DNA from: a virus
DNA: 24,840 nucleotides
Virus record (IMG/VR): IMGVR_UViG_3300033146_005244
Span: 1 to 24,840 of that record
Direction: 5' to 3' (one strand)
Shown: positions 1 through 24,840 of the stretch, piece by piece
How positions within the stretch are numbered: position 1 is the stretch's first letter
Layout of the letters: each line of letters begins with the position of its first letter
Position numbers and translations under genes: made by a program
The notes under the pieces: model-generated
Told to the model about the DNA's origin: nothing
What the model saw: the letters and a program-made list of their open reading frames with translations, nothing else
Databases searched by the model: none

Positions 1-2294
1 TTTTCTTCACTTAATAAATCATTAGTCATTTTTTGTTTGCCAATTAAATCTAATCTTATTTCATTAGCTTCTAATAGTTCCTTACCAGATAAATTTTCTT
101 TTCTAATCTTTTCATCTAATAATTTTAATTGTTCTGTATAAGCTGCTCTTGAATGATCTAAAGCATCTATAGATAATTGATTTCCTTCTTGATCTATTTT
201 AATTCTTACTCTTTCTTCATTTCCTCTTTTAATTTCTGCTTCAATAGAATCAGACATTCTTTTTCTTTCATCTAATGAAATATTTTTAAGAAATGAAATT
301 TCTCTTTTTTGAGCTTCTTTTTCTAAATTTTTTAATTTATTTTTTGCTTTTTCTTCTCTAGCAGTTATTTTTTCACTAACTTTCATTGCTTTGTTATATT
401 CAGCTTGCCTAGCAGGACTTAGTTCTTCATATTTACTTATTTCTTGTAATTGTTTTATTCTATCTAAATATTTTTTATTACTTTGTTCTGCTTCTTGTTG
501 AACTTGTTCATAAGCACCTTTTTTTTGAAGATAATTTTCATGTTCAAGTTTAATCCGGTATTGCGTTTTTTCATTTGATTTTTGTATTAAACTATCAATT
601 AAAGAAACTGGTTTAGCTCCTGCTGAAATTTTATCGAGATATTCTCCTGCGTGTTTGGATAAAGCTGCTGCTCCTTTTGTTAAACGAGTTCCACCCATAG
701 TTTTATAAAAATTACTAGCAGCTTGAGTAGCTGCATAATCAGTACCTTCAATAATTCTTTGCTGAAGATCTAACATATATTTACTTGTACTTACTTTCAT
801 CCTTTCTTCAAATTTGACAGCTGACTTTTTAGAACCCATATCCATTGCTTCTTCCATTCCTGATGAAAGCGCTTTACTCAAACCTTTTCCAACTTCTGTA
901 TTAACAGAAGCAAATCTTTTTTTAAATTTAGTAATTAATAAAATCGCTCCAATAATTGCTAATCCTAATAGAACACCTATCTTTTTCATATCAGCACCTT
1001 TAAAAGTTCCCATAAACTTTTTTCCAGCATCTATCCATCCAGTTAAATGATCTGCTACAAAAGACATTCCTTTATTTAATATAGGCATAGCTTTAAGAGC
1101 TAACTCCATTAATATGCCTTTTGTTTTTTCCATCATGTTTTTAAAATTCTTTTGAAACTTAGCTTGTTCTTGTTGCTTTTTGGAAAGTTCCTCTGAAGAA
1201 CCTGTAATCCCTGAAAATGTTTTTTCAAGGTCTTTCATATCCATATCAGCCATTTGACGTAATTCTTTAAGAGGCATACCTAATGATTTTGCCATAGCTG
1301 ATGCCGCTGGCCCACTCATGTTTTTAAGTTCTGCACCTAAATCCTTAAATCCATTTACTAATTTTCCTGGATCAACATTTCCTTCAATAGCATCTTGCAT
1401 ACTAACTCCAAGTTTAGCATATAAGAAAGCATTATCTTCAATTTGTCCTGGATCTAATAATTTATCAACAAACTCAGTAGCTGTTTGAGCACTTATACCC
1501 ACAGAAGAAAATGCTCCTGCTAATTTTGTTACACCTTTTGAAAATGATGCTATTTCAGAAGCGCTTTTTCCCATTTGCTTTAACATTTGAGTTGATTTTA
1601 CTGTACTATCTGTAAGATTATCTATTTCACTTTTACTAAACCCAAAAGCTCTTTGAACTTTTACAATTTCTCCTAACATTCCTTTAATAGATTTTGTTCC
1701 TAATCCACCCATTACTTTTAATGAGCCGATCATGTTTCTTACACCTTCTTCACTTCCACCAGTAATTTCAGAGAATTGAATTCCAGCAGTTGTAAGTCCT
1801 TTCAAATCAGAAGTTGCAACTCTCATTTCTCTTAAGCCAGTAATCCATTCAGTGGCTTTTTCAGAAGAAGCTCCAGTTGCTATCATAACTCCTGTTACTG
1901 CTTTTTCTAAATCATGCGAAGTTGTACCCATTTCTCCCATACGATATGAAAGATCTGCCATTTGTTGATTTAAACTAATAAAATCACTAACAACATCCAT
2001 TACTTGAATACCACCAAATAACATCCCAAAAGAACCAGCTATTTTTCCAGCAAAACTTCTTGCTTTATCTAAAGCTCCTGCTAATCTATCAGTATTTTTT
2101 GAAGCTTTTTCAGAAGACTCTACTATATCATCATAATTATCATTAAGCATATTAGAATTTTTATTCATACTTGTCATACTTTTATTTACTTTTTCAGCAA
2201 CGTTTCCCATACTAGATAAACTTTTTTCTGATTTTTTGAGGTTTTCGTCTAATCCATTCGATATATTTAAAAATAGGTCTACTGAGCCAGCCAT
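1..2294 (-). CDS. Tail tape measure protein (N-terminal 764 codons, truncated by window edge)
   Basis: The frame is open from an ATG at 2294 to the window edge without a stop, so the C-terminus is missing. The first 60 residues are polar and coiled-coil-like. Residues of roughly 80-420 are Gly/Ala/Ser/Met-rich helical sequence of the TP901-type tape measure kind, with segments such as GMLGEIVKVQRAFGFSK and KSLGMPLKELRQMADMD. A hydrophobic stretch (IGVLLGLAIIGAILLIT) follows near residue 450, and the rest is long Glu/Lys/Gln-rich coiled coil. This composition, length and position beside another large tail-type gene are what is expected of the protein that sets tail length and is later ejected. 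The start is supported by GGAG nine bases upstream. A late-type motif (rc of 2315-2330) lies just before it. T4's own counterpart is gp29; the sequence is too divergent for me to claim direct homology. Confidence 0.78.
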   Translation of the reverse strand, partial: MAGSVDLFLNISNGLDENLKKSEKSLSSMGNVAEKVNKSMTSMNKNSNMLNDNYDDIVESSEKASKNTDRLAGALDKARSFAGKIAGSFGMLFGGIQVMDVVSDFISLNQQMADLSYRMGEMGTTSHDLEKAVTGVMIATGASSEKATEWITGLREMRVATSDLKGLTTAGIQFSEITGGSEEGVRNMIGSLKVMGGLGTKSIKGMLGEIVKVQRAFGFSKSEIDNLTDSTVKSTQMLKQMGKSASEIASFSKGVTKLAGAFSSVGISAQTATEFVDKLLDPGQIEDNAFLYAKLGVSMQDAIEGNVDPGKLVNGFKDLGAELKNMSGPAASAMAKSLGMPLKELRQMADMDMKDLEKTFSGITGSSEELSKKQQEQAKFQKNFKNMMEKTKGILMELALKAMPILNKGMSFVADHLTGWIDAGKKFMGTFKGADMKKIGVLLGLAIIGAILLITKFKKRFASVNTEVGKGLSKALSSGMEEAMDMGSKKSAVKFEERMKVSTSKYMLDLQQRIIEGTDYAATQAASNFYKTMGGTRLTKGAAALSKHAGEYLDKISAGAKPVSLIDSLIQKSNEKTQYRIKLEHENYLQKKGAYEQVQQEAEQSNKKYLDRIKQLQEISKYEELSPARQAEYNKAMKVSEKITAREEKAKNKLKNLEKEAQKREISFLKNISLDERKRMSDSIEAEIKRGNEERVRIKIDQEGNQLSIDALDHSRAAYTEQLKLLDEKIRKENLSGKELLEANEIRLDLIGKQKMTNDLLSEE

Positions 2295-2314
2295 GTTTTC
2301 TCCAGAGTATTCTT

Positions 2315-2330
2315 TATAGTATTATCTTTT
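2315..2330 (-). promoter_or_regulatory. Putative late promoter motif for the tape measure gene
   Basis: The minus strand reads AAAAGATAATACTATA. Thirteen bases (AAAGATAATACTA) are identical to the motif in front of the 649-aa gene at 4298. No TTGACA-like -35 accompanies it. T4 late promoters are a lone AT-rich octamer, so a late promoter is the natural reading, but this is inferred from recurrence only. Confidence 0.45.
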
Positions 2331-2348
2331 CAATTAAAAAATAATATG

Positions 2349-4298
2349 TTAAGTTTCAATACCTGTTGTGGGATATCTTTGAACATCTAACACAGTTCTA
2401 AAACCAGAAGTGTCTAACTTATGAGTAATTTTTTTTATAAGGTAATACCCCGTTAAATAACTTTGTTGTAATATTTTTGAATTACTAGAATTATTTGTAT
2501 TATACTCATTATAATTTCTATATACATTTAATTTTATATAATATTGATAAGGCTGTAAACTAGTATCAAATAAAAAATAAGGATCTCCCAATATTTCTAT
2601 AGTCCCAAAAAAGATTCCTTGATTCATGTTTTTAACTACTTTTGCTGCTAATAAATTACTAAATGAACTTCCTGTATTTTCTTCTATTGTATTAACTAAT
2701 GTAAAATCATTACTATGTAATTTTCCATTATATAAACCAGTAGTATTTGCTGGAGCAGATCCATCATTACTATCAGATTCTTTTGACGGACTAGATAAAT
2801 ATACTTCTAACTCTTCACCTTTAACTGCTATACTTTGATTTAATTGAATAAAATCTAAACTATTTTTTACATTAAAATTTGTAACAATTGATGTTGGAGA
2901 TTGTCTATATTCATATGATCTAACATACTCTTGTTTTGTCTTATCTAACCTTCTATAAAAAAATCTTAATACAACAACCGTATCTGTATTAGCTCCTGAA
3001 CCAGTTTCTATTGTTTGTTCATTAATAGAATATGTATATGATATAGGTTCATATAAAGTTGAATCTTCTTTTCCGTCTTTATTATCAATTATTGCTTTTA
3101 TTCTTTCACCATCAGTAATATATTTATTATTTTTTTTATTTCTTAAAATTGGAGGAACTTTATTTACAAAATCATTTAATAAATCCTTTATAGACATAAA
3201 TTCATTTATTATTTTTCCAGTACTTATTCCATCATCATCTCTTTCATATCTTGGTTCCCCACCTAATGACATACTTATATTTAACCATTTAGAATTTTCT
3301 TCTAATTCTTTCTTATCAATAGTTGATAAATTATCTGGATATACATCTGATCTTTCTTTTTCTGGAACTGCCCATTGAATTGGCAAATCACTAGGTTCTC
3401 CATAATCAATAGTTTTACTTATTGGTTTTTTTCCATTTGGTAATAAAGGTTCTCCAATTTTATTTGTGCTTCCCGGAGAAACTCCTTTTACAACTTGAAC
3501 CCTTCCTCCAGTTGCTAAAAATAATTGTTTTGAAATACTATTAAATAATTTTTGAGGAGTACCTTTCATCAAAGCAAATCTTTTAATAATTTTAGTTTTA
3601 TCAAAGAATGAATTAGAAATAGATATTCCTGAAACTGTTGCTATTAATCCTTTTTCTGTTAAATTAAATTGAACATCCATCATCATAAAATACAACCAAG
3701 GACTTTTTAAATATAAACTTTCCATTTTTTTTATAGATGTTCTATCTTTCCAATCTGGAGATGATTTTAATGGGGGACTATAAACTTTTTCTCCTCTATT
3801 TGGATCTGAATATCCAAATCTTACTCTAAAATTTATATTTGATGTTGGATTAGGCATAAATTCAAGTACTGCTTTAGGAGTGGCTTCTTGTAATGATTTC
3901 ATTACAAGTTCATTTCCTCCCTTAGTTGCCATAACAGATTTAATTATTATATTTTCTAATCTATCTAAATCTTTATCAAATAACGTCATATTACATTTTA
4001 CAATTCCTCCATCATCTTCAAGAGTTATATTATCAAAAAAATTATCAAATTTTAAAGAACTAGTATCATTAGTATTAATAGGAGGTTTATAAATACTATC
4101 ATCAGTTTTTCTAAAAGTAACTGTTGTCCATTCATTATTTTCTGTTGGAGTTTTTTTACTTATATTTATATCATCTTTTAAAATATTAGTTCTAAATTGT
4201 ATTTCAACCCAAGGTGTCATAGGCAAAATTCCTTTAACATCTTTGTTTAATGACGTAGCATTTAATTTAAAAATACTTTCTGCTTTTATTGTTTCCAT
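2349..4298 (-). CDS. Large tail/baseplate structural protein, possibly hub
   Basis: The protein has 649 aa and is mostly beta-rich, without a signal peptide or membrane segment. Visible blocks include WVEIQFRTNILKDDINI near the N-terminus, NINFRVRFGYSDPNRGEKVY around residue 155, and a Ser/Asn/Thr-rich linker near 520-540. The region of about residues 215-260 (a virion-type hydrophobic core followed by FALMKGTPQKLFNSISKQLF) resembles the way myophage baseplate hub proteins (gpD/gp27 type) are built, and such a gene normally stands next to the tape measure. I cannot recognise a specific T4 gene product, so the hub role is an inference from position, size and composition. The start has GAGGAA five bases upstream, and a late-type motif directly precedes it. 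It lies 54 bases upstream of the tape measure gene and is probably co-transcribed with it. Confidence 0.6.
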   Translation of the reverse strand: METIKAESIFKLNATSLNKDVKGILPMTPWVEIQFRTNILKDDINISKKTPTENNEWTTVTFRKTDDSIYKPPINTNDTSSLKFDNFFDNITLEDDGGIVKCNMTLFDKDLDRLENIIIKSVMATKGGNELVMKSLQEATPKAVLEFMPNPTSNINFRVRFGYSDPNRGEKVYSPPLKSSPDWKDRTSIKKMESLYLKSPWLYFMMMDVQFNLTEKGLIATVSGISISNSFFDKTKIIKRFALMKGTPQKLFNSISKQLFLATGGRVQVVKGVSPGSTNKIGEPLLPNGKKPISKTIDYGEPSDLPIQWAVPEKERSDVYPDNLSTIDKKELEENSKWLNISMSLGGEPRYERDDDGISTGKIINEFMSIKDLLNDFVNKVPPILRNKKNNKYITDGERIKAIIDNKDGKEDSTLYEPISYTYSINEQTIETGSGANTDTVVVLRFFYRRLDKTKQEYVRSYEYRQSPTSIVTNFNVKNSLDFIQLNQSIAVKGEELEVYLSSPSKESDSNDGSAPANTTGLYNGKLHSNDFTLVNTIEENTGSSFSNLLAAKVVKNMNQGIFFGTIEILGDPYFLFDTSLQPYQYYIKLNVYRNYNEYNTNNSSNSKILQQSYLTGYYLIKKITHKLDTSGFRTVLDVQRYPTTGIET

Positions 4299-4309
4299 TT
4301 TTATTCCTC

Positions 4310-4323
4310 TAGTATTATCTTTA
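4310..4323 (-). promoter_or_regulatory. Putative late promoter motif for the 649-aa gene
   Basis: The minus strand reads TAAAGATAATACTA, matching the motif upstream of the tape measure gene. It is followed at once by the GAGGAA ribosome-binding site and ATG 4298, so the leader would be only about 12-15 bases. Confidence 0.45.
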
Positions 4324-4330
4324 TTAAAAA

Positions 4331-4345
4331 TAAAGATAAATATAA
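4331..4345 (+). promoter_or_regulatory. Putative late promoter motif for the 51-aa gene
   Basis: TAAAGATAAATATAA is identical over 15 bases to the motif at 15080-15094. The embedded GATAAATA differs by one base from the T4 late consensus TATAAATA. It ends about 22 bases before the start codon at 4367. Confidence 0.5.
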
Positions 4346-4366
4346 CACTTTATATAAGGAATGATA

Positions 4367-4522
4367 ATGAAATTTGAAAAAATAAAAAAACTTGTCGGAG
4401 CAACTTCTACAAAAAAATTAAAAAACCTAATGAAAAAAATTTCTCCTGCTGAATTTAGAAAAGAAATGAAAAAGAAAAATGGCTCTATTGTTAATATCAT
4501 TAAAAAGAAAGTTAAGGAATAA
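4367..4522 (+). CDS. Small lysine-rich protein, 51 aa
   Basis: This 51-codon gene begins MKFEKIKKLVGATSTKKL and ends KKKVKE. About a third of its residues are lysine and it has almost no acidic character, suggesting nucleic-acid binding, though the function is unknown. It is supported as a real gene by AAGGA six bases before the ATG and by the late-type motif just upstream. An ATG at 4361 is in frame but abuts the ribosome-binding site, so 4367 is preferred. It lies alone on the plus strand between two minus-strand virion genes, and its last 11 bases overlap the end of the convergent 202-aa gene. Confidence 0.6.
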   Translation: MKFEKIKKLVGATSTKKLKNLMKKISPAEFRKEMKKKNGSIVNIIKKKVKE

Positions 4523-5120
4523 CAGAAGACGATGTGGTAGAAGTTAAAGAAGATATTGGACGTGAATTTAATGCTAAATTCACTCTATCTTGAAGTTCTG
4601 TTTTAGAATATGCTACTTGAATTTTTGTATATCCAATTTCTTTAGGTTCTAATGTTTGATTTAATCCTTGAATCCAAGGATTATTTATAGGATATTGAAG
4701 TTTTGATAAACTCGTCCATCCCGCACTTGCCATTCTAGGAGCTACTATCATTGACGTATGATATCTACGAAAAGCAGTTCTTATTATATTTGGTCTATTT
4801 AATTTAAGAAATCTATAAAATAAATGAGGTTTCATTATTTGATTACCTCGTTTAATTAGATATATTGTTCTCGCAAGCCATTGTTTATCTGGCATCGATA
4901 AATAATTAAGATTTATACCATCTGTGTAGTGACCTGATACTCTAACGAAACTTCTTGGACCTGAATAAAGAGTTAGAATTAAAGGTGATGGATCTCTTTT
5001 GAAGTTGGAATATCGAAGGCTATATATACAACCAAAGATTAAAGCCTTTCCTCTCGTTGAGGTCATAGCATAACGTCGCGATCTTAATTTACTTAACAGC
5101 CAAGAAATAACTCCAGCCAT
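4512..5120 (-). CDS. Unrecognised basic virion-region protein, 202 aa
   Basis: The family is not recognised. The protein is rich in Arg, Tyr, Leu and Ser, begins MAGVISWLLSKLRSRRYAMT, and contains VSGHYTDGINLNYLSMPDKQ and LNRPNIIRTAFRRYHTS. Segments of the form 'GINLNYL' followed by a basic stretch are something I associate with small structural or DNA-associated proteins of large myophages, but I cannot name one. It is the last gene of a minus-strand run (84 aa, 58 aa, 202 aa), starting two bases beyond the stop codon of the 58-aa gene. GGTAA in the end of that gene is the only ribosome-binding-like sequence. A virion role is inferred only from the neighbours. Confidence 0.6.
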   Translation of the reverse strand: MAGVISWLLSKLRSRRYAMTSTRGKALIFGCIYSLRYSNFKRDPSPLILTLYSGPRSFVRVSGHYTDGINLNYLSMPDKQWLARTIYLIKRGNQIMKPHLFYRFLKLNRPNIIRTAFRRYHTSMIVAPRMASAGWTSLSKLQYPINNPWIQGLNQTLEPKEIGYTKIQVAYSKTELQDRVNLALNSRPISSLTSTTSSSVIP

Positions 5121-5121
5121 T

Positions 5122-5298
5122 TTATTTACCTTCTATTTCTTCTCTAAGTTCTACAAGATAAACCCCTTTTGAACTTAATTTCATAATAAAACCTTTCCAT
5201 TCTTCTTTTGTTTTTATATTTACTACCTCACAAAGGTTATCTTCTTTTGATAAAAATTGCCAATCAGTTTCACCTATTACTATTACAACCTTTTCCAT
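5122..5298 (-). CDS. Small acidic/amphipathic protein, 58 aa, unknown
   Basis: This short gene fits exactly into the gap between the 84-aa and 202-aa genes. It begins MEKVVIVIGETDWQFLSKED and ends LREEIEGK. The alternation of a hydrophobic beta-strand (VVIVIG) with charged helices suggests a small folded alpha/beta domain. Its ATG (5298) lies two bases after the stop codon of the 84-aa gene, with a GAGGATAAT ribosome-binding site in the end of that gene, and its stop is one base before the next ATG. This close packing is the main reason to believe it. Function unknown. Confidence 0.6.
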   Translation of the reverse strand: MEKVVIVIGETDWQFLSKEDNLCEVVNIKTKEEWKGFIMKLSSKGVYLVELREEIEGK

Positions 5299-5300
5299 TA

Positions 5301-5555
5301 TTATCCTCGTTTTGCCATAGATCTTTTTCGTCTAGCATTGATTTGAGCCATCTTCCCTTTCATTTTCCGAGCAGCTTTTTTTCCAGAACGCTTTCTTTTT
5401 CTAATCTCTTCAGGAGACATTTTTATTTCTTTTCGCACTCCATCGTTATTTAATACTCTATAACCTTCACGAGTAGAAGAGTATTTTACTTTCCATTTTC
5501 CTTTTCTAACAACACGTTCTCTTTCAATTGCTTCTACGATTTTTTTTAGTTTCAT
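5301..5555 (-). CDS. Very basic Arg/Lys-rich protein, 84 aa, probable DNA-associated
   Basis: The N-terminal half is a small mixed domain (GKWKVKYSSTREGYRVLNNDG). The C-terminal half is a highly basic helix, with MSPEEIRKRKRSGKKAARK then QINARRKRSMAKR. Small proteins with a 'MSPxEIRKRK...KKAxRKxK' tail are common in marine myophages and remain uncharacterised as far as I recall. The charge suggests binding to DNA or RNA, perhaps packaged DNA, but this is inference. AAGGAA precedes the ATG and a late-type motif (5566-5580) lies directly upstream, so it probably heads the 84/58/202-aa transcription unit. Confidence 0.65.
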   Translation of the reverse strand: MKLKKIVEAIERERVVRKGKWKVKYSSTREGYRVLNNDGVRKEIKMSPEEIRKRKRSGKKAARKMKGKMAQINARRKRSMAKRG

Positions 5556-5565
5556 ATTAATTTCC

Positions 5566-5580
5566 TTATATATATCTTTA
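5566..5580 (-). promoter_or_regulatory. Putative late promoter motif for the 84/58/202-aa unit
   Basis: The minus strand reads TAAAGATATATATAA, sharing TAAAGATA with the other late-type motifs. It is immediately followed by the AAGGAA ribosome-binding site. A divergent copy of the motif lies 24 bases away at 5604-5618. Confidence 0.42.
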
Positions 5581-5603
5581 CAGTAAGTTATTGAATTAAA
5601 CTT

Positions 5604-5618
5604 GTAAAGATAATATTA
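5604..5618 (+). promoter_or_regulatory. Putative late promoter motif for the 165-aa gene
   Basis: TAAAGATAATATTAA on the plus strand ends 24 bases before ATG 5643. It forms a divergent pair with the motif at 5566-5580. Confidence 0.42.
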
Positions 5619-5642
5619 ATACATATAGTACAGGAGAATAAT

Positions 5643-6140
5643 ATGTTGTTAGAACAATTATTAGATGAAATAAAACTAGGTAAAGATTTTGTAGATGCAA
5701 AAAAAACTATTAAAGATATAAATAATTTTATAGATGAAGATTATAATATTTTTTTAGCTGGGCAGAGATCTGCTGAATTACTTAAAGAGTGTGATAATTC
5801 TAAATCTTTTATTAAAAAATTAAGTAGAGCATCAAGAAACTATACTGAATTTGAAAATAAACTTCTTGAAGGAAAAGTAGTATCTTCAGTTTATGCTAAA
5901 ATGAAGATGGATTCAATTGTTGATGATGTTAATACAGCAACTATTGAACTTGATAAAAATATTAAACTATTAAGAGAATCAAATAAAGAAGCAATCGCTA
6001 AAACTATAGCAACTCTTGATTTTGGTTTAAATATTTTAAGTGAATCTACTACCACAGGAAAGAAAAATTTTAGAGAAGCAAAACAAATTCTTCAAGCTTT
6101 TGTAAATAAAGAATCAAATTTTATTAAAGAAACTATTTAA
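5643..6140 (+). CDS. Helical coiled-coil protein, 165 aa, unknown
   Basis: The protein is almost entirely predicted alpha-helix, rich in Lys, Glu, Asn and Leu. It begins MLLEQLLDEIKLGKDFVDA and contains heptad-like stretches (TIELDKNIKLLRESNKEAIA). It has no cysteine pair motif, membrane segment or enzymatic signature. The start has AGGAG seven bases upstream. It is a one-gene plus-strand unit with a late-type motif in front and a strong terminator behind, and it converges on the DHH operon. A structural, scaffold or internal-head role is possible but not shown. Confidence 0.65.
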   Translation: MLLEQLLDEIKLGKDFVDAKKTIKDINNFIDEDYNIFLAGQRSAELLKECDNSKSFIKKLSRASRNYTEFENKLLEGKVVSSVYAKMKMDSIVDDVNTATIELDKNIKLLRESNKEAIAKTIATLDFGLNILSESTTTGKKNFREAKQILQAFVNKESNFIKETI

Positions 6141-6155
6141 TATTTCTACTTTAAG

Positions 6156-6188
6156 AAAAAAAAGACACTCAATTGAGTGTCTTTTTTT
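6156..6188. terminator. Bidirectional rho-independent terminator
   Basis: A perfect 7-bp stem GACACTC/GAGTGTC (6164-6170 with 6175-6181) with loop AATT is flanked by eight A on the left and seven T on the right. It therefore works in both directions and separates the convergent 165-aa gene and DHH operon. Confidence 0.9.
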
Positions 6189-6201
6189 GTTTTATAAGAT
6201 T

Positions 6202-8019
6202 TTAGAAACTAACGTTTTCTAAAATTTGATTTTTAAGTTCCAATTTACTTTCATTTTTATTAAATTTAAATTTTTCTACATCTTCTTTATCGCCTTTTAA
6301 GGGACCAACTTTTACTCCTGTAAATTTTTCGTCTAACTTTTTAAATATTTCTGTTCTATAAAACTTTATTATGTCTTGTCTTTTTCCAGAAATTGCAGGT
6401 TTTGCTTCTTCTGTTTTAGTTCCTTTAATAGCTGGCTTTCCTTCTATCCATTCTTTAGTACTCTTAAGCTTTGTTACTTTTGCTTCTGCTGATAAGTTGC
6501 TAAAAGCAATTTCATTTTTAAGTTTTTCTTGTTCTATATCTAATTCATTCTTTTTAGCTTTAATTTCATCTCGTTTTAATTTACCTTCTTTTCCCGGATT
6601 TAATTTGCTTTCGGCTGTAAGTTCTTTTTTTAGTAGGGTAACTTTCTTCTTGGCATTTGTTAACCTCTTTTTTCTTAACATAAGAAGTTTCTCTAAACTT
6701 TCTTGCTTTTTTTTGTTTTTCCAAGAAACTCCTGCTAATTTGTATAGTTCTCCAGAAGTTGCTATAGAAGCATGTCCACCTATTCCTTCTTTTACTTGAT
6801 CAAATTTCTTTTTGTTATACTTATTTCCATATTTTTTTTCAACTTCGGTAAAAGCAGCTTTCATAATATCAATAAGATTATATTTACTTTTTTCGTTGTC
6901 TGGCATATCTGGATTTAACGCTATTTGTATCATATTAGCCCAAGATCTCATTGCCCAAGGATAACGATTTCCATTTTTATCAGTTAACATTGAACCAACA
7001 AATCTTCCCGGTTGTCCTGGCCCTGACAATTCAGACCACATTCCTGATCCTTTTACTTTAAATACAGAGTTTGGTCCAGTAGCGTCTGCTATATCTTTTT
7101 CATTTTTTGCTCTCATAGCTTCAATAGAAACTGGGGGTTTACTTCTTCCCTCTCCCCTCATCGCTTTTCTAATAGTTGATTTAGATAATTCTGTTTTTTC
7201 TTTTGGGTCTTTCCCTATTAATTTTTTAATTAGTTTATCATCTCTTTTTTCTTGTGGTTTTTTTAATTCTTTTACTAATTCTATTTCTTTAGAAATAAGA
7301 GTTTTAACCTTATTGGATTTCAGAGCAGTATAAACACCTTTTACACTAGGAATTGCATTTCTAATTATATATTCAATAGCTCCAGTTGTTTTTGCGGAAG
7401 GCTTTCCTGTTGCAGTATCTCCTTTTAGTACAGCTGAAAGTAATGCATTTACAACGTTTGGAAAGTTTTTTTTATTCATTTTTAATTTTGATAGATCTAA
7501 TAAATTATCTATTTTAGCACTATCAACTTTTGAAATTTCTTTGAGGGTATTCGCTCCAGCTATTCCAGAAGTATGAATAGTTGCAATTCTTTCAGTATCA
7601 GATTTATGGCTTACTTCACCTTTTCTTTTAGGATCTCTTTTTGGTCCAGCTCTTACTCCAGATTTTGATTTTCTTGCCTCTTCTCCTGGTTTTGGTTCTT
7701 CTTGTTCATGATGGTCAGATAACCAATCTACAGTTACTCCTGGAGGTAATCGAGAAAAATCAACTACTACAGCCATTTGTTTAGGACTAACATTAAAGAA
7801 AGCTGGTTTCTGATTTCCATATTGAACAGGGAATAATTGTATTCTTTCAGGAGCTACTCCTTGCTTTATTAATTGTCTATATACAAGCATTGCTGAAAAA
7901 ACACCATCCATATCAACATGATGATACAATTTTACAGAAGAAGAACCTGATTTCAATCTTATTCCTGATTCATTAAGTTTCTCTTCTTTAGCATTTTTTA
8001 ATATATCTGAAAAATCCAT
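6202..8019 (-). CDS. DHH-family phosphoesterase fused to long lysine-rich helical region; probable internal head protein
   Basis: Residues 30-110 carry the three N-terminal DHH motifs: H34-x-D36-x-D38-G39 in LYHHVDMDGVFSAML, a buried strand ending in D87 (MAVVVDFS), and D102-H103-H104. A later 'SKVDSAKID' (about 165-175) may be the fourth metal-binding aspartate. DHH proteins are Mn-dependent phosphoesterases (RecJ exonuclease, NrnA nano-RNase, GdpP/DhhP cyclic-dinucleotide phosphodiesterases). Which substrate applies here cannot be told. No DHHA1 domain is evident; the remaining ~430 residues are Lys-rich helices with a coiled coil near 430-520. The N-terminus, MDFSDILKNAKEEKLNE, looks like a T4 prohead propeptide ending L-N-E. 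It is the last gene of a four-gene operon, starting two bases after the previous stop, with GAGGAA as ribosome-binding site. Confidence 0.75.
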   Translation of the reverse strand: MDFSDILKNAKEEKLNESGIRLKSGSSSVKLYHHVDMDGVFSAMLVYRQLIKQGVAPERIQLFPVQYGNQKPAFFNVSPKQMAVVVDFSRLPPGVTVDWLSDHHEQEEPKPGEEARKSKSGVRAGPKRDPKRKGEVSHKSDTERIATIHTSGIAGANTLKEISKVDSAKIDNLLDLSKLKMNKKNFPNVVNALLSAVLKGDTATGKPSAKTTGAIEYIIRNAIPSVKGVYTALKSNKVKTLISKEIELVKELKKPQEKRDDKLIKKLIGKDPKEKTELSKSTIRKAMRGEGRSKPPVSIEAMRAKNEKDIADATGPNSVFKVKGSGMWSELSGPGQPGRFVGSMLTDKNGNRYPWAMRSWANMIQIALNPDMPDNEKSKYNLIDIMKAAFTEVEKKYGNKYNKKKFDQVKEGIGGHASIATSGELYKLAGVSWKNKKKQESLEKLLMLRKKRLTNAKKKVTLLKKELTAESKLNPGKEGKLKRDEIKAKKNELDIEQEKLKNEIAFSNLSAEAKVTKLKSTKEWIEGKPAIKGTKTEEAKPAISGKRQDIIKFYRTEIFKKLDEKFTGVKVGPLKGDKEDVEKFKFNKNESKLELKNQILENVSF

Positions 8020-8021
8020 AT

Positions 8022-8765
8022 TTATTCCTCATCTCCATCAGTCATTGCTTTTGTTTCTTTTTTTGTTTTAGACTTATCTGCTTCTTTAGCAGCAGATGCT
8101 AATTTCTTTACTACTCTAAAAGTTTTTACTGTCATAGCATTTTTTTCATATTTTCCTTCTAATTCAGTAAGTTTAGATAAAGAAAAAACAGAACCAGTTA
8201 CTGACATACCAAGAGTTGCCATTGCCATAACCATACTTGGATTTGTTCGTCTAATTACTTCACCTTGAAGTGCTCTTCCTAACATATTTGTTGAAGGATT
8301 TAATCTTTGATTAATATTTTCAGCTGCTTGATCTAAAGCTCCACTATTATTCATTAAATTTAAAACTCCAAATCCCATTAGTAAAATTGTAATTGCTAAA
8401 ACAATTACTCCAGCAGCTACTAATGCATTTCTAACATCTTGTTTGCTTACTATTTTAAGAAGTTCTGTATATTTTAATTTGATTTTATTATAATCAGATT
8501 TAAGTGAAATTTTCTTTTTTTCGTCTTTTGCATCTTTATATTTTTTTTCTAAAGTCTCTAAAGAAAAAGTAATTTTTTGAATTCTATTTAGAAGATCTTC
8601 TACTTTTTCAAGATTAGCAACATCACCTTTTTTTTGTGCAATCTTTATTTTAGATTCAATTGCTTTTTCTAACCTTCTCATTTTTTTACTATCTTTAAAC
8701 CATTTAATTCCTTCATTTAATTCTTCATATCCAGAATTTTTTTTAATCTCTTCTAGTAGAGTCAT
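8022..8765 (-). CDS. Membrane-segment protein with head-targeting-like N-terminus, 247 aa
   Basis: The N-terminus MTLLEEIKKNSGYEELNE resembles those of the two flanking genes and ends in the same L-N-E. Residues 20-110 are a Lys/Glu-rich coiled coil. Residues of about 113-137 form a convincing transmembrane helix (LVAAGVIVLAITILLMGFGV), and a second hydrophobic stretch lies near 177-197 (MVMAMATLGMSVTGSVFSL). The C-terminus is charged. One reading is an internal virion protein that inserts into the host membrane after ejection. This is inference; no family is recognised. GAGGAG in the end of the upstream gene serves as ribosome-binding site, three bases separate the genes, and the operon order (117 aa, 247 aa, 605 aa) implies joint production. 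Confidence 0.65.
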   Translation of the reverse strand: MTLLEEIKKNSGYEELNEGIKWFKDSKKMRRLEKAIESKIKIAQKKGDVANLEKVEDLLNRIQKITFSLETLEKKYKDAKDEKKKISLKSDYNKIKLKYTELLKIVSKQDVRNALVAAGVIVLAITILLMGFGVLNLMNNSGALDQAAENINQRLNPSTNMLGRALQGEVIRRTNPSMVMAMATLGMSVTGSVFSLSKLTELEGKYEKNAMTVKTFRVVKKLASAAKEADKSKTKKETKAMTDGDEE

Positions 8766-8768
8766 TTT

Positions 8769-9122
8769 TTACTCCTCTTCTTCGCTGTCTTCATCATCAT
8801 TTTTTTCCATTTCTTCTTTAAAAGTTTTATTTAATTCATTTTTAATAATTTCTAATTTTTCCATAGCTACTTTATGAAGTTTATTCATGTCAGTATCTCT
8901 ATTTTCTTCTGCTTTTTCAACAGAGTTCATATTTGGCCTATCGTTATAATAATTATATCTTCTTCCTTCTGAATCAGCTTGAATCCATTTTAATTCTCTT
9001 AAAAGACTAGCAAATGCTCCTATTAATCTTGATTCAGCATTTAATGTTTTTACCTGACTTATTTCGCTTTCATTAAGTTTAACACCTGAATTCTTTTTCA
9101 TTTCTTTTATTATATCTAACAT
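8769..9122 (-). CDS. Small acidic-tailed protein with head-targeting-like N-terminus, 117 aa
   Basis: It begins MLDIIKEMKKNSGVKLNE. The element KKNSG-x(2-3)-LNE is shared with the downstream 247-aa protein, and LNE with the 605-aa protein. The body is helical, with a Tyr/Asn/Arg-rich patch (RRYNYYNDRPNMNSVEKAEE), and the last 15 residues are nearly all Asp/Glu. The highly acidic tail could mimic DNA or neutralise basic partners, but no function is recognised. GGAG precedes the ATG by a few bases. It lies nine bases downstream of the 101-aa gene. Confidence 0.62.
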   Translation of the reverse strand: MLDIIKEMKKNSGVKLNESEISQVKTLNAESRLIGAFASLLRELKWIQADSEGRRYNYYNDRPNMNSVEKAEENRDTDMNKLHKVAMEKLEIIKNELNKTFKEEMEKNDDEDSEEEE

Positions 9123-9131
9123 AATGTTCTC

Positions 9132-9437
9132 CTAAAATACTATTTCTTTATTTTTCATATCTTGATTTTGATCTTCAACTTTAACTCTAATTTGAATTAA
9201 GGGAAATTTTCCTTCTTCTATTTTGTAATACTTACCAGTTTGCCTGATATCAGCTCTTGCTTCTTTATCAATCCAATCTTCAAATCTTGAAAAATCCTTT
9301 ATTGACTTTTCAATAATATACTTCTTATTATCCTGTTGAGATGTGACTATTATAACAAACCCTGTTTTGCTATGACCTTTTGAAAAATCTACTAGTTGTC
9401 CTGTTATTGTTGATTTAATTAATTCATTTAATGTCAT
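9132..9437 (-). CDS. Unrecognised small protein, 101 aa, first gene of the DHH operon
   Basis: The sequence is mixed alpha/beta: a helical MTLNELIKSTITGQLVDFSK start, a beta strand TGFVIIVTS, and a second strand PLIQIRVKVEDQ near the end. The family is unknown. The N-terminus (MTLNELIKS) is related in character to the LNE-containing N-termini of its operon mates, but the match is too early in the protein to be a cleavage site of the same kind. There is no clear ribosome-binding site: the late-type motif TAAAGATAAAGAT abuts the ATG, so the transcript could be leaderless or the true start may lie downstream. Confidence 0.55.
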   Translation of the reverse strand: MTLNELIKSTITGQLVDFSKGHSKTGFVIIVTSQQDNKKYIIEKSIKDFSRFEDWIDKEARADIRQTGKYYKIEEGKFPLIQIRVKVEDQNQDMKNKEIVF

Positions 9438-9450
9438 ATCTTTATCTTTA
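9438..9450 (-). promoter_or_regulatory. Late-type motif abutting the DHH operon start
   Basis: The minus strand reads TAAAGATAAAGAT and is followed at once by ATG 9437. It is similar to the motifs before other virion genes but leaves no room for a leader, which weakens the promoter assignment. Confidence 0.3.
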
Positions 9451-9463
9451 CTAAAATAATTTC

Positions 9464-9513
9464 ATAGATGGAGAAAAATATTTCCTGTATCTATGGAGAA
9501 AAATATTTCCCGT
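9464..9513. repeat. Two tandem 25-bp imperfect direct repeats
   Basis: Units 9464-9488 and 9489-9513 match at 22 of 25 positions; the core ATGGAGAAAAATATTTCC is identical at 9468-9485 and 9493-9510. In addition CATAGAT (9463-9469) is the reverse complement of ATCTATG (9489-9495), so the first unit can form a hairpin. It lies between the divergent DHH operon and gp26-like gene and may be an operator. Confidence 0.8.
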
Positions 9514-9529
9514 TAATAATAAGCAGGGC

Positions 9530-9546
9530 GTAGATTTAAAATCTAC
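9530..9546. repeat. Perfect hairpin in the divergent intergenic region
   Basis: GTAGATT-TAA-AATCTAC is a perfect 7-bp inverted repeat with a 3-base loop. No T-run follows, so it is not a standard terminator on the plus strand. It lies 33 bases upstream of the -35 box at 9579. Confidence 0.6.
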
Positions 9547-9578
9547 TAAGTAAAATTTTTAATAAAATAAGAATTTTT

Positions 9579-9607
9579 TTGACAAAAATAAAAATTTTAG
9601 ATAAGAT
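9579..9607 (+). promoter_or_regulatory. Sigma70-like promoter of the gp26-like gene
   Basis: TTGACA (9579-9584), a 17-base spacer, and TAAGAT (9602-9607). The spacer does not share the GAATAAT core of the four other promoters in the window. A ribosome-binding AGGAG (9634-9638) and ATG 9649 follow. Confidence 0.6.
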
Positions 9608-9648
9608 ACATCATATATAAAGTAAATAATAACAGGAGAAATATTTAT

Positions 9649-10530
9649 ATGCCAACAAAAAAAGAATTAGAACAGGCTACTAATACTCAGAAAATACCAA
9701 AAGCACCTACTATTGATATGAATAAAATATCAAATGTTCCAGCTTCAGTAATGAAAAAAAGAAAATCAGGAAAATTTAACTTTTCAGAAGCTGAAATGGT
9801 TACACTTCCTTCAAAAGGAATTTTATATAAAAATGTTACAAATGATGTTGATATTTTAAATGGTCAGATACAAATGTATCCAATGACAGTTAAAGATGAA
9901 GAAATTTTATCTACCAGTCGTTTTCTTAAATCAGGAGCTGCTACAAGAATGGTTATTGATAATTGCATTGCATCAGATATTGATGCAAAAGATATCCTTT
10001 TATATGATAGTAATTATCTATTGTTTTTTCTTAGAGGTATTTCATATGGTAATGATTATAAATTTAAATTAAAATGTAGCAATTCATCTTGTGGAATGGA
10101 ATTTGATCATACAGTTAAAATTAATGAACTTGAATTTGAAGAATTATCAGAAGATATTAAAGAACCATTTACTGTTGTTCTCCCCAAATGTAAATATAAA
10201 GTAACATTTGTATTACCAAGATTAGCTCATTCAGAAGAAATTTATAATAGAAATAGAAAAAGAAAAAAATCAACTACTGATTCAGATCAGCGAATGGTTG
10301 ATAATTTAATAGTAACAACAATAAAAATTACAGATCCAAATGGTGTAGATGTTCCTATGGGAGATTGGGAAGAATTTTATGAATCATTAGTTGGAATGGA
10401 TAGGGCAGAATTAAATGAAAAAGCAAATTTTTCAACGGGTGTTGATACGCTTGATGGAGTTGTTTGCCCATATTGTGAAACTTCGTATGATGGGAGCATA
10501 CCTATTTCTACTGAGTTTTTTCGGTTTTAA
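9649..10530 (+). CDS. 26: T4 gp26-like baseplate hub / tail-assembly protein
   Basis: This 293-aa protein matches the T4 baseplate (gp26) family pattern. It has a polar N-terminus, then 'MVTLPSKGILYKN' at residues 45-57, 'MYPMTVKDEEIL' near 77, 'DNCIASDIDAKDILLYDSNYLLFFLRGISYG' split across 103-135, and a zinc-binding C-x4-C (CSNSSC, about 142-147). A second CPYC pair is near the end (about 274-277). Members act in tail baseplate assembly; T4 gp26 is shorter, at about 208 aa. The start is fixed by AGGAG ten bases upstream. The stop codon TAA at 10528 sits directly after a TTT codon in a TTTT run, and the +1 frame continues for 57 codons of conserved-looking sequence, suggesting a frameshifted 350-aa product like the two-part tail chaperones of lambda and other phages. 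Confidence 0.75.
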   Translation: MPTKKELEQATNTQKIPKAPTIDMNKISNVPASVMKKRKSGKFNFSEAEMVTLPSKGILYKNVTNDVDILNGQIQMYPMTVKDEEILSTSRFLKSGAATRMVIDNCIASDIDAKDILLYDSNYLLFFLRGISYGNDYKFKLKCSNSSCGMEFDHTVKINELEFEELSEDIKEPFTVVLPKCKYKVTFVLPRLAHSEEIYNRNRKRKKSTTDSDQRMVDNLIVTTIKITDPNGVDVPMGDWEEFYESLVGMDRAELNEKANFSTGVDTLDGVVCPYCETSYDGSIPISTEFFRF

Positions 10531-10702
10531 AGAGGAAAATCTTACTAGAATACAGGAAAGTTTTTTTTACCTCATTAAGTGGGGGTTCTCATATTCTGAC
10601 CTGAGAGATATTCCTGTTTTTGAATACAATAAGTATGTCGCTTTACTTAACCAATATTATAAGGATAAGAAAGAAGCACAAGACAAAATCAATCATAAAT
10701 AA
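10529..10702 (+). CDS. Frame +1 extension of the gp26-like gene (57 codons)
   Basis: Frame 2 is open from 10415 to 10702, overlapping the gp26-like gene by 116 bases. If the ribosome slips forward by one base at TTT(10525-10527)-TAA, the peptide continues KEENLTRIQESFFYLIKWG and then DLRDIPVFEYNKYVALLNQY. That combination (aromatic helix, 'SYSDLRDIPVFEYNKYV') resembles the small ORF that follows gp26 in other T4-like marine phages. No start codon lies inside the plausible domain; ATG 10487 and 10490 exist upstream but lack a ribosome-binding site. An independent short gene is the alternative. Confidence 0.6.
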   Translation, partial: KEENLTRIQESFFYLIKWGFSYSDLRDIPVFEYNKYVALLNQYYKDKKEAQDKINHK

Positions 10703-10740
10703 TTATGATTGATTTTTCAAAAACGAACCGAGAAAAACAA

Positions 10741-10769
10741 TTGACAAAAAAAGAATAATTTGATATAAT
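10741..10769 (+). promoter_or_regulatory. Sigma70-like promoter P1 of the conserved-spacer family
   Basis: TTGACA (10741-10746), a 17-base spacer AAAAAAGAATAATTTGA, and TATAAT (10764-10769). It is nearly identical, including the spacer, to the elements at 10941, 17854 and 21553. Confidence 0.85.
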
Positions 10770-10855
10770 AATTATATGATTGAATTTATAGAATTTATAG
10801 AATATATAATTAATTTTTTATTGTTTATAATAAATAGTATAGAATATTTCATTTC

Positions 10856-10895
10856 AATAGTTTTAATAGAAATAGAATTTTTTATTAAAACTATT
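10856..10895. repeat. 13-bp AT-rich inverted repeat between P1 and P2
   Basis: The arm AATAGTTTTAATA (10856-10868) is the exact reverse complement of 10883-10895, with a 14-base loop. No T-run follows on the plus strand. It could end or stabilise a short P1 transcript, or serve as a protein site. Confidence 0.6.
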
Positions 10896-10940
10896 TCTGT
10901 AAATATACAGTTAATGAAAAATAATCTATTGATTAAATAC

Positions 10941-10969
10941 TTGACAATAAAAGAATAATTTGTTATTAT
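10941..10969 (+). promoter_or_regulatory. Sigma70-like promoter P2 of gp32
   Basis: TTGACA (10941-10946), a spacer ATAAAAGAATAATTTGT of 17 bases, and TATTAT (10964-10969). The predicted start near 10976 is followed at once by a 7-bp hairpin ATAATTC-GTAT-GAATTAT (10973-10990). Confidence 0.82.
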
Positions 10970-11055
10970 AATATAATTCGTATGAATTATAAAAATAGCC
11001 CAGACGTCCAATAACCCAAAATGGTAAAATGACAATTAGGCACAAGGAGAAATGT

Positions 11056-11907
11056 ATGAATCAAGAAGAAACAGCAGCTATGTTAGCTGCAATGGAATCA
11101 GATCAAAAAAAGGGAAGTGGTAATTTTTGGAGTCCTCAACCGGATGAAAATGTAATTCGTTTTTTACCACCTGTAAAAGCGAATGGAGAAATTTTACCTT
11201 ATTTTCACCACAAAGTTCACTGGATAGATGGAACACCATATGAATGTATTGCACAAACTTTTACTGATAAAAACGGTAATGTTCACGAAGCAGAAAATTG
11301 TCCTGCTTGTAAAATGTCTAAAAAGTTTTATAAAATTGGAGAAAGAGATTCTGAGGAAAGAGAAATTGCTTATGAGTTATCTGGGAAAGATAGGTATATA
11401 TTCAGAATTGTAGATAGAGCAAAAGATGAAAATTCTGTAACAGAACCAGAATTTTATGAAGTTGGACCAACTATTTTTAAGAAGTTTTTTGGTATTATGA
11501 AAGGTGGAAGATATGGAAATATTGTTCATCCACTTCAAGGAAGAGATTTCATAGTAGATAAGCAAGGAACTGGTCGTAGAACTAATTATGATAATAGTGC
11601 ACCTGATCCAAATATTACACCAATTTTTGAAGATAAAGAAATGCTTAAAAAAGTTCTTACATCTATTAAAGAAATGAGTTATAATGATTTAATTGAATTT
11701 CAATCAACTGAAGTAATTAAAGAAGCAGTAAATGATTTTCTTAATCCAGAAGAATCTACTCCTGAACATTCAAGAGAAGTAGAAGTAGAAGCTGAAAATA
11801 ATAGTATTCCAACTCCTTCTAAAAAAGAACCTGTAGTAGAAGCAAAACCTGCTAAAGGTGAAGCTGATATGGATGCCATAGATGACATTTTAGGCGAGTT
11901 TATGTAG
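11056..11907 (+). CDS. 32: Single-stranded DNA-binding protein, T4 gp32-like
   Basis: The protein has 283 aa, close to T4 gp32 (301). The N-terminal region carries NFWSPQPDENVIRFLPP (23-39) at the entry to the OB fold. The zinc-binding part includes H51/H52/H55, C64 and C82-PA-C85, and an acidic tail ends DAIDDILGEF. In T4 that tail recruits replication and recombination partners, and gp32 coats ssDNA for polymerase and UvsX. The ATG at 11056 is chosen over the in-frame ATG at 11029 because AAGGAG lies six bases before it. Two promoters precede it. T4 gp32 represses its own translation through its leader; the 80-base leader here, with a 5' hairpin, could do the same, but this is not shown. 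uvsX follows after a 55-base gap that contains a long hairpin. Confidence 0.9.
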   Translation: MNQEETAAMLAAMESDQKKGSGNFWSPQPDENVIRFLPPVKANGEILPYFHHKVHWIDGTPYECIAQTFTDKNGNVHEAENCPACKMSKKFYKIGERDSEEREIAYELSGKDRYIFRIVDRAKDENSVTEPEFYEVGPTIFKKFFGIMKGGRYGNIVHPLQGRDFIVDKQGTGRRTNYDNSAPDPNITPIFEDKEMLKKVLTSIKEMSYNDLIEFQSTEVIKEAVNDFLNPEESTPEHSREVEVEAENNSIPTPSKKEPVVEAKPAKGEADMDAIDDILGEFM

Positions 11908-11912
11908 AATAA

Positions 11913-11946
11913 ACAATCGGCAATAAACTTAATTATTGCCGATTGT
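11913..11946. repeat. 14-bp perfect hairpin between gp32 and uvsX
   Basis: The arm 11913-11926 (core CAATCGGCAATAA) pairs exactly with 11933-11946 around a 6-base loop. No T-run follows, so simple rho-independent termination is unlikely. It lies six bases after the gp32 stop and just ahead of the uvsX ribosome-binding site. Confidence 0.85.
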
Positions 11947-11962
11947 ATTAAAAAGAGGAAAA

Positions 11963-13249
11963 ATGGCAAAAGTAAAAACTAAAATAGAAAAAAAAGAAGA
12001 TAATATTTTTGGAGAATTAGATAATTTAATAAATTCTCAATTTAAAGATGTAATTGATTTATCTAAAGTTGATGGGAAAGTAAAAACTTGGTATGATTCT
12101 GGAGTATATTCTTTAAATTATGCTATGTCAAGAAATCTTCGAAAAGGAATACCAGCTGGAAGAGTAACATCATTTGATGGTTTGAAAGGTTCTGGTAAAT
12201 CTTTATTATCTGCTACTGCAATGAGAGATCCTCAATTAGATATGATAATATTACTTGAAACAGAAGGTGGAGGAAACGCAAAAGAATTAATTGAATTTGC
12301 TGGAGTTGATGTAAAAAAAGTTAGAATACTAAAAGCCCATACTTTTGGAAATTATAAAATTAATAAAAAAAATAATAAAATTGATGAAGTAGCAGATAAT
12401 AAATTTCCTGTTAAAACAGAAACTCCTGAAAGTCTTTATGTCGAAGGAGCTACTCGGCTTGTTAAAAAGATGGTGCACGCTTTAGAGTTTAATCCAAAAT
12501 TAAAAGATGCTAAAATACTTATGATTCTTGATTCATTAGGAAATTTACAAACAGTAAGAGAGTTTAGTGGGACCTCAGATATGGGAATGAAAGGTCAGAA
12601 GATTGGACAATTTTTTAGAACATTTGATACAGCATTTGAAAAATCAAATATAGCGTTTTTATTTACAAATAAATTATATACAAATATTGGAAATATATAT
12701 GATCCATACAAAGCAACAGGAGGAGTTAATGCTGAATATAATCCTTCAGTTTCTGTTAGATTTACAGAATTAGCTGCTAATGGAGAAATAGCAGATAAAG
12801 ATATGACTGCTGAAAAAGATAGAAGAAAAACTTCTCTTGGTAGTTCTCTTAAATCAATTAGAGGAAAAATAACGAAATCAAGATTTGGAACAGAAAATAG
12901 AAATTGTTGGTTTGTATTAGATGCTGCTGTTGGACCAGTTAAGCATTCTGGATTATTTACTCTTTTACAGGATTTTGAAATTATAAAAAAGATAGGAAGT
13001 AGATATTTAATATCAGAGTGGAATGATGGTAACTCTTTTTTTAAGAAAGAATTTATAAATATATTAATTTCAGGAAATGAAGATAAATCAATTGATTTGT
13101 TTCAGTCATTACTTGAAGCTAAAGAAATTGAAATGATAGAAGCTAAAAAGCATATTCAAATAAATGATATAACTGAGATAAATGAAGATGAAGATGAATA
13201 TGAAACTGAAGATATGCTTAGTGCAATGGAAAAAGACATAGAAGGATAG
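11963..13249 (+). CDS. uvsX: UvsX-like RecA-family recombinase
   Basis: The protein has 428 aa (T4 UvsX is about 390). The Walker A motif is GLKGSGKS (73-80), with LLETEGGGNAKELIEFAGVD just after it, where RecA-type proteins carry the catalytic glutamate (E near 97). A Walker B strand ILMILDSLGNLQ is at about 184-195, and KGQKIGQFFRTF and ALFTNKLYTN-like segments correspond to the L1/L2 region. The acidic C-terminus (INEDEDEYETEDMLSAMEKD) resembles that of gp32. The ATG at 11963 with AGAGGA four bases upstream is preferred over a TTG nine codons earlier that lies inside the hairpin. It forms filaments on gp32-coated ssDNA and drives strand exchange for recombination-dependent replication, with UvsW and gp46/47 encoded downstream. 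Confidence 0.92.
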   Translation: MAKVKTKIEKKEDNIFGELDNLINSQFKDVIDLSKVDGKVKTWYDSGVYSLNYAMSRNLRKGIPAGRVTSFDGLKGSGKSLLSATAMRDPQLDMIILLETEGGGNAKELIEFAGVDVKKVRILKAHTFGNYKINKKNNKIDEVADNKFPVKTETPESLYVEGATRLVKKMVHALEFNPKLKDAKILMILDSLGNLQTVREFSGTSDMGMKGQKIGQFFRTFDTAFEKSNIAFLFTNKLYTNIGNIYDPYKATGGVNAEYNPSVSVRFTELAANGEIADKDMTAEKDRRKTSLGSSLKSIRGKITKSRFGTENRNCWFVLDAAVGPVKHSGLFTLLQDFEIIKKIGSRYLISEWNDGNSFFKKEFINILISGNEDKSIDLFQSLLEAKEIEMIEAKKHIQINDITEINEDEDEYETEDMLSAMEKDIEG

Positions 13250-13257
13250 GAAATAGT

Positions 13258-13396
13258 ATGGCAGAATTTAAATGGTATATAAAACAATTACTCCCCTTTA
13301 AAATATAAAAGTAATATTATTGACAGCAAAAAAGTAGCAAAGCATTGTGAGTGGAGAATGTGGTTTGGAAGATGTTTTAATATAAAATGGAGTTAA
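13258..13396 (+). CDS. Small protein, about 45 aa, split by a +1 frameshift at CCC
   Basis: An ATG with AGGA upstream (TAGGAAATAGTATG) begins MAEFKWYIKQLLP in one frame, which then stops at 13306. The +1 frame takes over at LKYKSNIIDSKK and ends with CEWRMWFGRCFNIKWS at 13396. Joining the two after the CCC codon (13294-13296), with one base skipped, gives a 45-aa protein of a form I recall from other phages: a 'W...LLPLxY' start and a 'WRMWFGRCF' end. Either the ribosome shifts at CCC-T, or one base of the CTCCCCTTTAAAA stretch is an insertion (real mutation or sequencing error). Function unknown. It lies eight bases after uvsX and nine before the groES-like gene, as an operon member would. 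Confidence 0.55.
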
Positions 13397-13405
13397 GGAG
13401 ACAAT

Positions 13406-13726
13406 ATGGCAGAAAAAGAACTTAGAGCACTTGGAGATAGAGTAATAATAAAATTCCAAGAAGTTAAAAAAAAGAAAAGAGTAACTCCGGGTGGAATCGA
13501 ATTAATTGGTGCTAGTGGTGCGAGTGAGGAAAAAGTATTTGAAGCAATAGTTGATACTATTGGGAATAAAATTGATTTGGAAAGTTGTGGATTTAAAGTT
13601 GGAGATTCAATTATTTTTAATGATTATAATATTAAACAATTTGACGTTCCAAATTTAGCAGATCCAATAAATCCAATTAGAAAAGGTATTATTGGTGAAA
13701 GTGATGTTTGGGGTGTATATGAGTAA
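13406..13726 (+). CDS. GroES-like co-chaperonin (gp31 counterpart)
   Basis: The protein has 106 aa. The GroES fold is clear: RALGDRVIIKFQEV at 7-20, the mobile-loop region KRVTPGGIELIGASGAS (24-40) including the GGI-x-L contact with the chaperonin, VGDSIIFNDYNIK (72-84) and the closing strand GESDVWGVYE. It would cap the host GroEL and, as T4 gp31 does, help fold the major capsid protein. It is more like bacterial GroES than T4 gp31. AAGGAG lies five bases upstream. It is four bases upstream of uvsW, so the two are likely co-transcribed. Confidence 0.88.
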   Translation: MAEKELRALGDRVIIKFQEVKKKKRVTPGGIELIGASGASEEKVFEAIVDTIGNKIDLESCGFKVGDSIIFNDYNIKQFDVPNLADPINPIRKGIIGESDVWGVYE

Positions 13727-13729
13727 CAA

Positions 13730-15082
13730 TTGAAGATTCTTATAACTGATAATTATTTAGCGATTGGCGACCTATCCAAAAATGAAATAAAACTCATTAA
13801 AGATAGGTTTACTTATAAAGATATGAGTAAAGCAATGACAAAAAATGGTTTTAATAAAAGGAAAGTTAAAACTGTTTGTTTTGCCGACCAGAAAGGCTCT
13901 GCATTAGTATTACGTTCTGGATTCTTAAAAGAACTTTTAACATTCATAAAAAAAAATCAATTATTAGTATCTGAACTACAAGATAAGAGAACTAAATTAA
14001 TAGATATAAACCTAACAGATAAACAATTAAGAAAATATTTTAATCCAGATTTTGACTACGTGGAACATCAAATTAGAGCATTGAAAGCACTTCTTAAAAC
14101 AAATATTGGTATAATAAAAGCTCCAACTTCTGCTGGAAAAAGTTCTATTCTTGAAGCTTTTATTAAAGTTTCTAATTTACCTACATTAATATTAGTAAAT
14201 GGAGTTTCTTTATCAACTCAATTATATAAAAGTTTAAATGAAGCAGGATTATCAGTAGGTATTTGTAATGGTAAAATGGTAGATAAAAAAACCCATATGG
14301 TATCTACAATAGGATCAGTAAAAAAATTATCTTTAAATGAATATAAATGTTTATTTATAGATGAAGTTCACGGAGCTTCTGCTAAAACTTATCAAGAATT
14401 TTTATCTACAACTTCATATTCTTATAGATATGGAATGTCAGCAACTCCAGATGCTGGAAAAGAATATAAATGGGCAACTATAAGACAATATTTGGGAGAT
14501 ATAATTTCTGAAATATTTTCAAAAGAGTTAGTAGAAAATAATGTTATTACTCCTCCTAAAATAATATTTAATACTGTTAATTGTGTTCCTACTCCATCTT
14601 GGGATAGTGCTTATGATAAATGTATAGTTAATAATAAAGAAAGAAATAAAATAGCAATAGATATAATTAAAAAAACTAATAAACAATCTCTTATATTATT
14701 TAAAATTATTAGTCACGGAGAATTCCTAAAAGAAAATCTTCCAGAAGCAATATTATTATCAGGAAAGGATAATTTAAAAGTAAGGTTAGAAGCTATAGAA
14801 AAATTTAAAAAAGGTGAAATTAAAACATTAATTGCGTCAAGTATTTTTACTCAAGGAATATCTATAAATAATATTGAATTGATGATAAATGTTTCTGGGG
14901 GTAAGAGTGAAATTGAAGTTCTTCAACGTTTAGGTCGTTCATTAAGAAAGTCAGAAGGAAAAGAATATGCTTTAGTATATGATTTTTTTGATAAAGGAAA
15001 TAAATTTACTGAAAAACATTCTTTGCAAAGAGAACATTTATATAAAAAAGTTGGTTTTGAAGACATAGAGATTCTACTGTAA
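13730..15082 (+). CDS. uvsW: UvsW-like superfamily 2 DNA/RNA helicase
   Basis: The protein has 450 aa; T4 UvsW is about 500. After an N-terminal domain of about 110 residues come motif Ia/I IKAPTSAGKSSILEAF (129-144), DEVH (211-214), SAT (237-239), FKIISHGEFL in domain 2, and motif VI LQRLGRSLRK near 405. UvsW unwinds branched DNA and R-loops and is needed to switch T4 from origin- to recombination-dependent replication. The start is TTG at 13730 (then KILITDNYL), because no ATG lies near and the N-terminal segment fits the family. Only GAG of the previous gene's end acts as ribosome-binding site, so translation may be coupled to the groES-like gene. Confidence 0.88.
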   Translation: MKILITDNYLAIGDLSKNEIKLIKDRFTYKDMSKAMTKNGFNKRKVKTVCFADQKGSALVLRSGFLKELLTFIKKNQLLVSELQDKRTKLIDINLTDKQLRKYFNPDFDYVEHQIRALKALLKTNIGIIKAPTSAGKSSILEAFIKVSNLPTLILVNGVSLSTQLYKSLNEAGLSVGICNGKMVDKKTHMVSTIGSVKKLSLNEYKCLFIDEVHGASAKTYQEFLSTTSYSYRYGMSATPDAGKEYKWATIRQYLGDIISEIFSKELVENNVITPPKIIFNTVNCVPTPSWDSAYDKCIVNNKERNKIAIDIIKKTNKQSLILFKIISHGEFLKENLPEAILLSGKDNLKVRLEAIEKFKKGEIKTLIASSIFTQGISINNIELMINVSGGKSEIEVLQRLGRSLRKSEGKEYALVYDFFDKGNKFTEKHSLQREHLYKKVGFEDIEILL

Positions 15083-15094
15083 AGATAAATATAA
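15080..15094 (+). promoter_or_regulatory. Putative late promoter motif for the 652-aa gene
   Basis: TAAAGATAAATATAA is identical to 4331-4345 and starts on the uvsW stop codon. Like that copy, it ends about 20 bases before the ATG. Confidence 0.5.
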
Positions 15095-15113
15095 CCAATT
15101 TAAAGGAATTACT

Positions 15114-17072
15114 ATGGCTAGCTTAGAAAATATAATATTAACAGAATTAGAAACAGAGTCTATAAATGAAGTAATTATAGCTGAAGGGTTTATGCCGTTA
15201 AATCCAATTTTAGCTTATTTAACATTGAAAAGAAAATCTTTAAAAAATTTAAAAAAAGTTTCTAATGCTACTATTGGGAAGGTTGAAAAAGCGACTAAAA
15301 ATATTAAAGGTAAAGCAATTTTAGGAAGAGAAAAATTACGTGCTGAACTTGAATTTGGTGGAAGTAAAAATTTAAATTCTACAACTTATAAATTAACTAA
15401 AGAGCAAACAGAAATATTGTCGCAAATTTATGAAAATTATGGTTCTGAATTAATTTCTGAAATAATGAAATTTAGAAAAGATGTATTAGCTCCTTATCAA
15501 GTAATTAAACGAACAGTTAAAAAAAATAAAATGCTTACTTCTAAAGAAACTTTTGGAATGACAAAAGAACAATTTAAATCAAATCTTGAATCAGGGAGAA
15601 GAAAAATTGAAGCTCGTGGCTCAAGATTTGAAAAAGATGATGACTTAGAAGAAAAAATAGAGAAACAAGATAGAACTATTAAATCATTAGAAGAAGTAAA
15701 GAAAGGAATTAAAACAAATAAAAGAATTCCTTCTACCATTTTAGAAAGAATATTAAAAGAATATGATTTAGGAAAAGAAAATTTTGATTCTTATTCAATG
15801 AATGATTTAAAAAAAGCATATTTTGATATCACTAAAAATTTAGAGAAAATTGGTGAAATTGATGCTGATGATGAAGAAGATCCAATAAAAAAATCAGATG
15901 AAATATCAAAATTAGTTAAACGAAATATTGATTTAAGAAAAGGCAATGTGGCAAAAATAGCAGCACAAAAAAGGTTAGAACTTAAGAGAGCTGAAACTGA
16001 TGATATTGATGAATCATATTTATATGAGTATAAAATTGATTTAACTAAAAATAAAAATTTTAGATTAAGTAACGGTGGTTTTAATTCTGCTCTTGGATTA
16101 TATTTTTTAAGAAGAAAAATAATGGATCAACTAAAACCAGAAAAAAGAGATAGTATTTATAGACAAACATATATTAAAATAGTAAATGAATTAATTGATA
16201 ACGCTAAAGAAAGAAAATCAACTTATTATACTAAAATTTCCAAAAATAAAAGTAATGTAGAGTTTAATGAAAAAGAAAGAAAAATATGGGAATTAAGACC
16301 TTCTGTCGGAGCACCTACTGGGAATGTAAAAGATTATATTCAAAAACTTAAAGAAGATGATTTTTTTAATCCTAAATACTTTAAAAAATCAGATAATCTA
16401 ATTAAAGCAGAAAAAGCTATTGAAGCTGGAATTAAAAGATTTGAAAGAAACCTTAAAAAGAAAATTTCAAAAGAAGATTATGATAGGCTTAAAAAATATA
16501 GATTAATAAATAATCTTATTACAGTTGGAGAATTAAAATCTCCTGATAAACTTTTTAAAACACCGGATGAACTTAAAAACTCTATTGATAAAAAGAAAGA
16601 ATCTAAATTTTTGTCTGATTCTGATTTCAAAAGAAAAATAAGAGAAATTGCAACTGCTGAATATGATTCTATTTCTGATTTAAATAAAGCTAAAGAAGAA
16701 GCTAAAGATTTATTTGACACTAAAAGAGAACAAGGTGATGATGATATTGCTGATGAAATGGAAGGAATATTCACACAAATTAAAAATAGAAAGTCTCTTA
16801 AATCTAAAAAAATTATTGGAAATGATATAGCAATGTCAGATGATGATTTAATAGACGCTGGAATGGTTGAAAAACTTGTTAAAAGTATGTTGAGTAAAAA
16901 CTATAAAGGTAATGATGATCAACTTAAAAAAGATAATATAAGATTAAAGAAAATGGTTAAAAAATATAAAGAAAGTGATGGTGCTGACGCTGAAAGAAAT
17001 TTAGATGAAATTGGTTTCTTGTTTAAACAATTAAAAGCTAAAACACAAACACTTGAATATAAAGATGAGTAA
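15114..17072 (+). CDS. Large lysine-rich helical protein with head-targeting-like N-terminus, 652 aa
   Basis: No family is recognised. The protein is almost wholly alpha-helical, with about 20% Lys and 12% Glu. The N-terminus, MASLENIILTELETESINE, ends in I-N-E (17-19), and a second site I-A-E|G follows at 22-25 (VIIAEGF). These fit the T4 gp21 prohead-protease rule (L/I-x-E). The same style of N-terminus occurs in the DHH operon. A structured middle (FRLSNGGFNSALGLYFLRRK, about 318-337) is flanked by coiled coils. The late-type motif overlapping the uvsW stop sets it apart from its replication neighbours, so I infer an internal head protein. AAAGGAA supports the ATG. It is followed after 10 bases by the 255-aa gene. 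Confidence 0.6.
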   Translation: MASLENIILTELETESINEVIIAEGFMPLNPILAYLTLKRKSLKNLKKVSNATIGKVEKATKNIKGKAILGREKLRAELEFGGSKNLNSTTYKLTKEQTEILSQIYENYGSELISEIMKFRKDVLAPYQVIKRTVKKNKMLTSKETFGMTKEQFKSNLESGRRKIEARGSRFEKDDDLEEKIEKQDRTIKSLEEVKKGIKTNKRIPSTILERILKEYDLGKENFDSYSMNDLKKAYFDITKNLEKIGEIDADDEEDPIKKSDEISKLVKRNIDLRKGNVAKIAAQKRLELKRAETDDIDESYLYEYKIDLTKNKNFRLSNGGFNSALGLYFLRRKIMDQLKPEKRDSIYRQTYIKIVNELIDNAKERKSTYYTKISKNKSNVEFNEKERKIWELRPSVGAPTGNVKDYIQKLKEDDFFNPKYFKKSDNLIKAEKAIEAGIKRFERNLKKKISKEDYDRLKKYRLINNLITVGELKSPDKLFKTPDELKNSIDKKKESKFLSDSDFKRKIREIATAEYDSISDLNKAKEEAKDLFDTKREQGDDDIADEMEGIFTQIKNRKSLKSKKIIGNDIAMSDDDLIDAGMVEKLVKSMLSKNYKGNDDQLKKDNIRLKKMVKKYKESDGADAERNLDEIGFLFKQLKAKTQTLEYKDE

Positions 17073-17082
17073 GGAGTAATTA

Positions 17083-17850
17083 ATGCCATTCATTAATGGG
17101 TTTTGGGTAGAACCAATTAAAACAACAAATGAAAAACAAAAAATAACTTCATCTCAAATCAGTTTACAGTTTACTTTAGGTAGACCTGTTGGTAATACAT
17201 ATAGAATTGTTTACATGGTATCTTTAAGAAATAGTATATTTTCTCCAGAAAAATTATTACAAAATAAAGATATTGATATGAAATCTTTAAAAGAAGCAAT
17301 TCTTTCAAGTATAGATTCTTATGATAGAGATTATATGAAATTAATTAAGTTTTCTACTATCAGTGCTACTTTTGAATTAGATGTAAATAAATGGTTAAGT
17401 AAAGCTTTACAAAATGTATCTCCTAACAATAGAATGTCAAAATTTGAACAAAGATTTAAGTTTAAAATACAATTACCAAAAATGATTCAGTTTTCAATTA
17501 CTAGAATTAATTTTGATAAATTTATAGTTAGAAAATTTAAAGACTATATGAAAAAACATAATAAATCAAGAACGTGGTTTACAAAATTTCTTCCAAGAGA
17601 TATTGCTGGTAAGATAAGATTAACTATAGCAACTATGTTTGATTATGAATACGATTGGCAAACTAATACAATGGTAGCAAAATTAAAAAACCAATATATT
17701 ATGGCTCTTTTATTTGCCATTGGAACTGCTGTAAATATTCAAAATAAACAAAAATATGTAAAAATAGATTTTGAAAAATCAGTTAAAAGAAAAGCAAAAC
17801 ATTTTGATCGTAAAAAATGGCAAAGCTTTATAAAAAAGAAGTTCATTTAA
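17083..17850 (+). CDS. Unrecognised basic protein, 255 aa
   Basis: The protein begins MPFINGFWVEPIKTTN, has a beta-rich first half (ISLQFTLGRPVGNTYRIVYM) and a basic second half (KFKDYMKKHNKSRTWFTKF). Near residues 205-220 is a hydrophobic stretch (YIMALLFAIGTAVNIQ), short for a membrane helix. The C-terminus is very basic (KRKAKHFDRKKW). It probably shares a transcript with the 652-aa gene: the ribosome-binding AAGGAG overlaps that gene's stop, 10 bases before its ATG. Its role, perhaps in the virion, is unknown. Confidence 0.6.
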   Translation: MPFINGFWVEPIKTTNEKQKITSSQISLQFTLGRPVGNTYRIVYMVSLRNSIFSPEKLLQNKDIDMKSLKEAILSSIDSYDRDYMKLIKFSTISATFELDVNKWLSKALQNVSPNNRMSKFEQRFKFKIQLPKMIQFSITRINFDKFIVRKFKDYMKKHNKSRTWFTKFLPRDIAGKIRLTIATMFDYEYDWQTNTMVAKLKNQYIMALLFAIGTAVNIQNKQKYVKIDFEKSVKRKAKHFDRKKWQSFIKKKFI

Positions 17851-17853
17851 AAC

Positions 17854-17882
17854 TTGACAAAAAAAGAATAATTTTGTATAAT
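17854..17882 (+). promoter_or_regulatory. Sigma70-like promoter P3 of hsp20
   Basis: TTGACA (17854-17859), a 17-base spacer AAAAAAGAATAATTTTG, and TATAAT (17877-17882). It is of the same family as 10741, 10941 and 21553. Confidence 0.87.
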
Positions 17883-17889
17883 GAAATAT

Positions 17890-17934
17890 ATTCGCCTCGT
17901 ATGAGGGAATAAAAATAAAAATGCTCCACGGAGG
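17890..17934 (+). promoter_or_regulatory. Structured 5' leader of hsp20
   Basis: The transcript should start near 17889. A stem ATTC/GAAT plus CCTC/GAGG (17890-17910) has a C(GTAT)G loop and one bulged G. The same CCTC could instead pair with the ribosome-binding GGAGG (17930-17934), and a second CTCC (17924-17927) lies next to it. These are alternatives seen in the sequence; regulation is not shown. Confidence 0.4.
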
Positions 17935-17940
17935 TTTGTT

Positions 17941-18393
17941 ATGAATTATAACAACATGAATATCAATGAGATATTCGAAAGATTATTTTTGGATATTGAT
18001 GATGTATTTACTACATCAGTAATTCAAAAAGGTGGTGAGATATACCACACACCCAATTTCCCACCAGTAAATATTTTTATCAATGAAGAAAGTAAAGATT
18101 TAACTTTTGAATTTGCAGTAGCAGGTTATGAAAAAGAAGATGCTTTGATAGAATTTAATGGTGATAAAATGATACTTACTATTAAAAGTAACTCAAAAGA
18201 AAAAGAAAAAGAAAAAGAAGGATTAAGAGTTCTAAAAAAAGGTATAAAGAAACCAGATATTAATTCATCTTTTGTGGTTCCTGTTTCTAAATATGAAACA
18301 GATAATTCTGTTGCAGAAATGAAAGATGGGATTTTAACAGTTAAAGTTCCAGCAAAGGATGAAATAAAACCTAAAAGATTAACAATTATTTAA
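17941..18393 (+). CDS. hsp20: Small heat-shock protein, Hsp20 family
   Basis: The protein has 150 aa. A short N-terminal arm (INEIFERLFLDIDDVF) precedes an alpha-crystallin domain of about residues 40-140. This carries PPVNIFINEESKDLTFEFAV, AGYEKEDALIEFNGDKMILT, and the diagnostic end strand KDGILTVKVP, then RLTII. Hsp20 proteins bind unfolding proteins without ATP. They are core genes of many T4-like marine phages, where they are thought to protect assembling virion proteins. GGAGG six bases upstream fixes the start. It has its own promoter (17854) and an excellent terminator (18426), so it is a single-gene unit. Confidence 0.93.
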   Translation: MNYNNMNINEIFERLFLDIDDVFTTSVIQKGGEIYHTPNFPPVNIFINEESKDLTFEFAVAGYEKEDALIEFNGDKMILTIKSNSKEKEKEKEGLRVLKKGIKKPDINSSFVVPVSKYETDNSVAEMKDGILTVKVPAKDEIKPKRLTII

Positions 18394-18425
18394 GTCTTAC
18401 CTTATCCCCCTATAAGTAAGATCTT

Positions 18426-18457
18426 GGAGATACTAGAAATAGTATCTCCTTTTTTTT
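18426..18457 (+). terminator. Rho-independent terminator of hsp20
   Basis: GGAGATACTA (18426-18435), loop GAAA, and TAGTATCTCC (18440-18449) form a perfect 10-bp stem followed by eight T. A GNRA-type loop (GAAA) adds stability. A second, imperfect hairpin (18395-18420, CTTAC...GTAAG) lies just before it. Confidence 0.95.
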
Positions 18458-18467
18458 AAAGGAAAAT

Positions 18468-20126
18468 ATGAGTTTTAAATTAATTTCAAAGAAAGAAGTA
18501 ATAGAACCTTTAATAAAAAATAACATTCTTTTAAATGCAAAATCAAATAGTAAACTTTTTTTTAAATGTGTTAAATGTGGAGAAGAAACAAATAAAACTA
18601 TTCAATCATTATCTATGAGAGGATTAAATTATAAAGAAATTGACATTACTGATGAAAGTATTTTTCTTTGTAGAAAGTGTGCTAAAAAATATTTTAACTT
18701 AAAAAAATATGGTGTAGAAAATATTTCTCAATTAGAATCAGTTAAAGAAGCAAAAAGACAAACTTGTCTAAAAAATTTTGGAGTTGAGTACCCTCAGCAA
18801 AATAAAAAAATTCAAAAAAAAACAAAAAGTAATAATTTAAAAAAATATAATGTAACTAATCCAGCAAAATTAGAGGAAAATAAGAAAAAACAGGTTCAAA
18901 CAAAAATTGAGAAATATGGAAGGGTTAATTTACAAAAAGAAAGTCCCTTTTGCAGAAAAGAAGTAAGAGAAAAGTCAAAGCAAACAATGATAAAAAGATA
19001 TGGTTTTGAAAATCCTTTTGCTAATGAAGAAATAAAAAAGAAAATATCACAAAATCATTTTATGACATATTTACCTGTAATTAAAAAAAGATTGCAACAG
19101 CAACAAGTAGAATTATTGGATGATTATAAGGGTTTAAGAATTAAAGATAAAGATATTTATTATAATTTTAAGTGTTTAATTTGTAATACAGAGTTTAAAA
19201 GTAGTATACATTCAAGAGTTCCAAGATGTCCTACCTGTTTTCCTAAATTTATTTCAAGAGCAGAAAAAGAAATAGAAAATTTTATTAAAACTATTTATTC
19301 AGGGAAAATTATTGAAAACGATAGAACTGTTTTAGAGGGTAAAGAATTAGATATTTACTTACCTAATAAAAAAATAGCAATTGAATTTGATGGTTTGTAT
19401 TGGCATAGTGAAAATCAAGGGAAGAACAAAAACTATCACCTTAATAAAACTAAAGTTTGTAATGAAAAAGGAATTTATTTAATACATATTTTTGAAGATG
19501 AATGGTCAGACAAACAAGAAATAGTTAAATCAAGATTAAGTCATTTAATTGGTTTTAATAAATATGAAAGAATTTATGCTAGAAAATGTATTATAAAAGA
19601 AATATCTTCTAAACAAAAAAATATTTTTTTAAACGAACATCATATTCAAGGAGCTGATAAAAGTAAATATAAGTTAGGATTATTTTATAATGATGAATTA
19701 GTTTCTCTAATGACATTTGGAAAAGCAAGAATTGCTTTAGGCAGTAAAAGCGAAGATGATGTTTATGAATTAATTAGATTTGCTTCAAAAAAAAATACTG
19801 TAGTTATCGGTGGAGCAAGTAAACTTTTAAAATATTTTGAAAGGAATATAAAGTGGAAAAAAATCTTTTCATTTTCTGATAAAAGATGGAGTCAGGGAGC
19901 TGTTTATAAGCAACTCGGTTTTAATTTTGAACATACATCAAATCCTAATTATTGGTATCTTGAAAACAATAAACGAGTTCATAGGTATAATTTTAGAAAA
20001 AATGTATTAAATGAAAAATTAGAAAAATTCAATAAAAATTTAACAGAGTGGGAAAATATGAAATTGAATGGTTATAATAGAATATGGGATTGTGGAAATG
20101 ATAAATGGGTTAAAGAAAATATTTAA
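18468..20126 (+). CDS. Hef-type homing endonuclease with Vsr-like (EDxHD) nuclease domain
   Basis: The protein has 552 aa in recognisable modules: a C-x2-C zinc ribbon (C34/C37 with C68/C71), five short repeats of the form K-(Y/F)-G-V-x-N at about 79, 102, 125, 149 and 177, a second zinc ribbon (C236/C239, C254/C257), and a Vsr-like nuclease core. The core has E293-L-D295-IYLP, IAIEFDGLYWHSE (303-315) with E306, D308, H313, and IYLIHIFEDEW. A conserved C-terminal domain contains HHIQGADKSKYKLGLFYN. This is the layout of free-standing phage homing endonucleases of the Hef kind. It would cut a relative's DNA near this locus so that the gene spreads. It starts 10 bases after the hsp20 terminator, with AAAGGA as ribosome-binding site and no promoter of its own. 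Confidence 0.85.
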   Translation: MSFKLISKKEVIEPLIKNNILLNAKSNSKLFFKCVKCGEETNKTIQSLSMRGLNYKEIDITDESIFLCRKCAKKYFNLKKYGVENISQLESVKEAKRQTCLKNFGVEYPQQNKKIQKKTKSNNLKKYNVTNPAKLEENKKKQVQTKIEKYGRVNLQKESPFCRKEVREKSKQTMIKRYGFENPFANEEIKKKISQNHFMTYLPVIKKRLQQQQVELLDDYKGLRIKDKDIYYNFKCLICNTEFKSSIHSRVPRCPTCFPKFISRAEKEIENFIKTIYSGKIIENDRTVLEGKELDIYLPNKKIAIEFDGLYWHSENQGKNKNYHLNKTKVCNEKGIYLIHIFEDEWSDKQEIVKSRLSHLIGFNKYERIYARKCIIKEISSKQKNIFLNEHHIQGADKSKYKLGLFYNDELVSLMTFGKARIALGSKSEDDVYELIRFASKKNTVVIGGASKLLKYFERNIKWKKIFSFSDKRWSQGAVYKQLGFNFEHTSNPNYWYLENNKRVHRYNFRKNVLNEKLEKFNKNLTEWENMKLNGYNRIWDCGNDKWVKENI

Positions 20127-20139
20127 CCCATTTATTTTT
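20101..20139. terminator. Terminator between the endonuclease and tail tube genes
   Basis: ATAAATGGGTTAAA (20101-20114) pairs with TTTAACCCATTTAT (20122-20135), followed by a T-run. The stem contains the stop codon of the endonuclease. The convergent tail tube gene ends at 20150; the weak A-run on the left makes minus-strand use less sure. Confidence 0.8.
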
Positions 20140-20149
20140 CAATTTAGAT

Positions 20150-20683
20150 TTATAAAACTGAACTTGAATCAGTTCCTTTTAAAGCATAATCATATTTAAA
20201 AGTAACTGCACATTCGGAAATGGTATCATCATCATAAGATAATGCATCACCCCAACCAATAGAAGTTGGCCAAATGTAATAAATATTCCATAATCTTACA
20301 ATTCCGCCAGCAGGATCTAATTGTGCTAGAGTTGCTGATGTACTGTATTGTGATTTAAAATACATTTGTCCAGTAATTGGATTATAAATACTTTGTGACC
20401 AATCATAAAGTATTTGCCCTGCTGATTTTGGTCCTGATATATAATCATAAAATGTTGTAGAAAGATCATTCCAAGTTGGTTTTCCAGCTGAAAAAAATCT
20501 TTCATTGAGTCTTTGTGATTCAATTGGATTAAATGTTATTTGTGGAACTGTTGCTGTATGAGCTGCAAAAGCTAATTCAGAGGCATCTCCACCTCCCGGA
20601 ACAGCTGTAAACTGCATTACGAATCTATTCTTTTTTAAACTTTCTAAGCTTGAACTTCTGCTTGTTGTTAATGATATAGCCAT
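20150..20683 (-). CDS. 19: Tail tube protein, T4 gp19-like
   Basis: The protein has 177 aa (T4 gp19 has 163). It begins with a Ser/Thr-rich arm and LKKNRFVMQFTAVPGGG (about 16-32), then PQITFNPIESQRLNERFF, TTFYDYISGPKSAGQILYDW and IWPTSIGWGDALSYDDDTIS, and ends CAVTFKYDYAL. These are the features of the gp19/T4-like tail tube family, which makes the inner tube of the contractile tail as stacked hexamers. AGGAG seven bases upstream supports the ATG. It is the only minus-strand gene after position 9437, and it stands alone between two homing endonuclease genes of opposite orientation. Confidence 0.9.
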   Translation of the reverse strand: MAISLTTSRSSSLESLKKNRFVMQFTAVPGGGDASELAFAAHTATVPQITFNPIESQRLNERFFSAGKPTWNDLSTTFYDYISGPKSAGQILYDWSQSIYNPITGQMYFKSQYSTSATLAQLDPAGGIVRLWNIYYIWPTSIGWGDALSYDDDTISECAVTFKYDYALKGTDSSSVL

Positions 20684-20752
20684 TTTTTTCTCCTAATGTT
20701 TAAGTTATATTATTAACTTACCTCATAAATAAGATTATTAAAGGTAATGTTG

Positions 20753-20770
20753 TCAAATAATATTATTTGA
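20753..20770. repeat. 18-bp perfect palindrome upstream of the HNH gene
   Basis: TCAAATAATATTATTTGA equals its own reverse complement. Its right end overlaps the ribosome-binding GAGGG (20769-20773), so it could hide that site in RNA. A second inverted repeat TAAGTTA/TAACTTA (20701-20720) lies in the leader of the divergent tail tube gene. Confidence 0.7.
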
Positions 20771-20777
20771 GGGTTAA

Positions 20778-21320
20778 ATGGATAAAAAAGAATACAATAA
20801 AAAATATAATATATTAAATAAAGAAGAAATTAAAGAATATAAAAAAAGATGGTATCAGAAAAATAAAGAAAGAATTAAACAAAAATCAAAAGAATATTAT
20901 AAGAATAATAAAAAAGAGATTCTTAAAAAACAAAAACTTTATCTTCTTGAAAAATATGGAAATGATATGAATTCAAAGATTAAAAAAAATGTATATAATT
21001 ATATAAAAGAAGGATTAAAAGTTGGATATTGGAATAAAAAAATAGAGACTTTATTAGGTTATTCAGCAAATGAGTTATCACAATATCTTCATATTAAAGC
21101 TAATGAACATATTCATCATATTATTCCTGTAAGAGTTTATAATTTTTATAATAAAGAAGATATAAAAAAATGTTGGAGTTTAGAAAATTTAACTTCGTTG
21201 TCTAATTTAAAAAGGAATAATGATATAGATTGGGATTTAATAGAGGAAAAAAAAATAGAACATCTTTTACCTGATACATTATTAATTGATGATTTAATTG
21301 GTAGACATCATGAAGTTTAA
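20778..21320 (+). CDS. HNH homing endonuclease
   Basis: The protein has 180 aa. A basic, Lys/Tyr-rich helical region (residues 1-60, e.g. KKEYNKKYNI) precedes an HNH nuclease domain with HIHHIIPV (111-118), the spacing SLENL (134-138) and N147. These are the conserved His and Asn residues that bind metal and cut DNA. Free-standing HNH genes of this size are common mobile elements in T4-like phages. GAGGG four bases upstream supports the ATG. Two nuclease genes of different families flank the tail tube gene, so this is either a pair of invasions or an exchange hotspot. The last 11 bases overlap the next gene. Confidence 0.85.
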   Translation: MDKKEYNKKYNILNKEEIKEYKKRWYQKNKERIKQKSKEYYKNNKKEILKKQKLYLLEKYGNDMNSKIKKNVYNYIKEGLKVGYWNKKIETLLGYSANELSQYLHIKANEHIHHIIPVRVYNFYNKEDIKKCWSLENLTSLSNLKRNNDIDWDLIEEKKIEHLLPDTLLIDDLIGRHHEV

Positions 21321-21570
21321 TACTATGGTTAAGAAATTTGTTTATTTCCTTGAAAATAAACAAGAGTATAATCAAAAATATGCAGATATGATATTAGAAG
21401 AAGCGACTGCTTGGAATAAAACATATCTCTTAAAAGAGTTAGAACGTCAAGTTCGTATTTTTATTGAGTATGATGAACAACCGAATAAAGTTAATTTTAA
21501 TTATTTACCATTTTGTGAAAAATTCAAGCAAAAAAAACCATCAAAATTTTACTTGACAAAAAAAGAATAA
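21310..21570 (+). CDS. Small unrecognised protein, about 86 aa
   Basis: The frame has no strong start. ATG 21310 (MKFNTMVKKF), overlapping the HNH stop by 11 bases, is preferred to a TTG at 21298; ATG 21325 is possible. The protein has helical segments ILEEATAWNKTYLLKELERQ and a Phe/Lys-rich end (NYLPFCEKFKQKKPSKFYLTKK). No known domain is seen. The stop codon lies inside the conserved-spacer promoter of the gp47 gene, so the end of the gene and that promoter share bases. It is compact, in frame and placed within the recombination gene block, which is the only support. Confidence 0.55.
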   Translation: MKFNTMVKKFVYFLENKQEYNQKYADMILEEATAWNKTYLLKELERQVRIFIEYDEQPNKVNFNYLPFCEKFKQKKPSKFYLTKKE

Positions 21571-21581
21571 TATGTTATTAT
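21553..21581 (+). promoter_or_regulatory. Sigma70-like promoter P4 of gp47
   Basis: TTGACA (21553-21558), a spacer AAAAAAGAATAATATGT of 17 bases, and TATTAT (21576-21581). The ATG at 21603 follows with AGGAG between, giving a very short leader. The promoter lies inside the end of the upstream 86-aa gene. Confidence 0.85.
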
Positions 21582-21602
21582 TATATAACAGGAGAATAAT
21601 AT

Positions 21603-22583
21603 ATGGCACGTGTAGTTCTTACAAGTGATTGGCATATCCAATCAGGAATATATACAGATATTGGAATGGATTACATTTCATATTTACAGGAATTTTGTAA
21701 AGAGAATGGAATAAAGAATATTATTATTGCAGGAGATATCTTTGAAAAATCAGCCAAGATACAGAACGATGCGTTTATTCCATTATTTTTTAAGTTCAAA
21801 GAATTAAGAGACCAAGGATTGAATGTAATTACAATTCTTGGAAATCATGATATTTTTAGTGTAGATAATGATAGTTTAGTAGAGACATTTTCAGTATTTG
21901 GTGATGTTGTTAAAGGTTTTGAACAGATCGAATTAGGTGGAAGAAAAATTGATTTACTTCCTTATACTAAAAGAGAGGATGATATCCCTACTGATGGTGA
22001 TTTATTAATAACTCATTTAAGTATAGCCGATTTCCAGTTCGATAATAAATATCATGTAAATGAAAAAGCTGGGTTCTCCAGAAAGTTATTTAGTGGTTAT
22101 AATAAAGTGTTTTCAGGACACTTTCATAGACCTCAAAGTAAAGGAAATGTAATTTTTATAGGTTCTCCTTATCAGATGAATTTTGGGGAAATAGGCCAGA
22201 AGAAAGGGTTTATAGTTTTAGATTTAGAGACTGATAAATGGGAAAGACATTACTATGATCAAGCTCCTGTTTATAAAAAAATTAACGGCGAAGATTTTCA
22301 AAATGTAGATGTTAATAATTCTTTTGTTCAAGTAGTAATAAAAGAGAAACTTGATAATTATGTTAAACTAAAACACATACTTTATGAAAAAGGAGCGTTG
22401 AATGTAACTCCTTATTTTATAGATACTGCTGATGATATTAGTGTAAATGAAGATGCGAAGATTGATATGAATTCATCAGTAAAAGATATGGTTAATGAGT
22501 ATATAATGAATAATATTAAAATGGAAGGAATAGAGAATAAGAAGTTAGTTGATATTTTTGAAAAAGTTGTTCAGGTTATGTAA
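21603..22583 (+). CDS. 47: gp47-like recombination endonuclease subunit (SbcD/Mre11 family)
   Basis: The protein has 326 aa (T4 gp47 has 339). The metallophosphatase motifs are complete: D9-W-H11, AGDIF (43-47) with D45, LGNHD (79-83), ITHLS near 135, and the GHFHRPQ pair near 173-179. gp47 and gp46 form the nuclease complex that resects DNA ends to make the 3' tails used by UvsX. AGGAG lies a few bases before the ATG. The next small gene overlaps its stop codon (TAATG), and the gp46 gene begins about 1.05 kb downstream, rather than adjacent, because four small genes are inserted between them. Confidence 0.93.
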   Translation: MARVVLTSDWHIQSGIYTDIGMDYISYLQEFCKENGIKNIIIAGDIFEKSAKIQNDAFIPLFFKFKELRDQGLNVITILGNHDIFSVDNDSLVETFSVFGDVVKGFEQIELGGRKIDLLPYTKREDDIPTDGDLLITHLSIADFQFDNKYHVNEKAGFSRKLFSGYNKVFSGHFHRPQSKGNVIFIGSPYQMNFGEIGQKKGFIVLDLETDKWERHYYDQAPVYKKINGEDFQNVDVNNSFVQVVIKEKLDNYVKLKHILYEKGALNVTPYFIDTADDISVNEDAKIDMNSSVKDMVNEYIMNNIKMEGIENKKLVDIFEKVVQVM

Positions 22584-22744
22584 TGATGAACGTTAATGAT
22601 AAAAAAGACGGAAGAAGATTTAAGTTTGAAATAATACATAGTCTGTTTAAGTCTTATGATATAGAAAGCGGATTGTTTAAATGGAGAGAATCTTTACATT
22701 ATTTTAAGAGAGGCGAAATGATGAGATATGTTAGAGAAGTATGA
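22583..22744 (+). CDS. Small protein, 53 aa, first of the LF-x-x-Y cluster
   Basis: It starts at an ATG that overlaps the gp47 stop (TAATG) and ends at 22744, overlapping the next ATG (ATGA). It begins MMNVNDKKDGRRFKFEIIHS and contains HSLFKSYDIESG, similar to segments in the next three genes. The overlaps at both ends and lack of stops are typical of genuine operon genes. No function is recognised; the end is basic (RGEMMRYVREV). Confidence 0.5.
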   Translation: MMNVNDKKDGRRFKFEIIHSLFKSYDIESGLFKWRESLHYFKRGEMMRYVREV

Positions 22745-22905
22745 CAACATTAACAACAAGGATAGACACATTAGTATATTTATTTGGAAGTTATGATTTA
22801 TCTAAGTATTTCGAAATAGAGTTATGTAGTAGTTTTTCGTCGCAAAAATTATTTATGAGAAAAAATTATAATAAAATATCTGTGTTGGGATTTAGTGATA
22901 AATAA
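22741..22905 (+). CDS. Small protein, 54 aa, second of the LF-x-x-Y cluster
   Basis: It begins MTTLTTRIDTLVYLFGSYDL. The element R-I-D-T-L-x2-LF-x2-Y recurs in the next protein as R-L-D-T-L-x2-LF-x2-Y and in the fourth as K-L-D-T-L-x2-IF-x2-Y. The start overlaps the previous stop by four bases (ATGA), so translation is likely coupled. No function is known. Confidence 0.5.
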   Translation: MTTLTTRIDTLVYLFGSYDLSKYFEIELCSSFSSQKLFMRKNYNKISVLGFSDK

Positions 22906-22912
22906 GGGTATA

Positions 22913-23203
22913 ATGATGGAATGGGTAGAAAGGATAACTTTAGATACAACAAGTAGATTAGATACTCTTTCTTTTTTGTTTAAGAATTACTTTACTAATA
23001 AAGAAAGAAAATATTTTCTATTATTTGTCGGAATAAACAAGTATGGAGTTAGAATTGATAATCCTCCTCATAGACTTAATCCGTTTGAGAATTATTATAA
23101 AGAGGTTTCGAATAGCTCGCTTGCTTCTTTAGCAAGAGGGTCGTTTTCTCCAATAGAAAAATACCCAGCAGTAACTAGTACTATAAGTGATTATTTTGAA
23201 TGA
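22913..23203 (+). CDS. Small protein, about 96 aa, third of the LF-x-x-Y cluster
   Basis: ATG 22913 or 22916 follows AAGGG by four or seven bases; the GTG at 22895 is inside the previous gene and unlikely. It contains SRLDTLSFLFKNYF and later DNPPHRLNPFENYYKEV, the latter paired with YNPPHKDNLFSLVYEF of the next gene. The cluster thus looks like repeated duplication of one small domain. The last four bases form ATGA with the next gene. No function is recognised. Confidence 0.6.
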   Translation: MMEWVERITLDTTSRLDTLSFLFKNYFTNKERKYFLLFVGINKYGVRIDNPPHRLNPFENYYKEVSNSSLASLARGSFSPIEKYPAVTSTISDYFE

Positions 23204-23445
23204 TAATAGAAAAGTTAGATACTTTAATAAATATATTTAATAACTATGCTGTTAATATAGATATAGAAATTTTTGAAATTAATAGGGGAACTAATGGACT
23301 TATATGGCATTTATATAATCCTCCTCATAAAGATAATTTATTTAGTCTTGTATATGAGTTTACCTCAAACCATACAAAAATGAACGTAAATTGGACAGAG
23401 GAATCATTGGAAGATATGAAAGTTTTTCTTCAACTTAAAAAGTAG
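23200..23445 (+). CDS. Small protein, 81 aa, fourth of the LF-x-x-Y cluster
   Basis: It begins MIIEKLDTLINIFNNYAVN, with the same LDTL-x2-(L/I)F-x2-Y element, and carries NPPHKDNLF matching NPPHRLNPF in the previous protein. Overlap of ATGA with the preceding stop indicates coupled translation. The end is charged (SLEDMKVFLQLKK). No function is known; a role with the gp46/47 complex is only suggested by position. Confidence 0.62.
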   Translation: MIIEKLDTLINIFNNYAVNIDIEIFEINRGTNGLIWHLYNPPHKDNLFSLVYEFTSNHTKMNVNWTEESLEDMKVFLQLKK

Positions 23446-23486
23446 AAGATGATTTATCAAAATAGTAAGCGAGGAATTGATATTAA

Positions 23487-23642
23487 ATGAAAACAAGCAA
23501 AGGAAGATTAGGCTCATTGCCATTAATCTACAAGTATTTTTTAAAAGATACAATTATGATATCTTTGAAGAAAGAAAGGATTTCGATTTTTAATGATGGC
23601 ACTCTTAAGAGAACTATAAGTGGAAGGAAGAGAATAGATTGA
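23487..23642 (+). CDS. Small basic protein, 51 aa
   Basis: It begins MKTSKGRLGSLPLIYKYFLK and ends KRTISGRKRID. It lacks the LDTL element of the four genes before it but lies in the same run. GAGGAA lies 10 bases or so upstream. Its TGA overlaps the TTG start of gp46. A short, basic, possibly nucleic-acid-binding peptide; function unknown. Confidence 0.5.
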   Translation: MKTSKGRLGSLPLIYKYFLKDTIMISLKKERISIFNDGTLKRTISGRKRID

Positions 23643-24840
23643 AACTACAATATGTAAAACTAAAAAACTTTAAAAGTTATCCAGACGCAGAAACTGAATT
23701 TGATTTAAGTTTTGATGGTATTAAATTAGTTATTGGTGCTAATGGCGATGGAAAAAGTACATTTTTTGATGCTATAATTTGGTGTATTTATGGAAAAAAT
23801 CAAGATGGTGCTGATGGAGTAGTTAATAGAAAAACCAAAAAAAATTGTAAAGTGGAAGTAGGTTTTAAAATTGGTGGTAATAATTATTCTATAATTAGAT
23901 ATAGAAAACATGAAACTAATGGAAATAAATTATTATTTTTTAAAGGAACTAAAAACATATCTCAAAGAACTACTGGTGCAACTCAAGAGTTTATTAATGG
24001 AATTATAGAAATACAATATAATACTATGATATCTTCTGTAATATTATCATCAGAACTTTATACTTCATTTTTAAGAGCATCACGATCTGATAGATTAAAA
24101 ACATTAGAATCTATATTATCATTAAAAGAGATAACTTCATTTTATAATAAATTAAAAAAATTAAAAGAGCCTATTGATGAAAAAGTTGATTTAACAAAAA
24201 GAGAAGAAGAAAAAATAGAAGTTGAAATAACATCATTAAGTGATAATATTAATGAATATAAAGAAGGAGTTAAAGAAACACTTTTAAAATTAAAAGCAGA
24301 AAAAGAAAAATTACAAGATGAAGTATTTAAATTAACAGGTAAAATCGCTAATTATGAAAAAATTGATATAAATAAAGAATTATTAAATAATGAAAATTAT
24401 GATTTAGTGACTATGAGAAATATTGATTTAAAAAATGAAATAGAATTTGAAGAAAAAAAAGTTATAAATATAGATAATAAAGTTGAAAAATATAATTCTA
24501 ATAAATTATCTGTAAAAAAATGGGAAGATATTGATGTTAATACTGAAATTGTATTGCTTGATAAATACGAAAAAGAACTTGCTCATAATGAAAAAATTAA
24601 TAATGAAATTAATAAATTAAAAATTGAAATAAACAATAATATACCTTCTTTGTTAAAGTCAATTGATTTAAAAAATATAGAAGTAAAAGCTTTAAATAAT
24701 GAAATACAAAATTTATTGAAAAATTCAGAAGTTTGTCCTACTTGTGGTCAAAAAGTAGATGAAGAACTAACAAAAAAATTGTCAAAAAGTAAACAAGATA
24801 AAATAGAAGAATTAAATAATCAAATAAATGAAGAAAATAA
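23639..24840 (+). CDS. 46: gp46-like recombination endonuclease subunit (SbcC/Rad50 family), 5' part
   Basis: The 400 codons present run to the window edge. The N-terminus KLQYVKLKNFKSY is typical of SbcC/Rad50 ATPases, followed by the P-loop GANGDGKST (33-41) and a signature-like VILSSELYTSFLRAS (about 137-151), then long coiled coil and the zinc hook CPTC near residue 366-369. It is the ATPase partner of gp47. The start is a TTG at 23639, overlapping the TGA of the previous gene; GGAAGGAAG lies about 10 bases upstream and no ATG is near. Zinc hooks dimerise two such proteins at the coiled-coil tips. Confidence 0.9.
   Translation, partial: MKLQYVKLKNFKSYPDAETEFDLSFDGIKLVIGANGDGKSTFFDAIIWCIYGKNQDGADGVVNRKTKKNCKVEVGFKIGGNNYSIIRYRKHETNGNKLLFFKGTKNISQRTTGATQEFINGIIEIQYNTMISSVILSSELYTSFLRASRSDRLKTLESILSLKEITSFYNKLKKLKEPIDEKVDLTKREEEKIEVEITSLSDNINEYKEGVKETLLKLKAEKEKLQDEVFKLTGKIANYEKIDINKELLNNENYDLVTMRNIDLKNEIEFEEKKVINIDNKVEKYNSNKLSVKKWEDIDVNTEIVLLDKYEKELAHNEKINNEINKLKIEINNNIPSLLKSIDLKNIEVKALNNEIQNLLKNSEVCPTCGQKVDEELTKKLSKSKQDKIEELNNQINEEN

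Follow-up and report, generated by a model that had tools for sequence, protein, structure and literature searches.

The analysed window, the whole 24,840-nucleotide stretch of IMG/VR record IMGVR_UViG_3300033146_005244, is a fragment of a T4-like phage without head genes. Four minus-strand ORFs, encoding proteins of 605, 247, 117 and 101 amino acids, are separated by gaps of 2-9 bp, in agreement with the operon proposed in a preliminary description of this DNA. The unit comprises the following features.

6202..8019, minus strand: 605-aa protein with an N-terminal leader, a predicted DHH/DHHA1 phosphodiesterase (ORF, Pfam and PHROG matches, motifs and modelled fold)
6772..6780, minus strand: DHHA1-type GGH, residues 414-416 (invariant in 39 aligned members)
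7522..7524, minus strand: motif IV, D166 of VDSA (invariant in a four-sequence alignment; DSA is kept in G021, G022 and G023)
7708..7716, minus strand: motif III, D102-H103-H104 (same residues in 33 of 33 non-redundant relatives)
7759..7761, minus strand: motif II, D87 (same residue in 33 of 33)
7903..7920, minus strand: motif I, H34-V-D36-M-D38-G39 (scored residues the same in 33 of 33)
7969..8019, minus strand: leader MDFSDILKNAKEEKLNE, residues 1-17, with a predicted cut after LNE that would leave SGIR as the mature N-terminus ([LIV]xE conservation and low pLDDT)
8022..8765, minus strand: 247-aa protein with a hydrophobic segment (ORF)
8712-8765, minus strand: leader MTLLEEIKKNSGYEELNE of the 247-aa protein, 18 residues, ending in LNE
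8769..9122, minus strand: 117-aa protein with an acidic tail (ORF)
9069-9122, minus strand: leader MLDIIKEMKKNSGVKLNE of the 117-aa protein, 18 residues, ending in LNE
9132..9437, minus strand: 101-aa protein, the first gene of the unit, in which a clear leader is absent (ORF)
9437..9450, minus strand: two overlapping copies of TAAAGATA, a late-promoter-like element heading the unit (enrichment, and placement in relatives)

Tail genes (hub, tape-measure-like and tube-like) surround the unit. The TAAAGATA element occurs 18 times in the window versus 6.0 expected, and its placement in the relatives examined fits a late-type control element. The late-type setting described for the DHH gene was confirmed. 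The two partner proteins were also found as described. A strongly hydrophobic stretch lies around residues 110-140 of the 247-aa protein, where the Kyte-Doolittle mean over 19 residues reaches 2.7 at best, and the tail of the 117-aa protein is acidic. Relatives of the former measure 270 aa (G021) and 259 aa (G023), and none was found in the L003 contig; the N-terminus of the latter is strongly conserved in L003 and L171.

Leaders and head machinery

The prohead-like propeptide suggested for the 605-aa protein was recovered as a leader that ends in LNE at residue 17, putting an [LIV]xE site, the type recognised by the T4 prohead protease, just ahead of the enzyme. The N-terminal site is absent in L037. 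When the leaders were compared with other N-termini of the same phage, most of the ten phages tested showed a resemblance to their own group's leaders; the signal was weak for G009 and G011 and was not found for G005. In proteins where the DHH enzyme is fused to other proteins, internal LxE sites are present.

An ordinary late phosphodiesterase that stays in the cytoplasm could show an N-terminal LNE by chance or as part of the enzyme. LNE also lies at T4 N-termini somewhat more often than expected (12 versus about 4), and given this similar bias the case for packaging was not built on N-terminal LNE counts alone. In addition, the site is directly followed by G[IL] in nearly all members, which may be structural. 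However, the E is kept in 32 of 33 non-redundant relatives despite shifting spacing of the site and variable upstream residues, residues 1-18 have pLDDT below 50 and are unresolved in both structural models, and the only cellular (bacterial) homologue found has a signal peptide in place of the leader and no LxE. Unrelated neighbours share leaders as well. We therefore consider an unpackaged enzyme very unlikely.

Both the 247-aa and the 117-aa proteins carry a second leader type, xEEIKKNSGxxLNE. This pattern was matched nine times among called proteins totalling about 622,000 residues, each time at the N-terminus and on unrelated proteins. The two neighbours are probably co-packaged with the DHH protein.

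Genes for gp23 (major capsid protein) and an S77 protease were found in relatives. The 201-kb close relative G021 encodes an S77 prohead protease, and its gp23 has an LNE|A site at the T4 position. Head targeting of the DHH protein is well supported by comparative sequence evidence, namely the family-wide [LIV]xE, the own-group leaders, the S77 protease with LNE-bearing gp23, the late element and the leaderless cellular homologue. The head packaging considered likely in the preliminary description has thereby gained comparative support.

As a separate observation, some giant phages have T4-type leaders on dozens of proteins. Leaders were also seen on ECF sigma factors, some of which are fused to this DHH enzyme.

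The DHH enzyme and its predicted fold

The 605-aa protein scores 8.9e-6 against PHROG 4771 'DHH phosphoesterase' and stays under the gathering cut-off of the Pfam DHH family (E=0.007), with the DHH domain starting at about residue 28. The motifs previously listed (H34-x-D-x-DG, D87 and DHH at 102-104) are all in place, and the eight scored DHH residues are identical in all 33 non-redundant relatives. Motif IV (D166) and the DHHA1 GGH are additions to that set. With a pI of 9.8 the window protein is basic, and its group has a long Lys-rich coiled coil as a C-terminal extension that is absent from compact members. Such an extension would suit a head-core or scaffold protein that keeps the DHH fold but has lost catalysis. 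This candidate was rejected because the motifs are invariant, the scored DHH residues and GGH being kept even in very divergent members, and we regard it as barely credible.

Scanning IMG/VR with the window sequence alone yielded one relative, and an alignment scan was required to retrieve the wider family. The DHH protein with its leader has the same form across many very diverse uncultured giant phages; no isolate phage carries the gene. Among six other close-relative contigs, five have the gene at the same place, and the sixth is 18.9 kb long.

When the 605-aa model was used for the VIA search, coiled-coil matches dominated, and for this reason the conclusions on the fold are based mainly on the model of the compact member L042. 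The best fold match is PggH (7d62; Z 14.3 in the better of the two models), followed by a PAP phosphatase (8a8k; Z 13.2) and by RecJ and NrN (Z about 10 each). Identity to PggH and the PAP phosphatase is about 12%, the phage protein has extra helices, and the DHH loop is poorly resolved, with low model confidence, in both models. Foldseek with the window model returned mainly RecJ, and RecJ-type matches were obtained from both models. A PDB sequence-profile search with the compact-family profile gave chance matches only, with no PggH, PAP phosphatase, RecJ or NrN among them. Membership in the GdpP c-di-AMP phosphodiesterases was rejected because a PAS/GGDEF match is absent, the DHH domain starting at about residue 28. 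Taken together, the complete motifs and the fold matches support the reading of the 605-aa protein as an enzyme, as judged from sequence and models.

The enzymes nearest in fold act on pGpG, PAP, SAM-AMP, nanoRNA and ssDNA. A packaged nuclease working at entry, either on ssDNA as RecJ does or on short RNAs in the manner of a nanoRNase, would be in line with the predominance of RecJ in the window-model Foldseek matches and with the high pI and Lys-rich coiled coil of the window protein. However, the better model scores PggH and PAP phosphatase above RecJ, and compact members do without the C-terminal extension, which makes a nuclease rather unlikely in our judgement.

Proposed role and comparison with known systems

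Since the head-type leader is kept across uncultured giant phages, injection of the DHH enzyme along with the phage DNA is probable. We favour, as reasonably probable, the following scheme. The gene would be expressed late, and a capsid-targeting sequence at the N-terminus, similar in kind to those of T4 internal proteins, would pack the product into the head, where the phage S77 prohead protease would cut after LNE. The mature protein, a putative divergent DHH/DHHA1 phosphodiesterase, would then enter the host together with the DNA. Its likeliest substrate, guessed from the fold neighbours, may be a small nucleotide (pNpN, PAP, SAM-AMP or a similar dinucleotide), which would be removed during the opening minutes of infection, ahead of phage gene action. 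The outcome could be either silencing of a defence signal or recycling of nanoRNA or PAP. Capsid-targeting sequences (CTS) have precedent (PMC9026906, PMC12373910); our literature search found no direct precedent for packaged DHH enzymes or for sigma factors as virion cargo.

The packaged enzyme might instead be a dedicated counter-defence factor that destroys a CBASS, Thoeris or type III CRISPR messenger (a cyclic oligonucleotide or SAM-AMP) at entry. Head delivery would provide the right timing, the SAM-AMP-specific DHH enzyme NrN is among the fold neighbours (PMC10600005), jumbo-phage DHH enzymes are described as proposed opponents of such signals (PMC7824862), and phiKZ injects Tad1 (PMC13282480). 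However, NrN ranks below PggH and PAP phosphatase, and the fixed position in close relatives together with the occurrence in very diverse phages argues against a narrow anti-CBASS gene, anti-defence genes being typically patchy. The conservation in close relatives is explained by a general early function no less well than by a niche role against CBASS, and we hold a dedicated counter-defence factor to be fairly improbable. It can further be speculated that T4-like giant phages of a widespread, uncultured lineage inject a ready-made nucleotide phosphodiesterase, which some members would make as an ECF sigma polyprotein split by the prohead protease, so that host alarm nucleotides would be removed, and the host RNA polymerase diverted, before phage expression; as a whole, this extension appears quite unlikely.

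The favoured scheme, with late packaging and injection, would mean that uncultured giant phages widely carry a conserved enzyme in their heads, and a leader whose LxE corresponds to the capsid site of the same phage is a rule that could possibly predict injected proteomes from genome sequences alone. A close parallel is with T4 IPI-IPIII and Alt. Common to both are a leader of about 10-20 residues at the N-terminus that closes with [LI]xE (cleaved by gp21 in T4), a phage group that has gp23 and an S77 protease, and the use of one leader on unrelated proteins. Alt is an injected enzyme, as is proposed for the DHH protein. The cargo differs: where T4 has a GmrSD inhibitor or an ADP-ribosyltransferase, it would here be a DHH/DHHA1 enzyme. 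The T4 internal proteins are poorly conserved, unlike the DHH protein of diverse giant phages.

PggH (pGpG-specific, from Vibrio cholerae) and the PAP phosphatase have the same DHH and DHHA1 parts and the best-matching folds, whereas the phage protein adds a capsid leader and extra helices, and members of the window group also have a tail rich in Lys. NrN (SAM-AMP phosphodiesterase, type III CRISPR; 9lqa-9lqc) is similar by fold but belongs to the CRISPR-associated proteins of the host. Both models match RecJ and archaeal RecJ-like nucleases over the DHH-DHHA1 core, but with Z under that of PggH in the better model and with no OB-fold identified. The jumbo-phage DHH phosphodiesterases of Iyer et al. 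2021 (e.g. ALN97901.1; PMC7824862), compared by description, are also phage-encoded and have a proposed counter-signal role; that description does not mention packaging. Finally, phiKZ Tad1 is an injected head protein that acts on immune nucleotides (PMC13282480). Tad1 sequesters its ligand, whereas the window protein would be an enzyme; should it remove nucleotide signals on entry, it would be the catalytic, injected equivalent of such sponges.

DHH motifs, homologues and fold

The DHH motifs claimed for the 605-aa protein in the preliminary description, I (H34-V-D36-M-D38-G39), II (D87) and III (D102-H-H104), lie exactly there, and all 33 non-redundant members agree at the eight motif residues scored. 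VDSA (D166) is invariant in a four-sequence alignment, as is the DHHA1 signature GGH (residues 414-416) in an alignment of 39 sequences. The protein matches PHROG 4771 'DHH phosphoesterase' (8.9e-6) and, under the profile's cut-off, Pfam DHH (E 0.007). Only two uncultured giant-phage records (635 and 642 kb) were hit by tblastn, and the 50,697-record collection gave no phage match except uncultured giant-phage records; an alignment-based scan of IMG/VR found 189 relatives, of which 80 were kept.

AlphaFold2 models were obtained for the window protein (mean pLDDT 66) and the compact 474-aa member L042 (mean pLDDT 81, pTM 0.79). The structural comparison proposed earlier placed RecJ among the matches of both search tools: for the window model Foldseek gave 6mtz and RecJ (E 1e-4 to 1e-3), and for the L042 model PggH, DhhP and RecJ; VIA-align put PggH at the top (Z 14.3 over 252 residues, 4.8 A), followed by a PAP phosphatase (Z 13.2), archaeal PF0399 (Z 12.0), then RecJ, NrN and others (Z about 10). 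These nearest fold neighbours act on pGpG, PAP, SAM-AMP, nanoRNA or ssDNA. Two uncharacterised proteins, at 53% and 39% identity, are nearest among predicted viral structures. The models give no metal-site geometry because the DHH loop is poorly resolved in both; a DHH/DHHA1 fold with intact motifs is almost certain. In some giant phages (L020:10010-12019 and L004:5923-7914) a winged-helix-like insert separates the DHH and DHHA1 parts, and the L020 insert matches HTH_45 under its cut-off (E 2.7e-5).

The capsid-type leader

Almost all members open with some 7 to 20 residues of variable sequence that close with [LIV]-x-E; a small residue and G-[ILMF]-[RKQ] come next, ahead of the enzyme. The T4 prohead protease cuts after [LI]xE. 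At the predicted P1 position 32 of the 33 non-redundant members have E, L037 being the exception, and in six members [LIV]NE is one residue farther from the enzyme. In both models pLDDT falls below 50 over residues 1-18. Cleavage after E is also known from related proteases (PMC5694885), and for packaging the ten N-terminal residues of IPIII are enough (PMC9026906).

Several comparisons bear on whether this stretch is a phage leader or belongs to the enzyme. It often resembles N-termini of further proteins from its own phage group. 'MISKYNQFINE', the DHH leader of LR745206, has scores of +8.2 with the phage's own proteins, +6.7 and +7.8 with the allied genomes G003 and G007, and no more than 2.1 with the other group. 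In G002, G003 and LR745206 'MILKENMLSSILSE' reaches -0.7 to 0.8, compared with +4.7 at home. G005, G009 and G011 lack a clear own-group resemblance. As a control, gene caller and patterns were applied unchanged to T4 and picked out IPII and IPIII (MKTYQEFIAE/A; slashes mark predicted cuts).

Matches to the clade-A leader pattern (observed; expected)
T4: 15; 8.3
LR745206 (W01, first 286 kb): 58; 12.8
G003 (L132-L144): 63; 12.4
G002 (L152-L169): 85; 21
G007 (L189-L196): 34; 5.5

T4-type starts such as MKYLKTYNE/S or MIKKYxxFxNE occur in dozens of proteins per giant phage, which suggests very large sets of head-targeted proteins. LNE counts alone prove little, since LNE is also over-represented at T4 N-termini (12 against about 4 expected).

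The sole clearly cellular relative found in about 85,000 genomes, from a Myxococcales assembly (L208:4719-6491; 31% identical to L042), carries a secretion-type signal peptide and no LxE, and this single protein is apparently exported. The other genome match, L207, adjoins terminase- and sheath-like genes and has the short leader MKFELFE/SGL.

Gene context, head genes and a candidate late promoter

The record behind the window (24,840 bases) has the gene content of a T4-like myovirus fragment, with tape-measure-like and hub genes and SSB-, UvsX-, UvsW-, GroES-, Hsp20-, tail-tube- and gp47/gp46-like genes; the gp26-like hub is profile-confirmed (T4_baseplate, E 9e-15), and the remaining identities were read from the sequences. 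Genes were called with a simple script, so that some start sites will be wrong. Features of the window are as follows.

6202-8019, minus strand: DHH protein, last in a unit of four genes on that strand (101, 117, 247 and 605 aa; spacing 9, 3 and 2 bp)
4316, 5573, 5605, 9437-9450, 15080: TAAAGATA sites, found also in the relatives G021-G023
15114-17072: 652-aa protein of unassigned function (70% identity in L003); its N-terminal IIAE/GF fits the cleavage rule

Homing-endonuclease-like or zinc-finger-repeat ORFs lie between conserved genes (window 18468-20126 and 20778-21320; L003:3904-4803 and 7073-7996; L006:11213-12676), and the places of some differ between the window and L003.

A tail-tube scan identified the close relatives G021 (201 kb), G022 (62 kb) and G023 (32 kb). 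The DHH gene occupies one common place in these, L171 and L003; none was found in an 18.9-kb relative contig. Among members with head genes, matches to gp23 (PF07068) and the S77 protease (PF03420) are present. In G021 the protease match has E 4.6e-21, and gp23 reads '...LLNEDELNE/APMTQSAVGTSVIPKVLFPVIRR', matching the position of T4 '...SFLTE/AEIGGD'; judged by position, LNE therefore seems to be the cleavage site in the major capsid protein of the window's group. DHH leaders of this group end in LNE, INE or LTE (a shorter LLE in G023). A second leader, xEEIKKNSGxxLNE, was counted nine times among the group's called proteins (about 622,000 residues), each time at the N-terminus, in proteins of 117, 247/270, 487 and 218 aa; the 117-aa protein has a strongly conserved N-terminus.

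In the window the element TAAAGATA is present 18 times where 6.0 copies are expected, a count that none of 100 shuffles attained. It heads the DHH unit, and in G021, G022 and G023 it precedes either the unit or the leader gene adjoining it. Of the 31 LNE-leader genes in five fragments of the group, 11 have it at most 70 bases upstream, compared with 28 of 363 other genes (Fisher p=4e-5), counts that are not independent as the genomes are related. Upstream of structural-type and leader-bearing genes, it is a candidate late promoter of the group; in the window it stands 7-13 bases ahead of the unit's first ATG, close for a promoter of that gene. It also lies 34 bases upstream of the 652-aa protein gene, possibly encoding another head protein.

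Fused members and the possible role of the enzyme

Several members carry additional parts.

L171:4068-5969 and L003:10001-11755: DHH proteins with a second, internal leader copy near the C-terminus
L010, L012, L013, L025, L028, L029, L033, L034, L037, L038, L039, L043, L056, L063: DHH fused to an ECF sigma factor (14 loci, some redundant)
L037:8596-9153: fusion starting MGGIRN, inside the motif, without the N-terminal leader, internal linker site kept
L118:8511-9050 (G004 84511-85050): stand-alone ECF sigma factor starting MEKLIKKILKEELLKE

The internal copies are SLIDEIRKNSGMLNE in L003 and SLINNIRKNSGMLNE in L171, where several dozen more residues follow; both proteins look fused to a further leader-bearing protein. 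The sigma-factor assignment of the L010 fusion is based on Sigma70_r2 (E 3e-14) and r4_2 (E 4e-13). The DHH-sigma linkers carry [LI]xE, read by eye just beyond the scanned linker in L025, L028 and L029. On the simplest reading, leader-bearing genes would have fused and the prohead protease would separate the parts. ECF sigma factors with a capsid-type leader, stand-alone or DHH-fused, may be delivered with the head.

The preliminary description had proposed a packaged counter-defence enzyme. Targeting of the DHH protein to the head is very probable, and we infer that it is packaged, cleaved and injected; destruction of an immune signal is a rather unlikely role. Because close relatives have DHH proteins, as do phages that differ greatly in size, a general early role is suggested no less strongly than a niche anti-defence one.

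The literature searched, with most subscription journals outside it, yielded no description of a DHH enzyme targeted to the capsid, of ECF sigma factors with leaders, or of DHH and leader being conserved together among giant phages. It has already been suggested that DHH enzymes of jumbo phages weaken nucleotide signalling (PMC7824862), and NrN is a DHH enzyme specific for an immune signal that ignores cA2-6 and pApA (PMC10600005). Injected leader-bearing proteins are known from T4, namely IPI-III and Alt (PMC9026906, PMC12373910), and injected proteins, Tad1 included, from phiKZ (PMC13282480).

Follow-up and report, generated by a model that had tools for sequence, protein, structure and literature searches.

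Four predicted internal head proteins with T4-type capsid-targeting propeptides in an uncultured large phage of the T4 superfamily

The prohead protease gp21 of phage T4 cuts after L/I-X-E, T4 propeptides are 7-65 residues long, gp23 loses 65 residues in maturation, and one targeting sequence is reused on different proteins (PMC9026906). The internal head proteins IPI, IPII, IPIII and Alt have the same arrangement as that described below, a short N-terminal propeptide which ends in L/I-x-E and is cut by a protease of the gp21 family; likewise, the same type of site occurs in the major capsid protein, and the cargo is mostly basic. A similar situation is found in phiKZ and SPN3US, where several head proteins are cut after x-x-Glu by a related protease, and where the paralogues gp53 and gp54 have identical N-termini (PMC5694885), although several SPN3US propeptides are more than 100 residues long.

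The DNA analysed here, referred to as the window, is a 24.8-kb IMG/VR fragment of 24,840 nt (record IMGVR_UViG_3300033146_005244, positions 1 to 24,840) from a T4-superfamily phage, with baseplate hub, tail tube, Gp32-like, UvsX-like, UvsW-like and SbcD-like genes (Pfam and PHROG). Judged from the sequences, we hold it highly likely that four of its proteins are internal head (prohead core) proteins with T4-type capsid-targeting propeptides, encoded by a large uncultured phage of this superfamily. The mechanism is already known, and the novelty lies in lineage, tag and cargo. The propeptides (LLEEIKKNSG..LNE and others) are, as we take it, unlike the T4 targeting sequences. The P2 residue, moreover, is often Asn here, and the cargo proteins, among them a predicted DHH phosphoesterase, have no relation to the T4 set. 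The features are as follows, with an arrow at each predicted cut.

6202..8019, minus strand: 605-residue predicted DHH-type phosphoesterase with N-terminal propeptide (PHROG 4771 and motifs)
7969..8019, minus strand: propeptide of the 605-residue protein, residues 1-17, predicted cut LNE↓SG (L/I-x-E↓S/A in 7/7 relatives)
8022..8765, minus strand: 247-residue basic protein with a hydrophobic segment, without known family
8712..8765, minus strand: propeptide of the 247-residue protein, residues 1-18, LLEEIKKNSG module, predicted cut LNE↓G (L/I-x-E↓G in 4/4 orthologues)
8769..9122, minus strand: 117-residue acidic protein, without known family
9069..9122, minus strand: propeptide of the 117-residue protein, residues 1-18, IIKEMKKNSG module, predicted cut LNE↓S (L/I-x-E↓S/A in 6/6 orthologues)
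9649..10530, plus strand: T4-type baseplate hub protein, context (Pfam T4_baseplate 9e-15, PHROG 150 4e-19)
15114..17072, plus strand: 652-residue basic protein, lineage-specific core gene, between a UvsW-like helicase gene and a 255-residue gene
15114..15185, plus strand: propeptide of the 652-residue protein, residues 1-24, predicted cut IAE↓G ([LIV]xE↓[GSA] in 20/20 distinct sequences)
20150..20683, minus strand: tail tube protein, context and bait for relatives (PHROG 4542 1.3e-19)

Between the Hsp20 and tail tube genes, the window also encodes a 552-residue homing endonuclease (18468-20126; PHROG 3339, 3.7e-133), which is absent from this position in several relatives.

An earlier note on this DNA had placed LNE at residues 15-18 of the 605-, 247- and 117-residue proteins, and the tripeptide is indeed present in all three, followed by S, G and S, respectively. 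The N-terminus of the 605-residue protein reads MDFSDILKNAKEEK-LNE↓SG (L15-N16-E17), and those of the 247- and 117-residue proteins read MTLLEEIKKNSGYEE-LNE↓G and MLDIIKEMKKNSGVK-LNE↓S, with LNE at residues 16-18 in both. The KKNSG string that two of the proteins were said to share was confirmed from the translations (EIKKNSG in the 247- and EMKKNSG in the 117-residue protein); it is no obvious helix sequence. The 652-residue protein reads ...S-INE-VI-IAE↓G, and here the note had pointed to both INE (17-19) and IAE↓G (22-24↓25). The latter stood, being conserved, while INE was ruled out as the cut site because it is not conserved among relatives. The propeptides, with 17-24 residues, thus fall within the form of the capsid-targeting type, which is about 7-24 residues long and ends in L/I-x-E ahead of a small residue.

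The proposed search for more proteins with an N-terminal (L/I)-N-E revealed an enrichment. Among the window proteins [LI]NE at residues 8-25 was observed five times against 1.05 expected (P 0.0045), and [LI]NE[GAST] at residues 8-28 three times against 0.11 (P 2e-4); the corresponding values in a 201-kb relative (G004) were 19 against 3.5 (P 7e-9) and 10 against 1.6. The general motif [LIV]xE[GAST] at residues 8-28 gave 5 against 2.8 in the window (1.8x, P 0.15) and 37 against 22 in the 201-kb relative (1.6x), which is near background, and bare motif counting was therefore rejected as a test. The objection that the motif could be equally frequent in non-virion proteins accordingly comes close to being true of the bare motif; it fails for the conserved motif, and it is conservation across relatives that carries the claim.

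The conservation test was designed without reuse of the selection made in the earlier note. Relatives, which are metagenomic fragments, were gathered via the tail tube and DHH proteins, and their genes were called by a simple script and then clustered. Families with at least four members were considered, and the motif was scored as kept when at least 85% of the members had [LIVM]xE[GAST] at residues 8-60; contigs G009 and G013, which are duplicates of G010, were excluded from the family counts. Only 5 of 44 families kept the motif, namely that of the scaffold and those of the four proteins. An N-terminal match was present in nine window proteins (26 families), and the four proteins were the only ones of the nine to keep it; the other five showed it in 1/4, 1/4, 1/4, 3/11 and 5/8 members. 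The sites vary within the families as LNE↓S, INE↓A, LTE↓S, LTE↓A, LTE↓A, LNE↓A and LLE↓S for the DHH proteins, LNE↓S/A, INE↓S and LKE↓S for the 117-residue family, and LNE↓G, LSE↓G and ISE↓G for the 247-residue family, so that P2 varies freely and P3, P1 and P1' are constrained. The 652-residue family, in which the propeptides of distant members can hardly be aligned, shows [LIV]-x-E↓[GSA] in all 20 distinct sequences (among them remote relatives that a profile search brought in, and one sequence from an Elusimicrobiota MAG), and E24 is the sole invariant column up to residue 33 in 12 aligned sequences. The site is hence retained across homologues despite the diverging propeptide. When 47 sites were pooled, P1 was E in 47/47, P3 was L/I/V in 47/47 and P1' was G/A/S/T in 46/47, with P2 varying; phiKZ and SPN3US, in contrast, have S/A/G/T at P3 (PMC5694885), and S/A/G of that type occurred at P3 in none of the 47 sites.

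The window itself holds no head genes, and the protease and capsid protein data come from relatives. The gp21-like protease that the earlier note had called for was found there, in the 201-kb relative as well as on three other contigs, whereas the window fragment stops short of that gene. In G004 the T4 head cluster consists of portal, protease, scaffold and capsid protein, the scaffold being named by position and composition only; its C-terminal part is acidic. The protease matches PHROG 207 (3.7e-46) and T4 gp21 (PDB 5jbl, 6.9e-11) and has the conserved His and GVSTRG. The major capsid protein (PHROG 138, 2e-57; PDB gp23, 2.4e-18) carries an invariant (L/I)NE↓AP at about residue 67-69 in 4/4 sequences, which we take as the maturation site since it is invariant and matches the T4 position; the gp23 chains in the PDB, with 521 and 456 residues, fit the loss of 65 residues in T4. 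Another candidate in the capsid protein, WLTEG near residue 24, was rejected as maturation site, as it varies to LTD and LTED. A second gp23-fold protein (Pfam Gp23, 1.4e-30) has (L/I)NE in 3/3 contigs, as LNE↓A, LNE↓A and INE↓D, one homologue thus having Asp at P1'. Judging by these capsid sites, the lineage prefers on its capsid the same tripeptide as on three of the four proteins. The second gp23-fold gene in G004 is adjoined by an adenylosuccinate synthetase gene (L046 6210-7334; Pfam 6.7e-31), and a similar gene order occurs in L139.

The propeptide also behaves as a portable module. The sequence L--E(I/M)K-NSG--(L/I)NE is found on proteins without homology to each other, and the pattern L--(E/N)(I/M)(K/R)--(S/A)G..(L/I)xE gave 14 hits in the contigs against 0.2 in shuffled proteins. 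The mature parts of the four proteins form separate families. Carriers are the 247- and 117-residue families and two more G004 proteins of 487 and 218 residues, and a third G004 protein of 240 residues has a longer variant. The 487-residue protein (L055 351-1814; G004 180351-181814) has a hydrophobic segment, no family match and a HELTH stretch resembling the site of a zinc metalloprotease. The HAD-like G004_119 with LNE↓G is not claimed as cargo, its relative G017_36 having no site. Another N-terminal tag, MK.R.GFVSNSSSSSF, is found on runs of adjacent small ORFs that otherwise differ in sequence, four in G004 (34575-36189, L047) and seven in G016 (24930-27361, L088). A further difference from T4 is that the module is also present inside two cargo proteins, the DHH proteins of two relatives, close to the C-terminal end (G001 at 25487, where the contig ends, and G003 at 4328); the copies within the DHH ORFs L066 3786-5540 and L069 4068-5924 read LIDEIRKNSGMLNE and LINNIRKNSGMLNE. 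It looks as if a second polypeptide were fused there and cut off, and since a C-terminal cut is known from T4 Alt too (PMC9026906), these internal modules may be second cut sites.

Pfam and PHROGs gave no named family for the mature parts of the 247-, 117- and 652-residue proteins, the 605-residue protein being DHH-like, and searches of Pfam, PHROGs, PDB and 50,697 phage records found nothing that matched the 652-residue protein. The 605-residue protein matches PHROG 4771 (DHH phosphoesterase, E 8.9e-6). The Pfam DHH scores of the DHH proteins, 17-25 bits, are below the cut-off of 28.1, so that family membership rests on the motifs together with PHROG 4771: the catalytic motifs HHxDxDG, VVDF, SDHH and DS and the DHHA1 motif GGH are invariant in six homologues. 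By these motifs the protein looks like a DHH phosphoesterase. PDB profile searches with the DHH and 652-residue families gave no credible match, and PADLOC gave none for the DHH proteins. In relative G012 a second DHH-like protein, shorter than the first, lacks the N-terminal site, and in one phage, present as the copies G010 (47588-47980) and G013 (7267-7653), a change of frame near residue 35 divides the DHH ORF. The DHH motifs are kept, with GGH visible too, in two homologues from uncultured phages of 635 and 642 kb (LR745206 and LR756502). These differ in having another propeptide, M..KY.QFINE↓EVG, in which the site is followed by Glu instead of a small residue. N-termini of the type MKHLKxFES are common in one of these two genomes, and about 14 of 79 called ORFs in L134 (LR756502.1 70000-119999), encoding proteins of different length, start with sequences like M(K/R)(H/Y)(L/I/V)K.(F/Y)E, possibly the 642-kb phage lineage's own targeting tag.

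The gp21-type propeptide reading put forward in the earlier note is supported by N-termini that drift except at the conserved P3, P1 and P1', by the matching (L/I)NE↓A on the capsid protein, by a protease gene found in relatives and by reuse of the propeptide, all of which are features of the sequences themselves. The cleavage, packaging and ejection of the four proteins we infer from T4 (PMC9026906). The 17-24-residue N-terminal propeptide would direct each protein into the prohead core, and a gp21-type protease would cut after Glu in (L/I)-x-E↓(G/S/A) during head maturation, with the same specificity as at (L/I)-N-E↓A of the major capsid protein. Once released, the mature proteins, most of which are very basic, would remain in the head with the DNA, and would probably be ejected into the host. 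Without their first 18 residues, six of the seven cargo proteins of the 201-kb relative have a pI of 9.3-10.0, against a genome median of 5.6 (P 0.002 over all seven), and the mature proteins are basic in all families except the acidic 117-residue family, which in this respect departs from the T4 internal proteins.

It is possible, though on balance we consider it unlikely, that the proteins are prohead-processed core or scaffold components that serve assembly and are not delivered to the host. This would best fit the 652- and 117-residue proteins, because the 652-residue gene is a core gene, fixed and syntenic in the relatives examined, whereas the genes of T4 internal proteins vary, and because the 117-residue protein is acidic like the C-terminal part of the scaffold. 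However, a single N-terminal site is kept in each of the four, which resembles the cargo proteins of T4, its core proteins being cut into fragments instead (PMC9026906), and the DHH protein retains its enzyme motifs. A gene for a PnrA/Bmp-type substrate-binding lipoprotein, seen beside the 652-residue gene in phage contigs (L108 9626-10771 and L111 10711-11859; Pfam 1.2e-42 and 4.5e-48), is a possible clue to the host.

There is little to recommend the alternative that the conserved L/I-x-E is an uncut docking peptide which binds scaffold or portal, the proteins then being assembly factors. Conservation by itself does not separate binding from cutting, and the T4 propeptide also has a targeting role (PMC9026906), but conservation falls exactly on the P3, P1 and P1' positions of the T4 protease, Glu being followed by a small residue, and the remaining positions drift; the capsid protein, moreover, has the same (L/I)NE↓A, at which its T4 homologue is cut. 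It is most improbable that these are tail or baseplate proteins similar at the N-terminus through ancestry or chance, for although three of the four genes are located among baseplate and tail genes, the 605/247/117 cassette being placed between baseplate-hub and tape-measure-like genes, the mature parts belong to separate families, the other genes of the cassette locus do not keep the motif, the module recurs on non-homologous proteins far beyond the shuffled level, and T4 alt, an internal head protein gene, also adjoins baseplate genes.

We thus regard the four tagged proteins as very probably packaged inside the virus head. The 605-residue cargo would then, we infer, be an active phosphoesterase early in infection, and our guess is that a DHH enzyme delivered with the DNA would suit the removal of host nucleotide signals. 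A wider speculation, to which we give rather little credence, is that a portable capsid-targeting cassette loads enzymes into the virion, that the injected DHH/DHHA1 protein destroys host nucleotide signals ahead of all phage gene expression, and that in the unrelated 640-kb phages the same enzyme has a targeting tag specific to their lineage; the signals could, at a guess, be cyclic oligonucleotide defence messengers or nano-RNA. Literature searches on a packaged DHH enzyme gave nothing pertinent, and a DHH phosphoesterase as possible head cargo is a type of cargo for which no report was found in the literature searched. Injected proteins packaged in the virion act first in infection, yet homology misses them in uncultured phages; when a protease site is calibrated against the capsid protein of the phage itself and its conservation is checked, raw sequence yields a testable list of cargo.

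Follow-up and report, generated by a model that had tools for sequence, protein, structure and literature searches.

A T4-type tail-assembly chaperone gene with a probable +1 frameshift, and its +1 and -1 counterparts among T4-like phages

Frameshifting in the G-T tail-chaperone genes has been described as widely conserved "except T4" (PMC5009743). In lambda gpG/gpGT and other chaperones of this type (PMC5009743; Pseudomonas phage Adele, PMC12846349), slippage close to the 3' end of the gene yields a short and a long chaperone, and the shift is -1. T4 gp26 and gp51 are PF12322 paralogues, the short and long tail-assembly chaperones, and in T4 each has its own gene, with no frameshift involved. 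This assignment has already been published (Vladimirov, Gautam and Davidson 2022, as cited in PMC10885494 and PMC12846349). According to the papers citing that work, some T4-like phages have one short gene and one long fusion gene (PMC10885494), and -1 signals of the polyT type are already known from T4-like TAC-N genes (PMC12846349). Cyanophages and marine vibriophages carry short "gp51" or "baseplate hub assembly catalyst" ORFs directly after gp26. Cyanophage gp51 lacks the first ~200 residues yet matches the T4 C-terminus, and in Sullivan 2010 (PMC3037559) these ORFs are treated as shortened gp51 genes, with frameshifting unmentioned. In prfB (CUU UGA) and in tsh of Listeria phage PSA (CCC UGA), the P-site tRNA slips by +1 to a codon overlapping the first while a stop occupies the A site, and the tail-chaperone gene of the archaeal myovirus HSTV-2 very likely also shifts by +1 (PMC5009743).

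The locus considered here lies on a 24.8 kb virus contig, referred to as the window (the whole stretch of DNA analysed); it is a genome fragment, and a separate gp51 gene could lie outside it. Its gp32-like, UvsX-like, gp47-like and gp19-like (tube) genes, together with an SMC/Rad50-like gene in the gp46 position, mark the source by sequence as a T4-like myophage. We consider it highly probable (about 0.9), on comparative sequence evidence, that a T4-type tail-assembly chaperone is made in two forms, through +1 frameshifting, from the gene at 9649-10702. It resembles the T4 pair in its PF12322 fold, in the C-terminal tail of the long form and in having a predicted short and long product, but differs in being one gene with a +1 change of frame. 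The direction of the shift, the slip motif and the protein family separate it from lambda gpG/gpGT, and it can be likened to HSTV-2 by direction and gene type only.

Most ribosomes would terminate at 10530, producing the short form (gp26-like, TAC-N), while a fraction would slip one base forward at tandem Phe codons. In the likeliest slip, the tRNA-Phe on UUU (10519-10521) would re-pair with UUC (10520-10522) while a rare CGG codon waits in the A site, and the slipped ribosomes would read the +1 frame to 10702, producing the long form (TAC-NC, 350 aa), in which the helical tail at the C-terminus would correspond to that of T4 gp51. By analogy with lambda gpG/gpGT, both forms would cooperate in tail assembly, acting on the tube and tape measure proteins. 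What we infer is the frameshifting, from comparative sequence, together with its rate, the site used and the chaperone function.

The zero-frame product (9649-10530, plus strand) has 293 aa, matches PF12322 (T4_baseplate, 9e-15) and phrog_150 (4e-19), and is conserved in five close relatives and in distant phages. Its frame ends GAG TTT TTT CGG TTT TAA. The +1-frame extension (10528-10702, plus strand) continues for 57 codons beyond the zero-frame stop to a TAA at 10700-10702, giving the fused product of 350 aa, and contains no ATG, GTG or TTG in the window. Chance does not account for it: an open frame of 56 codons arose in 121 of 20,000 shuffles at the same composition. The five close relatives (L001-L005; IMG/VR contigs from different metagenomes, 80-86% amino acid identity) all keep the TTT, the TAA and the +1-frame extension. 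A sequence-only reading of this DNA had pointed to the ending CGG TTT TAA, to the 57-codon +1 frame without a start codon and to a programmed +1 frameshift analogous to those of tail chaperones. The first two are borne out, the alignment it had proposed finds both stop and frame offset kept in L001-L005, and the frameshift itself is strongly supported by comparative sequence.

The extension evolves as a protein, under coding constraint. Over the last 300 nt of gp26, third codon positions are the most variable (0.77 vs 0.24 and 0.19), and beyond the stop it is the third positions of the +1 frame that vary most (0.90 vs 0.46 and 0.30); read in +1, the extension has a pN/pS of 0.14-0.30. As expected of a gpG/gpGT-like frameshifted chaperone, then, the downstream overlapping frame is kept open and protein-constrained.

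Profile comparison shows homology between the extension and the C-terminal tail of T4 gp51. With hhalign, the window-clade extension matched the extension of the wider +1 family (probability 97.6, E 4e-12, score 59.8), the +1-family extension matched a set of cyanophage extensions and gp51 tails (96.3, 1.6e-9, 48.7), and the window-clade extension matched that gp51-tail set (91.2, 1e-6, 34.3). For the same three comparisons in order, the best of 100 column shuffles scored 19.1, 16.6 and 17.5, and reversed profiles 10.9, 9.6 and 7.0. The +1-extension profile found no direct match to T4 gp51, the link requiring the cyanophage set, and a tblastn search of phages with the extension alone found no match. 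Both T4 gp26 and gp51 match PF12322; there are two copies of this domain in T4, against a single copy in each of the eight other matching phage records, while the score fell under threshold in Mel-JY01 and immuto. The family phrog_634 ("baseplate hub assembly catalyst") matches residues 147-246 of T4 gp51 as well as the cyanophage extension (1e-27). The window gene thus combines the two features of a T4-type chaperone, a PF12322/phrog_150 domain and, in the +1 frame, a gp51-type C-terminal tail. The short cyanophage and vibriophage ORFs are homologous to the extension, but lie in the -1 frame with T TTT TTC, unlike the window's +1 arrangement. Being the extension of gp26 would explain why cyanophage gp51 appears shortened. 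The sequence-only reading had likened the extension to the ORF following gp26 in other T4-like phages; the homology holds, and that ORF proves to be the gp51 tail.

An AF2 model built for the 350-aa fusion from 27 sequences (pLDDT 75.9) shows a gp26-like fold followed by a helical tail with helices at 295-310, 315-319 and 323-347. Its top match among viral predicted structures was the SP-15 gp26-like protein (E 1e-15); a PDB fold search with the same model gave no match at E < 0.001.

A survey of about 175 relatives, in which the loci within a scan are not independent samples, shows two deep groups: a +1 group, usually with TTT TTT TGG CCT, and a -1 group, usually with T TTT TTY. In the first profile scan, for which the best 80 of 461 confirmed loci were used, the extension profile matched in +1 in 77 and in -1 in 3; however, 70 of the 77 are loci from which the profile was built, and its E-values refer to a small set. 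Independently of the profile, the +1 extension reaches 50 codons or more in 73 of these best 80, the others being mostly contig-end cuts or -1. A second scan, which took the window clade as its query, recovered the five relatives already known and 75 further loci. Among the 73 classifiable ones, a -1 extension reaching 50 codons or more is present in 72 and a +1 extension of that length in none, and the junctions inspected read T TTT TTC. The +1 group includes Bacillus SP-15, Listeria LIS04, Streptococcus GXN1, Microcystis Mel-JY01, Flavobacterium immuto, the uncultured phage LR756508 and, weakly, Streptomyces BRock; the -1 group includes cyanophages, Vibrio VH7D, Aeromonas Aswh_1, Agrobacterium Atu_ph07, Xanthomonas XacN1 and others. 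Three changes of shift direction suffice on a quickly built tree with incompletely resolved deep branches.

The sister group, with the -1 version (L115-L189; L100, L104, L109), has AAT TTT TTC G, an early stop and a -1 extension of 71-75 codons, and the short cyanophage "baseplate hub assembly catalyst" CDSs (3199-3390 in L100, 1962-2099 in L104) sit within an extension of this kind. In Pseudomonas Cygsa01 (L102:2072-2982), Salmonella Mooltan and Vibrio K369 (L106, L107), the junction lacks T TTT TTY and is ATT TTC or CTT TTC. Cygsa01 has a TAATG stop-start overlap, where translational coupling may take the place of frameshifting.

The tandem Phe codons TTT TTT (10516-10521, plus strand) form the slip region found throughout the +1 family. 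The second codon (10519-10521) is always YTT: among 87 distinct +1 loci it is TTT in 82, CTT in 5 and TTC in none, although 27% of the other Phe codons of the same genes are TTC. The next base is T or C in 86 of the 87, which therefore have the slippery junction (YTT, then T/C) expected of a frameshifted chaperone. This conservation fits a P-site tRNA that slips by +1 and re-pairs with UUY. The one exception, LIS04 (L007), has an A next, which breaks the re-pairing rule; there the slip may occur on the first Phe codon. A -2 shift, which would lead to the same final frame, was rejected because it pairs poorly in loci with TTC as the first codon or CTT as the second.

Within this region the favoured shift site is TTT|CGG (10519-10524, plus strand), homologous to the position conserved in the whole +1 family. 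The A-site codon there is usually TGG in the family and CGG in 5 of the 6 members of the window clade, CGG being rare in the window (4 of 7,086 codons). With CGG and not AGG in the A site, UUC is offered for re-pairing. A tentative second candidate is the last Phe codon, TTT|TAA (10525-10530, plus strand), where the slip would take place with the stop in the A site, as in prfB and PSA tsh, and give the fusion EFFRFKEE in place of EFFGFKEE. UUU is among the most slippery codons ahead of a stop (PMC10885494), and all 6 clade members keep TTT|TAA, even L004, which has TGC in place of CGG. On the other hand, the wider +1 family has no stop at that position, with TGG the usual A-site codon; the upstream Phe codon keeps its third-position T family-wide; and most bases of TTT TAA are constrained by the +1 frame itself. 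The sequence-only reading had placed the slip at TTT-TAA with the logic of prfB and PSA. A slip there is possible, the slippery codon before a stop being kept throughout the clade, but the family-wide site is two codons upstream, at the TTT|CGG position, where the A site mostly holds UGG (in the window, CGG) and no SD-like stimulator was seen. The likeness to prfB is closest in five distinct family members with CTT TGG C. Among the frameshift readings, the sequence comparison probably favours the upstream site, at about 60:40, and either or both may work.

Readings without ribosomal slippage fare worse. The extension could be translated on its own as a small protein from a short gp51-like gene, by re-initiation or internal initiation. 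Short gp51-like CDSs are indeed annotated in cyanophages and others, and the window has +1-frame ATGs upstream within gp26 (10415 and others), but the close relatives have no open +1 stretch matching that ATG region, L001 and L003-L005 have no +1-frame start codon near the junction, and 38 of 90 surveyed loci have none within 36 nt. As the conserved domain also begins right at the slip codons and is fused to the gp26 fold in T4, we regard separate initiation as improbable. Still less probable is a fused mRNA made by transcriptional slippage on the T run, a reading suggested by the seven consecutive T in most family members (TTTTTTTGG); the run is only 3-4 T in loci with TTC TTT (8 distinct) or TTT CTT (5 distinct), and the window clade has TTTTTTC or TTCTTTC. 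The homopolymer context could likewise point to a recent frameshift mutation or to a mistake in sequencing or assembly, and a single extra T had been named as a caveat. This explanation carries next to no weight: five independent contigs have the same arrangement and most of the family other forms of it, and an error is excluded because the relatives keep the arrangement, the +1 frame is constrained and distant relatives have homologous extensions.

Regarding RNA signals for the proposed +1 shift, a base profile over 89 loci showed no SD-like stimulator upstream of the junction. Downstream of it, the window sequence forms no stable structure (z 0.26), and across the family there is a weak tendency towards structure there (mean z -0.9 vs -0.1 upstream). 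A hairpin with a U-run surrounds the extension stop codon (10685-10716, plus strand; -12.9 kcal/mol, z -6.1), and L001, L003 and L004 have similar hairpins at the end of the extension. From its sequence it is a probable transcription terminator of the unit, as would be expected if the unit ends with the extension; a consensus scan, which needs at least 3 G-C pairs, did not list it.

We think it reasonably likely that a large, deep clade of T4-like chaperone genes uses an undescribed +1 signal, with sister clades using -1 and T4 two genes. If so: the +1 signal would be [U/C]UU followed by U/C, usually with UGG in the A site and without a stop or SD-like stimulator; one protein pair would be kept by three decoding solutions, +1, -1 and two genes; and the short cyanophage "gp51" genes would be the trans-frame part of gp26. 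Most T4-like relatives would then rejoin the tail-chaperone frameshift rule, T4's two genes being a derived or alternative solution. The family would offer a conserved, testable +1 signal with neither a stop nor an SD-like element, and many phage genomes would have corrected annotations for the short "gp51" or hypothetical ORFs that follow gp26. The chaperone assignment and the -1 polyT signal of some T4-like phages were known already. The +1 version is new as far as we have found, our literature search having returned no +1 case in the T4-type chaperone family, with Vladimirov 2022 represented by the papers citing it. The novelty claimed in the sequence-only reading therefore stands for the +1 direction, which is not confined to one phage and has a -1 version in cyanophages, vibriophages and others.

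The surroundings of the gene vary. In the window it adjoins neither the tail tube nor the tape-measure gene, while the LIS04 homologue is annotated between these two. In immuto the tape-measure gene is next downstream with one small ORF between, and the SP-15 homologue is followed by a putative tail protein. No tRNA genes were found in the 24.8 kb window. A 60-aa Ile-rich ORF (10776-10958) lies between the chaperone gene and the gp32-like gene, with a perfect-consensus sigma-70-type promoter match upstream of it (10741-10769). The same contig also encodes a GroES-like protein (13406-13726; PF00166, 2e-7), an Hsp20-family protein (17941-18393; PF00011, 5e-9) and a DUF7487-containing protein (18468-20126; PF24308, 2e-22), the last possibly a homing endonuclease by its appearance.
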